Shown here: piece by piece, positions 1 through 64,000 of the stretch
Position numbering within the stretch: position 1 is the first letter of the stretch
Layout of the letters: each line of letters begins with the position of its first letter
Assembly: GCA_021372945.1 (NCBI GenBank)
Contig: JAJFTK010000120.1
Span: 48,641-112,640 of the forward strand
Length of the DNA stretch: 64,000 nt
From: Planctomycetaceae bacterium
GTDB taxonomy: Bacteria; Planctomycetota; Phycisphaerae; Sedimentisphaerales; Anaerohalosphaeraceae
Direction of reading: 5' to 3'
Notes under the pieces: model-generated
What the model was told of the DNA's origin: nothing
Seen by the model: only the letters and a program-made list of their open reading frames with translations
The model's database searches: none
Position numbers and translations under genes: made by a program

Positions 1-285
1 GGGATCGGGCTGCCCGTGGAAGGACACCTCTGGAACCCGGGCATGCGGAACTGGGGCTATCAGACATACAAGAGCGCCGATGAGCTGTACCAAAATTATG
101 TTCATAAATTTGAGCAGATCGTCGAAATGAAATCGAAGGGACTGTCCGCGGCCGTTTATACGCAGACGACGGACGTCGAAGGCGAGGTGAACGGGCTATT
201 GACCTATGACCGCGAAGTGGTGAAGATCCCGGCCGACAAATTGAAAACACTGCATGAGGCCGTTTATCAAACGTCTATGAAATAG
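1..285 (+). CDS. C-terminal fragment of a GH2-like glycoside hydrolase
   Basis: The reading frame is open from the first base, so the gene starts outside the window and only about 94 C-terminal residues are visible. The segment contains GLSAAVYTQTTDVEGEVNGL followed by a TYDRE word, which is the usual end of the catalytic region of family 2 glycoside hydrolases (beta-galactosidase/mannosidase-like) in planctomycetes and Bacteroidetes. Such enzymes cleave terminal sugars from plant or algal polysaccharides after export. Substrate cannot be judged from this fragment. It is followed by a short tandem repeat and by the convergent GH26-like gene, so it probably closes its own transcription unit. 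Confidence 0.7.
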   Translation, partial: GIGLPVEGHLWNPGMRNWGYQTYKSADELYQNYVHKFEQIVEMKSKGLSAAVYTQTTDVEGEVNGLLTYDREVVKIPADKLKTLHEAVYQTSMK

Positions 286-290
286 TAAAG

Positions 291-314
291 AACACAAGAA
301 CACAAGAACTCAAG
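291..314. repeat. 8-nt tandem repeat, three units
   Basis: Three adjacent units of AACACAAG, AACACAAG and AACTCAAG lie directly after the stop codon of the GH2-like fragment. The arrangement resembles the other short-word tandem repeats found in gaps of this window (8216-8243, 58817-58843, 61753-61794). No function is evident. Confidence 0.7.
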
Positions 315-323
315 AATATAAAC

Positions 324-2717
324 TCACCAGGTGGGCGAGCAGGCCGGGTCCTGGGGATTGTTGCAGGTAAGCCAGTCGCCGCCGAGCGCGGCCAGGTCGG
401 GCAGGGTGACCCTGCCGTCGGGCTGAGTGTCGGCGCCGCCGCAGTTGGTCTGCGCCAGACAATCAGCATCGAGCCAATAGCCCGCAAAGATCAGCAAATC
501 GTCAATGTCAATATAGCAATCATTTGACAGATCAAGAGCCATCGCAAATCCGCCGGACTGCACGTCCTGGCAGGTTTGCGGGTCCCAGGCAGGGGCGATT
601 TCCGTCAGGCTGACCGCATCGAGCCAGATGATTCGCGGTGCGGCCGAGCCCAGCATGAAGGAGAGATTGACATTATCGTTGTCAGGAGCGACGCCGGTGA
701 CCGTGAAGGTCTGCGGGGTCGTGGTAAGCGCAGGATTGTGAACGATGAAAGAACTATAAGGCGAATGGGTTTCCTGCAGCGCGACCGTCATGGCCGTGGC
801 GCGGTCGGCGACGGCCGTGTACGTCAGCCGGTAGGTATAACCCGCTTTGGTGTCAAGATTGTATTGATATTGCAGGTGCCAGTTGGTGCCGGTGGCGGAG
901 GTAATATTCAGCTTTACGGAATTGGGGCCCGAAAGCTTGCTCGCCGTATCCAGCGATACCGCTGCGCCGACGCCGGCGGCACTATACGATAGCTTCCAGG
1001 GCGCCCGGCCCTGATCGTATTCATTATTAATCAGCCGTTCGATGGATGGGGCGGTGACCACCATGACGGGGCTCGATGCCGGTCCGCGGGTTGCGCCTTG
1101 ATCGATGGCGGTGACCTGGTAGGTATAGGTCTTTCCGGCGGTGACGTTCATGTCAATGAAGTGCGTTTCCGTATTGTATCCGGCAAGCCGGCCGTCGCGG
1201 AGGATCTCGTAACGGTCGATGCCGGTGTTGTCGGAGGCGGCCGTCCAGCTCAGGGCGACAGGCGCCGAAAAGGTATCGACGGTAATGTTCGTGATCGGGC
1301 CGGGCGGCACCGAATCCGTGATGCCCGTAATGGCCTGCCGCAACGCGGCTTCGTTTGTGCCGTGCATGTAAAGGGGGTTGCTCATCTCGTCGCGATAGTG
1401 GCCATAGACGATGGGGTAGGGCTGCAGGCGGCAGTCGCCCCATTCGGGCAGATCGCTGCTGCTCCAGTCGGTGTTGATGTGGCAGAAATTCTTAATGCCC
1501 GGATACGCCTTGATGAGATTGAAGTAGGGCACAAAGTCGCCCGTCCAACTGGCCTCGCCCTGGTCGGTCTGCCAGGCGGTCGGGTCGGCTTCGCCGATCA
1601 GGACCGGCTTGCCGCGAGCGTGGGCGTCGGCCAAAAAGCTGTACGTGTCGGAGTGCTGGACGTTCCAATAGCCGAAGGCGTTGATGCTCATCCAATCGAC
1701 ATATTCATTGCCGGGATACCACGGCAGCCAGGGTGTGCCCTGAATGACGTTAAAGACGGTGGCCGCTGGGACGTTGTTGGCGCGCAGGGCATTAGTGATG
1801 CGGATGAAGGCGGTCTTGTAGGCGGTCGGGTCGTAATGATTGTGAGCACCGTTGCATTCGTAGCCGATGCGGATATACAACGGATAGCCGAGCTGTTTGA
1901 GGTCATCGCAGAAGCGCTGGATATCCGCGTCCCAAAGGCCGGCGGCGATCTCGAATTCCGAATCGACGATGTACAGGCCAAGCTGAACGGGCATATAGAC
2001 GCCGTAATCGCGGTGGTAGCGCTCCAGGTCGGCGCGCAGGGCGGGAACAAACGGATAACTGAGATTACAGTAGGTCATGTAGCAGGCGGGCTTTTCGCCA
2101 GTGTCCATGATGTTCCAATAGGCGTTGAAGTCCGGCACGTTCTGGCCGGCGGCGTGCATGACCGTATCGACCGGCTCATACTTGGCGCCGTAGTAGGTGC
2201 GCGGCTGCTGGGGCGCAACTGGGCCAAAGCTGATGTCGTCAAAATAGCCCACACCATGGGGAGAGCTGCCGTCGACGGCCAGCAGCAGGTTGATCTTGAC
2301 ATATTGCGATTGCGACAGGACAACATTGACGGATCTGGCGTGCCAGACGCCTTCGGCCTGACCGGGACTCACTTCGAGCCGGCTGGTCCATTGGGTGGAC
2401 GTGCCGTCGCCCATCTCGGCCTGAATGACAACGCGCTGATTCGCCAGACCGCCCGAGGCGAGTATTTTGCCGGAAAACTTGTAATTGCCCGCAGCGAGCC
2501 AACCAAGGTTCTGAGAAATACCGTCATCGTTCCACCATATCGCGGCGGCGCGGTCTCCTTCGACAGGGTCAGTCACTGGCAAACCAATATTTGGTCCCAC
2601 CCACCATGGCGTCCAATTGGCCGCTCCCGCCTCAAAACCGTTATTGAGAACGAGATTCGCCGCAAGCAGATCGGCCGCACAAAACGAAAGCATCATCAAA
2701 AAGAATGGTTTTCTCAT
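324..2717 (-). CDS. Secreted GH26-like hydrolase with CBM, FN3 and dockerin-like tail
   Basis: A 797-residue exported protein. Order of parts: signal peptide (1-20), a carbohydrate-binding-like jelly roll (about 22-165), a TIM-barrel-like catalytic region (about 175-460), an FN3 module (about 475-560), a second CBM4/9-like jelly roll (about 565-705), and two dockerin-like loops (about 712-790; DLSNDCYIDIDDLLIFAGYW and a second PDGRVTLPDL loop). IRIGYECNG (Glu about 287) and VLIGEADPT (Glu about 376) fit the acid/base and nucleophile of clan GH-A family 26, whose members cut beta-mannans and related glycans. The ATG at 2717 is preferred over an upstream GTG because a GAGG precedes it. GH26 assignment is by motif only; another clan GH-A family is possible. 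Confidence 0.7.
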   Translation of the reverse strand: MRKPFFLMMLSFCAADLLAANLVLNNGFEAGAANWTPWWVGPNIGLPVTDPVEGDRAAAIWWNDDGISQNLGWLAAGNYKFSGKILASGGLANQRVVIQAEMGDGTSTQWTSRLEVSPGQAEGVWHARSVNVVLSQSQYVKINLLLAVDGSSPHGVGYFDDISFGPVAPQQPRTYYGAKYEPVDTVMHAAGQNVPDFNAYWNIMDTGEKPACYMTYCNLSYPFVPALRADLERYHRDYGVYMPVQLGLYIVDSEFEIAAGLWDADIQRFCDDLKQLGYPLYIRIGYECNGAHNHYDPTAYKTAFIRITNALRANNVPAATVFNVIQGTPWLPWYPGNEYVDWMSINAFGYWNVQHSDTYSFLADAHARGKPVLIGEADPTAWQTDQGEASWTGDFVPYFNLIKAYPGIKNFCHINTDWSSSDLPEWGDCRLQPYPIVYGHYRDEMSNPLYMHGTNEAALRQAITGITDSVPPGPITNITVDTFSAPVALSWTAASDNTGIDRYEILRDGRLAGYNTETHFIDMNVTAGKTYTYQVTAIDQGATRGPASSPVMVVTAPSIERLINNEYDQGRAPWKLSYSAAGVGAAVSLDTASKLSGPNSVKLNITSATGTNWHLQYQYNLDTKAGYTYRLTYTAVADRATAMTVALQETHSPYSSFIVHNPALTTTPQTFTVTGVAPDNDNVNLSFMLGSAAPRIIWLDAVSLTEIAPAWDPQTCQDVQSGGFAMALDLSNDCYIDIDDLLIFAGYWLDADCLAQTNCGGADTQPDGRVTLPDLAALGGDWLTCNNPQDPACSPTW

Positions 2718-3098
2718 GGTCCTCACTTAGGCCCGCAAACTCTTCATCGATGATCATAATGTTTTTTGTCGAAAAATGCAATAAAAAAGCGGTTTAGCAA
2801 CCGGTTTTTAGGCAACGTGATGATACTCTTTCGGCATGGGGTTATCGGCCATCCGCTCAAAATGTCTTCGTTGAGGTGTTTTGCTTTACGCTATTGAGAG
2901 AATGCCTCACGCGAGCGTTAACCCATCCATAGTAGAAATAGAGTAGTACTGAATCCCATTTTCAAAAAGGGACAATAGAATGCGTTCAAGTGCGGAGCCG
3001 GAGAAAAATCTGGGCAAATCGCTGAATCACCTGTGTATTCGCGTCACAGCCGCGCTTTGGGACCGAGAACTAACCTGGGAAGAAAAGGAATCGTCAAA
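2718..3098. other. Divergent intergenic region, no gene seen
   Basis: These 381 bases separate the minus-strand GH26-like gene from the plus-strand Golvesin giant and must hold both promoters. A small hairpin (CGGTT, loop TAGC, AACCG) followed by a T-run lies near 2790-2812. I found no convincing -35/-10 pair and no reading frame worth calling. The stretch 3005-3080 has paired GC-rich words but does not match a riboswitch class I know. Confidence 0.5.
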
Positions 3099-6000
3099 AT
3101 GAAGACAAGCATGAAAATCCATGGTCATTCTGCATTATCGGCAAGGCTATTTCAGCATGCCGCAAGTGTATTGCTGATCTTGAGCGGATTTGCCCTTGGT
3201 GACATTATCATCGACAACGGTCAGCAGGGGACCTCTTCAACAGGAACCTGGACCGTTTCGGGAGGGACGGGCGCCTACGGGGCCAATAGCCTATATGGCC
3301 GAAGCGGCGCGACTTACACGTGGGCGTTCGATCTGCCGGCAGCGGGCAGTTATGAGGTTTTCATGTGGTGGACGGAGTTCTCATCGAGAAGCCCCTCGGT
3401 TCCAATCTCGGTGCAGAATGCGGCGGGAAGCACACAACTGACCATTAACCAGCAGACCAACGGCGGCAAATGGAACAGCATCGGCACGTTCGAATTCGGC
3501 GCCGCCGGAAGCGTCACACTCAGCGCGCCGGGCGCGTATCCAACCAGTTACTGCGCGGATGCCGTCATGGTCGTGCCGGTGGTGTCGGCGGAAGCGATCA
3601 TCGACAATAGCGATCCGAATGTCGAATACACGGGGACCTGGCCCGTATCGGGCGGAACAGGGGCATACGGGGGAGACAGTGTCTATTGCCGGGACGCCGG
3701 ACAATCGTTCAGTTGGCCATTTACGCCGACCGTATCGGGCTATTACGAGGTGTCGATGTGGTGGACGGAATTTTCATCGCGAAGTATCGCAGCTCCCGTG
3801 GAGATTCAGAATGCCTCAGGAACCGCATCCCTGACGGTCAATCAGCAGACCAATGGCGGAAAGTGGAATGTGCTGGGCGTTTATTCATTCGAAGCGGGCA
3901 ATACATACCTTGTCACGATACGGACGCTCACCGACCGGTCGAGTATTTGCGCTGACGCCGTTCGCTTCGTCAAGACGACACCGCCGAACACCCAGGCCGA
4001 TTTCAGCGGCGCGCCGATCACGGGAGTTGTGCCGCTGAACGTGCAGTTTACCGACCTATCGACCAGCGGTAGCGCGCTGACCTCGTGGGAGTGGGATTTC
4101 GATAATGATGGAACGGTCGATTCGACCGAGCAAAACCCCGCGTACGAATACGCGGCCGAAGGCAAGTACTCGGTGAAGCTGACCGTTTCGGGAGCGGACG
4201 GAACCGATTCACAAACCAGGCAGAACTATATCGATGTCAAGGCGGGCGGCGACCCGGGTTGGGAACTGATCATCGATAACGGCCAGTCGGGGACATCGTC
4301 CACCGGGACATGGACCGTTTCGGGAGGAACCGGCGCCTACGGGGCCAACAGCCTATACGGCCGCAACAACGCAACGTACACCTGGGCATTCACGGTTCCT
4401 CAGGCAGGCAACTATGAAGTCTTTATGTGGTGGACGGAGTTTTCGTCTCGCAGTACGGCCGCGCCCGTGACCGTCACGGACGCCGATGGCGCGCATGCTC
4501 TGACGGTCAATCAGCAGACCAACGGCAGCCAATGGAACAGCCTTGGCGTGTTTAGCTTTGCGACGTCGGGACAGGTCCGGCTGCAAGCGACTGGAGCTTA
4601 CCCGACGAGCTATTGCGCCGATGCGGTGCGCATCGTGAGTACGACCGCGGCGGCGGTGCGCGCGGACTTTACCGCAGCGCCGACGGCCGGGCAGGCGCCG
4701 CTGTCCGTGCAGTTTACGGATACCTCGACCGCCGAGACTACGATTACTTCATGGCAATGGGATTTCGACAACAATGGAACAGTCGATTCGACGCAGCAGA
4801 ATCCAACGTACCAGTTCGCCGCTGCCGGGCAGTATTCGGTGAAGCTGACGGTGAGCTGTCCCAGCGGCACGGATACGGAGACCAAGAGCAACCTGATCAC
4901 GGTTGAGCCTTCGAGTTCTTATGAGCAGATCGTCGATAATGGCGATCCCGGGACAAGTTCGACAGGGACCTGGGCGGCGTCCGGAGCGTCTGATCCCTAT
5001 GGAGCCGATTCAATGTGGGCGCGGTATACAGCCACCTATACGTGGCGATTCACGCCCACGCAGAGCGGGCCATGCAGCGTCTCTATGTGGTGGACAGTGA
5101 TTTCGTCGCGCGGCACGGCCATCCCGGTGGCGATCACCCATGCCGGCGGCACGGCGAATCTGACGGTCAATCAGCAGCAAAACGGAGGACGCTGGAATCT
5201 GCTGGGCTCTTATAATTTCAACGCGGGAACAGAGTACAGCATCGTGCTGCGCACGCCCGGCGGCAGCCCGACGGCCTGCGCCGATGCCGTGCGGATCGTT
5301 TCAGGGGGCGGAGGAACCAATCAGCCGCCAACCGCCGCGATCAACAGCGTGGCCCCGAACCCCGCCCTTCGCGGCCAAACTATCTATTTTGCGGGCAGCG
5401 GCACTGACAATGACGGCACGGTCACGGCCTACCAGTGGACCAGCAGCATCTCCGGGTCGCTGAGCACCAGCTCATCGTTCAGTACGAGCAGTCTAAGCAA
5501 CGGGACCCACACCATCAGTTTTCGCGTGCAGGATGACGACGGCGCCTGGTCGAGCCCGCAGACGTTGATCCTGGTCATTACGGATACGTCGGGCGATGAG
5601 CATATCTATGCCTGCTTCGGATACGGCACCGAAAAGGTGAATTCACAGTGGGAGGCCATGCTCAATGATATCGGGGCGACATTATCAAACGGAATCTGGC
5701 ACTACGTGCGGGCAGGCAAGGATTACTATATCCATACGGTCAATGACGTCGAGGGGATGAAGACGGCGCTGAAGACGCCGGGATCGCACGTATTGTATTA
5801 CGGGCACAGCAATTTCGGGCTGGGTCAGATGTTCTGTACAAGCCAGGAATGGACCAACCAGATCATATCGGATTTCCAGGTTGTCGATGACCCGCGAATA
5901 TTGAATTGTTCGAGCGATACGGTGGGAGTGGAGGTTGACTATATGATTTATCATCAGTCGTATCCGAACTGGTTCCCGGAATTTTCGGATGGTAGCAGCG

Positions 6001-7469
6001 CGATAATGCCTTATAACTTCGGCGATCCGCGCGGCAATCCGCCGTACAACTACTATATTACCTACCGTATTCCGGGCGACCCAACCTATTACCGGGTCGA
6101 TTCACCGCGTGAGGACCCCCTGGAGCGTTTCCCGGGCTGCGGCAAGCCTGCCTGGTACTCGTCCACCGGGGCCATTCCGAGCGCTTCGACTACGTCCGGT
6201 CGCCAGTACTATATTACGAACGCGACCGCTAACTGGAGGCCTTTATTTGTGTCGACGAGCGGCTGGACCGAATCGCTGGGCGTAAGCGGTTTTTGGAAAT
6301 GGAACTATGTCTATACGGGGGCAGGGACCGGCAGCCGGACGGCCACCTGGCGGACCAGCGTGGGTACGACCGGTTCGTATAACGTTTATGCCCGTTGGTC
6401 GGCGGGTTCGGACCGGGCGAGCAATGCGCCTTATAGCATTACTCACGCCAGCGGCACTAGTACGGTACGCGTTAACCAGACAACAAACGGGGCCAGGTGG
6501 AATCTGCTCGGAACGTACAATTTTAACACAGGAAGAGAGTACAACGTCGTCCTGAGCAATGACGTGTCAAGCGGCAACGTCATCGCGGATGCGGTTATGG
6601 TTTCGCACACGTCAAATCCGCCGTACGTGCTGCAGTCTGACTTTTATGCAACGCCGCGGGCAGGAACAGCACCGTTCGAGGTGCGGTTCAGAACGCTTTG
6701 CGTCGGCGATACGGATAAGAAGACGTGGGATTTCGGCGACGGCGGCTACGAGAAAGACTCCGGGTCGAGCTTCAGGCATACGTACACGCGCGCGGGAACC
6801 TATACGGTGAAACTGACCAGTCTCATGGGCGGCCAGACGCAAAGCATTACCAAGACGGCATATATTGTGGTCGGCGGCTCGGAGCCAGCCAGAGCGGAAT
6901 TCAGCGCCAGCGGGACAGAAGGGCTGGTCCCGCGAAACGTCACCTTTACGAATCAAAGCAGCGGCTCGATCGCATCGGTTCTCTGGACGTTTGGCGACGG
7001 GTCCACCAGCACGGCGGCCAATCCATCGCATTCTTACAGCAGTCCGGGCAACTACACGGTGAGCCTGCGCGTGAATTTCACGAACGGCACATCGCAAACG
7101 GTGACGAAAGACAACTTCGTGCGGGCGGTGCGCTACGAAGCCATATATGACAACATCACCTATCCGCCGTCTCACTATAGCGGGCGAACGATCTTGTCGC
7201 GCGGACCCATTGAGGTAAGCCAAAATGATATGAAGTACAGCCGGCTGTTCTTCTTGAGCTGTAACTCGGGGAATTACTACCTGCAGACATTCAACCGGGG
7301 AATTGTGTTCTATTCGCTGGATGATACGGAACTTGGACCCGGGCCCGGATTTTCACTCTACCTGCGAGCCTATCTGGAAGGTCGAAGCAACGACGAGATC
7401 CTGGCTATTCTGCAGAACAAGATCAACTGCGACTATTATGATTTCAACAAGCGGCCGCAGGACCAATAA
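3099..7469 (+). CDS. Giant secreted Golvesin/PKD protein with split clan-CD peptidase-like domain
   Basis: A 1456-residue exported protein beginning at the ATG with AAGGAA eight bases upstream; an in-frame upstream ATG at 3033 lacks this. After a signal peptide come five Golvesin-C-like units (about 35-160, 163-290, 387-514, 607-734, 1052-1169), each with words such as GTWTVSGGTGAYG, MWWTEFSSRS, NQQTNGGKWN and CADAV, and PKD or Ig-like domains (about 297-382, 517-602, 742-829, 1177-1259, 1262-1342). Between them, residues about 830-1050 carry VLYYGHSNFG (His903), and the C-terminal 115 residues carry FFLSCNSGNYY (Cys1388). These resemble the His and Cys motifs of caspase/gingipain/CHAT-like clan CD peptidases, here separated by 485 residues. 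Function is not established; a surface adhesin with a peptidase-like domain is my best guess. Confidence 0.65.
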   Translation: MKTSMKIHGHSALSARLFQHAASVLLILSGFALGDIIIDNGQQGTSSTGTWTVSGGTGAYGANSLYGRSGATYTWAFDLPAAGSYEVFMWWTEFSSRSPSVPISVQNAAGSTQLTINQQTNGGKWNSIGTFEFGAAGSVTLSAPGAYPTSYCADAVMVVPVVSAEAIIDNSDPNVEYTGTWPVSGGTGAYGGDSVYCRDAGQSFSWPFTPTVSGYYEVSMWWTEFSSRSIAAPVEIQNASGTASLTVNQQTNGGKWNVLGVYSFEAGNTYLVTIRTLTDRSSICADAVRFVKTTPPNTQADFSGAPITGVVPLNVQFTDLSTSGSALTSWEWDFDNDGTVDSTEQNPAYEYAAEGKYSVKLTVSGADGTDSQTRQNYIDVKAGGDPGWELIIDNGQSGTSSTGTWTVSGGTGAYGANSLYGRNNATYTWAFTVPQAGNYEVFMWWTEFSSRSTAAPVTVTDADGAHALTVNQQTNGSQWNSLGVFSFATSGQVRLQATGAYPTSYCADAVRIVSTTAAAVRADFTAAPTAGQAPLSVQFTDTSTAETTITSWQWDFDNNGTVDSTQQNPTYQFAAAGQYSVKLTVSCPSGTDTETKSNLITVEPSSSYEQIVDNGDPGTSSTGTWAASGASDPYGADSMWARYTATYTWRFTPTQSGPCSVSMWWTVISSRGTAIPVAITHAGGTANLTVNQQQNGGRWNLLGSYNFNAGTEYSIVLRTPGGSPTACADAVRIVSGGGGTNQPPTAAINSVAPNPALRGQTIYFAGSGTDNDGTVTAYQWTSSISGSLSTSSSFSTSSLSNGTHTISFRVQDDDGAWSSPQTLILVITDTSGDEHIYACFGYGTEKVNSQWEAMLNDIGATLSNGIWHYVRAGKDYYIHTVNDVEGMKTALKTPGSHVLYYGHSNFGLGQMFCTSQEWTNQIISDFQVVDDPRILNCSSDTVGVEVDYMIYHQSYPNWFPEFSDGSSAIMPYNFGDPRGNPPYNYYITYRIPGDPTYYRVDSPREDPLERFPGCGKPAWYSSTGAIPSASTTSGRQYYITNATANWRPLFVSTSGWTESLGVSGFWKWNYVYTGAGTGSRTATWRTSVGTTGSYNVYARWSAGSDRASNAPYSITHASGTSTVRVNQTTNGARWNLLGTYNFNTGREYNVVLSNDVSSGNVIADAVMVSHTSNPPYVLQSDFYATPRAGTAPFEVRFRTLCVGDTDKKTWDFGDGGYEKDSGSSFRHTYTRAGTYTVKLTSLMGGQTQSITKTAYIVVGGSEPARAEFSASGTEGLVPRNVTFTNQSSGSIASVLWTFGDGSTSTAANPSHSYSSPGNYTVSLRVNFTNGTSQTVTKDNFVRAVRYEAIYDNITYPPSHYSGRTILSRGPIEVSQNDMKYSRLFFLSCNSGNYYLQTFNRGIVFYSLDDTELGPGPGFSLYLRAYLEGRSNDEILAILQNKINCDYYDFNKRPQDQ

Positions 7470-7502
7470 CGTTAGTGATTGAGGGTTGATCAATGGTTGA
7501 TG

Positions 7503-7530
7503 AAGGCCCCGTGTAAGCACGGGGCCTTTT
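7503..7530 (+). terminator. Intrinsic terminator of the Golvesin giant
   Basis: An 11-bp perfect stem (AAGGCCCCGTG with CACGGGGCCTT, loop TAAG) ends in a run of T, 34 bases after the stop codon. There is no matching T-run for the opposite strand, so it mainly serves the plus-strand gene. Confidence 0.9.
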
Positions 7531-8205
7531 CTAATCCTTGATATAGGCGCTTAGAGCGGCGGGGGTGAGGTCGATAAAATCGCGTCGGACCGCAGCGGCA
7601 TCATGGGCCTCCGTCAATTCATGGGGGTCGGCGCAGAACGTGATGGCAACGTAAGACATCCCGGCGGCACGGGCCGCCTGAAAGCCCGAGGCGGAATCCT
7701 CAAAGACCAGGCAGCGATGCGGAGCAAGAGCCAGTCCTTCGGCGGCCTTGAGGAAGAGTTCGGGATGGGGTTTGCCGACGGAAACCAAATCCCGGAAGGT
7801 GATGGCGGTGAATAAATGACGCACGTTTAATTCATCGAGGACAAAATCGACGTTCTCTTTGGGTGAATTGGAGGCGGCGGCGCAGGGAATGGATGCCTGC
7901 CGGAGCTTTTCGAGCAAGTCAATCAGACCGGGCGTCGGCTTCATGAATGGCTTGAACGTCTGCCGGTAAAGGGATTCTTTTTCGTTCTCGATCCGGCGGA
8001 TGAACGCATGATCCACATCCGGACCAAAAAGCGCCGGGACGATGTAATCGTTGCTGTGCGCATGGATCTTCTGATGATAGGAATCGTGATCCATGGGAAT
8101 ATTGTAGCGGCGGCAAAGATCGAACCACGCCTGCCGGTGGTAGGGCGTGTTGTTCACCATGGTGCCGTCAATATCAAAAATAACGCCGAATTCTTTGTAG
8201 TCCAT
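7531..8205 (-). CDS. HAD-superfamily phosphatase, beta-phosphoglucomutase-like
   Basis: A 224-residue protein with a complete HAD motif set: FDIDGTMVNN (motif I, nucleophile and acid Asp), AAASNSPKEN (motif II), GKPHPELF (motif III Lys) and CLVFEDSASG (motif IV). The helical cap after motif I places it in subfamily IA, with beta-phosphoglucomutases, phosphoglycolate phosphatases and sugar-phosphate phosphatases. Length is typical. It stands alone on the minus strand, convergent with the Golvesin gene, so context does not reveal the substrate. Cytoplasmic, probably a sugar-phosphate phosphatase or mutase. Confidence 0.85.
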   Translation of the reverse strand: MDYKEFGVIFDIDGTMVNNTPYHRQAWFDLCRRYNIPMDHDSYHQKIHAHSNDYIVPALFGPDVDHAFIRRIENEKESLYRQTFKPFMKPTPGLIDLLEKLRQASIPCAAASNSPKENVDFVLDELNVRHLFTAITFRDLVSVGKPHPELFLKAAEGLALAPHRCLVFEDSASGFQAARAAGMSYVAITFCADPHELTEAHDAAAVRRDFIDLTPAALSAYIKD

Positions 8206-8215
8206 AGATCTTTTT

Positions 8216-8243
8216 TGACAGGATTACAGGACTCACAGGATGA
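8216..8243. repeat. Short degenerate tandem repeat
   Basis: Units ACAGGATT, ACAGGACT and ACAGGATG follow one another between the HAD and DUF503 genes, just upstream of the HAD start. A related word appears inverted near 63815-63841. No coding or known regulatory role is visible. Confidence 0.5.
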
Positions 8244-8331
8244 GAAGATGCAAAGCATCCACGCCGACATCCTGCTGTTCTTTCATAGCCACTTGGAAAA
8301 GAAGAACACGATAGCGTCAGAAAGCGAAAAG

Positions 8332-8643
8332 TCAAGCGCCATAAGGCAAATCGTGGTCGCAGGTGAAGGTTTCGCGCTGCACGCGCCCGGTCACGAACCG
8401 ACCGTCATTGACAATAAATGTGATGATCTTGTCGAGCTGCTCATTCAGGTGAGAGCCGTCATTGGCAACGACGGATACGCCGACGATCGCCAGTTGTTTG
8501 CTGTCCTGCGCCGAAATCTCGCTGACGGACGCATTGAACCGCGAGCGCAGCCGTTCGACGAGACTTTTTACGATCTTACGCTTGTCCTTGAGCGAAAAGA
8601 TCGCGTGCAGGTGAATCTGTATTGTCAATACGCCTATGAGCAT
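8332..8643 (-). CDS. DUF503 (YlxP-like) family protein
   Basis: A 103-residue protein with the characteristic start MLIGVLTIQIHLHAIFSLKD followed by KRKIVKSLVERLRSRFNASV and QLAIVGVSVVAND. These match the DUF503 family, a small ferredoxin-like fold widespread in bacteria and often found near rbfA/infB ribosome-maturation genes as ylxP. Here it is not in that context; it sits divergently from the EpsI-type gene. A cytoplasmic role linked to RNA or ribosomes is inferred from the family only. Confidence 0.85.
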   Translation of the reverse strand: MLIGVLTIQIHLHAIFSLKDKRKIVKSLVERLRSRFNASVSEISAQDSKQLAIVGVSVVANDGSHLNEQLDKIITFIVNDGRFVTGRVQRETFTCDHDLPYGA

Positions 8644-8704
8644 CAGATCCAGGCCCGTTTATTGTTTTCGGGATTTTAGGACAAGCGCGGCTGCAAGTCA
8701 ATAA

Positions 8705-8732
8705 TTGACATTCAGCGGCCGCACGCTATAAT
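8705..8732 (+). promoter_or_regulatory. Consensus sigma-70 type promoter for the EpsI-like gene
   Basis: TTGACA at 8705-8710 and TATAAT at 8727-8732 are separated by 16 bases; the start codon is 28 bases downstream with GAGAAGGAA as ribosome binding site. Confidence 0.8.
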
Positions 8733-8759
8733 GGCCCGCAGGTTAATCGAGAAGGAAAA

Positions 8760-9491
8760 ATGATGGAGCTTGAAGAAGCCGCGAAGCGGCCACCGAAGGG
8801 TTTTTATATCGCCATTGGCCTGGCGGCGATGATCCTGATCGTCAGCGGACAAGTCCACCATAGGTTGGCCCAGCGCGTTCATACGCTGTCCAGGGTGAAA
8901 GTCCTTCCGGAGATCCCATTTAAGTATTTTCCTATGTCCATCGGAGGCTGGGAGGGGAGGGAATTGCCTATCTCCGATACGGTGCTGAAAGTGGCGGCCA
9001 ATGACGATTATGTCTGCCGCATTTACCGGCACACCGAAAAGCAACTGAACGCCAGCCTTTATATCGCCTATACATGCGACCCTCGCCGGATGATCGGTCA
9101 CCGGCCGCAAGTTTGTTATGCCGGCAGCGGGTGGATCCTGGAGGGCACGCGAAACGACCGGTTCAAGACCGCTCAAGGCAGGGTTATCGATATCTTGCTT
9201 CACCGGTTCTGGAAAGGCGGGCTGGCAGAGCAGCACATCGTGGTACTGAACTATTATGTTGTCAACGGAACCGTTACGTCCGATCATGCGTTCTTTTCCG
9301 GATTAAAATGGCGACGGCCGCAGACGCATGACGGTCAGGCCGATTACGTGGCCCAGGTGCAGATCGGTTCCGAGAATGAAGCGGCGGCCATCGCGCTGGC
9401 GGGGGCCCTGACGGACCAGATCCTGTTTCAGCTTCCCAGCCGCGAAAACAAAGGCGGCCTGCCGCAGGAAGTGCGGCAAGCCGCCCAGTGA
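8760..9491 (+). CDS. EpsI-family (DUF3485) exosortase-associated protein
   Basis: A 243-residue protein with one N-terminal membrane segment (about 15-31) and an extracytoplasmic domain. The words IGGWEGRELPI, DDYVCRIYRH, SLYIAYTCDPRRMIGHRPQVCYAGSGW (His near residue 115 and Cys near 119) match the EpsI/DUF3485 family, which in many bacteria is fused to or next to an exosortase and belongs to exopolysaccharide/PEP-CTERM systems. Its exact reaction is unknown; a protease-like or processing role has been suggested for the family. It lies 23 kb from the exosortase gene, alone with its own consensus promoter, between DUF503 and a convergent Golvesin-domain gene. Confidence 0.8.
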   Translation: MMELEEAAKRPPKGFYIAIGLAAMILIVSGQVHHRLAQRVHTLSRVKVLPEIPFKYFPMSIGGWEGRELPISDTVLKVAANDDYVCRIYRHTEKQLNASLYIAYTCDPRRMIGHRPQVCYAGSGWILEGTRNDRFKTAQGRVIDILLHRFWKGGLAEQHIVVLNYYVVNGTVTSDHAFFSGLKWRRPQTHDGQADYVAQVQIGSENEAAAIALAGALTDQILFQLPSRENKGGLPQEVRQAAQ

Positions 9492-9512
9492 TACAGGTTG
9501 ACCTTTATTCCA

Positions 9513-12221
9513 TTATCGTGTCCAGAGGACCAATTCATCGATCATGACGTCATCGGTCTTGTCATCGGCTTCACAGACGAAACGAATCTTCATATTCGCG
9601 GGGAATGTGTAAGCGGATGCGGAGATGCTGACGCTTTCAGAATAGAATTTGAAATTGGCGAAATCGGTGCCCGAGGTCCAGCGCTTGAGCCTGCGCCACT
9701 GGCTGCCGTCATAATAATCCAGCCGGAACGCGTCGCCGGTTTCCATCGACACGGGCATGTACCAGAACTCGATCTTCAGTTCGGCATACCTGGAAGTATT
9801 CCGCCCGCTGGTCAGGGTGAAGGATCCGCCGGTGCTCTGGATGTTCGCGGCATTGCTGCCCTGGTGGGCGTATTTTCCATTGCGATACAGAAGGCCGTCG
9901 GTGCCGGCGGTGTAATTGCCCCAGCCGGATTCGAAGTCATCGCTGGTCAACTGGATCCACTGCGAGACCGGCGCCAAAACCGTGATCTGAACCGTGATCG
10001 CGTCGGTTCCGCCTTTTGCATCCGCGGCACTGAAGGTGACATTATATGTCCCGGCCTGTGCGGCGGTCGGCGTCCAGGAGAAGGCGGCGGCACTGAAGGT
10101 CGCCCCTGAAGGCAGACCCTGGGCCGACAGGGTGACCGCGTCACCGTCCGGGTCGGAAGCGGTCAGCGTGAAATTGAGCCTGTTGGAAGCCGTTACTTGC
10201 TGGGCCGCAATAGGCGCCAGGACTGGCGGATTGTTGATAGGCGAGGGCATATCCGTCTTGACAAAGCGGACGGCATCGGCACAGATGGAGGAACGGTCGG
10301 TCAGCGTCAGGACACGGACGCGGTAGGTGGTTCCGGCCTGATACGGATAGCTGCCCAGGATGTTCCACTTGCCGCCGTTGGTCTGCTGGTTGACGGTCAG
10401 TGAATCTGTTCCACCGGCGTATTGGACTTCTACGGGCGTCACAGTGCTGCGCGACGAGAATTCGGTCCACCACATGGAGACTTCGTAAGAGCCGGTCTCG
10501 GGGGCGGTAAAGAGCCAACTGAAGGATCTGCCGGCATCGCGGCAATAGACCGCGTCGGTTTCGTACGGGTTTACGCCGCCGGAAACTGGCCATGTGCCGT
10601 TGATGGCCACAGCCGAGTCGCGGTTATCAATGACCAGTTCAACAGGCGATGAGCCCGCTGTCACGGTGATGGTTACAACGACCGAAGTCGAATCCGAACC
10701 GTCCGAAACCGTGAAGGTGACCTGGTAGGTTCCGGCCTGCGCGGCCGACGGCGTCCAAGCGAACGATGTGCCGTTAAAGACCGCGCCCTGCGGAAGACCC
10801 GAGGCGGAATACGTCAGGGCGTCGCCGTCCGGGTCAGTCGCGGACGGCGTAATTGTCAGCAGTGTACCTGCCTCAACCGTTTTAGAGCCAATGGCCGACA
10901 AGGCCGGCGGGTTGTTCGAAGGCGTATCCGTCTTGACAAAGCGGACGGCATCGGCACAGATGGAGGAACGATCGGTCAGCGTCAACAGGGTAACGCGATA
11001 GGTCGTGCCGGCTTGGTAAGCATACGTACCGAGGATGTTCCACTGGCCGCCGTCGATCAACTGGTTGACGGTCGTCGATTCGGTTCCGCCGGCATATTGG
11101 ATTTCCACCGGCGTGACAGAGCTGCGCGAGGAAAAGGCGGTCCACCACATCGAGACCTGGTAATAGCCGGTCTCGGGGGCGGTGAAGAGCCAACTGAAGG
11201 ACTTGCCCGCATCGCGGCAATAGACCGCATCGGTTCCATAAGGATTCACGCCGCCGGAAACGGGCCACGTGCCGACCATGGAGACGGCCGAATCGCGGTT
11301 GTCAATGACCAGTTCAACAGGCGATGAGCCCGCTGTCACGGTGATGGTTACAGCGACCGAAGTCGAATCCGAACCGTCCGAAACCGTGAAGGTGACCTGG
11401 TAGGTTCCGACCTGTGCGGCCGACGGTGTCCATGCGAACGATGTGCCGTTAAACATCGCGCCCTGCGGAAGACCCGAGGCGGAATACGCCAGGGCGTCGC
11501 CATCCGGGTCAGTCGCGGAGATCGTGAACTGAAGCGCCTGGCCGACTGAAACAGTCTGCTCGGCGACGCCGTCCAGCATGGGAGGCGTGTTGAGGATATT
11601 TGAGGCGGAGAATCGAAGTGTCTGGACGGGGGCCGAAACCGTCATCGAAGCGACGGTCAATTCGAGCGACAGGTTCGTGAAGGTCAGGCCGTCACAATTT
11701 ACGCCAAAGCCGAAAGAACGGCCGGAACCAGCGTAATCGAGCAAGGCGAGCATGACCGAACTGTAGGATACCTTGGACCCATTGGCCAGTGTGACCTCAA
11801 AGGGCTGGCCGAAGTTCTTCCAGATGGCCGCGGCCGGGTCATTTTGGGCTGCCAGGTCGATGACCACATTCTGCGGCGAAGTGCCCAGTGAGCCGCTCTT
11901 AAGTTCGGCGACCAGGGCGCCGTTGGGCGCGAAGAGATCGCCCGTCTGCCCATCCGCGCAGGCCGTCATTCCGACATCGACATTGTTCAGCAAACGGATC
12001 GTCGCGTTCTTAACGGTCGAAGCGGGAGCGAACGCGGCGTTATGAATGGTCAATTTGGCGTTCGTGATGGTGCTGCCGGGCGCGATACCGAGACTTGCGT
12101 TATCGATGCCCCAGGTGTAGGCATCTGCAGGGCCAAACCCCGCGGCCGCTGAAAAAGCGATTACCGTAAGAACGGACCATAGACCTGCCAACAGCGTCAT
12201 CCGACATTGTGTGCTTAACAT
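9513..12221 (-). CDS. Secreted Golvesin/He_PIG repeat protein
   Basis: A 902-residue exported protein; the ATG is preceded by GGAGAT. After the signal peptide (1-33) there is a beta-rich N-terminal domain (about 34-205) of unknown family, then alternating putative-Ig domains of He_PIG type (about 212-300, 437-525, 660-745; marked by DPDGDAL and FAWTPSAAQAGTYQVTF) and two Golvesin-C-like units (about 305-430, 530-655). The last 150 residues form a jelly-roll/MAM-like domain (YAELKIEFWYMP, DELVLWTR end). No PEP-CTERM or dockerin-like tail is present. The Golvesin units match those of the giant at 3099-7469, so the two genes probably share an origin and role at the cell surface. No catalytic motif seen. 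Confidence 0.65.
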   Translation of the reverse strand: MLSTQCRMTLLAGLWSVLTVIAFSAAAGFGPADAYTWGIDNASLGIAPGSTITNAKLTIHNAAFAPASTVKNATIRLLNNVDVGMTACADGQTGDLFAPNGALVAELKSGSLGTSPQNVVIDLAAQNDPAAAIWKNFGQPFEVTLANGSKVSYSSVMLALLDYAGSGRSFGFGVNCDGLTFTNLSLELTVASMTVSAPVQTLRFSASNILNTPPMLDGVAEQTVSVGQALQFTISATDPDGDALAYSASGLPQGAMFNGTSFAWTPSAAQVGTYQVTFTVSDGSDSTSVAVTITVTAGSSPVELVIDNRDSAVSMVGTWPVSGGVNPYGTDAVYCRDAGKSFSWLFTAPETGYYQVSMWWTAFSSRSSVTPVEIQYAGGTESTTVNQLIDGGQWNILGTYAYQAGTTYRVTLLTLTDRSSICADAVRFVKTDTPSNNPPALSAIGSKTVEAGTLLTITPSATDPDGDALTYSASGLPQGAVFNGTSFAWTPSAAQAGTYQVTFTVSDGSDSTSVVVTITVTAGSSPVELVIDNRDSAVAINGTWPVSGGVNPYETDAVYCRDAGRSFSWLFTAPETGSYEVSMWWTEFSSRSTVTPVEVQYAGGTDSLTVNQQTNGGKWNILGSYPYQAGTTYRVRVLTLTDRSSICADAVRFVKTDMPSPINNPPVLAPIAAQQVTASNRLNFTLTASDPDGDAVTLSAQGLPSGATFSAAAFSWTPTAAQAGTYNVTFSAADAKGGTDAITVQITVLAPVSQWIQLTSDDFESGWGNYTAGTDGLLYRNGKYAHQGSNAANIQSTGGSFTLTSGRNTSRYAELKIEFWYMPVSMETGDAFRLDYYDGSQWRRLKRWTSGTDFANFKFYSESVSISASAYTFPANMKIRFVCEADDKTDDVMIDELVLWTR
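10251..11598. repeat. 674-bp imperfect direct repeat, two units, inside the Golvesin/He_PIG gene
   Basis: The word ATCCGTCTTGACAAAGCGGA starts at 10251 and again at 10925; the following 670 bases stay highly alike, including a near-identical stretch around 10625-10760 and 11300-11430. Each unit encodes one Golvesin plus one He_PIG domain, so the gene grew by tandem duplication. Confidence 0.8.
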
Positions 12222-12321
12222 TGAATTATCTCCATACCCAATCGTTGCATTTCATCGTGTTCGTCGTGACGGCCCCGGTACGGGCGACAGTCACAAACAT
12301 ACCCCAGAGAAACAGAAGGAC

Positions 12322-15300
12322 TTACAGTTTTCCGGCCTGGATCAACAATTGACGGTACCAGTCCTGAAGGACCGCATCCCGTACCGTGAGATTGACTTTC
12401 TGCTGATCGCTCTGATCCTGCGCGGTAAACAGGACCTGGTAATCGCCTGCCTGGTTATACCGCGGTATCCAATCGAGCGTCTGCCCGGTTTGGTCAAAGA
12501 CGGCTCCATCGGGCAGGCCGGACGCCTGGTAAGCGACAGCGCCGGACACTGAGAAGTTCAGCGGACGATTTTCGGTAACTTCATAAGTCAGGAATAATTG
12601 CGCGATCTCTTTGGCCGTGAGGGCCCTGGAATAGAGAGCGGCTTCTTCAAAAATGCCTTTAAAGCCGGAATTGGCGGTCTCGCGCGTCGAGTTGCCGGTA
12701 TTGCCAAGGTCGGCAACTGCATTCAGCGAGGTCACGCTGGTATAGCTTCCTGAATCGACTGATTGCCCATCCAGGAAGACCTCGTATTTGCCTTTGTTCC
12801 AGGTCAGGGCGATATGGTAGAGCGTATTCAGTTGAAGCGCAGCGATATTCTGCTTCAGCGGTAATCGGTCGCCCATGGCCAGAGTCAGTTGGCCGGACAC
12901 GGTATAGAGGCAAATGCGATTGGTGCTGCTTGGCGCGTGACCGAAAATGTAGCAGGTTGAGGAAAGATCCTCGGGCATGGCCCAGACCGCGACCGTCCCT
13001 TCGTCGGGCTTCGTGCCGGTCATTGGAATTCGGACCGCCTGATTGGCGCCGCTAAGGCGAATAAACTCCTCGCCCGCCCAGCCGCGACCCCATTGCGGAT
13101 TGTTTAGGAGGACGGCCGTTTGGGCGCATCCGGAACTGTCGCGGGCGCTGTTGCCGAGCCCGTCATCAAACCGCCACTGCCCGGCAACGGAGCCTTCCCG
13201 ACCCAGTTGATATATCTGACCGGCCTCAGCGGCCGAGACGGCGCGGTTATAGATCCGCACGCCATCGATTTGGCCGTCAAAGCTGCGCATTTTATCATAG
13301 CCGCGAATTCCCAGGTAAAGCGGATCGTTGAGGGTGTCAAGGTTGCGGCGCGTATAGACTGCGCTTCCGGCGGGTTGGCCATTGACATAGAAGAAAGCGG
13401 TGCCGGCAGCCGTATCGTGGACCACGCAGACGTGTGTCCAGGTATTCAGCGGAACCGAATTGCTGGTTCCGCTGGCGATCGCGCCGCCATAGATGAGATA
13501 CGAAGGGGCCGCGGCGCTGCCGTCGAGCATGAATGTGAAGCCCCGGCCGGAGGAACCGACGCCTTTATCGACGATGCGTCCGTAATTGCCTTCGCCGTAG
13601 CTGCGCGGGTTGACCCAGGCGGACAGCGTCAGGCTCGATGTCAGGTTCAGAGACTGGCTGGCCGGACACTCCAGGTAATCCTGCACGCCATTGATATCGA
13701 CGCTGCCTTCCGAGGTCCACATGGAATCTTTGGTTAGCGAAGCGAAATTGGCGTTGCCGGAACCATCGGTTGTGACCGGACCGGTCTTTTCGCAGAAGGT
13801 CCATTCACCGACCAGCCCTGCGCGGACATCGGCCGCCGCGGGTTGGGCCTCAACGGTGATCGTGACCGAATCATTGTCCGCAAGCGTGGGATCGGCCTTG
13901 ACTTTAACGGTGAGGACGATCTCATAGGTTCCGGGATTGATCAGCGAGATCACAGGCTTTTGTTCATTCGAAAGAAGCGTATTGTTGAGCGTCCAGGCGT
14001 ACAGCAGTTCGCCGGAACCGCTGGAGCCGGAACCATCAAGCTGAATCTGGGCGCGGTTTGCATAGGCAACCGCCTGGTCCGGTCCCGCGTTGGCCACCGG
14101 CGGCTCGGCGGGCGGCGTGGTCGAGCCCGACGTTCCCTGGTAGCATCCCAGGTCCACGCTGCTCCACGAACGCGCGGTGTTGTTCAGGGCCACATTAAAA
14201 TTATAGCCGCTAAATTGCGTCGTCGGCAGATAGCTGCGAACGTCGGTGCCTTTGCTCAGGGCATAACCGCCGGAAGGATGATAGAAATTGAGCGTGCCGG
14301 CGTTCACAAAGACATTGGCCAGGTTCTCGTAATGCAGTTCGCCCGTCTTGAGCGAATAGGTGGACTTGGCCTGGACCCAACTGTAATCGACATAGAGGTT
14401 GTGGGAGTACGTGGGATTGACGCCGGCATCGACGATCATGCCATCAAGGATGTTGTTCTTGATGACCCACGCTGCCTTGGTCTGCGGCGAATTAGAAATA
14501 AACAGGGCGATGTTGCCGAATTCGCTCATGATAATGTTGTTGAGGATGTTGACCTTGCCGGACATGGGCGTTCCGCTTCCGGCGGCCCAGGCGGCAAGCA
14601 CGTAACTGCCGCTGGCGGTGCTGCCGCTGCCCTGAAGCAGGTTGGAATAGATCGTCATGTTGGACGATTCCTTGATGGTCAGGGCATTGCGGGCCCTGGT
14701 GATGGCGTTATGCGCAAACAGCACCTGGTCGTTGAACTGGTAGAGCGAACAGCCGTTGCCGTGGCTTCCAAATTCCGAGGCGGTGTTGCCGGTGATCTGG
14801 ATGTTCGTGGCATAGATGATCTTCAGCCCGGTGCTGCGGACGTTATTGAGCGTGTTGTTGCGGATGATGCAGCCGTAGTTACGGGCCGTTTCAGTGCCGC
14901 GCATGGCGATGCCGTAACCGCTTCGGCAGTTGGCGACATAATTGTTCTCGATGACGTCATTGGTGCCGGCCCAGAGAGTAATGCCGCCGACGCACGAGCT
15001 ATTGATGACCTTGCAGTTGCGGACTTCAAGGCCGGTATGTTTGTAATTGTTGACGTTGACAACGCCGCCGGAACGATGCGTTTGGCTGTCGGTCCGGTCG
15101 GCAATGCCGCGGATGACAAAACCGTCAATGGTCACATAGCTGCCGTTCTGCATCCAGAACCCCATGTCCTTGTTGGACACGCAGATCTTTCCCTGCAAAT
15201 TGACGGTATTGTTGGGCCAGACATAAACGGTGTAGAAGCCATTGACCGCCTTGGTGGTGTGATAAACGGTGCCTTTCTTGTTGAGCAGGCTCCAGTGATT

Positions 15301-16101
15301 CTGAAGCGCATAGGCGTCCGGCATCGTGCCGGTGTTTCCCAGCGCCGCCGGCAGCGCGCTGCTGAGCGTCACTTTGCCCGAAGCGAAAGCCGACACTTTG
15401 CGCGTCGTGACCGTATTATTGTTGGCATGTACCCACACCTTGGCCGTGGCGCCGACCCAAAAACCGCTGGGCTGTGTCAGAGCAGGGTCCGTGAAATTGG
15501 TCGTTTGCCCATAAGAGGAAGAACTCATTGGCTTATACGTGGTTTCATCATCAAAGACGTTGTTGGCTTGAGATGGATTAGAGGAAGTAAAAAGATATTC
15601 TCCATTCTCATAGATGGCCATATCCGAGCCATCCCCCACGCTGGCGGTCGGGACCTGCGCCTTGTAGATATTGGCGTAGTTCGAGTTGCCCGCGAAGGAA
15701 CCGATCGACGTACCGTCAGGCCTGAGAAAATCGCTTGCCGATGTGCATCTAGTCCATCCGGTAATCACCGTTGTTCCATCCAGAATAGGTGTTTCACCGG
15801 GATAGGCCTTGAAGGTGATCCGTGCGCTGGAGGTTCCGTTAACGCGCGAGGTGACCATTTCGTAGTAAATGCCCCCGCGAACAATAACGGTGTCGCCGGG
15901 CTGAACGCGTCCGGCGGCATAGTCGATGTTGCGCCACGGCTGGGATTGCGTCCCTGGGCCAGAGTCGCTCCCCTGCGTGGACACATAATACGTTGCCCCA
16001 CGACTTTGCAGGGAAATGCTCAACGCAACGGCCGCGCAAAACAAGAACTGAACGAGGTGAGATGGAATGAGTCCGAATGACCAACGATTGCGTGTCTTCA
16101 T
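12322..16101 (-). CDS. Secreted right-handed beta-helix protein with PKD-like and two LamG domains
   Basis: A 1259-residue exported protein. The ATG at 16101 is chosen over one 20 codons upstream because GAGGG stands five bases before it and a good signal peptide follows. The mature start, ATYYVSTQGSDSGPGTQSQP and PGDTVIVRGG, is typical of DUF1565/pectate-lyase-like beta-helix proteins; the helix runs to about residue 650 with many N-x-I and NN stacks (for example IIRNNTLNN, IENNYVANCRSG). A PKD-like domain (about 665-760; NAGPDQAVAYANRAQIQLDG) and two concanavalin/LamG domains (about 775-945 and 960-1130) follow, then a short Ig-like end. Likely a polysaccharide lyase or surface carbohydrate-binding protein; no catalytic residues could be assigned. 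Confidence 0.75.
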   Translation of the reverse strand: MKTRNRWSFGLIPSHLVQFLFCAAVALSISLQSRGATYYVSTQGSDSGPGTQSQPWRNIDYAAGRVQPGDTVIVRGGIYYEMVTSRVNGTSSARITFKAYPGETPILDGTTVITGWTRCTSASDFLRPDGTSIGSFAGNSNYANIYKAQVPTASVGDGSDMAIYENGEYLFTSSNPSQANNVFDDETTYKPMSSSSYGQTTNFTDPALTQPSGFWVGATAKVWVHANNNTVTTRKVSAFASGKVTLSSALPAALGNTGTMPDAYALQNHWSLLNKKGTVYHTTKAVNGFYTVYVWPNNTVNLQGKICVSNKDMGFWMQNGSYVTIDGFVIRGIADRTDSQTHRSGGVVNVNNYKHTGLEVRNCKVINSSCVGGITLWAGTNDVIENNYVANCRSGYGIAMRGTETARNYGCIIRNNTLNNVRSTGLKIIYATNIQITGNTASEFGSHGNGCSLYQFNDQVLFAHNAITRARNALTIKESSNMTIYSNLLQGSGSTASGSYVLAAWAAGSGTPMSGKVNILNNIIMSEFGNIALFISNSPQTKAAWVIKNNILDGMIVDAGVNPTYSHNLYVDYSWVQAKSTYSLKTGELHYENLANVFVNAGTLNFYHPSGGYALSKGTDVRSYLPTTQFSGYNFNVALNNTARSWSSVDLGCYQGTSGSTTPPAEPPVANAGPDQAVAYANRAQIQLDGSGSSGSGELLYAWTLNNTLLSNEQKPVISLINPGTYEIVLTVKVKADPTLADNDSVTITVEAQPAAADVRAGLVGEWTFCEKTGPVTTDGSGNANFASLTKDSMWTSEGSVDINGVQDYLECPASQSLNLTSSLTLSAWVNPRSYGEGNYGRIVDKGVGSSGRGFTFMLDGSAAAPSYLIYGGAIASGTSNSVPLNTWTHVCVVHDTAAGTAFFYVNGQPAGSAVYTRRNLDTLNDPLYLGIRGYDKMRSFDGQIDGVRIYNRAVSAAEAGQIYQLGREGSVAGQWRFDDGLGNSARDSSGCAQTAVLLNNPQWGRGWAGEEFIRLSGANQAVRIPMTGTKPDEGTVAVWAMPEDLSSTCYIFGHAPSSTNRICLYTVSGQLTLAMGDRLPLKQNIAALQLNTLYHIALTWNKGKYEVFLDGQSVDSGSYTSVTSLNAVADLGNTGNSTRETANSGFKGIFEEAALYSRALTAKEIAQLFLTYEVTENRPLNFSVSGAVAYQASGLPDGAVFDQTGQTLDWIPRYNQAGDYQVLFTAQDQSDQQKVNLTVRDAVLQDWYRQLLIQAGKL

Positions 16102-16676
16102 TTGCACCCTCGAATAAAAGAATAATAATACGGGTTCGAAAGAACGTTCCACTATTGGCAAAAAGCTTTATTTAAATATGTATGAAGCCTAGAGGGAAAT
16201 AACGGAAAGAGGCTGATTCAGCGGATCCGTCCGTCTTCCTTCAGCATGATTCAGAAATCCACACACCCGCTTAAAGAAAACCCCGAAGCACTCAATTGAC
16301 GTGTCACACGTGCCTCCGAAACTAAAACATTCATTCGATGTAAATCAGAGAGTCTTGTCATGTAAACGGCATTCTAGAATAATCGTCCATTCAAAGCAAG
16401 AGAGTAAAGGAAATTTTTTGTCGTAGCAACTCCTACAAAAGAGTATGTCAGTAAAGATTTCCCTAAAAGCAATTAAGGTATTTAGAAATTTTTGAAAGAT
16501 TCCAGAAGCGATATAAAGGGGGAGTAAAAAGCAGGTTGTTCAGGACACGGGTCGGCGCCTGTTTTTTATCTGTGACCACACCGAGCGGTCCGGCGAAACG
16601 AGGGATTCTGCTAAACCCAAAATCAATCCGCAGAGTCTTGTTCGAAGGAACGCATCGGAAACGAAAAAAGGACGGC
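16102..16676. other. Divergent intergenic region upstream of the exopolysaccharide cluster
   Basis: This 575-base gap is clearly more AT-rich than its surroundings and separates the minus-strand beta-helix gene from the first gene of the polysaccharide cluster. It should carry the cluster promoter and any regulator sites. A perfect inverted repeat ACGTGT-C-ACACGT lies at 16299-16311. No consensus promoter, RNA gene or credible ORF was found. Confidence 0.5.
16299..16311. promoter_or_regulatory. Possible operator: 13-bp inverted repeat
   Basis: ACGTGTCACACGT is a perfect palindrome with one central base, overlapping a TTGACG word. Its position between divergent genes makes a regulator site possible, but nothing else supports it. 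Confidence 0.25.
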
Positions 16677-18227
16677 ATGCAGCCGACGGGGACGGAGTTT
16701 ATCCAGGACACGCACGAGAGACTTGCGGCGGCGGTCACCACGGTGAGGCGGCTGCTGGTATCCGAGAGCCTCAAGGCGCGGTGCGCCAAGGGGAGCATCA
16801 GCCTGACGGCCGGCACGGTCGTCTCGAAAGTCGTCGCGCTGGTCAGCAAGATCGTGCTGGCCAAATTGCTGGCGGCCGAAGAACTTGGGCTGATGATCGT
16901 TATTCTGCCGCTGGTGACCTTTTTCGATACGCTCACCGAGATCGGCATCAAGCAGGCCGTCATCCAGCATAAGGAAGGCGCGACCGAGAGGTATTTGAAT
17001 ACGGCCTGGTGGATCCAGAGTATCCGGGGAGTACTGCTCTACTGTTGTGCCTATCTGCTTTCGCCGATCCTCTGCCGTATCTGGGTGTACGGCAAAGCGG
17101 ATGTATCACTTGGGTATAGTCAAAGCGAACTGCTGTGGATGGTGCGCATCGCGTTCCTGACGATCCTGTTCAATGGATTCATCAGTCCGCGTTCGAACGT
17201 GCTGCTGAAGGAGTTCAAATTCGGGCGATCGGTGATCCTTGCGCAGGGCAGCACAATTCTGGGCAGTGTGCTGACGATCATCCTGGCGGTCGCTTTTCGT
17301 AATGTATGGGCCTTTGTGATCGGCACGGTCAGCCAGTACTTCTTTTTATGCGTGTTGTCGTACGTGATGTGTCCATTCATGCCAAGGCGAACGTATCACG
17401 CGGCGAGTTTCCACGCCTTGATGCGATTTGGCCGCGGGATGTTCGGGCTTCCATTGCTGACGTACCTGGCCTTCTATATGGACGTTCTCGTCGGCAGTTT
17501 ATTTATTAGTCGCCCGCTGATCGGGATGTACGGGTTTGCCCTGATCCTGGCGCGCACCCCGCGCGAACTGCTGACGCGGATCTTCGGGCCGCTTCTGATC
17601 CCGGCGTACGCCGAAAAGCAGGACGACCCGCGGGCGATCAGCCGGGGCGTGCTCTGGATCACGTGGGCGACGTCCCTGGTGGTGCTGCCGCTTACGGTTT
17701 ATATGATCGTCTGCCGCAACGCGATCCTGACGATCCTCTATAAACCTGAGTTCACGCAAGTGGGCCTGGCGTTCAGCCTTCTGTGCCTGACCTACACCAT
17801 TCTCCTGCAGGAGTTTCCGCTTGGCAAAGTGTTTCTTGGTATTGGAACGCCCGAAAAGCACAGGCTGTATGTGATCTTGCGGGCCTTGCTGCTGGCGGGC
17901 CTGATCGTGCCGGCGATCAAGCTGTACGGCATCACGGGGCTTGCCGGGGCGCTGTTGCTGTCGAACGCCGCGGCTTACTGGTACCAGCTCCGCATGCTGC
18001 ACAAGCTGATTGGTCTTGACATCCGGGCGTACTGGAGCGCGTGGATACCCGGCCTGGCGGTCAGCGCCGTGTACCTGGTGGTGCTGGCGGCCGTGTTTGT
18101 CATCTGGCCCGAAAACCTGAATTATCAATTCTGGGTTGGCGGAGCGGCCTTAGGATTGACCATTGCAGCAGTCTTGGGAATGAGCCTGCTGAAAACGCAC
18201 AGGCTTCTCTGGCCTCAATACTCCTGA
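16677..18227 (+). CDS. Wzx-type polysaccharide flippase
   Basis: A 516-residue integral membrane protein with about 12-14 hydrophobic segments; it begins after a soluble 40-residue lead with KGSISLTAGTVVSKVVALVS, typical of the polysaccharide transporter (PST/MOP) family. These proteins move lipid-linked repeat units from the inner to the outer face of the cytoplasmic membrane before polymerisation. The ATG at 16677 follows an A-rich stretch with GG; an earlier in-frame start at 16536 would add a charged, unlikely extension. First gene of a long co-oriented cluster that holds a polymerase, glycosyltransferases, a Wzc-like kinase and an initiating sugar transferase. Confidence 0.85.
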   Translation: MQPTGTEFIQDTHERLAAAVTTVRRLLVSESLKARCAKGSISLTAGTVVSKVVALVSKIVLAKLLAAEELGLMIVILPLVTFFDTLTEIGIKQAVIQHKEGATERYLNTAWWIQSIRGVLLYCCAYLLSPILCRIWVYGKADVSLGYSQSELLWMVRIAFLTILFNGFISPRSNVLLKEFKFGRSVILAQGSTILGSVLTIILAVAFRNVWAFVIGTVSQYFFLCVLSYVMCPFMPRRTYHAASFHALMRFGRGMFGLPLLTYLAFYMDVLVGSLFISRPLIGMYGFALILARTPRELLTRIFGPLLIPAYAEKQDDPRAISRGVLWITWATSLVVLPLTVYMIVCRNAILTILYKPEFTQVGLAFSLLCLTYTILLQEFPLGKVFLGIGTPEKHRLYVILRALLLAGLIVPAIKLYGITGLAGALLLSNAAAYWYQLRMLHKLIGLDIRAYWSAWIPGLAVSAVYLVVLAAVFVIWPENLNYQFWVGGAALGLTIAAVLGMSLLKTHRLLWPQYS

Positions 18228-18242
18228 TCGAGCATAGAATTT

Positions 18243-19544
18243 ATGAAGATTGGCATGCCGGGGGCATCATTGGATACAGGTAATTATGGCGTCAGCGCGC
18301 TGGCCGAAGCGAGCATTAAATGCCTGCTGGAGCGGTGGCCGGAGGCGGAATTTGTTTTCCTGGCGTCCGGCCGGGCGCCAAAGGTCACCGAGATCGTCAT
18401 CGGACATCGCCATTACAGCATCCCGAATTTGCCAATACGATTTTGCAGGAACATATTCCTGAAAAACCACTACGTCAATTTATTCGCCGCCGCAATGCTG
18501 CTGAGGATCTTTGGCAAGCGGGCGATCTCGATCGTGTCCGGGCGTAACGCCTACGTTAAAGAGATCTTATCGATCGATCGCATCGCCGATATTACCGGCG
18601 GGGACAGTTTTACCGATATGTACGGCACACGCCGTTTCATCCAGGGTGGGATGGTCAAATACCTGTGGATGGTCTATCGTAAACCGATCTATTTTCTTCC
18701 GCAGACCTACGGTCCCTTTCGCCGAGGCTGGGTTCAGCGATGGGCCAAATTCCTTCTGACCAAGGCGGCGGCTATCCTTTGCCGGGACCGCAGCGGTTAT
18801 GATTCGGTGCGGCAGATGTTCGCTTCGCGCCCCTTGCTTCAGCAAAAGGCCGCTTACGTTCCGGACGTGGCATTCGTGCTCGATGCGCATCCGTTCGCCG
18901 ATCCCCTGACCGATGCGCTCGCGGAGCACAGACAAAATGGAGCCGTCACGGCAGGATTGAATGTCAGCGGACTTCTCTATCATGGCGGATACACGCAAAA
19001 CAACATGTTCGGACTCAAGACCGACTACGCCCATTTAGTTAAGCAAGTCGCCTTGATGCTGCTTGATGAGGGATGCGTACTGGTCCTGGTGCCGCATGTG
19101 TTCCCGCTTTCGGCGGTTTATGGCCTCGAAAGCGACCTCGAAGCATGCAGGAAGACCGCCGATGCGGTTTTCAGCGCAAGGCCCAACGCGAAATTATATC
19201 TTGCGGATGCGCATTACTCGCACAACCAGATCAAGTACCTGATCGGGCGGTGTGATTTCTTCGCCGGCTCGCGTATGCATTCCTGCATTGCGGCATTATC
19301 GCAGTGTGTGCCGGCGGTGGGGATCGCCTACAGCGGCAAGTTCCAGGGCGTCTTTGACAGTGTCGGGCAGGGCGAATACGTGATCGACGCCCGCCAGGGG
19401 ACCGGCGAGCAGATTGTTGACCGGGTTCGCCATGCCTTCAAAAACCGGTCCGAACAGCGTCAGAGTCTTCAGACTCTGATCCCGCAAGCTCAAAAAGAGA
19501 TTTGTGAACAGTTCCGGAGATTACCGGACGGGTTGATTGCATGA
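18243..19544 (+). CDS. Polysaccharide pyruvyl transferase family protein
   Basis: A 433-residue cytoplasmic protein. Features of the PS_pyruv_trans family (CsaB/WcaK type) are MKIGMPGASLDTGNYGVSAL at the start, DITGGDSFTDMYG, YFLPQTYGPF, and near the end the GSRMHSCIAALSQCVPAVGI segment with the conserved His and the following Gly/Ala-rich turn. Members transfer a ketal pyruvate from phosphoenolpyruvate to sugar residues of surface glycans. It lies 15 bases after the flippase, and its stop overlaps the start of the FrhB-like gene by four bases (ATGA), a pairing seen in many polysaccharide clusters. Confidence 0.85.
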   Translation: MKIGMPGASLDTGNYGVSALAEASIKCLLERWPEAEFVFLASGRAPKVTEIVIGHRHYSIPNLPIRFCRNIFLKNHYVNLFAAAMLLRIFGKRAISIVSGRNAYVKEILSIDRIADITGGDSFTDMYGTRRFIQGGMVKYLWMVYRKPIYFLPQTYGPFRRGWVQRWAKFLLTKAAAILCRDRSGYDSVRQMFASRPLLQQKAAYVPDVAFVLDAHPFADPLTDALAEHRQNGAVTAGLNVSGLLYHGGYTQNNMFGLKTDYAHLVKQVALMLLDEGCVLVLVPHVFPLSAVYGLESDLEACRKTADAVFSARPNAKLYLADAHYSHNQIKYLIGRCDFFAGSRMHSCIAALSQCVPAVGIAYSGKFQGVFDSVGQGEYVIDARQGTGEQIVDRVRHAFKNRSEQRQSLQTLIPQAQKEICEQFRRLPDGLIA

Positions 19545-20770
19545 AACTGTATCGTGTGGACCAGGTGCGCCGGTGGCGCTTATGTTCAGGCTGCGGGGCT
19601 TGTGCCTCGGCGTGCCCGGAGAACAACATTTGGATGCAAGACGTCGTCCAGCGCGGATTGCGGCCGTTCTTGAAATCCCAGGACTGCCGTTATTGCGGCA
19701 CTTGCGTAAGCGTCTGCCCGGGGGCAGCACTGTCGCATGCCCGCGATGTAAACCATCATCGCCCGGAGTGGGGCCCTGTGCTCAAGTTGTGGGAGGGTTA
19801 TGCGGTAAACCCGGATATCCGATTCAAGGGATCCTCCGGCGGGGCGGCGACGGCCATCGCCCATTACTGTCTTAAGCACGAGCCGATCCATGGGGTGCTG
19901 CAAACTAAGGCCGATGAGAACAACCCGATCGCCAATACCGCCGTTCTGAGCCGCACGTACGAAGACCTGCTGGCCGGTACCGGGTCGCGTTATTCGCCGG
20001 CGGCGCCCTGCGAAAGACTTTACTGGCTCAAAGTAACGAATGGGCCGTGCGTTTTTGTGGGCAAACCGTGTGACACGGCGGCCCTGGCCAAGTATGCCAA
20101 TGTCTTTGCGGCGGTTCGGCCAAACATGTTCGCATCGATCAGCATCTTCTGTGCCGGAACGCCCAGCACGCAAGGTACGCTGGAGATCCTGGACAGGATG
20201 GGAATCGAGAAACAGCAGCTTGCCTCGTTTCGTTATCGCGGCAACGGCTGGCCCGGAAGCGCTGTGGCCGAGGGGATCCTGAAAGAGCAATACGGCCAGT
20301 TGACGTATTCGGAAAGCTGGGGAAATATCCTGAGCAAACACGTGCCCTTTCGCTGCCGCATCTGCCCGGATTCGTCGGGGGAATTCGCGGATATTTCCTG
20401 CGGCGATCCGTGGTATCGTCCGATCGAGCCGGATGATCCGGGACGCTCGCTTGTGATCGCCCGCACGGAGAAGGGACTGCGGCTGGTCGAAAAGGCGATT
20501 GCGGCCGGTTACCTGGCGCTGGAAGAAGCGGACGCACGCATCATCGGGCTTTCGCAAAAGTCGCTGCTCAATAAGCGCCGTCAGCTCTGGGGACGTATCA
20601 CCACGATGCGTCTATCGGGCGTGCCCGTGCCGGACTACAAAGGATTCGGACTGTTTGCAAGCTGGCTCAAGCTTTCATGGAGAGAGAAATTCAAATCGAT
20701 CGCGGGAACCGGTCGCCGCATCCTGGCGCGCAGGTGGTATCTGCCGGACCCGCAGGAGAGCAATCCATGA
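19541..20770 (+). CDS. FrhB-like (coenzyme F420 hydrogenase beta-type) Fe-S protein
   Basis: A 409-residue protein with two 4Fe-4S ferredoxin motifs at the N-terminus (Cys15, 18, 21, 25 and Cys49, 52, 55, 59), followed by the FrhB N and C domains (SSGGAATAIAHYCL, GTGSRYSPAAPCE, FVGKPCDTAALAKY, FRCRICPDSSGEFADISCGD). In polysaccharide clusters such proteins accompany pyruvyl transferases and are thought to act as flavin/Fe-S redox enzymes on surface-glycan precursors; the exact reaction is not established. It is translationally coupled to both neighbours by ATGA overlaps (19541 and 20767). Confidence 0.85.
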   Translation: MKLYRVDQVRRWRLCSGCGACASACPENNIWMQDVVQRGLRPFLKSQDCRYCGTCVSVCPGAALSHARDVNHHRPEWGPVLKLWEGYAVNPDIRFKGSSGGAATAIAHYCLKHEPIHGVLQTKADENNPIANTAVLSRTYEDLLAGTGSRYSPAAPCERLYWLKVTNGPCVFVGKPCDTAALAKYANVFAAVRPNMFASISIFCAGTPSTQGTLEILDRMGIEKQQLASFRYRGNGWPGSAVAEGILKEQYGQLTYSESWGNILSKHVPFRCRICPDSSGEFADISCGDPWYRPIEPDDPGRSLVIARTEKGLRLVEKAIAAGYLALEEADARIIGLSQKSLLNKRRQLWGRITTMRLSGVPVPDYKGFGLFASWLKLSWREKFKSIAGTGRRILARRWYLPDPQESNP

Positions 20771-22170
20771 GCAGTGTAACCCTGATGGTCAGCCTGGTCT
20801 TCAGCGCCGCGGCCCTGATCCTGCCGGCGCCGCTGAGCGTTTCGATTTACGTCGGAGCGCTGGTCAGCTATCCCAATTACGTAAAAATGAACCTGGCCGG
20901 GCTCGACTTTACCGTCATGCGCGTGGTGATCCTGGCAGTGCTGCTGCGTTCGTTCATCGCCGCCTGCAACAAGCCGCTCCGCATCCGGACGATCGATTGG
21001 CTTGTGCTGCTTGTGTTTATCGCTGAATTGGCGGCGGGGCTGGCCACTGCGCCGTCGTTCATGGATTTTATGATCAACCGGGCCGGTGCAACCTTCGATA
21101 TGCTGCTGCCGTACATTGCGTTTCGCCTGGCGATCCGTAACCGAAGCGACCTGCAGCGTTTCCTGATCGGTGCGCTGATCCTGATGATCCCCACGGCGCT
21201 GCTGGGCGTGTATCAGTGTTTTACAGCGCATAATTTCTTTGCCCCGCTGGAGTCGCTGGTTTATTGGAACGTCAGGCCCAGCGAATACGGCAAGCGGTTC
21301 GGGCTGACGCGCTCGAACGTGGTCTTTTCGCACCCGATCATTTTTGGGCTGATCTATGCGATGTTCATTCCGCTCTTTCTTGGCATACGCAAGACGTTCC
21401 GGCAATTCGGGTGGCTGTGGCTGGGCGGCGTCGTATTGATCATGGGCGGGGTATTCGCTTCCGTTTCCAGCGGTACGTACCTGGCGCTCTTCATGGCCAT
21501 GGCGTTCATTGTCGGGTACCGGTTTCGCCGGTACTGGAAACCCGTGGTCATCTTTTGTCTGCTGTGCATCATCGTGGTCGATATCATCAGCAACCGTAAC
21601 TGGTATCATGTGCTGAGTGAATTCACATTAAACAAGCGGACCGCCTGGTACCGCGGCCGACTAATGGAAGTGGCGATCTTTGAAGGGGGCATGAGCGGGC
21701 ACTGGGCCGCCGGGTACGGGTATGGCCAGGAGCCCGGATGGGGCGCAAAGATCGATGGACGCGATTATACGGATATGGTGAACCACTACCTTTTGGTCCT
21801 TTCGCGGCACGGGCTGGTGGGTTTTGCCGCGTTTGCGATCATGAACGTTTGGGTCCTCAGGCACCTTGTCCGCGCCTGGAAGCGAGCCCAGAGTGAATCG
21901 GATCGACAAATCGTCTGGGGCCTGAGCGCATCATTTTTTGCGCTGGCGCTTTCCTCGTTCTCGGTGTCGCTGGAAGGACCGCCGTCGAACGTTTATTTTC
22001 TGATGATCGCGATGGCGGCGGCGCTGCCGGATGTGTTAACGCCCAGGCGGCCGTTGCCTTCACCCGGGCGCAAGCAGGTTATCAGTCAACAAGTCGAAAA
22101 GGGGCCAAATGGATCTATCGATCGTCCTGGTCAACTGGAACACACGTCAGATACTCGCCGGGTGTCTTGA
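20767..22170 (+). CDS. O-antigen ligase/Wzy-like polysaccharide polymerase
   Basis: A 467-residue integral membrane protein with about 11-12 hydrophobic segments and a large periplasmic loop (about residues 280-340) typical of the Wzy_C/O-antigen ligase family. The ATG at 20767 overlaps the stop of the preceding gene. Such proteins polymerise or transfer lipid-linked glycan units on the outer face of the cytoplasmic membrane. Its last 20 codons overlap the next gene in another frame (62 bases), leaving a polar tail after the last membrane segment that is probably not functional. Confidence 0.8.
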   Translation: MSSVTLMVSLVFSAAALILPAPLSVSIYVGALVSYPNYVKMNLAGLDFTVMRVVILAVLLRSFIAACNKPLRIRTIDWLVLLVFIAELAAGLATAPSFMDFMINRAGATFDMLLPYIAFRLAIRNRSDLQRFLIGALILMIPTALLGVYQCFTAHNFFAPLESLVYWNVRPSEYGKRFGLTRSNVVFSHPIIFGLIYAMFIPLFLGIRKTFRQFGWLWLGGVVLIMGGVFASVSSGTYLALFMAMAFIVGYRFRRYWKPVVIFCLLCIIVVDIISNRNWYHVLSEFTLNKRTAWYRGRLMEVAIFEGGMSGHWAAGYGYGQEPGWGAKIDGRDYTDMVNHYLLVLSRHGLVGFAAFAIMNVWVLRHLVRAWKRAQSESDRQIVWGLSASFFALALSSFSVSLEGPPSNVYFLMIAMAAALPDVLTPRRPLPSPGRKQVISQQVEKGPNGSIDRPGQLEHTSDTRRVS

Positions 22171-23077
22171 CTCCATCTACGAGCAGACCCGCGGGATCAC
22201 GTTCGAGGTTCTGGTCGTGGACAATGCGTCAACCGACGGCTCGGCCCGGATGGTGCGGGATCGTTTCCCGCAGGCAACGCTCGTCGCCAACGAGCAGAAC
22301 CGCGGTTTTGCGGCGGCCAATAACCAGGGCATCCGCATGGCGAAGGGAGATTACATTTTGCTGCTGAACAGCGATACGCTGGTGTTGGACAACGCGCTGG
22401 CAAAGTCCGTTGAATTTGCGCGTCGTCACCCGGAGGCCGGCGTTGTGGGCTGCCGTGTCCTGAACGCTGACCGCAGCCTGCAGCCAAGCTGCTTCATGTA
22501 TCCATCGCTGCTGAATTTGTTTTTATTAACGACTTACCTGTCCAGGCTGTTCCGGCGGCACCCGTTTTTCGGCCGGGAACGCATGGGCTGGTGGGATCGT
22601 TCGAATGTGCGTGAAGTGGAGGTGGTGACCGGATGCTTTATGCTGGTGCGGCGGCGAGCATTTGAAAGCGTCGGGCTGCTGGATGAAGCTTACTTCATGT
22701 ACGGCGAAGAGACGGACTGGTGCTGCCGCGCGCACCGGGCAGGGTGGAAGCTGCTGTTTACGCCGGACGCCGAGATCGTCCACCTGGGCGGCGCCAGCAG
22801 CCGTCAAGTGCGGCCCGAGATGATGCTGCAGCTTCGAGGCAGCATCCTGTTGTTTATGAAAAAGAACAGGCCGCTTTGGGAGTATTGGGCCGCGTGCGTT
22901 CTGGTGGCGCTATTCTTCCTGCTGCGGACGCCTTACTGGTATTTACGCGGCTTGCTGGCGCCGCGGCAGCGCAGCCGTTCGTTCCAGATCGCCAATACGT
23001 ACATGCAGGGAGCGGCCAGGACCATTCGCGGAGCCAGGGGTTTGCAGAAACGATCACTTGCAGGGAGTCCTCTATGA
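22109..23077 (+). CDS. Family 2 glycosyltransferase, rhamnosyltransferase-like
   Basis: A 322-residue enzyme starting with the canonical MDLSIVLVNWNTRQILAGCL, then VVDNASTDGSARMV, AANNQGIRMAKGDYILLLNS (DxD-like NSDT) and YFMYGEETDWCCRAHRAGWK with the ED catalytic region. This is the GT2 subgroup of rhamnosyl/dTDP-sugar transferases with a C-terminal membrane-associating helix (about 255-275). It adds one sugar to the lipid-linked repeat unit in the cytoplasm. The start is fixed by homology and therefore lies inside the end of the polymerase gene; its stop overlaps the next start. Confidence 0.9.
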   Translation: MDLSIVLVNWNTRQILAGCLDSIYEQTRGITFEVLVVDNASTDGSARMVRDRFPQATLVANEQNRGFAAANNQGIRMAKGDYILLLNSDTLVLDNALAKSVEFARRHPEAGVVGCRVLNADRSLQPSCFMYPSLLNLFLLTTYLSRLFRRHPFFGRERMGWWDRSNVREVEVVTGCFMLVRRRAFESVGLLDEAYFMYGEETDWCCRAHRAGWKLLFTPDAEIVHLGGASSRQVRPEMMLQLRGSILLFMKKNRPLWEYWAACVLVALFFLLRTPYWYLRGLLAPRQRSRSFQIANTYMQGAARTIRGARGLQKRSLAGSPL

Positions 23078-24171
23078 CCAGAATCATTCGACGCATCAAG
23101 GCGGCTGTAAAAAGTTTTCACGACCTGACAAGCAATTGCGGCGTAAAGACCTTTTATCCCGATGAGCAGCGCAAAACACGGGCGCGGATCATCCGCGATC
23201 AATTGGCGTGGCTGCTCAAGCATCACGAACTCAACCATTTCTATTACCTTTGGGGATTTGACCGCGCTTCGTTCGACCGGCCGGATAAGTACCTGCCGGA
23301 ACAGGGATTCTGCAGACTGCGCGACAAGGCCAACGCCTGCCGGCAATTTGGGACGCACCGCGCCAGGTACATCTGCATGCTGCAGGACAAATTCGTTTTC
23401 GGGCAATACCTCAAATCGCTTGGCTTCGTAACGCCCGAGATTTATGCGCTGGCCGATGCCGAAGGGATCGACTGGATCCGGGCGAACCGGCGCCAGTCGT
23501 GGGACCAGCTTGCCGAACATGAGCAGCTCAACGCGTTTTTGAAAGATGCGCTGGGGCGCTGCGGCAAGGCGGTCTTTCCGATCGAGGTCCGCAACGGTCA
23601 GATTCTTGTCAACGGTAAACAGATGCAGGTCGAATCGCTGCGACGGCAGATCGACGGCAAGTACATCATCCAGGAACGCGTCGTCCAGCACCCCGAGATG
23701 AGCCGGCTTTATCCGTATTCGGTGAATACGCTGCGGCTGGTGACGCTGCGGCGCGGCACGGACATCATTCTGACCAGCGGCACGCTTCGCATGGGCGCGG
23801 CCCGCAACCCTTATGACAATTGGTCCAGCGGCGGGATCGGTGTAGGCATTTATATCGAAGATGGCCGTCTGAAAAAGGCCGGCATGTTCCGCGACAGCAC
23901 CGGAGGCAGGACCACAGAGCATCCTGAAACGAAAGTGGTGTTCGAAACCTTTCAGATTCCATTTTTCAGCCGGGCCGCCGAACTCGTGAAAGAACTGCAT
24001 GCATTCTTCTACGGCGTGCAATCGATCGGCTGGGACGTCGCGATCACGGAACAGGGCCCGACCGTTATCGAAGGCAATAATAGTTGGTGCATTGGGTTTC
24101 AGCAGATCCATGACATAAGCATCAAACAGACGTTTCTGGCCAGTCTGACGGCTCCAAATAAACCTCAGTAG
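23074..24171 (+). CDS. Sugar-transfer-associated ATP-grasp protein (copy 1)
   Basis: A 365-residue cytoplasmic protein matching the ATPgrasp_ST group: LQDKFVFGQYLKSLGFVTPE, KDALGRCGKAVFPIEV, YIIQERVVQHPEMSRLYP, VNTLRLVTLR and the metal/ATP-binding WDVAITEQGPTVIEGNNSW. ATP-grasp enzymes join a carboxylate to an amine or thiol through an acyl-phosphate, so in a polysaccharide cluster an amide-linked decoration of a sugar is a fair inference. ATG overlaps the stop of the GT2 gene. Its neighbour at 24181 is a clear paralogue. Confidence 0.8.
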   Translation: MTRIIRRIKAAVKSFHDLTSNCGVKTFYPDEQRKTRARIIRDQLAWLLKHHELNHFYYLWGFDRASFDRPDKYLPEQGFCRLRDKANACRQFGTHRARYICMLQDKFVFGQYLKSLGFVTPEIYALADAEGIDWIRANRRQSWDQLAEHEQLNAFLKDALGRCGKAVFPIEVRNGQILVNGKQMQVESLRRQIDGKYIIQERVVQHPEMSRLYPYSVNTLRLVTLRRGTDIILTSGTLRMGAARNPYDNWSSGGIGVGIYIEDGRLKKAGMFRDSTGGRTTEHPETKVVFETFQIPFFSRAAELVKELHAFFYGVQSIGWDVAITEQGPTVIEGNNSWCIGFQQIHDISIKQTFLASLTAPNKPQ

Positions 24172-24180
24172 ACGCGGACA

Positions 24181-25254
24181 ATGACCTCGCACTCGATGAT
24201 GCAAATTTTTGAAGACCCCACGGCCCGTTCCTATTACCCGGAGGCCCCGCGCAAAAGCCGTTTACGGATTTGGCTGGAGCACCTCTGGTGGATGCTGCGG
24301 CATGGAGAGATCCATTATTTTTATTATTTCTACGGCTGCGATCGCAAGGACGGACCACCGGTTGGGCAGTTTGCGGGCAAGAAGGAATTCGTCCGATTGC
24401 GCGATCGGCTTAACGCGGCCGGGCAGGTCGGCGGAAGGGTGATCAATTACAATTGCCTCCTGCAGGACAAGTTCCTGTTCAGTCAATATCTTAAGAGCCT
24501 GGGGTTTGCGACGCCGCCGGTGTACGCACTGGCGGACCGGAGCAGCGTCTGTCGAACCTCGCCGCGGCGAACGTTTACATGGGAGGAATTTGTCAGGTAC
24601 GAAAATGGAACCTGGTTCATCAAAGACGTGATCGGCGAGCGAGGCGAACACGTGTTCCGGCTGGAATTGAAGGACGGCAGTATAAGACTGGGCCAAAAAG
24701 CGGTGAGCCTGGATGAGCTGAAGGCCGGCATTGGCGAAAAGAACATTTTGCAGGAACCGGTGACGCAGCATGAATTGCTCAACGCCATCAACCCTTCCTG
24801 TGTGAACACGATACGGCTGGTGACGGCCCGATCTCAGCGCGGCATTGAGGCACTGTCGGCCATGCTGCGGCTGGGCGTGGGACAAAACGTCTGCGACAAC
24901 CTGGCGCTGGGCGGGATCGCGGTCGGCGTGAACCTGGCCACCGGAGAACTATGTGAACGCGGCATCTATAAGCCCGGGTTCGGCAAGTGGGCCCTGAGGC
25001 ACCCGGACAGCGGCTTTGCGTTCAAGGGTGCGCGCCTGCCGTTCTTTGCGGAGGCGGTCGAAAAGGCCAGGCGGCTGCACGATTTCTTTTATGGCACCCA
25101 TTCGATCGGGTGGGACATCGCGTTCGGCGCCGATGGGCCGGTCTTTTTGGAAGGCAACAATAGCTGGGAGATCCCGACGCTGCAGGTATTTGACCGCGAC
25201 CTGATCGCGAAATTCAAAAAGACGCTGGATGCAGACACAGGGAACAAAAGATAA
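24181..25254 (+). CDS. Sugar-transfer-associated ATP-grasp protein (copy 2)
   Basis: A 357-residue paralogue of the preceding gene, nine bases downstream. Shared words include LQDKFLFSQYLKSLGFATPP, FIKDVIGERGEHVFRLEL, NILQEPVTQHELLNAINP, CVNTIRLVTARS and WDIAFGADGPVFLEGNNSW. The two copies are diverged enough to have different substrates. Tandem duplication within the cluster suggests two successive ligations onto a glycan or peptide-like decoration. Catalytic Glu-x-Asn-Asn near the C-terminus is intact in both. Confidence 0.8.
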   Translation: MTSHSMMQIFEDPTARSYYPEAPRKSRLRIWLEHLWWMLRHGEIHYFYYFYGCDRKDGPPVGQFAGKKEFVRLRDRLNAAGQVGGRVINYNCLLQDKFLFSQYLKSLGFATPPVYALADRSSVCRTSPRRTFTWEEFVRYENGTWFIKDVIGERGEHVFRLELKDGSIRLGQKAVSLDELKAGIGEKNILQEPVTQHELLNAINPSCVNTIRLVTARSQRGIEALSAMLRLGVGQNVCDNLALGGIAVGVNLATGELCERGIYKPGFGKWALRHPDSGFAFKGARLPFFAEAVEKARRLHDFFYGTHSIGWDIAFGADGPVFLEGNNSWEIPTLQVFDRDLIAKFKKTLDADTGNKR

Positions 25255-25273
25255 AGCTAAGAGAGGAGCAACT

Positions 25274-26263
25274 ATGGACATTGGAATTATTCGAGAGCGG
25301 GGCGGCGGCGGATGCGATCGCCGGGTCATCCTTATGCCGCCGGAAGTGGAGCAATTAACGAAAGCCGGGATCGGCGTTTACGTCGAGACGGGCGCGGGAA
25401 GCGGGCTGCAGATCGGCGACGAACAGTATGCGCGCGCCGGGGCCGTGATCGTGCAGACGCCCGGCGAGGCGATCGGAAGGGACATGATCGTCAAGCTCAA
25501 GGCGCTGTCCGCCCAGGAGGCCGCCATGATGAAACCGGAGGCGATTGCGCTGGCGATGATCCACCCCGAGCAAAGCCCTCAGAACGCGATGGCCGTTGCC
25601 GAGGCCGGCGGAATCGCGGTCGCGATGGAGGCGATCTGCAACGAATACGGCGAGCGCGCGGTGGACTGTACGGACATGACGGGTGAGCAGGGGATGATCT
25701 TCGCGTTCCATCTTTTCGAAAAAGTGCCGTGGGACTGCAAGGTGCTGGTGATGGGCTACGGCAGGGTATCGACCGGAGCGATCACGATCGCCTCCAAACT
25801 GGGCGCCAAGGTAAAGATCCTGCGCAAGAGCCACTACCCGTATATCGAGCACTTCCTCGAGGGCGCCGACATCCTGGTCAACGGCATCACCTGGCCCAAG
25901 GAAAATCGCGACCGGCATGAATATGTCGTGACGCGTCCGATGCTCAAACGGATGAATCGACCCGGCATGATCGTTGACCTTTCGGTGGATTACCCCAACC
26001 CGGTCGAGACCAGCCGCCCGACGGATATGCGCGACCCGACCTACGAGGTTGACGGCATTGTGCACATGGGAATCTACGGCTACCCGGCGCTGGCGCCGTA
26101 CAGCAGCTCCCAGCGCTACAGCCGGCAGCTCTTGCCGATCATCCTGGACATTGCCAACAATGGGCTCGATGGCTGCGACCTTTCCATTCGAAAAGCGGTC
26201 GTGGACTGGCGAAGCCAGGTCGAGCTTGCTGCCGAACAAAAGGAGCTTTTATGGGCGCGGTAG
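25274..26263 (+). CDS. Alanine dehydrogenase/transhydrogenase-like NAD(P)-dependent enzyme
   Basis: A 329-residue protein of the AlaDh_PNT superfamily. Residues that match alanine dehydrogenase are Arg17 (CDRRVILMPPEV), Lys74 (MIVKLKALS) and His97 (AMIHPEQ), with a Rossmann motif GYGRVSTGA at 161-169 and the IVDLSVDYPNPVE turn. It is shorter than true alanine dehydrogenase (about 370), nearer to the N5-(carboxyethyl)ornithine synthase and related amino-acid dehydrogenases. It may make an unusual (carboxyalkyl) amino acid from pyruvate or another keto acid for glycan decoration. ATG is preceded by GAGAGGAG; its stop overlaps the next gene by 13 bases. Confidence 0.7.
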   Translation: MDIGIIRERGGGGCDRRVILMPPEVEQLTKAGIGVYVETGAGSGLQIGDEQYARAGAVIVQTPGEAIGRDMIVKLKALSAQEAAMMKPEAIALAMIHPEQSPQNAMAVAEAGGIAVAMEAICNEYGERAVDCTDMTGEQGMIFAFHLFEKVPWDCKVLVMGYGRVSTGAITIASKLGAKVKILRKSHYPYIEHFLEGADILVNGITWPKENRDRHEYVVTRPMLKRMNRPGMIVDLSVDYPNPVETSRPTDMRDPTYEVDGIVHMGIYGYPALAPYSSSQRYSRQLLPIILDIANNGLDGCDLSIRKAVVDWRSQVELAAEQKELLWAR

Positions 26264-27624
26264 CCACTCTCAAACGCGATCTGCAGGTGAATTGGAAGGG
26301 CTTCTATACCCGCATCCTGAAGCGGCACATCGGCCCGTTCAACCAGCGGCAGCGATGGCTCAGCCAAACGCAGTACTTCGGCGCCGACGAACTCAAGAGC
26401 ATCCAGCTCGAACTGCTGCAGACGATCGTGCGCCACGCGTATGAGACGGTTCCGTACTATCGAGACTATATGAAGCGTGAGGGTTTTGGGCCGGAGGATA
26501 TTCAGCGGCTCGAAGACATCAGGCGGTTCGCGATCCTCACCAAGCAGGATCTCAAGGAAGCGGGCAGCGCATTTGTCTCGACCCGGTTCAACCCGCGATT
26601 CATGCGAACGGTGCACACCGGCGGCACGACCGGCACGCCTCTGCCGCTGCGGCGGGACCTGCGCTCGATCCAGCATGAGCATTGTTTCGTCCGACGGCAG
26701 TTCGATTGGGCGGGAGTCGATCTCGACGATCGCTGCGCGCTGCTGACGTGGCGGCGAGTGGCCGGGGCCAACGAGCACGGGCGGCTCTATTTATACGACG
26801 CCGGAATGCGCGAGCTGCATCTTTCCACGATCCATCTCAGTCTAGAGGTCGTTGACATGTATGTGGACGCGATGCGCCGCTACGAGGTCAGGGCACTGCA
26901 GGCATATCCTTCGGCGGCGTACTTTCTGGCCAAAGCTATGCTCGCCAAGGGCTTGCGGCTGCCGCTTAAGGCGGTGCTGACAACGTCCGAGACGCTGATC
27001 GCGGCGCATAAGCAGGTGATCGAGGAGGCGTTCGACTGCCGGGTGTTTGATTATTACGGCAGCGCCGAACGCGTTTGCTACATCCATACCTGCGAAGAGG
27101 GCAGCTACCACATCGTGCCGGAATACGGCCTGACGGAACTGCTGGCGGTGGACGGACCTAATGAAGGCTGCTGCCGGATCGTCGCGACGGGTTTTTGGAA
27201 CATGGCTATGCCGCTGATCCGTTACGACATCGGGGACCTGGTGGTGCCGCGGTCGGGCATCTGCGCCTGCGGCCGCTCATTTCCCATGATCGAGCGGATC
27301 ATCGGGCGCGAGGGCACGTACATTCGCACGCCTTCCGGACGGATCCTGGGCGCGATGGCGATCGAGTATATTCTGGCGCGCGTGCTTTACGCGATGTACA
27401 AGATGCCGATCCTGGAGGCGCAGATCATTCAGGAACGCGACGACCTGGTCGCCCTGGAATACGTAGGCCTCAGCGAGTTCAACGCCGAAAGCGAACGGCA
27501 ACTGCTGAAACTGCTGCGGGACGAGATCCCTTCGGAGATGCAGGTTTGCGTGCGTCGGATCGAGAAAATGAAACAGACTACCGCGGGAAAGTACCTGTCC
27601 TTTGCGTGTTATGAACATCACTGA
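26251..27624 (+). CDS. PaaK/CapK-like adenylate-forming ligase
   Basis: A 457-residue adenylate-forming enzyme of the phenylacetate-CoA ligase family, subgroup CapK found in capsule clusters. The ATP-binding loop HTGGTTGTPLPLRRD, the DYYGSAERVC adenine-binding motif, MPLIRYDIGDL, a CxCGRSFPMIERIIGRE hinge and a C-terminal Lys-containing KQTTAGKYL are all visible. These enzymes activate a carboxylic acid as acyl-adenylate and transfer it to a thiol or other acceptor. In this cluster it most likely activates an acid for attachment to sugar. It overlaps the preceding dehydrogenase-like gene by 13 bases. Confidence 0.8.
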   Translation: MGAVATLKRDLQVNWKGFYTRILKRHIGPFNQRQRWLSQTQYFGADELKSIQLELLQTIVRHAYETVPYYRDYMKREGFGPEDIQRLEDIRRFAILTKQDLKEAGSAFVSTRFNPRFMRTVHTGGTTGTPLPLRRDLRSIQHEHCFVRRQFDWAGVDLDDRCALLTWRRVAGANEHGRLYLYDAGMRELHLSTIHLSLEVVDMYVDAMRRYEVRALQAYPSAAYFLAKAMLAKGLRLPLKAVLTTSETLIAAHKQVIEEAFDCRVFDYYGSAERVCYIHTCEEGSYHIVPEYGLTELLAVDGPNEGCCRIVATGFWNMAMPLIRYDIGDLVVPRSGICACGRSFPMIERIIGREGTYIRTPSGRILGAMAIEYILARVLYAMYKMPILEAQIIQERDDLVALEYVGLSEFNAESERQLLKLLRDEIPSEMQVCVRRIEKMKQTTAGKYLSFACYEHH

Positions 27625-28813
27625 AGCCATGCTGAAGGATCGATCTATTATTTGCTTTGCACCCAGCGACTGGTGGGGAATGAATCCAAGCTGCACCACG
27701 CACCTGATCAAACGGTTTGCCCGGCATAACCGCGTGCTGTACGTCAACCCGTTCAGTTCGGACCTGCTCGGCGTCACCGGCGGCAAGCGCAAAGGAGTTA
27801 CAGGACGAGTGATTCGCAAGCTGAAGAGCCTGGCCAAATGGCTGCGAAAGGCCGACGAGAATCTTTATATCTTCAGTCCCGTGTTTATCCCGGTGCAGGG
27901 CAGTACGTCCGTGGACCGCATCAACAACATGCTGCTGATATTTCAGCTTCGGGTGGCGTGCGGTATCGTCGGTATCCGAGATCCGCTGATCTGGATGGAG
28001 AATCTGCGGGCCGCGGATCTTTTAAAGCACTACCGCAACTGCTATACGCTGTTTCACGTCTCTGATCTGTTTACGCATGACGGGTACGTGGCCGATAAGA
28101 GTGTGCTGCGTCAGCGCGAGCAGGCGGCGATCGAGGCCTCGCGGGCCATCATCTGCGTCTCTGAGACATTGTACGGGCTTTACCACGAACATCGCAAGGA
28201 TGTCCATTACATCCCGCATGGCGTCGAGTTTGATCGGTTTTACCAGGCGGCGCAGGAAAACGTAATGCCGCCGGAACTCAAAGGGGTTCCAAAGCCGATT
28301 GCCGGTTATTTCGGGACGCTGACGGGTTCAAACGACATCGCGCTTTGGGAGATGTGCGCTGAAAGGCTCAAGGACGTGTCTTTTGTATTCGCCGGACGCA
28401 TCACGGGCGGTGACTATAGCGGGCTGCAGTCAAAAGCAAACGTGCGGATGCTTGGACCGCTGCCCTATGAACGCATTCCGGCGGTGTGCGCGGGGTTCGA
28501 TGTCTGCATGCTGGCCTGGAAGATCAGCCCGTGGATCAAGAGCTGCAACCCGCTCAAGCTGTTCGAGTATATGGCCTGCGGTAAGCCCGTGGTCTCGGTC
28601 GCGATCGAAGAGGCCCGCAAGTACGCCGACGTCATCAGCGTGGCGTCCTCGGCTGAGGAGTTCTGCAGGCTCATCCGCTGGGAACTGGATCATGATACGC
28701 CGCAGCGCCGGCAAAAACGCATCGACCTGGCGCGGGCCAATGACTGGGAGCAAAAGGTGGAACAATTTTCGGCGATCATCAATGAAGGCATCGGCCGGGG
28801 CGCAGCCGTATGA
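27611..28813 (+). CDS. GT4-like glycosyltransferase
   Basis: A 400-residue GT-B fold glycosyltransferase. The N-terminal half carries SDWWGMNPSCTTHLIKRFAR, and the C-terminal half VHYIPHGVEFDRF, IAGYFGTLTG, VRMLGPLPYERIPAV and KLFEYMACGKPVVSV with the sugar-nucleotide-binding Glu. Retaining transferases of this kind add a hexose from a nucleotide sugar to the lipid-linked glycan. The ATG at 27611 lies within the last codons of the CapK-like gene. Confidence 0.85.
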   Translation: MNITEAMLKDRSIICFAPSDWWGMNPSCTTHLIKRFARHNRVLYVNPFSSDLLGVTGGKRKGVTGRVIRKLKSLAKWLRKADENLYIFSPVFIPVQGSTSVDRINNMLLIFQLRVACGIVGIRDPLIWMENLRAADLLKHYRNCYTLFHVSDLFTHDGYVADKSVLRQREQAAIEASRAIICVSETLYGLYHEHRKDVHYIPHGVEFDRFYQAAQENVMPPELKGVPKPIAGYFGTLTGSNDIALWEMCAERLKDVSFVFAGRITGGDYSGLQSKANVRMLGPLPYERIPAVCAGFDVCMLAWKISPWIKSCNPLKLFEYMACGKPVVSVAIEEARKYADVISVASSAEEFCRLIRWELDHDTPQRRQKRIDLARANDWEQKVEQFSAIINEGIGRGAAV

Positions 28814-29913
28814 ACGAACCGATTCGGCTGGCGTTCGTGGGCGATATCATGTGCGGCGATTCGTTTTCGCTGCTTGGCAGGGGGACGGCCGCCATGATCG
28901 ACCTTTACGGGCGAAGATTCGTGGATCAGCGGATCGCGGAACTGCTGCGCTGGCATGACCTTGTGCTGGGCAATATCGAATGCGTTCTGTCGGATGCGGG
29001 CCGCCGCGAAAACAGTCTTCGCCGGATGCACATGCGCGGCCGGCCCTCAACGTGCGATCTGCTGTCGCAATGGGGGGTAACGGTCGCCAATGTCGCAAAC
29101 AACCATATCCTCGAGCAGGGCCGCCCGGCGGCGACTGATACCGTGAGCAATTTGAAGAACGCCAACATAACAGTGATCGGCGCCGGAACGCATGAACAGT
29201 TCGGAGAGGGGTTTTCATTAGTGGAAAAACAGATCAAAGGGACGAGCGTTTTTCTCGGAGGCATTTGCCTTAGACAGGAACGATATGCCTACAACGGCGG
29301 GGCAGGGCTGTCGCAGGTTACAGCGGCAGTTCAAGAATTAAGAAACAGCCATCCCCGGGCTGTGATCGTTTTGTCGGTGCACTGGGGCGATGAATACATG
29401 GATTACCCATCGCTTGCGCAGCGCCAGACCGCCAAACAGTTGATCGATGCCGGGGCCAACTGTATCATCGGGCATCACCCGCATGTGGTGCAGGGGCTGG
29501 ATTGGGACGAACGGAAGCTGGTGGCATATAGTCTTGGGAATTTTATTTTTGATGGCTTTGCGCCGGCGACGGGATGGTCATTCATCCTGAGTGTGACCAT
29601 GCAGGGAAGAACGATACAAACCGTGGAGACGATTCCGATCGAGCGGCAGAATGATTTTCGTCCGGCACTGGCGGATCGGAAAAAAGCCCAGCGCTATCAG
29701 ACCATGCTCTCGCTGCGCAATACGCTTTGCCGCGAGCCGATCGACAACCCTGCGGATTACGAGTGCGACTACCAGGCGAAGGTGCGGGCACTTTGCCAGA
29801 GCCGGCGCAGAAACCTGTGGCGAGCGCTGGCCAGGCGTTTTTTCGGATTTCGCCCGGTCTTTTGGCCGCAACTATTATTTCGGCCCGTGCAAAGGAGGCT
29901 TGGCGTATGGTGA
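28810..29913 (+). CDS. CapA-family (PGA_cap) metallophosphatase-like protein
   Basis: A 367-residue protein with the CapA/PgsA signature set: FVGDIMCGDSF, NIECVLSD, NVANNHILEQG, LSVHWGDEYMDYP, IIGHHPHVVQGLDW and YSLGNFIFDG. This calcineurin-like fold occurs in poly-gamma-glutamate capsule systems and in many exopolysaccharide clusters; a hydrolytic or transfer role at the membrane is presumed. No signal peptide or lipobox is visible, so a cytoplasmic location is likely here. Coupled to both neighbours by short overlaps (ATGA at 28810; 7 bases at 29907). Confidence 0.85.
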   Translation: MNEPIRLAFVGDIMCGDSFSLLGRGTAAMIDLYGRRFVDQRIAELLRWHDLVLGNIECVLSDAGRRENSLRRMHMRGRPSTCDLLSQWGVTVANVANNHILEQGRPAATDTVSNLKNANITVIGAGTHEQFGEGFSLVEKQIKGTSVFLGGICLRQERYAYNGGAGLSQVTAAVQELRNSHPRAVIVLSVHWGDEYMDYPSLAQRQTAKQLIDAGANCIIGHHPHVVQGLDWDERKLVAYSLGNFIFDGFAPATGWSFILSVTMQGRTIQTVETIPIERQNDFRPALADRKKAQRYQTMLSLRNTLCREPIDNPADYECDYQAKVRALCQSRRRNLWRALARRFFGFRPVFWPQLLFRPVQRRLGVW

Positions 29914-30374
29914 TACAAAGACCTTTGAAGGTGTGCCTGGCGGCCTCGGCCGGCGGACACCTGGTCCAACTGCTCAAACTCGCTCCTTCATGGCAACAGC
30001 AGGAAACGATCTTCATCTCCACACTGTCGGCGGTCGCAAAACAGCTTGGCTCGATGGGCAGGACGTATATCGTGGGCGACTGCAATCGGCAGCATCCATT
30101 ACGTACGGCGGCAGTTTTGTGGCGATGTTTGCAGGTGATCCGGCGAGAGCGGCCCGATGTAGTCATCAGCACCGGCGCGGCGCCCGGATTGTTGGCGTGC
30201 TTTTGGGGCAAGCTGTTCGGGGCGCGAGTGATCTGGATTGACAGCATAGCCAACACAACACGACTTTCACTGAGCGGACGGATGATACGGCCGTGGTGCA
30301 ATCTGTGCCTGACGCAATGGCAGCACCTGATGGATGAAGCGAAACATATTGAATACCAGGGTTCGGTAGTATGA
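29907..30374 (+). CDS. Alg14/PssD-like glycosyltransferase membrane partner
   Basis: A 155-residue protein matching the Alg14/PssD family: VCLAASAGGHLVQLLKLAPS at the start, RPDVVISTGAAPGLLACFWG and VIWIDSIANTTRLSLSGR. Alg14-type subunits recruit the Alg13/PssE catalytic half to the membrane to form a two-part GT-B transferase. AAAGGAGG stands seven bases before the ATG. The partner gene follows with a four-base overlap. Confidence 0.85.
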   Translation: MVIQRPLKVCLAASAGGHLVQLLKLAPSWQQQETIFISTLSAVAKQLGSMGRTYIVGDCNRQHPLRTAAVLWRCLQVIRRERPDVVISTGAAPGLLACFWGKLFGARVIWIDSIANTTRLSLSGRMIRPWCNLCLTQWQHLMDEAKHIEYQGSVV

Positions 30375-30859
30375 TCTTTTTAACGATCGGGACACAGGAG
30401 CCGTTCGACCGGCTGATCAGGAGCGTCGATGAACTGGTCGAAGAGGGCGCGATCGCCGATGACGTCGTCGGCCAGACAGGCAGCGGCTATAGACCCATGC
30501 ATTTCACATCGTACCCGATCCTTGATAAAAGTGAATTCGAGCGCTGCATGGAACAATCCCGCTTTGTGATCAGCCACGCCGGAATGGGCAGCATCATCAC
30601 CGCCGTCACGCTGCAAAAACCGATGCTCGTGATGCCGCGGCTTCATAAGTACCGCGAGCACGTCAATGACCACCAGTTCCATACCGCGCTGCGATTCGAG
30701 GAATTGGGCGTGGTCGTCACCGCCCGGGATAAGCAGGAACTCAAAGAGAAGCTCCAGGTGATGCCGTATTTCAAACCCGCCCGCCGGAACTGCGATACCG
30801 ATACGCTCATCAGGCGGATCGCCGATTTCCTGCACGAGCAGAGCATCTTGAAAGTCTGA
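30371..30859 (+). CDS. Alg13/PssE-like glycosyltransferase catalytic partner
   Basis: A 162-residue protein with the GT28 C-terminal fold: MIFLTIGTQEPFDRLIRSVD, FVISHAGMGSIITAV and PMLVMPRLHKYREHVNDHQ bind the nucleotide sugar. It completes the Alg14/Alg13-type pair with the preceding gene and probably adds a GlcNAc- or glucuronate-type residue to a lipid-linked intermediate. Confidence 0.85.
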   Translation: MIFLTIGTQEPFDRLIRSVDELVEEGAIADDVVGQTGSGYRPMHFTSYPILDKSEFERCMEQSRFVISHAGMGSIITAVTLQKPMLVMPRLHKYREHVNDHQFHTALRFEELGVVVTARDKQELKEKLQVMPYFKPARRNCDTDTLIRRIADFLHEQSILKV

Positions 30860-30964
30860 AAAAATATCTTGGACAGGAGGCGTCTTCGGGCGTTATGATT
30901 GAGCGGTCGTACAAATTGGAACCAGCGGTTTTTGCGGCCAACAAGACGCAAATGGAGAAGAGCC

Positions 30965-31936
30965 ATGGATTTTTTGATTACGGGCGGAGCGGGTTTTATC
31001 GGGTCTCACCTGGCGGAGCGATGCCTTCGGGAAGGACACCGCGTAACGGTCATCGACGACCTGAGCACCGGTTCGGCGGACAACCTCAAAAACGTACAGG
31101 GTAACAGTCAATTTGAGTTCGTCTATGACTCCGTCCGCAATGACAGCACGATGCACCTGCTCGTGGAAAAATGCGACGCGGTGTTTCACCTGGCGGCGGC
31201 CGTGGGCGTGCAGCTGATCGTTGACCGGCCGGTGCATACGATCGAAACGAATATCCACGGCACGGAAGTGGTTCTTTCGATCGCCAACAAGTTTCGAAAA
31301 AAGGTGCTGGTCGCTTCGACCAGCGAGGTATATGGCAAGAGCGAGGCCATCCCGTTCAGCGAAGACGACGATACGGTTTTGGGAAGCACGCGATTCAGCC
31401 GGTGGTCGTACGCGTGTAGCAAGGCGATCGATGAATTCCTGGCCCTGGCCTATCACGGACAGTACGGATTGCCGGTCGTGCTCGTGCGGCTGTTCAACAC
31501 GGTCGGGCCGCGCCAGACGGGGCGCTACGGCATGGTGATCCCGCGATTTGTCGACCAGGCGCTGAGCGGCAGACCCATCCAGATCTACGGCGACGGCAAA
31601 CAGACACGCTGCTTCTGCTGCGTTCACGATACCGTGGATGGGCTGATGGCCCTGATGAAATGCCCGCAGGCGGACGGCAGGGTATTTAATCTCGGCTCCA
31701 GCGAGGAGATTACGATCGAGGCGCTGGCGGACAAGATCCTTTCGCTGACCGGCGGCACGGGCGGCAAGGAATATCTTTCGTACGAGGCCGCCTACGGCAA
31801 ACCGTTCGACGACATGCGGCGCAGGGTTCCCAGCCTTGAGCGCATCGAACAGTGCATTCAATTCCAGAGAAATTACACCCTGGAAGATACACTTCGGCTC
31901 GTCATCGAAGACAAGAAGAAGAAAAGAGTGAATTGA
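30965..31936 (+). CDS. Extended-SDR NDP-sugar epimerase/dehydratase
   Basis: A 323-residue NAD-dependent sugar-nucleotide enzyme. GGAGFIGSH (7-15) is the Rossmann loop, DDLSTG binds the cofactor, STSEVYG and Tyr149-x-x-x-Lys153 (SYACSK) form the active site, and GDGKQTRCFCCVHDTVDG is the substrate-binding segment. Among relatives, UDP-glucuronate decarboxylase and UDP-glucose 4-epimerase/dehydratase-type enzymes are closest by motif; I cannot decide between them. It supplies an activated sugar for the cluster. The ATG at 30965 is 105 bases after the Alg13-like gene. Confidence 0.85.
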   Translation: MDFLITGGAGFIGSHLAERCLREGHRVTVIDDLSTGSADNLKNVQGNSQFEFVYDSVRNDSTMHLLVEKCDAVFHLAAAVGVQLIVDRPVHTIETNIHGTEVVLSIANKFRKKVLVASTSEVYGKSEAIPFSEDDDTVLGSTRFSRWSYACSKAIDEFLALAYHGQYGLPVVLVRLFNTVGPRQTGRYGMVIPRFVDQALSGRPIQIYGDGKQTRCFCCVHDTVDGLMALMKCPQADGRVFNLGSSEEITIEALADKILSLTGGTGGKEYLSYEAAYGKPFDDMRRRVPSLERIEQCIQFQRNYTLEDTLRLVIEDKKKKRVN

Positions 31937-31962
31937 TCCGCAGGCCCAGATAGAAGCGTTCA

Positions 31963-33972
31963 TTGGACGTTGCTGTATTTAACGCATGCGGCGGCTGCGC
32001 CAGGCCTTCGCATCGAATCTGCACCAAGCGAGCAAATCCTATTTCTGACCACGAGCTGACCAACGTAAAAGCCGTCATTCTTGCCGGTACGGTTGATTTT
32101 GGGCGCTGTCCGCTGAGTTCGCGCCTGAATAGGGGGTTCTGGCCTGTCTTCGGGCGTCCGGCGATCCAGCGGACGATCGAACTGCTGGCGGCGCAAGGCA
32201 TTGCGCGTTTTGCCGTCTGCTGCCAGAGCGATTCGGCGGCCCAGGCAAGATCGATCATAAAGCCGCCCGAAGGTACGCATGTGGAATTTCTCAACGATCC
32301 CTTTCCGCGCGGACCGGCCGGCTGTCTGCGGGACGCCATCGATTTTGTCCGGGATGAACTGCTGTTGGCAGTTTCCGGAGCGATCGTCAGTCCGCCTGAA
32401 GCGGGGCAGCTTTGCCGTCTGCACCGGCAAGCGGGCGCACTGCTTTCTGTTTTTTTAAACCCCGAGGACAAGGCCGTCGACCACCGGCTCGATTCAGGGA
32501 TCTATGTGTGTTCGCCGCAGGCCGTTCGCATGATTTCGGAGGTCGGCTTTATGGACATCAAGGAAGGACTGGTGCGCCACTTGGTCCGAACCGGAAATGC
32601 CCCGAAAGCCTTTACCCTGGATGTGGATTCGGGCAATTTTAGGACCTGGCAGGAGTATGTGCTTGCCGTTCAGAAGCACTTGCTGCGTCACACGCAAACG
32701 GCAATCGCTATCGAAGGCTATTATTTTGACCGGCGGCGCATGCTATGGTTCGAGGAGAACGCCATGATGATTCCGGCGGTACGCTTTTCAGGGCCGGTGA
32801 TGATCTCAAAAGGCAGCGTGATCGAGGATGGCGCCATCATTGAAGGGCCCGCGATCATTGGCAGAAACGTGCACGTTTCAGGTTGCAGCACGATCCGCGA
32901 ATCCATCGTCTGGGACGATGCCGTGATCCGGGGTGCAAGTATCGTCGAAGGAAGCCTGCTGGCGGCTAATACCGAGATCAGCGGCCAAATGCTGCGTTGT
33001 CAATTGGCGGCTCGCTCCAGCCGCAAAGCTGCCAAACGGGCCGCGTTGGGCAAGCAGCGCCCGCAGCCGGCTGATCGCCCCGCGGCCGCGGCGCTCGTTG
33101 CGAGACAAAACCTGTGGAGCGCGGTCAATGCGTCGCTATTGCTCCTTGCCGTTCTGGTGGTTACATACTGGGATACCCTTAAGGACCTGTGGTCCGTTTG
33201 GCTTCGCAGCGATGAATATTCCAGCGGCCTGCTGGTGCCGGTTGTGGCGATGTACATTTTATGGAGCCGCCGCGGCCGGTTTCGGCAGGTCTGCCGCCCC
33301 AATCCTTCCATGTGGGGGCTTGCAGCGCTGCTGGGCGCGCAGGCGTTTCGTCTATTCGGCCTGTTTTACCGGTACGACTGTATCGAGAGGCTTTCGTTCG
33401 TTCTTTCCGTGGGAGCGCTGGCGGTGATCGTCGGCGGCCAGCGCCTGTTCAGGAAATTCGTTCCGGTCTTTTTGTTTTTGTTCCTGATGCTTCCGTTTCC
33501 CAGGCAGGTGGAAATGCAGATCACCGCGCCGCTTCAAAGATGGGCCACCAGTTCTGCGGTCTTTTGCCTGGAAACGTTCGGCTTTAGCGTCTCACACGAG
33601 GGCAACGTGATTCATATCAATAATACGCTGGTGGCGGTGGCCGAGGCCTGCAATGGCCTGCGGATGCTGACGGCCTTCCTGGTGGTCAGCGGAATGGTCG
33701 TGCTGGTCATTGAGCGCCGCTGGTGGGAGAAGGGCCTGGTCCTGCTGAGCAGCATACCGATCGCCCTGATCTGCAATACCGCCCGGCTGACCGTGACGGC
33801 GATCTTTTTCACGTTTCTGGATACCTCCAGATGGGAGCAGGTCTTCCATGACTTCGGGGGCTTCGCGATGATGCCCGCCGCGCTGATGATCATCGTTCTG
33901 GAACTTCGAATCCTTTCCATGCTGGTAGTCGAGCCCCGGCGATCCGGGCAGGGCTTGATGGATCCGATGTAA
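31963..33972 (+). CDS. Fusion: degenerate sugar nucleotidyltransferase plus exosortase
   Basis: A 669-residue uninterrupted frame. Residues about 35-240 resemble an NDP-sugar pyrophosphorylase (VKAVILAG start, HRLDSGIYVCSP, and the IKEGLV...DVDSGNFRTWQEYV end) but the G-x-G-T-R and PK signatures are altered. Residues 250-345 look like a short left-handed beta-helix (GSVIEDGAIIEGPAIIGRNV). After a basic linker, residues 385-655 form an exosortase with about 8 membrane segments, DEYSSGLLVP near the start, and the catalytic triad Cys563 (AEACNGLRML), Arg608 (CNTARL) and His629 (FHDFGG). Exosortases cleave PEP-CTERM tails of surface proteins. The start is a TTG; no ATG/GTG is available before the conserved region. 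The upstream in-frame stop is at 31951. Confidence 0.85.
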   Translation: MDVAVFNACGGCARPSHRICTKRANPISDHELTNVKAVILAGTVDFGRCPLSSRLNRGFWPVFGRPAIQRTIELLAAQGIARFAVCCQSDSAAQARSIIKPPEGTHVEFLNDPFPRGPAGCLRDAIDFVRDELLLAVSGAIVSPPEAGQLCRLHRQAGALLSVFLNPEDKAVDHRLDSGIYVCSPQAVRMISEVGFMDIKEGLVRHLVRTGNAPKAFTLDVDSGNFRTWQEYVLAVQKHLLRHTQTAIAIEGYYFDRRRMLWFEENAMMIPAVRFSGPVMISKGSVIEDGAIIEGPAIIGRNVHVSGCSTIRESIVWDDAVIRGASIVEGSLLAANTEISGQMLRCQLAARSSRKAAKRAALGKQRPQPADRPAAAALVARQNLWSAVNASLLLLAVLVVTYWDTLKDLWSVWLRSDEYSSGLLVPVVAMYILWSRRGRFRQVCRPNPSMWGLAALLGAQAFRLFGLFYRYDCIERLSFVLSVGALAVIVGGQRLFRKFVPVFLFLFLMLPFPRQVEMQITAPLQRWATSSAVFCLETFGFSVSHEGNVIHINNTLVAVAEACNGLRMLTAFLVVSGMVVLVIERRWWEKGLVLLSSIPIALICNTARLTVTAIFFTFLDTSRWEQVFHDFGGFAMMPAALMIIVLELRILSMLVVEPRRSGQGLMDPM

Positions 33973-34011
33973 ACATGTTTATCCACCTAAATGAAAAGAG
34001 GGATGCGCACA

Positions 34012-36264
34012 ATGGATGAATTGGAAAATAAAATCAGGCCGCCGCTGCAGGGAGAATTGATCGACTATTCGGAACCCATGGAAGGCCGCGAAGTCTCCAT
34101 GGCGGAGGTGCTGGGGGCCGTCCTGCGCCGCTGGTACGTGGTATTTGGGGTCTTTGTCCTAGTGACCGGCGTAGCGCTTGCGGGCATCTATTACTTCATG
34201 GGGAAAAAATACGATACCGAAGGCGCGATCCAGGTCTCCACGATCGTTCCGCGGATTATTTACCAGGTGGAGGATACGCCGCCGCCTTACATGAACTTCA
34301 AGAATACGCAGGCGGCAATCATTGGGCGCGACATTGTCCTGAACCGCGCGGCCGATGAACTCAAAGATAAGAACCTGATCTTCTTCGATCCGCTGCAGAA
34401 TTACGTTCCGCAGCTTAGAAAAATGCTGGTCAATGAGGATATCAAGATCTTCCCTGACCGCGAGAACGAATATATCTTTCTGCGGATGACGACCGATTAC
34501 CCCAAGCAGGCCGAGCAAGTGGTCGATGCGCTGATCCGCGGCTATATGAGCGTGACGGTTTCGGAAGAGAGCCGCGGTGAAGACGAGCGGCTCTCCGTGC
34601 TGGAAAAGCGGCGGCGCATGCTGGAAGATGAGATGGAGCAGCATCGGCTCAAGATCCGCCAGCGCGTGGAAGAGTACGGCACGGGCGAGCTGACGACCCG
34701 TCAGCAGATCATGCTCGAACAGGTCGGCACCCTGCAGAAAGAACTGGTCGCCGCCAGCATCCGCAGGCTGATGCTGGAAACGCAGGTGAACACCAAGGAA
34801 AGCCAGGTAAAAACGCAATTGTCGCAGGAGACCGTCAACCTGCAGAAGTCGCAGTTGATCGAGGCCGATCCGCTGGTGCGTTCGCTGCAAGGCGATGTTC
34901 AGCGCTATGAAGAAATGGTGCGCGAAGGACGAACGACCATGCAGGAATCCAACCCGGAACTCAAACGCCGCATGGACGTCCTGGAGGATCTCAAGCGGCA
35001 GACGGACAAACGGCGCAATGAAGTCGTCATCCAGGTTGAAGAACAGATCCGCCAGCAGACCAGCCAGAGCCGCCAGGGCGAGTTGGAGAATGCCAGGGCC
35101 GAACTTGCTCAGACGGTGGTTTACGAGACGCGGATTCGCGAAAAACTTGAAGAGCTTGACGCCGAGACGATCGGCCTGGGCCGCAAGCAGTTTGAGATCG
35201 ACGATTACCGCGAACAACTGGAGCAGACCAAAGCGATCTACAGCGATCTGACACGCCGGATCGAAGAGATCAATATTGAACGCTCCCGTCAGCCGCGAAT
35301 CGCGGTGGGTTCCTATGCCCGCAGCGTGGAAGCCAAGGGAAAACGCCGCAAACTGACGGCGGCCGCGGCTTTTGGCGGGATAGCCCTTGGCATCGCGCTG
35401 GCCCTGATGGTGGATAAAGTGGATAAACGCGTCAAGGCCCCCAGCGAGGTGACCAAGCAGATCGGGATGCGGATCATCGGAACCACGACCAGTCTGCACG
35501 ATATTAATAAAAAACTCCTGCCGCAGCAGTTATTCGACGACTACCAGACCATTCGGGCCAATATCGGCCTGCTCGAAGATGCGCAAAACACGAAGATCAT
35601 CACCGTGACCAGCCCCGGGATGGGTGACGGCAAGACCACGTTTTCGGTGAATCTGGCGACCAGCTTTGCGCATTCCGGCAAGAAGACCCTGCTGATTGAC
35701 GGCGATCTTCGCAAGCCCGACATCGGGATGGTGCTGAATCTGCCGGCCGGACTGCGCGGTCTCCAGGACTACCTGTTTGGCTACCCGATCGACCGGGCCG
35801 TTTACAAGATCGACGGAATCGGGCTGTATGTGCTGGCCGCCGATAACCGCAATTCCGTCGATGCGCTGGAGATGCTTTCAAATCCGGAGTCGATGGAGCG
35901 GATCCGCGCGCTGGTCAAATTCTTCGACAAGATCATCATCGATACGCCGCCGGTGCTGGCCTTCGCCGACACGCTTTTATGGTCGAAGATCTCCGACGGC
36001 ACGCTGCTGACCAGTTTCGTCGGGCATACCACGCGACCGGAAATGCAGGAGGCTATCGAACGGCTTACGGAGATCCGCGCCAAGATCCTGGGCACGGTGG
36101 TCAACAATGTCAAGATGACGCATAGCTATCGCCGGTACGGTTACGGATACGGCTACAGCTATGACAAATCCATTCACAAAAAACACCGTTTGCAAATGGC
36201 CAACCGCAGCAGCATGCTGCTGATCTCATCCGTGAAGAGCGAAGAGAAACAATCGAACGCCTGA
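34012..36264 (+). CDS. Wzc-type polysaccharide co-polymerase with tyrosine autokinase
   Basis: A 750-residue inner-membrane protein: Wzz-like N-terminal part with membrane segments near 45-65 and 445-465, a long periplasmic coiled coil between (about 190-430), then a cytoplasmic BY-kinase domain with Walker A SPGMGDGKTT (about 533), Walker A' LLIDGDLRKPD (about 560) and Walker B KIIIDTPPVLAF (about 641). The tail has a Tyr-rich cluster (YRRYGYGYGYSYDK) where autophosphorylation usually happens. It controls chain length and export. The ATG at 34012 has AGAGGG nine bases upstream; in-frame ATGs at 33991 and 34003 do not. Adjacent to the exosortase fusion and the sugar transferase. Confidence 0.9.
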   Translation: MDELENKIRPPLQGELIDYSEPMEGREVSMAEVLGAVLRRWYVVFGVFVLVTGVALAGIYYFMGKKYDTEGAIQVSTIVPRIIYQVEDTPPPYMNFKNTQAAIIGRDIVLNRAADELKDKNLIFFDPLQNYVPQLRKMLVNEDIKIFPDRENEYIFLRMTTDYPKQAEQVVDALIRGYMSVTVSEESRGEDERLSVLEKRRRMLEDEMEQHRLKIRQRVEEYGTGELTTRQQIMLEQVGTLQKELVAASIRRLMLETQVNTKESQVKTQLSQETVNLQKSQLIEADPLVRSLQGDVQRYEEMVREGRTTMQESNPELKRRMDVLEDLKRQTDKRRNEVVIQVEEQIRQQTSQSRQGELENARAELAQTVVYETRIREKLEELDAETIGLGRKQFEIDDYREQLEQTKAIYSDLTRRIEEINIERSRQPRIAVGSYARSVEAKGKRRKLTAAAAFGGIALGIALALMVDKVDKRVKAPSEVTKQIGMRIIGTTTSLHDINKKLLPQQLFDDYQTIRANIGLLEDAQNTKIITVTSPGMGDGKTTFSVNLATSFAHSGKKTLLIDGDLRKPDIGMVLNLPAGLRGLQDYLFGYPIDRAVYKIDGIGLYVLAADNRNSVDALEMLSNPESMERIRALVKFFDKIIIDTPPVLAFADTLLWSKISDGTLLTSFVGHTTRPEMQEAIERLTEIRAKILGTVVNNVKMTHSYRRYGYGYGYSYDKSIHKKHRLQMANRSSMLLISSVKSEEKQSNA

Positions 36265-36271
36265 GAGAACC

Positions 36272-37657
36272 ATGCCTCGATTCATCCGTGTCCTGCATTT
36301 TGGGCGGCGCGACAGACGTCTTGCGGCGTTTTTAAACGAGCCGCCGTCGGCCGACCGTTGGCTGTCGATCCTTCAGCAGGCTGCGCCCTGCGGCACGTTG
36401 AGCGCGGCGACCGTCACCATCTTTCCGCCGGAGTGGATCCAAGCGAATCCGCATTTGGCTGAAAGGGACGGGCTAGAAAATGCCGAAGCGCACGAAGCCG
36501 ATCGCCTCCTGCTGCTGAATGCCCGCTATCTCCTGAAGGCAGACGAGAAAAAACTTGGCGGCCTCATCGCAGGAGCCGACGCAGAGATGATCGGCATTAC
36601 CATCCGGCTCCAGCTCCAGGGCGGAAAGGAATCGCTTTGCCTGACAGAGGACGACCATATCGCCGGCTTTAGACGGATATACGAAGATATCGTGGAACCT
36701 TCGCCGCCGGGGGCGAGTCCGCACATGTTGATCATCAAAAAAAAATGCCTGTCCGCCCTGGATCTTGCGAGCGAATGGCCGTTCGATGGGGAACGTTTGA
36801 AGGACATCGCGCGCCGCAGGGGCCTTGAAATGCTTTTTTTCAACGCCGGCGGCCGCATACTGGATTTAGAGTCTGAGCAGGGCCTGGCCGCATTCATGGC
36901 CATGCACGCGCAAAAACAGGGCAGTACGCCCGCACGTGAGGTCCAAACGGCCGCCGCCAAGACGTTCAGCTCTCCTTCACCGCTGATGCAGCTTCGGATG
37001 TTCAGTCAGCCGGACAGCACATTCCGCTTGAGACATGGCTGTTCGTACGCGCGGCTTGGCAAGCGGCTGTTCGACCTTGTCGTATCCTCGTGCATCCTGC
37101 TGGGGCTGCTGCCGCTGCTGCTGGCGGTTGCGCTGCTGGTCAAACTTACATCGCCGGGGCCGGTGCTCTATGGAGCCAGACGCCAGGGTCTGCACGGCAG
37201 GGCCTTCGATTGCCTCAAGTTTCGCACGATGATCGTCAGCGCCGATACGTTCCAGGACCGACTGCGAGCGGTCAATCAGGTGGACGGGCCGCAATTCAAG
37301 ATCGAAAACGATCCGCGGATCAGCGGCATCGGCAAGTTCCTTCGCGATACGTGCATCGATGAACTGCCGCAGTTCCTGAACGTGCTGGCCGGGCAAATGA
37401 GCGTCGTCGGCCCGCGTCCTTCCCCGGTGGCCGAGAACGAGTGCTGCCCCTCCTGGCGGGATGCGCGTCTTTCGGTGCGGCCGGGCATCACCGGGCTCTG
37501 GCAGGTCTGCCGCACGCGCAGAAACTCGATGGATTTCCAGGAATGGGTTTACTACGATACGAAATATGTAAAAAACCTGTCATTTTTCACCGACCTGGTG
37601 ATTTGTTTCAAAACCGCGCAAAAGCTGATCGGCAACCTTCTGGACCAGTTTGGATAA
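36272..37657 (+). CDS. Initiating sugar transferase (WbaP/PglC type) with unusual N-terminal domain
   Basis: A 461-residue protein. The C-terminal 200 residues are a bacterial sugar transferase: membrane helix (about 263-288), SPGPVLYGARRQG, FDCLKFRTM, the catalytic Asp363-Glu364 (CIDELPQFLNVL), VVGPRP and RPGITGLWQV. Such enzymes move a sugar-1-phosphate from a nucleotide sugar to undecaprenyl phosphate, the first step of repeat-unit assembly. Instead of the usual multi-pass or CoA-binding N-terminus, residues 1-220 form a soluble domain without membrane segments; its end (FDGERLKDIARRRGLEML, ILDLESEQGLAAFM) is laid out like the end of a nucleotidyltransferase domain. Eight bases after the Wzc-like gene; last gene of the cluster. 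Confidence 0.85.
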   Translation: MPRFIRVLHFGRRDRRLAAFLNEPPSADRWLSILQQAAPCGTLSAATVTIFPPEWIQANPHLAERDGLENAEAHEADRLLLLNARYLLKADEKKLGGLIAGADAEMIGITIRLQLQGGKESLCLTEDDHIAGFRRIYEDIVEPSPPGASPHMLIIKKKCLSALDLASEWPFDGERLKDIARRRGLEMLFFNAGGRILDLESEQGLAAFMAMHAQKQGSTPAREVQTAAAKTFSSPSPLMQLRMFSQPDSTFRLRHGCSYARLGKRLFDLVVSSCILLGLLPLLLAVALLVKLTSPGPVLYGARRQGLHGRAFDCLKFRTMIVSADTFQDRLRAVNQVDGPQFKIENDPRISGIGKFLRDTCIDELPQFLNVLAGQMSVVGPRPSPVAENECCPSWRDARLSVRPGITGLWQVCRTRRNSMDFQEWVYYDTKYVKNLSFFTDLVICFKTAQKLIGNLLDQFG

Positions 37658-37704
37658 AGCCAAAAGGGCTTTGCGCGGGCCAAATGAACTAGCCGTATCT
37701 TGCT

Positions 37705-37741
37705 GAGGCTGCGCACGCTTGGATTTTTTGCTTGCAGCCTC
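37705..37741 (+). terminator. Possible terminator hairpin after the polysaccharide cluster
   Basis: Inverted arms GAGGCTGC and GCAGCCTC enclose a 21-base loop and are followed by TTTA. It is the only hairpin between the sugar transferase stop and the riboswitch. The long loop and short T-run make it a weak candidate. Confidence 0.35.
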
Positions 37742-37796
37742 TTTAAGCCGGGGCTAAGATGCCGCTGGTTAATGCTCTTTGATATCAGATAAGGCA

Positions 37797-38072
37797 ATTC
37801 AGGTACGGCCGCTCATTGGGGGCCGTATAGTCAAAGGGAACACGGTCAAAATCCGTGACGGTCGCGCCGCTGTATGTACCCGCGGTGCTGCATCGCAGCA
37901 CCAAGGTGCCGGCAATGATCCCACTGTCCCGCCCTATTTCTAATATGTTAAGCCTGTCGATCGGTTAAGCATCTCGGTTGTGATTCGATTGCTTAGATGG
38001 CAGCGGCTTAAGAAATAGCGCGGGATGGGAAGGGTGCCGGCAGCAGGGACAAGTCAGAAAACCTGCCTGGAT
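37797..38072 (+). ncRNA. Cobalamin (B12) riboswitch
   Basis: The conserved core can be followed: AAAGGGAA at 37833-37840, then a short stem with GGTCAAAATCCG and CGCCGCTGTA around 37863-37873, CCACTGTCCC at 37921-37930, GGGATGGGAAGGGTGCCGG at the end of a long extension arm, and the B12 box AGTCAGAAAACCTGCCTG at 38052-38069. The extension arm is large: CTATTTCT pairs with AGAAATAG and TTAAGCC with GGCTTAA. An intrinsic terminator starts 102 bases after the B12 box, so control by premature termination is likely. It precedes the DUF4465 PEP-CTERM gene. Confidence 0.9.
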
Positions 38073-38173
38073 AAGCTGTTATGTAGGTTGTTCTCGCGAT
38101 TTGGAACGACGGCATAGTGACCTTTGGCGATTGCTTGTCCGGACAGGCGGTGCTGAAGGGTCCCGAAAAGTTC

Positions 38174-38211
38174 AAAGCCGTTGCTCTTACGCGAGAGCAG
38201 CGGCTTTTTTT
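38174..38211 (+). terminator. Riboswitch-linked intrinsic terminator
   Basis: A 14-bp stem (AAAGCCGTTGCTCT with AGAGCAGCGGCTTT, one G-U pair, loop TACGCG) runs into a T-tract. It lies between the cobalamin aptamer and the DUF4465 gene, as expected for a transcription-attenuating expression platform. Confidence 0.9.
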
Positions 38212-38409
38212 ATGGACTTTTTGGATCCGCGCGAAACGGATCGGCAAGGAGGTGCGAATGTAACAGCCTCATTGTGAAGTGCTATTTCCAAAAGCCGGTC
38301 CTGTGCGGGGCCGGCAGAAAAACTGAGCGTGCCGCGGCTGTTTGGGATCTGCCGGCAGCCGCGGCAAACTCTTAAACGGTGTTGAATTTTTTGGACAGGA
38401 ACAGAAAAG
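38212..38409 (+). promoter_or_regulatory. Long structured leader between riboswitch terminator and DUF4465 gene
   Basis: These 198 bases code for no protein but are structured. GATCCG/CGGATC form a hairpin at 38224-38242; a perfect Shine-Dalgarno AAGGAGGTG (38246-38254) precedes an ATG that is followed at once by TAA (38258-38263); and GCCGCGGCTG/CAGCCGCGGC form a 10-bp stem at 38331-38365. The real start codon follows at 38410. A second regulatory layer after the riboswitch is possible. Confidence 0.5.
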
Positions 38410-39216
38410 ATGAAAAGGTCGATAGGATTTCTTTTTGCGATTTTAATGATCGGCGCGGTGCAGGGAATGGTTGCTGATTTCGATGATCTGACGTTGAATG
38501 CCAATTCGCATTGGAGCGGAGACTATCCGTCCGACGGGATCGGCGGTACGATGGGCCTGGAGGTTTTTCAAAGCGGCTCGGCGGGATTCGAGAATCATTC
38601 CGACGGCGATTGGGGCATGTGGGGCGGTTTCGCGTTCTCCAATGAGACGGATAATCAAACAGCGGGGTTCATGAACCAGTTCAGTACGTACGCCGGACGG
38701 GCTCACAGCGGCGCTAACTTCGGGGTTGGCTACGTGGATGCCTTCAGCGGCATCACCCCGACGATCGTGTTTGATCGTGCGACGACGATCGCCGGCGTTT
38801 ACGTCACGAATACCACCTACGCGGCGATGGATATGCTCTACGGCAATCCCGGCTTTTCCAAGAAGTTTGGCGGGCCCGGCGGCAGCGATAAAGACTGGCT
38901 GCGGCTCAGCATCATCGGAAAGACCGCAGCGGGCCAGTCCACGGGACCGGTCGAGTTCTACCTGGCCGATTACCGGTTCGACGATAATGGTCTCGATTAC
39001 ATTGTGAACGATTGGCAGTATGTGGACCTGCGTTCGCTTGGACAGGTGGACAGCCTCGTATTCAGTCTATCTTCCAGTGATAACAGTGGTTACGGCATGA
39101 ACACGCCCGCGTATTTTGCCATTGATACCATCGTGCCGGAACCGGCGGTGACCGGCTTGCTCCTGCTGGGCGGAATTTTGGCGCGGTCAATAAGGAAGGC
39201 AAAGCCTTCCGCATAA
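38410..39216 (+). CDS. DUF4465-family surface protein with PEP-CTERM sorting tail
   Basis: A 268-residue exported protein. After a signal peptide (1-19, ending near GMVA) the body matches DUF4465: FDDLTLNANSHWSGDY, WGGFAFSNETDNQT, FSTYAG, VYVTNTTYAAMDM, YLADYRFDD and WQYVDLRSLGQVDSLVFSLS. The C-terminus is a textbook PEP-CTERM signal: Val-Pro-Glu-Pro at 242-245, a hydrophobic helix, then a basic end (ARSIRKAKPSA). It is therefore a likely substrate of the exosortase encoded at 31963-33972. The cobalamin riboswitch upstream suggests expression when B12 is scarce; as far as I recall DUF4465-type proteins also occur in B12-controlled loci of Bacteroidetes, so corrinoid binding at the surface is my inference. 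Confidence 0.85.
   Translation: MKRSIGFLFAILMIGAVQGMVADFDDLTLNANSHWSGDYPSDGIGGTMGLEVFQSGSAGFENHSDGDWGMWGGFAFSNETDNQTAGFMNQFSTYAGRAHSGANFGVGYVDAFSGITPTIVFDRATTIAGVYVTNTTYAAMDMLYGNPGFSKKFGGPGGSDKDWLRLSIIGKTAAGQSTGPVEFYLADYRFDDNGLDYIVNDWQYVDLRSLGQVDSLVFSLSSSDNSGYGMNTPAYFAIDTIVPEPAVTGLLLLGGILARSIRKAKPSA
39194..39210 (+). other. Stem-loop at the end of the DUF4465 gene
   Basis: GGAAGGC, loop AAA, GCCTTCC is a perfect 7-bp hairpin that encodes the basic tail of the PEP-CTERM signal and lies just before the TTG start of the next gene. No T-run follows, so it may influence coupling or mRNA stability rather than termination. Confidence 0.45.
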
Positions 39217-39228
39217 GAGGATAGTGGA

Positions 39229-40197
39229 TTGAGGATTTGCTTTTTCATTTTGCTGTTTGCGGGGATGCATCTTCCGGCCCTGGCCGGCCCGTTCGCTCCG
39301 GCGGCGGGGGAGCCTAACTCGATTGCCGTCCCGATGCCGACGGATCCGAATGATGATTCGGTCTTCGCCGGGTGGGCGACCGGTGTGTCGGTGCAGAGAG
39401 GGCTGGTTCGCATCAATAATCCGTCTCTGGGCCGTGTCTCTCATGGAATGCCGCAGGACGCCTTGGGCCCTGCGCAGGGCCAGAGCATCGAAGGCGTCGT
39501 GTCGCTTGGCGACGGGGGAGTCGCGGTCGTAACGTTCGCCAATCCGATCACCGATGGGCCGGGATACGACTTCGCCGTCTTCGAAAACGGTTTCGTTGTG
39601 ATAGCGCCCAACAAGCTGTTTCTGGAACTGGCGTTCGTCGAGGTCAGCAGCGACGGCGTTCACTACGAACGCTTTCCCGCCGTATCCCTGAGCCAAACGC
39701 AGACGCAACTGGCGAACCTGAATTCGATCGACGCGACCGATATTCACAACTTCGCGGGCAAGTACCCGATGGGCTATGGGACGCCGTTCGACCTGGCGGA
39801 CGTTCGGGATGTCAACGACCTGGTGGACGTGACGGCGATCACACACGTGCGGCTCGTTGACGTCGTGGGTTGCCTGCAGGACCTTTACGCGCGTTACGAC
39901 TCGACGGGCAACAAAGTCAATGAGCCGTGGCCGACCGATTTCTCGACCGGCGGTTTTGACCTGGACGCGGTTGGCGTAATGCATGAGAAGACCCTTGCGG
40001 CGGATATGGACGGTAGCGGCGTTGTCAACCTGGCGGACTTCGCGGTGTTCAGCGGCGTCTACCTGTCGAGCCCGAATCTGCCGCAATGGAACGTTCAATG
40101 CGAACTTGCGGCGACGGCGAATAATGTAATTGATGCCGATGACCTGCTCGTTTTTTGCGAACAATGGTTGATGACGGAAAGGTGGTTTGAGCCATGA
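39229..40197 (+). CDS. Secreted surface protein with dockerin-like tail, partner of DUF4465 protein
   Basis: A 322-residue exported protein starting at TTG with AGAGG eight bases upstream and a signal peptide of about 19 residues. The body (FAPAAGEPNS, VFAGWATGVSVQRG, DFAVFENGF, LAFVEVSSDGVHYERFP, HNFAGKYPMGYGTPFDL, GGFDLDAVGV) belongs to a family of cell-surface proteins that carries PEP-CTERM, Por-type or other sorting tails in different phyla. Here the tail (about 265-322) has two dockerin-like loops (DMDGSGVVNLADFAVF and NNVIDADDLLVF). It follows the DUF4465 gene by 12 bases under the same B12 riboswitch. A shared role in corrinoid capture is inferred, not shown. Confidence 0.75.
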   Translation: MRICFFILLFAGMHLPALAGPFAPAAGEPNSIAVPMPTDPNDDSVFAGWATGVSVQRGLVRINNPSLGRVSHGMPQDALGPAQGQSIEGVVSLGDGGVAVVTFANPITDGPGYDFAVFENGFVVIAPNKLFLELAFVEVSSDGVHYERFPAVSLSQTQTQLANLNSIDATDIHNFAGKYPMGYGTPFDLADVRDVNDLVDVTAITHVRLVDVVGCLQDLYARYDSTGNKVNEPWPTDFSTGGFDLDAVGVMHEKTLAADMDGSGVVNLADFAVFSGVYLSSPNLPQWNVQCELAATANNVIDADDLLVFCEQWLMTERWFEP

Positions 40198-41024
40198 TCC
40201 GATTCAGAAAACAGGCATGTCCGCTCAAACGGGCATTCACGCTCATCGAGCTGCTGGTGGTGATCGCGGTGATCGCCGTCCTGCTCAGCGTGGTCGTGCC
40301 GTCGCTGGCAAAGGCCAAGGAGCAGTCGCGGTCGCTCGTCTGCAAGAGCAACATCCGGCAACTAGCGCTGGCCAATATGGGCTACGCGATGGAGAACCGG
40401 TCGCAGTACGTTCTGGCCGCGCCGGATATCTTTACGGGCAGCAACCTGAAACGCTGGCACGGCGTGCGTGATGATTTGAATAGTCTATTCGATGCGAGCC
40501 GCAGCCCTCTGCATTCGTATCTGGCCGACGGCCAATTAAAAGAGTGCCCGCAAAAGGTGAATTTCCGCAACGGCGATCCGTGGGACTGGGATTTTGAGCA
40601 GGGCTGCGGCGGCTACGGCTACAACATGACGTACCTGGGCTCGCGCGTGTGGGAAAGCTATAGCGCCGAGAACTGTGCCCGGCCCACGCGCGAATCGGAA
40701 GCGGCCTCGCCCGGCCTGACGCTGATGTTCGCCGATACGGCGATGGCCAAGCTGGACGGCGGTCAGCCGTACTATTTGGAGTACTCGTTCGCGGAACCCT
40801 ACTACTTTGTGGTCAACGGCAAGGCGGATCTGTCGTGGGGGCATCCATCGCCGTCGATCCACTTCCGGCATAATCAGCGGGCCAATGTCGCCTGGTGCGA
40901 CGGTCATGTGGAAGCGATGGCGATCGCGGCCGATAACCTGGTGAATGCGTACGGCGTGCGTTCCTGTGAGCAATCGGTCGGCTGGTTCGAGCCGTTGGAT
41001 AATTCGCTTTTCGATCTTAAATAG
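40194..41024 (+). CDS. Pseudopilin-like protein (prepilin N-terminus, DUF1559-like)
   Basis: A 276-residue protein with a type IV prepilin leader: basic start, then RAFTLIELLVVIAVIAVLLS with the conserved Glu five residues after the processed Phe. The C-terminal part has the H-X9-DG-like end (VAWCDGHVEAM) of planctomycete DUF1559-type pseudopilins. These are cleaved and methylated by prepilin peptidase and may assemble into a short pseudopilus or act in secretion. Its ATGA overlaps the stop of the preceding gene, so it belongs to the B12-controlled operon. Confidence 0.85.
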   Translation: MIRFRKQACPLKRAFTLIELLVVIAVIAVLLSVVVPSLAKAKEQSRSLVCKSNIRQLALANMGYAMENRSQYVLAAPDIFTGSNLKRWHGVRDDLNSLFDASRSPLHSYLADGQLKECPQKVNFRNGDPWDWDFEQGCGGYGYNMTYLGSRVWESYSAENCARPTRESEAASPGLTLMFADTAMAKLDGGQPYYLEYSFAEPYYFVVNGKADLSWGHPSPSIHFRHNQRANVAWCDGHVEAMAIAADNLVNAYGVRSCEQSVGWFEPLDNSLFDLK

Positions 41025-41025
41025 A

Positions 41026-41054
41026 TTGCTCTAACGGTTCGCCTGCCCTACAAT
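41026..41054 (+). promoter_or_regulatory. Promoter for comF, apparently leaderless
   Basis: TTGCTC (41026-41031) and TACAAT (41049-41054) are 17 bases apart; the comF ATG at 41062 is seven bases after the -10 box, so the transcript would start at or beside the start codon. Confidence 0.55.
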
Positions 41055-41061
41055 GCAACCT

Positions 41062-41829
41062 ATGGAGAAAACATCGGTCATCCGCGCAGTAAGGACAGGC
41101 GGCAGCCGCTGGGCGGAGGGCGTCAGGCATTTGCTCTGGCCTGAAAGCTGCGCCGCCTGCGGGGCCGCCATTACGCGCCAGGATGAAGGGCTTTGCGGGC
41201 CGTGCTGGCAGGAGGTTTCCAAGGCCGCGGCGGCGGATTACTGCCGGAGCTGCGGACGGGAAGTCAGCCCGTTCGGCATCGTGCAGGGCCGATGCGGGTT
41301 TTGCCGGGATCTGTCGTTCGCCTATGACGGCATGGCCCGCGTCGGTGCTTACGAAAACGCATTCCGGGCCTTGATCCTTTCTTTGAAGTTCCGCGAACAA
41401 ACTGAATGGGCCGATTATCTGGGCTCGCTTCTGAATCAGGCCGTCCTTTCGGCGAGTTTGGCGTCTCAGATCGATTATGTTGTACCGGTGCCTCTGCACT
41501 GGCGAAGAAGATTGAGCCGGGGTTTCAATCAATCGCATCTGCTGGCCAAAAAATTATCACTGCCCCATGCCACGATCCGCACGGACATTGTGCGCGTTCG
41601 CTATACCCAGCAGCAATGGGACCTCACGCCGGCCCAGCGTCGAAGAAATGTCAAGGGAGCGTTTGCGGTTCGCAAGGCTCACCCGTTCAGAGGCAAAAAT
41701 ATCCTGCTGGTTGACGATATCACCACAAGCGGGGCAACGCTGGAAGAATGCGCAAAAGTGCTCAAAGAAGCCGGGGCGGCCAAGGTTTTTGCGGCCGTTT
41801 TGGCCACCGCCTACCATGAACTTGCCTAA
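41062..41829 (+). CDS. comF: ComF-family phosphoribosyltransferase-like protein
   Basis: A 255-residue protein with the ComF layout: two N-terminal Zn-binding CxxC pairs (SCAACGA, LCGPCW, YCRSCG, RCGFC), YVVPVPLHWRRRLSRGFNQS, and the PRPP-binding loop ILLVDDITTSGAT. ComF proteins are needed for DNA uptake in competent bacteria, where they contact helicase and recombination proteins, and are also kept in species without known competence. An in-frame ATG at 41053 lies inside the -10 box, so 41062 is preferred. No Shine-Dalgarno is seen. Confidence 0.9.
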   Translation: MEKTSVIRAVRTGGSRWAEGVRHLLWPESCAACGAAITRQDEGLCGPCWQEVSKAAAADYCRSCGREVSPFGIVQGRCGFCRDLSFAYDGMARVGAYENAFRALILSLKFREQTEWADYLGSLLNQAVLSASLASQIDYVVPVPLHWRRRLSRGFNQSHLLAKKLSLPHATIRTDIVRVRYTQQQWDLTPAQRRRNVKGAFAVRKAHPFRGKNILLVDDITTSGATLEECAKVLKEAGAAKVFAAVLATAYHELA

Positions 41830-41854
41830 AAAAACCCATTATCGGCGAAAAATA

Positions 41855-41882
41855 TTGACAATATTCCTTGTTAGGCTATAAT
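41855..41882 (+). promoter_or_regulatory. Consensus promoter for the GLUG-repeat gene
   Basis: TTGACA at 41855-41860 and TATAAT at 41877-41882, spacing 16, both perfect. The start codon lies 53 bases downstream after AAAGGAGAGGG. Confidence 0.85.
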
Positions 41883-41934
41883 TAACGCTTTCACAAGGGG
41901 ATTCTTGCACTAATTTATGGTTAAAGGAGAGGGT

Positions 41935-44343
41935 ATGTTCAAGCTTACTTGCGCTATTGTCGTTTTTTTCGTCTCATTTTCTATCTATTCTCAGGCAGCC
42001 TACAATGGCGGTACCGGCTCAGTTGGCGATCCTTTCCAGATCGCCACGCCGGAGCAGATGAATTCCATCGGCCTTAATCCGAACGACTGGGATGACCATT
42101 TCATCCTAACCGCTGACATTGATATGTCCAGCTTCGCTGGGACGGAGTACAACATCATCGGCAGCGGCGGCACTCCTTTTACCGGCTCGTTCAATGGAAA
42201 CGGCTTCGATATTCTGAATTTTACTTACAGCAGTCCTACGGCAACCCGTGCAGGACTGTTTAGCCGTATCGTAAATGCCGAGTTATCCAACATCAGTCTT
42301 GTGAACGCTTATGTCGAAGCGCCCGCAAGCGTCGATGCCGGCGCTCTTGCCGCGGAAGCTTTCGGATGTACGATCACCAATTGCCGCAGCGAAGGCATCG
42401 TATTGGGGTTATCTGATTTGGGCGGCCTTATCGGCGATGCCGGAAACAGCACGATCACAGGTTGTGCGTCCTCAGGCACAGTGACCGGAACAGAACGAAT
42501 GGTCGGAGGACTTGTGGGTCTGCACAAAGGAGCAATGCAGCAGTGTTCCAGTCATGCGGTTACCAGCGGCGAAGTTGGCGTTGGCGGGCTGGTTGGGGTT
42601 AATGGTGGTTCAATCACATCCTGTTTTGTCGCCGGAGACGTTTCAGGGAGCAGATATATTGGCGGTTTAGTCGGAAGCAATCAGGGAGTGATTTCCCGCT
42701 GTTACGCGATGGGGCCCGTCGATGGCGCTATTTCTGATATCGGAGGCTTGGTTGGGGATAATGACCAGTTTTACGGTGCAACAATAACCCAATGTTACGC
42801 GATGGGTACGGTTGGCGGTCCGGCCAATGTGGGCGGATTGCTTGGAACGGGTTCGGGTTCGCTTGCAGGTTGTTTCTGGGATACGCAAACCAGCGGAACA
42901 ACCGATGGTGTCGGCAGTGTCAATCCGGATCCGACCGGAGTGAGCGGCAAGACGACGTTCCAGATGAAGACAAAGTCCACGTTCGTCGGATGGGACTTTT
43001 CGGCCGCGGATGGCGATCCGGCCGACTGGAAGATACAAGCCGGCGTCGATTATCCAAGACTCTTCTGGCAGCCGGTCAGCCCAGCGCCTGTGGCGACGCC
43101 GATCGCTTTAACGGTTACAGATACCGATGAAAAGCAGATCATCTTGACGGCGACCGACGATGGGCTGCCTGGCCCGCTGAGTTATATTATTGCATCGCTG
43201 CCGGAACATGGCAGGCTGACCGACCCGGGCTTTGGACCGATCACGGCTGTTCCATACACGCTGCTCAACGAACTGCATACGGTTAATTATCTGCCTTGCG
43301 TCTATGCATACGGGCAGGACCAATTCACGTTTTTGGCCAATGATACCGGCTATGCCCCAAACGGCGGCAATTCCAACGAAGCGGCGGTAACGATCACTTT
43401 CGATTATGACCTGGCGGTAGGACAGCAGACCTCTTTGTTTTCACCGTATCCGCTAAACACCAACCGCAACGATTGCAGGCTTCAGATCATCTACACAAAG
43501 GCTGACTTTGGCGCCGCCAGCGTGATCACCGGCTTTGATGTATATGTAAAGTACAAGGCCGCCAAGACGATGACAAATTTCACGATCCGCATGCAGCCCA
43601 CCGCATTGAGCGTCTATCCGGCGGAACCGGATTTCACGAATAGCGGCTGGACAACAGTTTTCCGCGACGATGTAACGATCTCAAGCACGGGGGTGTATCG
43701 TTTTGATTTCCAGACGCCGTTCGCTTACGACGGTCTGCAGAATGTCCTTGTAGATATCAGCTTTGATAATGAAATCAAAGGCTTTTCCAATGGCGAGCTT
43801 TACACCATCAACGCCTCGGGCCGAACAATTTACCAGACTTCGCTGGGGCTGTACGGCGACCCGCTGCTCTGGACGCGTTCGATGTTCGGCGCTTTGGAGA
43901 CGGCCAACTCGGCGCCGCTTGTACTGAAACTGCACCGGCAAAGCCCTGTTGCCCCGATCGTCTCGGATTTCAACGTTGACTGCTCCGTTGGCGTCCTCGA
44001 CCTGGAGGCGCTGGCCGCCGTATGGCTATCGCAGCAGGGCGATGGCATGTATTCAGCGCTCTATGATATCTCCACCCCCGCTGACCAGGTCATCAACCTG
44101 GCCGACTTTGCCGTATTTGCATCCGAGTGGATGAGCGGTCCGTATGATGAGCCCGATTATTCGCCTTACGATTTTAACCGCAGCACGGACGTCGATCTGC
44201 CGGACTTGCTGATGCTTGCCGGCGCATGGTTGACGTCAGAAGGGCAGCCGGGCTTCGATGAGGCGCTCGACCTGGCGGATAACCAAACGATCGACCTGGC
44301 GGATTTTGCTGTTTTCTCGCAGCACTGGATGGAATCGCTCTGA
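41935..44343 (+). CDS. Secreted GLUG-repeat protein with dockerin-like tail
   Basis: An 802-residue exported protein (signal peptide about 1-21, ending SQAA). Residues about 22-365 are GLUG-type repeats (GGLVGLHKGAMQQCSS, GGLVGVNGGSITSCF, IGGLVGSNQGVISRCYA), forming a beta-solenoid seen in many adhesin-like surface proteins. A middle part (about 375-500) is Ig/cadherin-like, then a beta domain (about 500-680), and the last 120 residues hold four dockerin-like loops (NVDCSVGVLDLEAL, NLADFAVFASEW, DVDLPDLLMLAGAW, TIDLADFAVFSQHW). The ATG at 41935 has an excellent binding site; one at 41917 does not. Role: probable adhesin or structural surface protein. Confidence 0.8.
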   Translation: MFKLTCAIVVFFVSFSIYSQAAYNGGTGSVGDPFQIATPEQMNSIGLNPNDWDDHFILTADIDMSSFAGTEYNIIGSGGTPFTGSFNGNGFDILNFTYSSPTATRAGLFSRIVNAELSNISLVNAYVEAPASVDAGALAAEAFGCTITNCRSEGIVLGLSDLGGLIGDAGNSTITGCASSGTVTGTERMVGGLVGLHKGAMQQCSSHAVTSGEVGVGGLVGVNGGSITSCFVAGDVSGSRYIGGLVGSNQGVISRCYAMGPVDGAISDIGGLVGDNDQFYGATITQCYAMGTVGGPANVGGLLGTGSGSLAGCFWDTQTSGTTDGVGSVNPDPTGVSGKTTFQMKTKSTFVGWDFSAADGDPADWKIQAGVDYPRLFWQPVSPAPVATPIALTVTDTDEKQIILTATDDGLPGPLSYIIASLPEHGRLTDPGFGPITAVPYTLLNELHTVNYLPCVYAYGQDQFTFLANDTGYAPNGGNSNEAAVTITFDYDLAVGQQTSLFSPYPLNTNRNDCRLQIIYTKADFGAASVITGFDVYVKYKAAKTMTNFTIRMQPTALSVYPAEPDFTNSGWTTVFRDDVTISSTGVYRFDFQTPFAYDGLQNVLVDISFDNEIKGFSNGELYTINASGRTIYQTSLGLYGDPLLWTRSMFGALETANSAPLVLKLHRQSPVAPIVSDFNVDCSVGVLDLEALAAVWLSQQGDGMYSALYDISTPADQVINLADFAVFASEWMSGPYDEPDYSPYDFNRSTDVDLPDLLMLAGAWLTSEGQPGFDEALDLADNQTIDLADFAVFSQHWMESL

Positions 44344-44373
44344 TCGACATATCCGCAAACCTGTTGGATTTTC

Positions 44374-44403
44374 AAAGCGGCGCCCAAAAGCGCCGCTTTT
44401 TTT
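44374..44403 (+). terminator. Intrinsic terminator after the GLUG-repeat gene
   Basis: AAAGCGGCGC pairs with GCGCCGCTTT around a CCAAAA loop and runs into seven T. It ends the preceding gene 30 bases after its stop. Confidence 0.9.
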
Positions 44404-44512
44404 GTTGGTTTACCCCGACCTGAACGGATATACCTGTCCATTTGAAATTTACAGCGAATCCGTTCAAACGGTCGATACAAAAGAATCTCTGACTCAAAAG
44501 GAACAGTGTGCA

Positions 44513-46102
44513 ATGATACGCGGTTTTCGACAGATCGCCGTGCTGACTTTTATCAGCCGGATTTTCGGTATGTTCAGGGATATGGCGTTTGCCTTCTTCC
44601 TGGGCGCCGACAACCTGATGGATGCCTGGGTGATCGCGTTTAAGATCCCGAATCTCGCCCGCGGCATCTTTGGCGAAGGCGCAGCCTCCTCATCGCTGAT
44701 CCCGGTCTACAGCGAAGAATACAAGAAGGATCCCAAACAGGCAAATGTATTGGCCCGTACCGTCTCGACGCTGATCTTTGTCATCCTGACTGGAATCGTG
44801 CTGGCCGGAGAGGTCGGGCTTTTCATTTACATCCTGACCGCCAAGCCGACGGGCAACACCCGCCTGATGCTGATCCTGGCGGGCGTCATGCTGCCGTATA
44901 TGACCCTGGTCTGCACAGTCGCTATCCTTGGCGGCGTTCTCAACGCGCACCGGCATTTTTCCGCGCCGGCCAACGCGCCGACGATATTGAACATCATCAT
45001 GATTTCCGCCCTGGCCGTCAGCGGATGGCTGTTGAAACTGGAACCCAGGTACCAGGTCTTTTTCATGGCCATTTCGGTTCTCATGGCCGGGCTCGTACAG
45101 ATTCTTACACAACTGCTGCCGCTATGGAAAATGGGCCTTTCCATGCGGCCCGCCTGGCAGCTGCGAATGCCTGCGCTGAAAAAGATCATGCTGCTGATGG
45201 GCCCGATGATCCTGGGCCTGACCGCGACGCAGATCAACACGCTGGCCGGCGACATCATCGCAAGGGTCCTGTCGGGCTCCGAAGAAAAAGGGCACTTTTT
45301 CATGTTTTTCGGGCATCAGGTCGCCTACCCCGTCTGGGCGGGGGCGGTATCGAGCCTTTTTTACGGGCAGCGGCTGTACCAGTTTCCGCTGGGGGTGCTG
45401 GGGATCTCGCTGGCAACGGCCATTTTCCCGGTGCTCAGTGCGGCGGCCGCCGAAAAGGACCATGCCCTCATCAGCAGGACCATTGGCAGAGGGATACAGG
45501 CCACGTTTTTTGTGGCCTTGCCGGCGACGGTCGGTCTTATCCTGATCGCCCGCCCGCTTGTGACTGTCCTGTTTGAACGAGGCAGGTTCACCGCCAACGA
45601 CAGCCGCATTACGCAAGGCGTGCTGATCTGCTATTCTATAGGGCTATGCGGGTATTTCCTTCAGCAGGTGGTGACGCGGGCATTCTACGCGATCCAGGAT
45701 TCCAAGTGGCCCGCACGCACGGCGGCGCTGTCGGTGGCGGTCAGCATCGCGTTGAACCTTGTGCTGATCTGGCCGCTGGGTGCGGCGGGCCTTGCGCTTT
45801 CGACGGCGTGCTGTTCCTACTTGCAGGCTCTTATCCTGCTGCTTGTCCTGGGCCGGCAATTCAAAGGCTGGTTTGAGCCGGGCGATACGCTGTGCTTCAT
45901 TAAGACAGTGACCGCGACGGCGATCATGCTGTTGGCGGGATTGGCAGTCCTCAGATTCACTTCCGGCTGGCCCGTCAACCACCGGTTTGACCTTCTCAGG
46001 ATTATTGTGTCGGTCGCGGTTTGCGGAGGGGTTTTTATTATCGCTTCGTGGCTCTTGAAAAACCGGATGCTTTCACTTCTCACCGGTTCTCACAAATCCT
46101 GA
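44513..46102 (+). CDS. murJ: Lipid II flippase MurJ (MviN)
   Basis: A 529-residue membrane protein with about 13-14 segments. The N-terminus (AVLTFISRIFGMFRDMAFAF, GADNLMDAWVIAFKIPNLAR, FGEGAASSSLIPVYSEE) is diagnostic of MurJ, which flips lipid II for peptidoglycan synthesis. Length is normal. The ATG at 44513 is chosen because conservation starts there and AAAGGA lies ten bases upstream. It stands alone between two terminated or promoter-led units. Its presence supports a peptidoglycan-containing planctomycete. Confidence 0.92.
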   Translation: MIRGFRQIAVLTFISRIFGMFRDMAFAFFLGADNLMDAWVIAFKIPNLARGIFGEGAASSSLIPVYSEEYKKDPKQANVLARTVSTLIFVILTGIVLAGEVGLFIYILTAKPTGNTRLMLILAGVMLPYMTLVCTVAILGGVLNAHRHFSAPANAPTILNIIMISALAVSGWLLKLEPRYQVFFMAISVLMAGLVQILTQLLPLWKMGLSMRPAWQLRMPALKKIMLLMGPMILGLTATQINTLAGDIIARVLSGSEEKGHFFMFFGHQVAYPVWAGAVSSLFYGQRLYQFPLGVLGISLATAIFPVLSAAAAEKDHALISRTIGRGIQATFFVALPATVGLILIARPLVTVLFERGRFTANDSRITQGVLICYSIGLCGYFLQQVVTRAFYAIQDSKWPARTAALSVAVSIALNLVLIWPLGAAGLALSTACCSYLQALILLLVLGRQFKGWFEPGDTLCFIKTVTATAIMLLAGLAVLRFTSGWPVNHRFDLLRIIVSVAVCGGVFIIASWLLKNRMLSLLTGSHKS

Positions 46103-46159
46103 CGACAAAGTTCTGCGATTTTCGTCCCTGAATTAGGCAATTTTCTCAATCGGCTGCAA

Positions 46160-46187
46160 TTGACAAACGTGTGATTGCCGATATAAT
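46160..46187 (+). promoter_or_regulatory. Consensus promoter for the YbaK-like gene
   Basis: TTGACA (46160-46165) and TATAAT (46182-46187) with 16-base spacing, 35 bases before the start codon. Confidence 0.85.
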
Positions 46188-46221
46188 CCAGCAATAAAGT
46201 TAAAAGAAGCGGAGGTGTCCA

Positions 46222-46683
46222 ATGAAAGTGGTTGAGCTGTTGGATTCAGCGGGCATTCACTACGAAATGAGCCAACACCGTCCGACGTTTACGGCCCAGC
46301 AAGTGGCCGCCGAAGAACACGTCTCCGGCAGGTACGTGGCTAAACCGGTCGTGATCAAAGCCGACGACGAGTTTTACCTGTGCGTACTGGCGGCTTGCTG
46401 CAAGATCGACTTTGACGCCCTCAAGCAGACGCTGGGCGTCGAACGAATTGAATTAGCCGATGAGGATGAGTTGGGCAGGCTATTTAAGGATTGTGCGGTG
46501 GGCGCCGAACCGCCGTTCGGTCAGTTGTACGGCCTGCCGACGCTTTTGGACAAGGGCCTGGAAGAAGATGAATTCATCATTTTCCAAGCGGGGAATCACG
46601 AATCGGCCATCCGCATGGATATGGAGGACTTCAAAAACCTGGCCAGGCCACGCGTTTTGAAGTTCAGTTATCACATGCAATGA
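46222..46683 (+). CDS. YbaK/ProX-type aminoacyl-tRNA deacylase domain protein
   Basis: A 153-residue single-domain protein of the YbaK/EbsC superfamily: HRPTFTAQQVAAEEHVSGRY, the Lys-containing AKPVVIKADDEFYLCVLAA, DCAVGAEPPFGQLYGLPTLL and GNHESAIRMDMEDF. Relatives remove wrongly attached amino acids from tRNA, especially Cys- or Ala-tRNA-Pro. GCGGAGGTG precedes the ATG. It is followed after 39 bases by the TPR lipoprotein, possibly on one transcript. Confidence 0.85.
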   Translation: MKVVELLDSAGIHYEMSQHRPTFTAQQVAAEEHVSGRYVAKPVVIKADDEFYLCVLAACCKIDFDALKQTLGVERIELADEDELGRLFKDCAVGAEPPFGQLYGLPTLLDKGLEEDEFIIFQAGNHESAIRMDMEDFKNLARPRVLKFSYHMQ

Positions 46684-46722
46684 CCGATGAAATCAGGATT
46701 GTTATAAGGATCTGGAGAACCG

Positions 46723-49155
46723 ATGGACAGGTATGCGGGGTATTTCTTAACGGTCAGCGCGCTCATTCTATCTGCTTGCGGGAACTCATTGGCGGCTGAA
46801 GAGAGACTGTTTTCCGAAAACACCGCCGCCCTCTTCGCCAAACAGGCCCAGGAACTCTACCAGCTGGACCCCTTGAACAGCAGGCAGGTGGAACAGGCCA
46901 TGACGCTGCTGGACGCGGCGATCGAACTGGACGAACGTTCGACCGAATTGCCTCAAATGGTCCTGACCATTGGGGCCAGTGCATGCTTTACGGGAAAGGA
47001 TTATACGCCAAGGCTGGCCTGGGCGCTGGAGCGATACGTGGGCAGCCGCACCGACCTGCAAGTGACCAGTGACGCGGTCAAATGCATGCTTGAGCATCTC
47101 AATTCGCGAGAAGAGCGCGAAAAGCTTCTTGGCCAGCTTCTCAATAAATACCATACAGCCAATCCGGCGTTTGCATCCGAACTGGCGACTCAGCTTGGAC
47201 TCCTGGCCGCCGAGAAGGCGGACAACCAGCAGGCGGTACAGGATCTGAGCATCGCGTGCAGTCTGAATCGCTATAACCAGCTTGCCTTTGTCAAGCTGCA
47301 GGAACTGACGGCGGGACAGAATCTGACCGTCAAGCCCGAAGCGTACATTGTTCAGCTTCGCACGGCGCTGGATATCAACCCTTACGATCTTCGCTTGGCC
47401 ATGTTTTACGGCCAGGCGCTGCTGCGCCAGCAGCTTTATGAACAGGCTGAAAAGGCCTACGACTACGCCTGGCGGCTGTACCAGGGCGCTGCCTCCGATA
47501 GACCTTTGCCGGATGACCTGCTGACGGGGTGGCTGACGAGTTGTTATCTGACCCCTTCTCTGCAGTCAAAATGTGTTGAATTGGCTGACAAGTATCGCCA
47601 AAAAGATCGTCTTAACCTGACCCTGGAGGCATTGGCCGGAAAGGCCGCCGCCAAAATGGGACAAGTCGATAAGGCCCGATCGATCCTAGAGAACGCCGCT
47701 GGCCGGGCGGAGCGTCTCTTGCAGCAAACGGAAGTGACCGGGCCGATCCAGCCGGAGGAGTTGGCCTGGTTCTACAGCTTTGCGCTGCAGCAGCCGGAAA
47801 AAGCATTGGCCTGGAGTAACCAGGCCTACCAGCAGGCGCCGGACAGACCCGGCGTGCGGGCGCTGTTTGCCTATACGCTGGCGCAGTCGGGCCAGAACGA
47901 ACTGGCGCAAAAAGAAGCCGAGCCCTTGAAAGACACCGACCAGGTCGCCGCCCTGACGATGGCCCTGGTTCAAATGTCACAGGACAATAAGACGCAGGCG
48001 ATCGAGACCTTGCGGGCGGCGATCGCAATGGAGCCGTATTCCTTTGTTGCCGAAAAGGCGTTCAATATGCTTGGCGACCTGGGATCCGATTATGTCCAGC
48101 CGCTCGCGGTGGAATCGGTGCGAAACGCCCTGGAGGCCGCGTTTGGAAATCAGATTATGCCGGACTTCATGCCGCCTTCGAAGCGATTCACCGCCAGGCT
48201 TTTGTTCAGCGGGTCGGAGTTCTTTTACGCAGCCGATTTCGGAGCCAGGGTCATCATTGAGAACATCGGCACAGGTCCCCTGGTAATCACCGATGAGGCA
48301 TTTCTGAACGGCCGCATCCGCGTGGATGCCTTTGTCCGCGGTGACCTTCAGGCCGAGATCCCCAATATCGTCCTGAAAACGGTCAGACCTTCAAAGCCGA
48401 TCATGTCCGGCGAACACCTGTCCATACCGCTGGATGTACAGACGGGCAAGCTCCTGAGACTTTTACGCACGTATCCGCAGGCCTCTTTCGAGATCGAGTT
48501 CGTTCTCTACCTCGACCCGGTGACCGATAATAAGAACCAGCCGGCAAACAACCTCAAGGATATCGCCCCGGTCCGCGCTATCATCCGAAGACCGGGCGTA
48601 TCGCTGACGCGCGATTTTCTGATGCAGCGGCTGGAGACGCTGGCTAAGGGCCAGGAAGGGCAGCGGTTCAGGGCGGTTGAACTCTTGACGGGCCTGCTCG
48701 CCGAGCAGCGGGCATTTCAATTCCAGCAGGCGACCTTCCAGCATGCGCAGGCGGAGCATACGATCCTGGTAGATACGGTTCGAAAGGCCCTGGCTGACGA
48801 TAACTGGAAGATCCGCGTCCTGACGATGGACAGCCTGATGACGCTGGACATTCCGCTGGAGTTCGGAATGGTGCCGAACATCTCCAAAAACCTGACGTAC
48901 TCGCAATGGCCGGTCCGCCTGATGGCGATGCTGGTGCTCGCCAAGGCGCAGCCCGAAACGTTTGACAAGGTCCTTGATTGGGCGGCTCAGTCGGATACGT
49001 ATGGGCTAAACCGCAGGATGGCGATGGCTTTGACGCATACCCCGCCGCAGGCAGCGGCAGACCCCAATTTGGCCGAGGCCGGCAATCCGGATGTCACAGA
49101 GCCGAACATGGTGAATCCAATAGCGCCGATGCAGACAGCACCTGCGGCCCCTTAG
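46723..49155 (+). CDS. TPR/HEAT-like repeat lipoprotein
   Basis: An 810-residue exported protein. The start MDRYAGYFLTVSALILSAC ends in a lipobox (Leu-Ser-Ala-Cys19), so it is probably a lipoprotein. Residues about 30-470 are tetratricopeptide-like helical pairs (for example AQELYQLDPLNSRQVEQAM, LALNPYD-type periodicity, LYEQAEKAYDYAWRLYQG). A beta region (about 480-610) and a HEAT-like helical part (about 620-780) follow, and the tail is Pro/Asn-rich low complexity. I recognise no named family; a scaffold for protein contacts at the envelope is likely. GGAGAA-type binding site lies eight bases upstream. Confidence 0.7.
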   Translation: MDRYAGYFLTVSALILSACGNSLAAEERLFSENTAALFAKQAQELYQLDPLNSRQVEQAMTLLDAAIELDERSTELPQMVLTIGASACFTGKDYTPRLAWALERYVGSRTDLQVTSDAVKCMLEHLNSREEREKLLGQLLNKYHTANPAFASELATQLGLLAAEKADNQQAVQDLSIACSLNRYNQLAFVKLQELTAGQNLTVKPEAYIVQLRTALDINPYDLRLAMFYGQALLRQQLYEQAEKAYDYAWRLYQGAASDRPLPDDLLTGWLTSCYLTPSLQSKCVELADKYRQKDRLNLTLEALAGKAAAKMGQVDKARSILENAAGRAERLLQQTEVTGPIQPEELAWFYSFALQQPEKALAWSNQAYQQAPDRPGVRALFAYTLAQSGQNELAQKEAEPLKDTDQVAALTMALVQMSQDNKTQAIETLRAAIAMEPYSFVAEKAFNMLGDLGSDYVQPLAVESVRNALEAAFGNQIMPDFMPPSKRFTARLLFSGSEFFYAADFGARVIIENIGTGPLVITDEAFLNGRIRVDAFVRGDLQAEIPNIVLKTVRPSKPIMSGEHLSIPLDVQTGKLLRLLRTYPQASFEIEFVLYLDPVTDNKNQPANNLKDIAPVRAIIRRPGVSLTRDFLMQRLETLAKGQEGQRFRAVELLTGLLAEQRAFQFQQATFQHAQAEHTILVDTVRKALADDNWKIRVLTMDSLMTLDIPLEFGMVPNISKNLTYSQWPVRLMAMLVLAKAQPETFDKVLDWAAQSDTYGLNRRMAMALTHTPPQAAADPNLAEAGNPDVTEPNMVNPIAPMQTAPAAP

Positions 49156-49299
49156 AAAAATCCGGACCTTCAGTGTCCCGATAGCACCTCTAAAAAGGTA
49201 AAATTCGTAAAAAAAACTGTTGTATTCACTGTTTGAATTTTGTAAACTTCCGAACCTGCTAAGTAATTTTAATGTTTAGATTTATGAAAGGATTAGATC

Positions 49300-49473
49300 A
49301 TGCCGGCCAAGGTTGATAAGAGTGTTTGCTCCGGTTGCGGCGCCTGTGTTGACGCCTGCCCGAGTGAAGCCATCGAAATGCAGGAAAACAAAGCCTGCGT
49401 CGAACCTAATAGCTGTGTTGATTGCGGCGTGTGCGTGGACGAGTGCCCCGTGCAGGCCATCAGCATGGAGTAG
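49300..49473 (+). CDS. 2[4Fe-4S] ferredoxin, small
   Basis: A 57-residue protein beginning MPAKVDKSVCSGCGACVDAC. Two classical CxxCxxCxxxC(P) clusters are complete: Cys10, 13, 16, 20 and Cys39, 42, 45, 49, with an extra Cys33. It is a clostridial-type ferredoxin that carries low-potential electrons, fitting an anaerobic lifestyle. GAAAGGA lies eight bases upstream of the ATG. The gene ends only six bases before tRNA-Glu. Confidence 0.95.
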   Translation: MPAKVDKSVCSGCGACVDACPSEAIEMQENKACVEPNSCVDCGVCVDECPVQAISME

Positions 49474-49479
49474 CGGTAC

Positions 49480-50727
<1,248 letters not shown>

Positions 50728-50729
50728 GG

Positions 50730-51203
50730 CTAGACCCTCATGCCGCTGATGGCCGTCTCAAAGACCATCTTATCGCCAACGACGCCCTGTACCTGCGCCC
50801 AGAACTGCCGGCTGCGGACCCGATTGATATGCGCCAGCAGGTAAAGGCGGTCGCCGGGGACTACCGTGTCACGGAACCGTGTATCCTCGATGCCCGAAAA
50901 GCCGATAAAGCCTTCCAGGCCATAAATCCTCTTCATGAAGAAACTGCACACCTGCGCGGCGGCCTCGACCATGATAACGCCCGGCATGATGGGCCGGCCG
51001 GGGATATGGCCGCGGTGCCAGAATTCATGGTCGGTGACATCTTTGTAGCCAAGGCAAAGCATTTTTCCAAGATCGTGCCAGATCACGCCGTCCAATTGAC
51101 ACATTTCAAAGGATTGCGGGTTTACCTTGGCGATTTCTTCGCGGCCAAATTCGACGCGTGTAAGATCAATAGCTGTAAGATCAATGAACCGGGCAGGGGG
51201 CAT
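50730..51203 (-). CDS. FabZ-like (3R)-hydroxyacyl-ACP dehydratase
   Basis: A 157-residue hot-dog protein with the FabZ signature GHIPGRPIMPGVIMVEAAAQ; His66 and Glu80 are the catalytic pair. FabZ removes water from 3-hydroxyacyl-ACP in fatty-acid synthesis. It differs from canonical FabZ in the upstream HEFWHRGH word and is not next to lpx or fab genes, so it could be a paralogue with a special acyl substrate. GAGG precedes the ATG; the UvrC-like gene follows at two bases. Confidence 0.8.
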   Translation of the reverse strand: MPPARFIDLTAIDLTRVEFGREEIAKVNPQSFEMCQLDGVIWHDLGKMLCLGYKDVTDHEFWHRGHIPGRPIMPGVIMVEAAAQVCSFFMKRIYGLEGFIGFSGIEDTRFRDTVVPGDRLYLLAHINRVRSRQFWAQVQGVVGDKMVFETAISGMRV

Positions 51204-51241
51204 TCGTACCTCGAGAAAGTAGTGACTATTTACAAAAACAA

Positions 51242-51271
51242 ATTGACCCCTCGCAAAAGCGGGGGGTCAAT
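51242..51271 (-). terminator. Intrinsic terminator of the histone-H1-like gene
   Basis: ATTGACCCC and GGGGTCAAT form the stem with an inner CGC/GCG around AAAA; read on the minus strand it is followed by TTTGTTTTT. Confidence 0.85.
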
Positions 51272-51291
51272 GATTGCATCAGATTCGAAAC

Positions 51292-51465
51292 CTATTCCGT
51301 GGAACGGATTTCCAGAACAGTATTGCGAACGGTCTGCGCCGCTTGCTTGATCATCTGCATTTGTTTGCGGACGCGGGTTCCGGCGGCCTTGTTGCCGCCC
51401 TGAGCCTTGTTAATATCCGCTTCGATTTCCGCCACCAGTCTCTTGAGTTCTTCGTATTCCTGCAT
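51292..51465 (-). CDS. Histone-H1-like small basic protein
   Basis: A 57-residue protein starting MQEYEELKRLVAEIEADINK, then QGGNKAAGTRVRKQMQMIKQ and an AAQTVRNTVLEIRS end. This matches the short histone-H1/Hc1-like family known from planctomycetes and chlamydiae: a helical N-terminal part with the conserved NKAAGTRVRK word, here without the long Lys/Ala/Pro tail. It probably binds DNA and helps to organise the nucleoid. A perfect TAAGGAGGTA ribosome binding site and a strong terminator suggest high expression. Confidence 0.9.
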   Translation of the reverse strand: MQEYEELKRLVAEIEADINKAQGGNKAAGTRVRKQMQMIKQAAQTVRNTVLEIRSTE

Positions 51466-51567
51466 GTATACCTCCTTAGAAGTACAGTTAAAAAAGATTA
51501 ATTTTCCATGGAATAAACGAACGTTTTACAACTCGAAAACGAATTTTTCAATCTAAATTCTCAAAAA

Positions 51568-52044
51568 TCACCCAAACAATTTCAGCGTCAGTTCAGCGAC
51601 GCGCTGTCCCCTGCGGGCACATTGGCCCAGCACGCGGTCATCGGGTTTGCCGATGGAGACCGGGCCGTAGTGGTCGCCCTGGGGGTCGCCCTGTACGATC
51701 ATCCCGTGGATCAGCATCATGTTGTTGATCTCGCAGATGGTTGTTTCGTTGCCGCCGCCGATATTTGCCGAACTGCTGAAGGCGGCTCCGACCTTGCCAT
51801 CCAGCTTGCCATGCCTGCTGACCGACTCATCGAACATTTGCGCGATCGCGGCCGCTGCTCGCCCGTAGTACGTTGGCGAACCCACCACGATCGCATCGGC
51901 ATCCACTAATTCGTCAACCTTGACGTCCGCCACAGCCTTACAGCGGCTCGGCAGGCCGGCCCTGTTCATCGCTTCGCCAATGGCATTGGCCATTGTTTTG
52001 GTATTGCCGCTTCGGCTATAGTAAATAACCAAGCCCTTGGGCAT
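51568..52044 (-). CDS. Flavodoxin/WrbA-like NAD(P)H:quinone oxidoreductase family
   Basis: A 158-residue flavoprotein fold: LVIYYSRSGNTKTMANAIGE is the FMN phosphate loop, DAIVVGSPTYYGRAAAAI the second FMN contact and AFSSSANIGGGNETT the third. It probably carries electrons or reduces quinones in the cytoplasm. The ATG at 52044 has AAAGGA six bases upstream and directly follows the LolA-like stop (52046), making it the last gene of a LysR-HAD-LolA-flavodoxin unit. Confidence 0.85.
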   Translation of the reverse strand: MPKGLVIYYSRSGNTKTMANAIGEAMNRAGLPSRCKAVADVKVDELVDADAIVVGSPTYYGRAAAAIAQMFDESVSRHGKLDGKVGAAFSSSANIGGGNETTICEINNMMLIHGMIVQGDPQGDHYGPVSIGKPDDRVLGQCARRGQRVAELTLKLFG

Positions 52045-52045
52045 G

Positions 52046-52864
52046 TTATTTCCTTTCATTCCCGGTATTCTTTAACGGTTCTCTATTCTCACGGAAACCA
52101 GAGGGCTTTTCAATCGTAAAAACGGCCTTTTCCAAATTTTTATTTATCTGCAGATTGGAAAAACGGATGTCATGCAAATCGCCCTGGACAGAATAAGCCA
52201 GGATACGAGCCGGCAAGAAAGAGCTATTGTTAATCCAAAAATCTATTTTAGCGTACTCTTTCGCGAAAGGGGATTGCGGATTCGTTGTTAAAAGCAGATG
52301 GATCGAGTCACAGGGGTCCTGTGCCGAGTGAGCCAGAGAAATCGTAAAATCCTTATTTAGTGTCTTGATATCGGAAAAGCCGACAAGCGGAAAATTTTGT
52401 CGAATCAGCTCAAACACATCCGCCGGCTTGTCCTCGGGCGCTTGCTGGAAAGCGTCGATTTGCTTGAGTTTATAATCGATCCGGGTCAGCCAAACACCGT
52501 CAAACAGGTAGTCTTCGGGTCTTTCTTCCGGCTCAAAATCATCTTGCTTAAGATTGTTAAAGTGAATCCTCAAGTGCGAACGCTGATCATCTTTAAGATA
52601 ATAGAGGACGCCCGTTCGCAGGATGTTGGTCGCAAGCAGGTCGGGATCCTCGATGGTCAAATAGAAGATGTCCGTTTGGGCGGAAGTGAGTTTCTGCGTC
52701 GCCGTATGCATGGAGGCCAGAACGTCGTCCAACGCAACCTGGTTGGGTTCAGCGGCTTGCCGAACCGGCGGCGTATTGGGCTCGTTCGGGGACGGAGCCG
52801 CGAATGTCAACAGGCAGCCGTTCAAGACGATAAGAAAGCAGGGCAGTGAAAGTTTGCGATTCAT
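52046..52864 (-). CDS. LolA-like exported protein
   Basis: A 272-residue exported protein with signal peptide (about 1-22). The mature part has an N-terminal Pro/Asn-rich stretch and then a LolA/LolB-like half-barrel pattern (DDVLASMHTATQKLTSAQTD, GVLYYLKDDQRSHLRIHF, DGVWLTRIDYKLKQIDAF, KIDFWINNSSFLPARILAYS). LolA carries lipoproteins to the outer membrane; planctomycete homologues of this length are common but not characterised. AAGGAG precedes the ATG. Confidence 0.7.
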   Translation of the reverse strand: MNRKLSLPCFLIVLNGCLLTFAAPSPNEPNTPPVRQAAEPNQVALDDVLASMHTATQKLTSAQTDIFYLTIEDPDLLATNILRTGVLYYLKDDQRSHLRIHFNNLKQDDFEPEERPEDYLFDGVWLTRIDYKLKQIDAFQQAPEDKPADVFELIRQNFPLVGFSDIKTLNKDFTISLAHSAQDPCDSIHLLLTTNPQSPFAKEYAKIDFWINNSSFLPARILAYSVQGDLHDIRFSNLQINKNLEKAVFTIEKPSGFRENREPLKNTGNERK

Positions 52865-52873
52865 TGTGACTCC

Positions 52874-53470
52874 TTAGGTTGGTTGTTCCAGTTTGCCGAT
52901 GAGAGGCATCAATTCATGCAGGCAGTCGATCGAGTAATCGGCTTCATTCTCGAATTGGTGCGCTTGCGGGTGAGTGCGTATCAGCACGGCCCACGCTCCG
53001 GCGTGCCTGGCCGAACGCAGGTCATGAAGAAAGTCCCCGACAACAAGCGTATCGCGCGGCGCTGCGCCGAATATCCGGCATAGCCTGCGTACGCCGAAGC
53101 CGTCGGGCTTGACCGGTCCGTCCGTGCGGTCAACAATGGCGTCAAACTCCAAGGCGTGCATGGCGGCGACCGCCAGGGCGTTTTGCCGCGTATTGCGCGT
53201 GAGCAGGCCGATCGATATGTTTCGACCGCGCAGATGACCGAATAGCTCATGCACGCCCTCATGCAGGCAGGCGTTCGCGGCCGCCGCGGTCTCATGCTGA
53301 GCCAGGATGAACTGCGCCTTTTGACGCGCCTGGGGTTCCATCGCCTCCATCGCCTCCAGAATGCCGCCATCCAACGGCGAAAGTCCCATTTGGGTCCGGA
53401 TCAAATCGAAATCCAGGAACGGCTTGGTTAACGTGCCGTCCAGGTCAAAGATAACTGCGCGAATCTTCAT
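52874..53470 (-). CDS. HAD-superfamily hydrolase, phosphoglycolate-phosphatase-like
   Basis: A 198-residue HAD-IA protein: AVIFDLDGTLTKPFLDFD (motif I), GLLTRNTRQN (motif II), VKPDGFGVRR (motif III Lys) and LVVGDFLHDLRSARHAG (motif IV). Small helical cap. Substrate unknown; relatives act on phosphoglycolate or nucleotides. Its ATG overlaps the stop of the LysR gene by four bases, so the two are translated together. Confidence 0.85.
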   Translation of the reverse strand: MKIRAVIFDLDGTLTKPFLDFDLIRTQMGLSPLDGGILEAMEAMEPQARQKAQFILAQHETAAAANACLHEGVHELFGHLRGRNISIGLLTRNTRQNALAVAAMHALEFDAIVDRTDGPVKPDGFGVRRLCRIFGAAPRDTLVVGDFLHDLRSARHAGAWAVLIRTHPQAHQFENEADYSIDCLHELMPLIGKLEQPT

Positions 53471-54357
53471 AGCGAAGTATCGAATTCCTTTCGCATCAGG
53501 TCAACCAGGTACTGGGCTGCTTTATTCAACTGATGGTCTTTTCGGACAACGATACCGGTAGGGCGATAGAAATGTTCATTTGAAAACGGGATGGCGACCA
53601 GCGTTCCGGCGGTGACTTCTGTCTGTACGCTGGCCTTGGGCAGGATGCCGATGCCGGCGTTGATCTCGATCGCACGCTTGATGGTCTCCGTATTATCGAA
53701 CTCCATAATCGTCTGAACGGACACATTGTATTCCTTCAGCAAACTGTCCAAATGCACACGCGTGGGGATGTCTTTGGCAAAGGCGATAAATTTCTCTCCC
53801 TGCAGCAGATGCACGTCCATCCTCTCCTGTTTGCTGAGCGGATGTTCGGGCGAACATACCAGCAGCAGGGGTTCGTTTTCAAACGGGAACACCTGAAGGT
53901 TGCGGTTGCGCTTGGGGATGGCGACCACGCCGATATCGATACTGCCCCTCAAAAGAAGGTCGTATATATCTTTGGCATCGAGGTACTCCACCGCCAGGTT
54001 CACGTCCGGAAAGGCTTTTATGAACTTCTTGATATAAGGCTGGAGCGTGTGCATTCCAATACTGAAGATCGACGCCATACGGATGCGGCAGATCGAACGC
54101 GACAGCAGCGACAGATCGCTTTGAAGCTGGTTGTAGCGATCCAGGATGTCCTTGCTGGCACGGTAAAAGATCTCGCCGGGACCGGTTAATTCGATCGGTC
54201 GCTTCTTGCGGTCGAAGAGCTGGATCTTATGTTCCAGCTCAATCTGAGCAACCTGCTGGGAGACGGCTGACTGACTGATGCCGTGAAGCTGGCCTGTCCG
54301 TGAGAAATTTTTCATCTCTACAAGGTCACAAAAAAGCTGCAATGTTTCCAGATTCAT
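53467..54357 (-). CDS. LysR-type transcriptional regulator
   Basis: A 296-residue regulator with an N-terminal winged helix (MNLETLQLFCDLVEMKNFSR, ISQSAVSQQVAQIELEHKI; residues 1-60) and a periplasmic-binding-like effector domain (90-290). Closest in style to the CysB/CbbR group with QLFDRKKRPIELTGPGEIFY. It is divergent from gdhA with a palindromic site in between, so control of glutamate dehydrogenase, and of its own operon (HAD, LolA-like, flavodoxin), is likely. Confidence 0.9.
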   Translation of the reverse strand: MNLETLQLFCDLVEMKNFSRTGQLHGISQSAVSQQVAQIELEHKIQLFDRKKRPIELTGPGEIFYRASKDILDRYNQLQSDLSLLSRSICRIRMASIFSIGMHTLQPYIKKFIKAFPDVNLAVEYLDAKDIYDLLLRGSIDIGVVAIPKRNRNLQVFPFENEPLLLVCSPEHPLSKQERMDVHLLQGEKFIAFAKDIPTRVHLDSLLKEYNVSVQTIMEFDNTETIKRAIEINAGIGILPKASVQTEVTAGTLVAIPFSNEHFYRPTGIVVRKDHQLNKAAQYLVDLMRKEFDTSL

Positions 54358-54409
54358 AATGTAATCTTATTTAATGTATTATTGAACTTTATTGGACTTC
54401 TCGTCTTTG

Positions 54410-55847
<1,438 letters not shown>

Positions 55848-55877
55848 TCCGCGAGAATGCAGCAGGCAATGGAATTG

Positions 55878-55915
55878 AAAATCCCCTTGTCATGAACGGC
55901 GAGGGGATTTTTTTT
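55878..55915 (+). terminator. Intrinsic terminator of gdhA
   Basis: AAAATCCCCT pairs with AGGGGATTTT around a short loop and continues into a T-run, 30 bases after the gdhA stop. Confidence 0.85.
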
Positions 55916-55935
55916 GTGTATCTGGCCGGATTTGC

Positions 55936-55941
55936 TATAAT
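55936..55941 (+). promoter_or_regulatory. -10 box of the uracil-DNA glycosylase gene, leaderless-type
   Basis: TATAAT ends seven bases before the ATG at 55949, leaving no room for a ribosome binding site; a weak TTGTGT lies 16 bases upstream. Same layout as at comF. Confidence 0.5.
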
Positions 55942-55948
55942 CCGCGTT

Positions 55949-56695
55949 ATGCACGATTATGATCCCGATAGAATTTTGCGTCAGCACGTGGAGATGGAAT
56001 CATTTTTCACAGGCGATTTTACCTTGAAGGGTAAACCGCGTCCGGCGGAAAACGAACCTTCGCCGCCTGCCGCCAGAGCCGACTGTGGTGCCGAAGGCGA
56101 CTCCCTGGAAAAGATTGCCGAGGAGATTTGCGCCTGCCGCAAGTGCCGGATCGGCTCTACAAGGACCAGGGCGGTGCCCGGCGAGGGCAGCCCGCATGCG
56201 CGGCTCGTGTTCGTCGGCGAGGCCCCGGGCGTCGAAGAAGATCAGCAGGGCAGACCCTTCGTCGGCAGGGCGGGCAAACTGCTGACCGATATTATTACCG
56301 CGATGGGTCTTCAACGCCAGGACGTGTTCATCACGAATGTGATCAAGTGCCGTCCGCCGGAGAACCGTGACCCCAAGCTCGAGGAGATCATGAGTTGTCG
56401 TCCCTTCCTGATCCGGCAGCTTGAGTTGATCCGGCCCGAGGTCATTGTGGCGCTGGGCGCACATGCGGCCAAGACGCTGCTGGAGACAGACGTCCCCATC
56501 GGCCAGCTCCGCGGCCGTTTTCATGAATATCGCTATTCGGATAACGCGCCGCCGGCCAAGCTGATGCCCACCTATCATCCGGCCTACCTGCTGCGCAATT
56601 ATTCCTACGATAACCGCAAGCGCGTCTGGGAGGATATGGTCAAGGTGCTCAAGGAGTTGGGTCTGCCCGTTCCCAAAAAGAAGAAGGATGTTTAG
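55949..56695 (+). CDS. Family 4 uracil-DNA glycosylase
   Basis: A 248-residue enzyme that excises uracil from DNA. GEAPGVEEDQQGRPFVGRAG is the catalytic/water-activating motif, FITNVIKCRPPENRDP and HPAYLLRN complete the family 4 set. The [4Fe-4S] ligands fit Cys63, Cys66, Cys134 and Cys150, with the typical 16-residue distance between the last two. The N-terminal 50 residues are an additional linker. An earlier in-frame ATG at 55892 lies inside the gdhA terminator loop and is rejected. The last four bases overlap the convergent membrane-protein gene. Confidence 0.92.
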   Translation: MHDYDPDRILRQHVEMESFFTGDFTLKGKPRPAENEPSPPAARADCGAEGDSLEKIAEEICACRKCRIGSTRTRAVPGEGSPHARLVFVGEAPGVEEDQQGRPFVGRAGKLLTDIITAMGLQRQDVFITNVIKCRPPENRDPKLEEIMSCRPFLIRQLELIRPEVIVALGAHAAKTLLETDVPIGQLRGRFHEYRYSDNAPPAKLMPTYHPAYLLRNYSYDNRKRVWEDMVKVLKELGLPVPKKKKDV

Positions 56696-57729
56696 AAAAT
56701 GGCTTCGATGAAGTAGCGGCAGCTCAGCAGCAGATCCAGCAGGCTGACGCCTACCAACACGATCCATTTGCCCCACGGAAAGCGTTTTTGCGTTTTCGCC
56801 ATATAGTAAACGATCATCAATGCGGCGGTCGTGACGGCGTAGAGCATCGCCGTCAGATCGAACTGGCGTCCCGTCAGCGGATGCAGCGACAGCCCCCCAA
56901 AGAAAGCCGCCAGGACCCCGGAGATCACCGCGCAGCCGACGATCCATTTAGCGTCGGCCCTGCCGGCGTACAGCATGGATTGAAAGCCAAGACCGCTCAA
57001 GACTGACAGCAGTAAAAGCGGGAACGCCTCCCACACGACGGGGCTGACCTGCAGGATCGGATCCATGAAACTGAGGGCCAGGCCGACGGCAAAGGGGATC
57101 AGAATAACAACCCGCTGAAAGGAGGCCATCACAAAAATACCCATCAATGCCATGATCAGCGGAACATGGTAAACACTGAAGATCACCTTGCTGCCAACCT
57201 TGTACAAAGGAAAGAAAAGTTCCATGAAGTTGTTAATATCCATCGGCGAGGTTTTGGGCATCAGGAAGTAAGGGCCCGCCCACGGCTGAGCGGTTGACCA
57301 AAAAATAAAAAAGACCGCCGCGAAAGGAAGCGCGCTGAACAGCGCGCGCAGGACCAGGCGAGCAGTGCCGGGCGACGATGCCCTTCCCCAGTACACGCTG
57401 GGCAAAAACAGCCACGGGATCATCGCATAGATAACCCCGGCAAGCGGGTGATAAATGGAGAAACCCAGCGCAAACGGACCAAACCCGTAAGCGGCGCCGC
57501 TCAGGGCCGAGGCCGCCCAACTGTTGATCCAGCGGCGGCCCAGGAAATAAACCCCCCAGGCGGCGGCCACCGGGTTGAGCGCGTAGGCCAGGTCGTAACG
57601 GGTAAATTGATGCAGGTATGGCCAGAAGAGCCAGCCGCTGAGAACCAGGTATGCCAGCAGGGCGATCAGTCCGTTCTCCCCCGCCCCGGAGACGTTAAGT
57701 TTTCTACCCTCTGCGGATGGCTTGCTCAT
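56692..57729 (-). CDS. Multi-pass membrane protein of unknown function
   Basis: A 345-residue protein with about nine hydrophobic segments (the first near 20-40). It has words such as NPVAAAWGVYFLGRRWINSW and SPMDINNFMELFFPLYKVGS but I do not recognise a family. It follows purM by nine bases on the same strand, so it may be co-transcribed with purF-purM. No catalytic motif seen; its layout partly recalls membrane glycosyltransferase-like YfhO proteins, which is only a guess. Confidence 0.6.
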   Translation of the reverse strand: MSKPSAEGRKLNVSGAGENGLIALLAYLVLSGWLFWPYLHQFTRYDLAYALNPVAAAWGVYFLGRRWINSWAASALSGAAYGFGPFALGFSIYHPLAGVIYAMIPWLFLPSVYWGRASSPGTARLVLRALFSALPFAAVFFIFWSTAQPWAGPYFLMPKTSPMDINNFMELFFPLYKVGSKVIFSVYHVPLIMALMGIFVMASFQRVVILIPFAVGLALSFMDPILQVSPVVWEAFPLLLLSVLSGLGFQSMLYAGRADAKWIVGCAVISGVLAAFFGGLSLHPLTGRQFDLTAMLYAVTTAALMIVYYMAKTQKRFPWGKWIVLVGVSLLDLLLSCRYFIEAIF

Positions 57730-57738
57730 GCAGCGCCT

Positions 57739-58812
<1,074 letters not shown>

Positions 58813-58816
58813 TTAC

Positions 58817-58843
58817 CTTCGTGCTCTTCGTGTGTTTCGTGGT
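58817..58843. repeat. 9-nt tandem repeat, three units
   Basis: CTTCGTGCT, CTTCGTGTG and TTTCGTGGT follow each other in the gap between purF and purM. One more of the short-word repeats of this genome. Confidence 0.6.
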
Positions 58844-58853
58844 TGATACAGAA

Positions 58854-60293
58854 TTACAGTTCCAGTTGATCGAATAGCTGCATTTGATGACGTTCCATCG
58901 AGTACTTGTTAACGACGTTATTAATCGGGATGCGGTACTTGCCGCTCCAGCAGGCCGTGCAGTAATGGTCCGGCGGAAAAGACACGCAGCTTAGCATCCC
59001 TTCCAGCGAAATGTAACCCAGGCTGTCCACGTCCAGGTAATTGATTCTCTCTTGCAGCGTTTTCTTCTGGTTGGCCAGCAATTCCTCATGCGTCGGGAAA
59101 TCCACCCCGTAAAAGCACGGGTGCTTCACCGGCGGACAGGCCACGCGCATGTGGATCTCTTTGGCCCCGGCCTCCCGCAGCGACTTGACCTTGCCCTTGG
59201 TCGTCGTGCCGCGAACGATCGAATCATCCACGACGACCACCCGCTTGCCCTTGACCACTTCCTTGACCACCGTCAGCTTCAGCTTGACTGCCAGCTCCCG
59301 CATATCCTGCGTCGGCGAAATGAACGTGCGGCCCACGTAATGGCTTCGGACGAATCCCATATCGAACGGGATGCCGCTCTCGTGCGAATAGCCGATCGCG
59401 GAGCTGGTGCCCGAGTCCGGCACCGGGATGACTACGTCCGCCTCCACGGGGTGTTCCTTTGCCAGTTGGCGGCCGCAGCGGGCACGCACTTCGTGCACGC
59501 ACTCGCCGAAGATGCGGCTGCTCTGCTTGGCGAAATAGACATGTTCGAAAATGCAGTGCGCCGGCGTGATAGTCCCGGGCGTCACAAAGAACCGGCTGTG
59601 CAGTCCGTGCTTGTCCAATGTGATGATCTCGCCCGGCTCCACGTCGCGAATGTACTCGGCGCCGACCGCGTCCAGGGCGCACGTCTCACTGGCAATGCAG
59701 TAGCAGCCCGCCTTGGTCTGTCCGATGCACAAGGGCCGGATGCCGTAGGGGTCGCGGGCCGCCACAACGTGGTCCTCAAACAAAAACAGCAGGGAATAAG
59801 AACCCTGCAGGTGGTTGAGCACGTGCCCCAGCGGATCGGGCTTGGTGACGTGCGTGGGCTTTGCCATCAGGTGCACGATGATCTCGGTATCGTTGCTGGT
59901 CTTGAAGATGTGGCCGTAGGCCTCATATTCATCCCGCAGCAGCGTGGCGTTGATCAGGTTGCCGTTATGCGCCACCGCAACCTGCCCGCGCGAAAACTCG
60001 CTCAAAAACGGCTGCGCGTTGGCCGGGTTGCTCGTGCCCGTCGTCGAATACCGCACGTGCCCGATCGCCATCGGGTTGGTCAGCTTCTCCAAAAACCCGC
60101 GGTCCGCACGGAACACACGGCTGACCTGTCCCATGCCCGTATAGCAGGTAATATTCTCTCCGTTGCTGGAGGCGATACCGGCCGCCTCCTGGCCGCGATG
60201 CTGCAAACTATGAAGAGCGAAAAATGTCTTTTGCACGGCTTCCGGGTCGCCATATATCCCGAAAATACCGCATTCTTCTTTTTTATCTGTCAT
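58854..60293 (-). CDS. purF: Amidophosphoribosyltransferase
   Basis: A 479-residue enzyme for the first committed purine step: PRPP plus glutamine to phosphoribosylamine. The short propeptide MTDKKEE precedes the nucleophile Cys8 (CGIFGIYG), GHVRYSTTGTS and AVAHNGNL belong to the glutaminase domain, and VVVVDDSIVRGTT is the PRPP loop. Cys residues in HPCFYGVDFPT and DHYCTACWSGKY fit the [4Fe-4S]-containing Bacillus-type enzyme. First gene of a purF-purM(-membrane protein) unit. Confidence 0.95.
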   Translation of the reverse strand: MTDKKEECGIFGIYGDPEAVQKTFFALHSLQHRGQEAAGIASSNGENITCYTGMGQVSRVFRADRGFLEKLTNPMAIGHVRYSTTGTSNPANAQPFLSEFSRGQVAVAHNGNLINATLLRDEYEAYGHIFKTSNDTEIIVHLMAKPTHVTKPDPLGHVLNHLQGSYSLLFLFEDHVVAARDPYGIRPLCIGQTKAGCYCIASETCALDAVGAEYIRDVEPGEIITLDKHGLHSRFFVTPGTITPAHCIFEHVYFAKQSSRIFGECVHEVRARCGRQLAKEHPVEADVVIPVPDSGTSSAIGYSHESGIPFDMGFVRSHYVGRTFISPTQDMRELAVKLKLTVVKEVVKGKRVVVVDDSIVRGTTTKGKVKSLREAGAKEIHMRVACPPVKHPCFYGVDFPTHEELLANQKKTLQERINYLDVDSLGYISLEGMLSCVSFPPDHYCTACWSGKYRIPINNVVNKYSMERHQMQLFDQLEL

Positions 60294-60473
60294 GTATATG
60301 GATCTCGCTAAAAACTCTAGAGGAAAGATAAGCTACTCCGTATCTTGGATACCCACAGTGTACCATACCCCTAAAAGATGTCAATGGTTTGGTTTTTTCG
60401 CGCCTCAGCCGGATATTGTTTGAAAAAATTGGGGCCGTCGATACAATCATAAACTTTTCCGAAAGGGTATGGA

Positions 60474-61598
60474 ATGAATTTTAAAGTGCATTTGTCACGT
60501 CCGGATATAACGGAAAGCGAGATCGAGGCCGTTTGCCAGGTCCTTCGCAGCCCCAACCTCTCTCTGGGACCCAAACTGCGCGAGTTTGAGCAGGGCTTTG
60601 AGCGCTATCTTGGCCGCAAGCACGCCATCGCCGTCAATAGCGGCACCAGCGGGCTGTTCCTGTGTACGCAGGCGCTGGGCTGGGGGCCGGGAGACGAGAT
60701 ACTCACCACGCCCTTTACCTTTATCGCTACCATCAACATCATCATCATGTGCGGCGCTACGCCTGTATTCGTGGACATCGACCCGGTCACCCTGAACATG
60801 GCCCCGGCCAAAATCGAGGCCAAAATTACCCGCAAGACCAAGGGCATCGTGCCGGTGGAGGTCTTCGGCAGTCCTGCCGGGTTTGACCGCATCACCGCAA
60901 TCGCCAAAAAGCACAACCTGACCGTGCTGGAGGATAGCTGCGAGGCCTTGGGCTCCAGCCTGAACGGCGTTAAAGCCGGCAACTTCGGCAAGATGAGCAC
61001 TTTTGCCTTCTACCCCAACAAGCAGATGACCACCGGCGAGGGCGGCATCATCCTCACCGACGATGACGAACTGGCCGAGACGTGCCGCTGCCTGCGCAAC
61101 CAGGGCCGCGGCAGTAAGAGCAGCTGGCTGGCCCACGAGCGGGTCGGCTACAACTACCGCCTCAGCGATATCAACTGCGCCCTTGGGATCGCCCAATTGG
61201 CCCGGCTGGAGGAATTTGTCGAGAAGCGCGCTTGCGTCGCCTCCATGTATGGACAATTGCTCGCCGGCGAAAAGCGCGTCTCGTCGCCCCAAACGCCCGA
61301 GGGCTGCCGCATGAGCTGGTTTGTCTATGTGATCCGCCTGGCCGATAAGTACACGCAGGAGCAGCGCGACACGCTCATCCAAAAGATGCACGCCCGCGGC
61401 ATCCAGGTCAGCAACTACTTCCCGCCGATGTACCTGCAGCCCTTCATCGCCAAAAAGTACGGCTTCAAGAAGGGCGATTTCCCCGTGACCGACGCCGTAG
61501 CAAAGAGCACCATGGCGCTGCCGTTCCACAATAACCTCTCCGCCGAAGAGGCCAAGCTGGTTGTCGCCGAGCTGACCGCCTGTCTCAACGAACTGTAA
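60474..61598 (+). CDS. DegT/DnrJ/EryC1/StrS-type sugar aminotransferase
   Basis: A 374-residue PLP enzyme. Lys183 in FYPNKQMTTGEGG is the Schiff-base residue; NSGTSGLFLCTQAL, PFTFIATINIIIMCGATPVF and ILEDS-like VLEDSCEALG are family hallmarks. These enzymes transfer an amino group from glutamate to 3- or 4-keto nucleotide sugars for glycan or lipopolysaccharide synthesis. It stands outside the polysaccharide cluster but may provide amino sugars for it. GAAAGGG precedes the ATG. Confidence 0.9.
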   Translation: MNFKVHLSRPDITESEIEAVCQVLRSPNLSLGPKLREFEQGFERYLGRKHAIAVNSGTSGLFLCTQALGWGPGDEILTTPFTFIATINIIIMCGATPVFVDIDPVTLNMAPAKIEAKITRKTKGIVPVEVFGSPAGFDRITAIAKKHNLTVLEDSCEALGSSLNGVKAGNFGKMSTFAFYPNKQMTTGEGGIILTDDDELAETCRCLRNQGRGSKSSWLAHERVGYNYRLSDINCALGIAQLARLEEFVEKRACVASMYGQLLAGEKRVSSPQTPEGCRMSWFVYVIRLADKYTQEQRDTLIQKMHARGIQVSNYFPPMYLQPFIAKKYGFKKGDFPVTDAVAKSTMALPFHNNLSAEEAKLVVAELTACLNEL

Positions 61599-61668
61599 GG
61601 AAAACGGGGACTGGTACGTTCTGCCTGACCCGCCAGGGTTGAGCGGGTTGTACCTGTCCCCGCTTTCC
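61599..61668. repeat. REP-like palindromic repeat, copy 1
   Basis: The element starts GGAAAACGGGGACTGGTACG and ends with the near-inverse GTACCTGTCCCCGCTTTCC; the middle differs from copy 2 at 62021. Its ends form an imperfect terminal inverted repeat of about 19 bases. It begins one base after the aminotransferase stop. Confidence 0.75.
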
Positions 61669-61752
61669 CTCATTTGTCATTCTTCATTCTTCATTTTGTT
61701 TGACTCTCCCTCTCCGCGCGTTACAATTGCCGACAAAAGGATGCAGAATATT

Positions 61753-61794
61753 CGACAATCGACAATCGACAATCGTCAATCATCAATCGTCAAT
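61753..61794. repeat. 7-nt tandem repeat, six units
   Basis: Three CGACAAT units are followed by CGTCAAT, CATCAAT and CGTCAAT without gaps, 17 bases before the small membrane protein gene. Confidence 0.8.
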
Positions 61795-61811
61795 TGGGAA
61801 AAGGAGCGGGC

Positions 61812-62021
61812 ATGAAGGTCTTAATGGTGATGATCCTGTGGGGGATTTTGCTGCTGCTGTGCTGGCCGCTGGCCGTTCTGATAGTCCTCCTTTGGCCCAT
61901 CGTCTGGCTCTTATCCATTCCATTCAAGGTCGTGGGCATTGCGATGAACGCCGTCCTCGCGCTGGTCAAAACCATCCTCTTCATGCCGGCCAGACTCCTC
62001 GGCTACAAAATCCGGGGCTGA
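61812..62021 (+). CDS. Small hydrophobic membrane protein
   Basis: A 69-residue protein with two hydrophobic helices (about 3-35 and 37-60) joined by a Pro-containing turn and a basic end (ARLLGYKIRG). AAGGAG stands six bases before the ATG. I recognise no family. Its TGA stop provides the first base of REP-like copy 2. It sits between two repeat copies and may be part of a small insertion. Confidence 0.65.
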   Translation: MKVLMVMILWGILLLLCWPLAVLIVLLWPIVWLLSIPFKVVGIAMNAVLALVKTILFMPARLLGYKIRG

Positions 62022-62098
62022 AAACGGGGACTGGTACGTTCTGCCTGCCCTGAGCCGAGTCGAAGGGCCGGTCAAGGTTGTACCTGTACCCGTTTTCC
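62021..62098. repeat. REP-like palindromic repeat, copy 2
   Basis: Starts AAAACGGGGACTGGTACGTT, identical to copy 1 over about 27 bases, and ends GTACCTGTACCCGTTTTCC. The middle contains CCCTGAGCCGAGTCGAAGGG, itself a small palindrome. The pair brackets the 69-residue protein gene and borders the AT-rich SIR2/Abi-alpha unit. Confidence 0.75.
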
Positions 62099-62140
62099 GG
62101 AAGGCATGGAACGGCACGCAGAATACTGAGAAGATAGGCC

Positions 62141-63118
62141 ATGATTACAGAAAAGACAGTACTAGTTCTGGGAGCAGGCGCAAGTCACGCATACGGTTTT
62201 CCTTTAGGAATAGAGCTTAAAGATTTGATTTATGCGATAACTCAGCGGCCCATTGAAGCCTATGCTCCCCTAATTGAACTCGGGCACACAGTGGATGAAA
62301 TTAGAAACCTTGGACGGGCACTGGCACGAAGTCCGGTCTATTCAATTGATGCATTTTTGGAACGCCGAGCGGAGTTTATTGAACTTGGTAAGAAAATAAT
62401 TGCAATGACCCTGTTGCCTTACGAGCATTCCGTACATCTATTCGAAAATCCGATAGCAGTGAGGTCAAGCAGGAACAAAGAATTTGGGTCGGTTGAGGAC
62501 TGGTACCAATACCTTTTCAACCAACTCGGCGGCACTTTGCCGGAATTACGTCAAAACCAGTTAGTTGTAATTACGTTTAATTACGATCGCTCTCTTGAGT
62601 ACTATCTTTATGAGGCAATCAGAAATTCCTTTAATTTGGATGAACAGTCACTCAGGGATGTCATGAAGGTAGTGCAAGTTATTCATGTTTATGGGAGTTT
62701 AGGCCGCCTACATTGGCAAAATGGAGATGCCTGCGTAATTCCATACGAAGCATGGAACAGTTCTCAGGGACTGAAGGCGCGGTTAATAGACGACGCCGCA
62801 AGTAGCATAAAGATATTGCATGAAAATCCGCACAACGTACCTGAGCTAAAAATTGCACAGGAGTATATCAAGAGTGCTGCAAAAGTGCTGTTCCTTGGAT
62901 TCGGATTCAATACTACCAACCTCAAAAGATTGTTGCCCTGTGAATTGATAAAAAGGCCTAACATGTATGGGACTGACTTAGGTCTAAATGTGCATCAGAA
63001 AAGAGAAATTCACAAAATTGGTATGGATGGTTTCCGTCCTGACGCTATCGAGTATTGCTTTCCAAATATGAAAATACTCGATTTCTTAACACAAAGTCCA
63101 AATTCAGGTTTACTTTAG
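62141..63118 (+). CDS. SIR2-like domain protein, probable anti-phage effector
   Basis: A 325-residue protein with the SIR2_2-type Rossmann-like fold: VLVLGAGASHAYGFPLG (7-23) binds the nucleotide, SIDAFLERR follows, Asn147 in VITFNYDRSLEYY and His182 in VIHVYGSLGRLHW fit the catalytic pair of defence SIR2 NADases. Such proteins deplete NAD+ on phage attack and kill or arrest the cell. The DNA of this and the next gene is much more AT-rich than the rest of the window and uses AT-ending codons, a sign of transfer. The gene is followed after 20 bases by the Abi-alpha-like gene. Confidence 0.8.
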   Translation: MITEKTVLVLGAGASHAYGFPLGIELKDLIYAITQRPIEAYAPLIELGHTVDEIRNLGRALARSPVYSIDAFLERRAEFIELGKKIIAMTLLPYEHSVHLFENPIAVRSSRNKEFGSVEDWYQYLFNQLGGTLPELRQNQLVVITFNYDRSLEYYLYEAIRNSFNLDEQSLRDVMKVVQVIHVYGSLGRLHWQNGDACVIPYEAWNSSQGLKARLIDDAASSIKILHENPHNVPELKIAQEYIKSAAKVLFLGFGFNTTNLKRLLPCELIKRPNMYGTDLGLNVHQKREIHKIGMDGFRPDAIEYCFPNMKILDFLTQSPNSGLL

Positions 63119-63138
63119 TTGCTGTACAAGGAGAAAGC

Positions 63139-63780
63139 ATGGACAAGGATCTATTACAAACAGTAAGCGACACTTTGAAACGCCCAATCGATACGGTGTG
63201 TAAACTTTTAGAGAATCTTCTCGACGAATCTACAAAGGCGCTAGGTTATTACTTCTCTGATCATGTTGTCTACTGGCAATGGTGCAACCGGCTAAACATA
63301 CTTGAAAAGGCACAGAAGAAGTTAAAGGAAAAGGGCTTGACCGCACACAAGCTTCCCAATGACTTTGTCGTTCCGCTCTTACGCGAATGTGGGGATAGTT
63401 CTGAAGATGATTTGCAGAATATGTGGGCAGATCTGTTAAGCGGAGCTGTTGAAAATGCTGCGAACTCTCACGTTTCTTACGTGCACACACTAAAGACAAT
63501 GTCCTCGACCGATGTAGTTTTCATTAGCACAATGTTGAGGTGCGAACCAGTGAGAGGAAAGGAAAGAATCGAACTGGTTGTTAGTAATAGCAAACTAACT
63601 GCTGAACAGGCCGAGGCATCACAGGCAAACCTTGATAGATTAGGGTTCTTTACGCCGACGAGGACAAGACTCAAATCATTTGCGATGAATTTTCTACTTG
63701 CTTGCGGAATTAATGAACAGATATTGAAGGAATACAAAAAGAAGGAGGATCTTATTCCGAGACGTGTTCTAAGTGATTAG
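63139..63780 (+). CDS. Abi-alpha (DUF4393)-like protein
   Basis: A 213-residue soluble protein; AAGGAG lies six bases before the ATG. TLKRPIDTVCKLLENLLDES at the start, a central LKEKGLTAHKLPNDFVVPLL and the DDLQNMWADLLSGAVENAAN segment followed by SHVSYVHTLKTMSSTDVVFI have the layout of the abortive-infection alpha family (DUF4393). Members are linked to phage resistance, mechanism unknown. Tight coupling with the SIR2-like gene suggests a two-component defence unit, with this protein as sensor, regulator or partner. Confidence 0.7.
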   Translation: MDKDLLQTVSDTLKRPIDTVCKLLENLLDESTKALGYYFSDHVVYWQWCNRLNILEKAQKKLKEKGLTAHKLPNDFVVPLLRECGDSSEDDLQNMWADLLSGAVENAANSHVSYVHTLKTMSSTDVVFISTMLRCEPVRGKERIELVVSNSKLTAEQAEASQANLDRLGFFTPTRTRLKSFAMNFLLACGINEQILKEYKKKEDLIPRRVLSD

Positions 63781-64000
63781 TGATAAAAACAAGGGAGAAA
63801 TCTTGTAATTCTGTCGGAAGGATCCGGTAAATCCTGTCAAAACTAACGAAGAGAATTGCAATCAGTACTGTCCCGTTATAAGTTGAATAATAACAATTGG
63901 TTATATAACTCGCTCTTTGAAAAGTCGATTAAACTCGCAGAAAACATGCTTTTGATGGGTGTTTTTTCAAAAAGCATGACGCCTAAAACCTGAAGAATTT
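63781..64000. other. AT-rich non-coding end of window
   Basis: No frame, tRNA or clear terminator. Around 63815-63841 lies GGATCCGGTAAATCCTGTCA, an inverted relative of the ACAGGATT repeat at 8216. A next gene may begin beyond the window. Confidence 0.4.

Follow-up and report, generated by a model that had tools for sequence, protein, structure and literature searches.

Downstream of a cobalamin riboswitch in a planctomycete genome, we find three genes that probably form a riboswitch-controlled cassette for capturing corrinoids at the cell surface, a reading to which we give a probability of roughly 0.72. The genes (A, B and C, in that order) lie in the window, by which we mean the whole stretch of 64,000 nucleotides that was analyzed, and encode a DUF4465 protein, a BtuH-like protein and a prepilin. 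The riboswitch, the gene order, the protein families and the recurrence of the arrangement across the class are observed, and from them we infer the corrinoid binding, the surface location, the regulation and the task of the pilin. An earlier note on this DNA had proposed a surface cassette of this kind, and the proposal is supported by a published link between DUF4465 and B12, by a covariance test, and by an exosortase gene in the window.

The riboswitch and its terminator

An Rfam covariance search places a cobalamin riboswitch aptamer (RF00174) at 37784-38084 of the forward strand, with a score of 65.9 bits against a gathering threshold of 31.5. The match covers the full length of the model, has one arm enlarged by a long insertion, and is the only RF00174 match in the organism's own genome. 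The earlier note had called a full cobalamin riboswitch here, and had set this covariance test in advance as a possible refutation; the element passed it. The start given there, 37797, lies 13 bases inside the Rfam match.

The terminator that had been described after the riboswitch is also present, as a stem-loop at 38174-38207 (forward strand) with 15 pairs, 7 of them G-C, followed by a run of T's, and it is likely the expression platform. A scan of 4.1 kb reports 6 terminator-like sites where 5.3 are expected, and the remaining 5 have only 5-6 pairs in comparison with the 15 found here. The 131 nt 3′ of the aptamer have a folding z-score of -3.9. Aptamer and terminator together likely constitute a putative cobalamin-responsive expression control. 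Judging by their layout, low cellular cobalamin would leave the aptamer empty and the terminator unformed, so that A, B and C would be made.

Two proteins resembling known B12 binders

By its sequence, gene A (38410-39216, forward strand, 268 aa) is a clear member of the DUF4465/BtuJ family, as had been claimed. It matches Pfam PF14717 with 189.4 bits (cut-off 25, E-value 9.6e-56), and a profile search against solved structures returns 9qpm (E 8.8e-29), 9fct, which is BtuJ1 (E 1.3e-28), and 9hmu (E 2.7e-24). A signal peptide can be seen by eye, and the GMNTPAYF loop contains the NTPAY motif published for the HI loop, including the B12-binding tyrosine (SGYGMNTPAYFAIDT). The tie between DUF4465 and B12-binding surface proteins, to which the earlier note had pointed, is already in print (PMC12751083, PMC13398666). 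In PMC13398666, eight distantly related DUF4465 members are reported to bind B12, and one of the proteins tested is from Mucisphaera calidilacus, a planctomycete of the class Phycisphaerae according to the title of PMC8882080. By analogy with these relatives, gene A would bind corrinoids as well.

The C-terminus of gene A looks PEP-CTERM-like by eye (VPEPAVTGLLLLGG...RSIRK), and 20 of 22 class homologues have a P-x-P pattern within their last 40 residues. The PEP-CTERM tail that had been assigned to it is visible as a motif, but it scores below both curated cut-offs (Pfam 12.2 vs. 20.7; TIGR02595 14.7 vs. 16). Exosortases are the enzyme class expected to process PEP-CTERM tails, and the second half of an ORF at 31963-33972 (forward strand) is an exosortase (8TM_EpsH, 132.3 bits, cut-off 105.55), in agreement with the exosortase anchoring that had been suggested.

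Gene B (39229-40197, forward strand, 322 aa, with an uncertain TTG start) begins 12 nt past the end of gene A. It has a signal peptide by eye and a core at 39286-39984, followed by a weak dockerin-like tail. It had been described as a surface protein with the motif DFAVFENGF and dockerin-like loops; the motif is there (residues 114-122), but the loops stay below cut-off (dockerin_GC 16.7 vs. 29 bits; EF-hand_8 E 0.046). No Pfam family reaches its cut-off for the core, either in gene B or in the scan of four B cores, and an identification as a LIC_13355 lipoprotein was set aside, the match being too weak (23 bits vs. 120).

The predicted structure of gene B has a mean pLDDT of 88.9, and its top two structural matches are the two BtuH-type B12-binding chains, 7biz and 8blw, of which 8blw is the only Foldseek match with E < 0.001. 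The core is accordingly modeled with the BtuH globular fold, at an identity over the aligned part of 16% to BtuH2 (PDB 7biz) and 20% to the BtuG1 H-domain (PDB 8blw). Compared with solved structures, one gene B profile (A3) places 8blw_B first, weakly, at E 0.095, and a larger profile (A4) does not return BtuH at E-values up to 10. The BtuH-like fold did not figure in the earlier note. In BtuH2, B12 is contacted by Tyr510, Trp577, Trp511, His476, Asn399 and Gln333 (PMC8941943), and from what is published for BtuH, gene B would bind corrinoids too.

In a FastTree of 100 B rows (with 20 class rows only past the score filter), the B of the window falls among Bacteroidota rows, grouped with three rows from planctomycetes (support 100). 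This nesting suggests horizontal transfer, in a tree where many of the deeper branches have low support.

The pilin gene and its surroundings

Gene C (40194-41024, forward strand, 276 aa) overlaps the end of gene B by 4 nt (ATGA). That it encodes a pseudopilin, as had been claimed, is borne out by prepilin motifs (PF07963, 29.3 vs. 21.2; TIGR02532, 29.4 vs. 16.3) and an H-X9-DG domain (TIGR04294, 25.8 vs. 19), all over cut-off. It ends in GWFEPLDNSLFDLK, and many of its relatives carry a G-W-F-x-P-x-D-N-x-x-F-D-L-like signature at the C-terminus: among 118 pilins, 50 have the strict form and 19 a PHYVPDW-like second form, while the remaining 49 fit neither pattern, many of them being visible variants. 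A ComF-like phosphoribosyltransferase (41053-41829, forward strand; DZR_2 and Pribosyltran) follows 28 nt downstream; it is possibly co-transcribed with the cassette, although we do not count it as part.

Recurrence across the class

The survey of riboswitch neighborhoods that had been suggested for planctomycetes was run in the class, on 150 genomes drawn evenly from its larger total and with stricter Infernal filters. A riboswitch match occurs in 139 of the 150 genomes, and the sites examined are the best 150, in 130 genomes. Eight family profiles were built from, and then counted in, one set of downstream sequences, with antisense and upstream controls as the check.

We observe that C is the most frequent of the eight families at these best 150 sites: a C-type pilin lies downstream at 117 of the 150 listed, and at 100 of the 120 that have 6 kb of sequence. 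The B domain is present at 95 of the 150 listed. TonB-receptor-like genes are found at 5 of the 150 listed (4 without C, 1 with C). The "BtuB-like" profile used for this count recognizes TonB receptors in general and scores 60-99 bits on each of the four TonB plug proteins in the own genome, so such counts are upper bounds for BtuB. Of the 33 listed sites without C, 13 are followed by less than 6 kb of sequence. With C missing at 20 of the 120 longer sites and a TonB-receptor-like gene standing without C at 4 of the 150, the pilin is not obligatory.

On the antisense strand all eight families, C included, are found at 0 of the 150 listed sites. Upstream on the sense strand, C, B, D and A are found at 0 of 26 sites; the upstream antisense strand gives one C and one B match, both from two divergent riboswitches of a single genome (G001, sites 17 and 97). 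Cobalamin riboswitches across the class are repeatedly followed by related gene sets, and the arrangement is more than chance.

Among the 22 DUF4465 loci of the class sample, C adjoins in all 22 and B in 21, with weak and partial B matches in two of these (L026, L043). A single reading frame combines DUF4465 and B at 2 of the 22 (L041, L044), as it does at 5 of 80 B loci taken from named genomes (L234, L239, L252, L254, L273). Cobalamin riboswitches are present in 12 of the 16 B loci from named genomes that were scanned. As examples of transport genes nearby, a set of BtuFCD-like genes begins in L024 where C ends, and 2-3 kb upstream of the riboswitch there is a FecCD/Peripla_BP_2 protein in L029, and one together with an ABC ATPase in L030. 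Families D and PR1 have no Pfam family at cut-off (three sequences each), and their matches to solved structures are unconvincing (D, a dextranase at E 0.18; the propeller-like PR1, WD-type and fibritin chains at E 0.009 and up).

What the cassette might do

We propose that A and B would be secreted and then bind corrinoids, A being retained at the surface or matrix by its exosortase-type tail and B by its dockerin-like tail. C would be a pilin dedicated to the cassette, most likely joining a filament of the type II secretion/type IV pilus-like kind, by which A and B would be exported or displayed across the outer membrane. Captured corrinoid would reach the periplasm by a further step at the outer membrane, and from there would enter the cell through a BtuFCD-like transporter encoded elsewhere in the genome. 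The own genome has four TonB plug proteins, all on contigs other than that of the window, so an unlinked receptor may perform the outer-membrane step. The BtuFCD-like set holds the one FecCD permease of the genome; its scores against the BtuF and BtuC equivalog models are below their cut-offs, and its substrate is therefore not certain. As had been claimed, there is no B12 enzyme or transporter among the three cassette genes. The genome encodes a corrinoid protein, and no CobS was seen in it.

It is possible, if on the whole rather unlikely, that C is just a type II secretion pseudopilin exporting A and B, with uptake left to an unlinked TonB-dependent receptor. The prepilin N-terminus agrees with such a role, as do the signal peptides, seen by eye, of two proteins that would need to cross the outer membrane, and a receptor might be sought among the four TonB plug proteins, two of which were scanned with the TonB-B12 model TIGR01779 (L316, a partial match with 98.4 bits; L314, 67.6; cut-off 599.7). 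But one does not expect a secretion system to have a pilin of its own, under riboswitch control and with a C-terminal signature that recurs, or to leave gene C so far from the other pilins: it scores 395 bits, and the next pilin of the own genome 105 (a gap of 290 bits, gene C itself being in the profile).

A bolder and doubtful reading makes C a retractable fiber with A and B as its cargo or its contacts. Retraction through a secretin would then move corrinoid to the periplasm and take the place of the TonB-dependent BtuB step. Competence pili, which bring in DNA, offer a parallel. The contrast in counts speaks for it, since at the listed class sites C outnumbers TonB-receptor-like genes as given above, whereas the 80 B loci of named genomes have such receptors in 44 and C in 4; so do the own genome's matches over cut-off to secretion/pilus ATPases (16) and secretins (9). 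In other planctomycetes, pili-like fibers at crater structures and an active uptake of dextran to the periplasm have been reported, and the authors suggest a link (PMC5394234). Against it, the neighborhood of the cassette showed no retraction ATPase, the four TonB plug proteins are available, pilins often serve secretion only, and the structure predicted for C from four sequences is unusable (mean pLDDT 37). Extended to most of the class members sampled and some Verrucomicrobia, it would have a dedicated-pilin fiber, under riboswitch control, present interchangeable binders (BtuJ, BtuH-like, D, PR1) and bring the vitamin across the outer membrane by its retraction, and this we hold to be just as doubtful. 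If it holds, it would be the first case of pilus-based vitamin import known to us.

We consider it very improbable that A and B serve as surface adhesins or bind polysaccharides, not corrinoids, and are under B12 regulation by accident, given the B12-binding DUF4465 relatives, the BtuH-type structures that top the list for gene B, and a riboswitch control that recurs across the class; a role as carbohydrate binders was set aside on the same grounds. Least probable of all is a bystander pilin placed by chance or ancient synteny, as might be suggested by the 45 hits that the C profile has in the own genome (gene C among them), our measure of its pilin background, and by the local synteny of C with a ComF-like gene in several loci, but against which stand the empty antisense and upstream sense-strand controls, the score and recurring C-terminus of C, and its presence in all three Verrucomicrobia loci found.

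Comparison with known systems

The literature searched yielded no description of how planctomycetes move corrinoids across the outer membrane. The cassette would be a direct handle on this uptake, as the riboswitch tells its purpose and two of its genes resemble known B12 binders. Many related genomes have variants of the gene set under the same kind of switch, which suggests an undescribed route of B12 collection, and the function of at least one among the many H-X9-DG-type pilins becomes testable. Pairs of DUF4465 and BtuH-like proteins, so far mainly from gut Bacteroides, are extended to a wide environmental group. The cassette also suggests that the same binding modules ride on different anchors: lipid, T9SS and exosortase-type.

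The Btu loci of Bacteroides thetaiotaomicron comprise BtuB, BtuG, BtuH, BtuJ and BtuFCD (PMC12751083, PMC10404256, PMC8941943). The cassette shares with them cobalamin-riboswitch control, secreted BtuJ-family (DUF4465) and BtuH-like proteins and, in one relative (L024), an adjacent BtuFCD-like set. It differs in having neither a TonB receptor nor BtuG, and in the PEP-CTERM-like and dockerin-like tails that replace lipidation. A dedicated pilin is the commonest partner at the best 150 class sites, and occupies the place often held by a TonB receptor in the Bacteroidota loci found.

Gene A shares the conserved HI-loop motif of the B12-binding DUF4465 (IPR027828) proteins, which include the planctomycete binder; the genome contexts described in PMC13398666 have TonB and ABC transporter neighbors, and the words pilin and PEP-CTERM are absent from its main text. 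BtuH2 has PKD domains (PMC8941943) where gene B has its dockerin-like tail. Finally, gene C resembles the DUF1559-type pseudopilins in its prepilin N-terminus and H-X9-DG region, but its nearest relatives are a cassette-linked set behind cobalamin riboswitches.

The riboswitch and its genes

A cobalamin riboswitch lies at 37784-38084 on the forward strand, matching the entire Rfam cobalamin model at 65.9 bits (gathering score 31.5). It is followed at 38174-38207 by a terminator-like stem of 15 pairs with a T tail, so that the usual layout of aptamer and then terminator is present. The riboswitch claimed in an earlier note thus passes the covariance search proposed there, and the terminator claimed with it is found as well. 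Next on this strand come three genes: gene A (38410-39216), a DUF4465 protein of the BtuJ family; gene B (39229-40197), BtuH-like, beginning 12 nt after A at an uncertain TTG start; and gene C (40194-41024), an H-X9-DG prepilin whose own ATG overlaps the TGA of B. This spacing speaks for a single transcript. A search of the genome found no second cobalamin riboswitch.

The earlier note had also named a DUF4465 protein with a PEP-CTERM tail, and a pseudopilin. Gene A is indeed DUF4465 by Pfam (189 bits), and it matches the solved structures of BtuJ1 (9fct, E 1.3e-28) and D5EK51 (9hmu, E 2.7e-24). Its tail is PEP-CTERM-like by eye, but scores under the curated cut-offs; the gap between A and an exosortase gene upstream of it is 4.4 kb. 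In gene C, the prepilin N-terminus and the H-X9-DG region both exceed their cut-offs, which bears out the pseudopilin. The tie that the earlier note drew between DUF4465 and B12-binding proteins is in print: A carries the loop GMNTPAYF, and PMC12751083 and PMC13398666 describe loops of this type as binding B12 and containing a tyrosine that is highly conserved. The latter paper, PMC13398666, whose DUF4465 members include a Mucisphaera calidilacus protein, concludes that B12 binding is a common function of the family, and that function is therefore already published. By family membership and loop motif, A is a putative B12 binder.

Directly after pilin C there is a ComF-like gene (41053-41829, Pfam-checked in the window copy), and such a gene also directly follows the pilin in six other loci (L116, L118, L119, L121, L129, L130), with MurJ-like and TPR-like genes next in several loci. 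Otherwise, ComF is associated with the uptake of DNA. The adjacency could be a matter of synteny inside a single order, or the genes could be linked in function. At 41917-44343 the window encodes a secreted protein of 808 aa that has GLUG repeats; two of its stretches resemble the dockerin-like tail of B.

Recurrence across the class

DUF4465 is present in 22 of the 150 genomes of our class sample; C stands beside it in all 22 loci and B in 21, two of these (L026, L043) by weak partial matches. Of 21 short DUF4465 loci scanned, the window's own left out, 16 have a riboswitch that reaches the gathering score. In wider context, the survey of riboswitch plus DUF4465 neighbourhoods that had been proposed gives 20 DUF4465 loci (window included) among the riboswitch sites listed, with C at all 20 and B at 19; the remaining two, in genomes G099 and G110, are at contig ends.

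Of the 150 genomes, 139 carry the cobalamin riboswitch. We surveyed 150 sites among the matches listed, from 130 genomes and including the window, counting families on the same strand within 6 kb downstream. C-type pilins are found at 117 of the 150 listed sites (100 of the 120 where the full 6 kb is available), B-type domains at 95, a family that we call D at 37 and DUF4465 at 20. The remaining families are c4, of 500 aa, at 18 sites, the propeller-like family PR1 at 10, TonB-receptor-like genes at 5, and a second propeller-like family (PR2) at 1. Counted by genome, C is found in 114 of 130 among the matches listed; the 16 genomes without it have less than 2 kb of downstream sequence in 11 cases, 4.7 kb in one, and 6 kb in four. 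Because the profiles were built on the very sequences counted, it is the controls that carry the weight: on the antisense strand all eight families are at 0 of the 150 listed sites, and the 6 kb upstream on the sense strand hold no C, B, D or A at any of the 26 sites where that length is available.

Family D (L118:3096-3455 and 37 other domain hits) is a secreted domain, roughly 120 aa long, that has the motifs GSGxNxAxxVVDF and DGxWDGW and no Pfam match in three sequences scanned. In class genomes without DUF4465, its gene often takes the first position 3′ of the riboswitch; D is a candidate new corrinoid binder. PR1 (L114:2744-3601, L111:7384-8253 and others, alignment A8) is secreted, likewise has no Pfam match in three sequences scanned, and is possibly a local counterpart of BtuG. 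Family c4 (L113, L136, L119 and others) mostly sits between the B-like protein and the pilin, and the pilins of those loci mostly have another end, PHYVPDW-like.

Back-to-back diverging riboswitch pairs occur in three genomes (G001:C44, G099:C54, G111:C40; loci L124, L127, L204). Elsewhere a second riboswitch heads CobU/CobS-looking genes, so named by eye, and a TonB-receptor-like gene (L143, G008:C48), or a TonB receptor (L142, by Pfam) with ExbB/ExbD/TonB-looking genes, by eye (L142/L231, G143); a C-type pilin adjoins this last operon.

A probably dedicated pilin and the B12 supply

A profile that includes the C sequence itself has 45 matches in its own genome, C counted, scoring C at 395 bits and the next match at 105. 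The C relatives beside DUF4465 share the motifs R-W-H-G-x-R, G-G-Y-G-Y-N and S-I-H-F-R-H, and a C-terminus like G-W-F-G-P-x-D-N-S-L-F-D-L; by our own patterns, 50 of 118 cassette pilins have the strict form of this end, another 19 fit a second form, and the other 49 fit neither. Besides the 45 pilin-like matches, the genome has 16 secretion or pilus ATPase and 9 secretin matches above cut-off, to judge by which its pilus or secretion repertoire is large.

CobS was not found in this genome (95.9% complete), so that the genome seems to lack one of the late steps in assembling cobalamin. There is a methyltransferase-type corrinoid protein; the methionine synthase activation domain was not found in the genome. 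One FecCD permease lies within a BtuFCD-like set, with equivalog scores below cut-off. There are four TonB plug proteins, and neither of the two scanned with NCBIfam is a clear BtuB. Among relatives, L024 has a Peripla_BP_2, ABC ATPase and FecCD set after C, overlapping the end of C as called, and L030 and L029 have such transporter genes 2-3 kb upstream of the riboswitch.

Relatives in named genomes

Searching named genomes with the B alignment, we took the best 80 loci of 460 relatives: 2 planctomycetes, 3 Verrucomicrobia, and 75 from Bacteroidota or from records titled Chlorobiota. The nearest named B loci are L233 ('Phycisphaerae bacterium') and L232 ('Planctomycetales bacterium'), by which the organism of the window probably belongs to the class Phycisphaerae. 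Many of these loci are short, and the counts are lower bounds: TonB-receptor-like genes in at least 44 of the best 80, DUF4465 in at least 28, D in at least 13 (as proteins of about 400 aa, mostly with two copies each), and C in at least 4, namely planctomycete L232 and all three Verrucomicrobia. DUF4465 and B are fused in one reading frame in 5 of the best 80, and 12 of 16 scanned loci have a cobalamin riboswitch. Pfam finds a T9SS sorting domain at the end of two D-bearing and one B-bearing Bacteroidota protein (five proteins scanned), and TonB barrel and plug domains in the L235 receptor. The same putative binding modules thus occur with a different anchor, and next to a TonB receptor in the pilin's stead.

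The core of the window's B (39286-39984) is 51-60% identical to 40 Bacteroidota/Chlorobiota and Verrucomicrobia cores (alignment A4), and 35-48% to nine class cores (alignment A3, which leaves out a same-genus relative whose B is 63% identical). In a tree, the window's B sits among Bacteroidota rows, which suggests horizontal transfer.

Proposed mechanism and known systems

Our best reading is a capture system at the cell surface, in which the riboswitch would control production of corrinoid-capture proteins, a dedicated pseudopilus would present or export the putative binders, and import of BtuFCD type would come after capture. A bold version would have corrinoids imported via a retracting fibre. 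PMC5394234 describes, for other planctomycete genera, pili-like fibres at crater structures and uptake of dextran into the periplasm, which its authors suggest is linked to the fibres.

Among open-licence PMC papers, we found none that describes such a planctomycete cassette, or a pilin encoded in an operon with a cobalamin riboswitch. DUF4465 as a B12 binder and BtuH are already known; the element of the cassette that we rate as new is the pilin.
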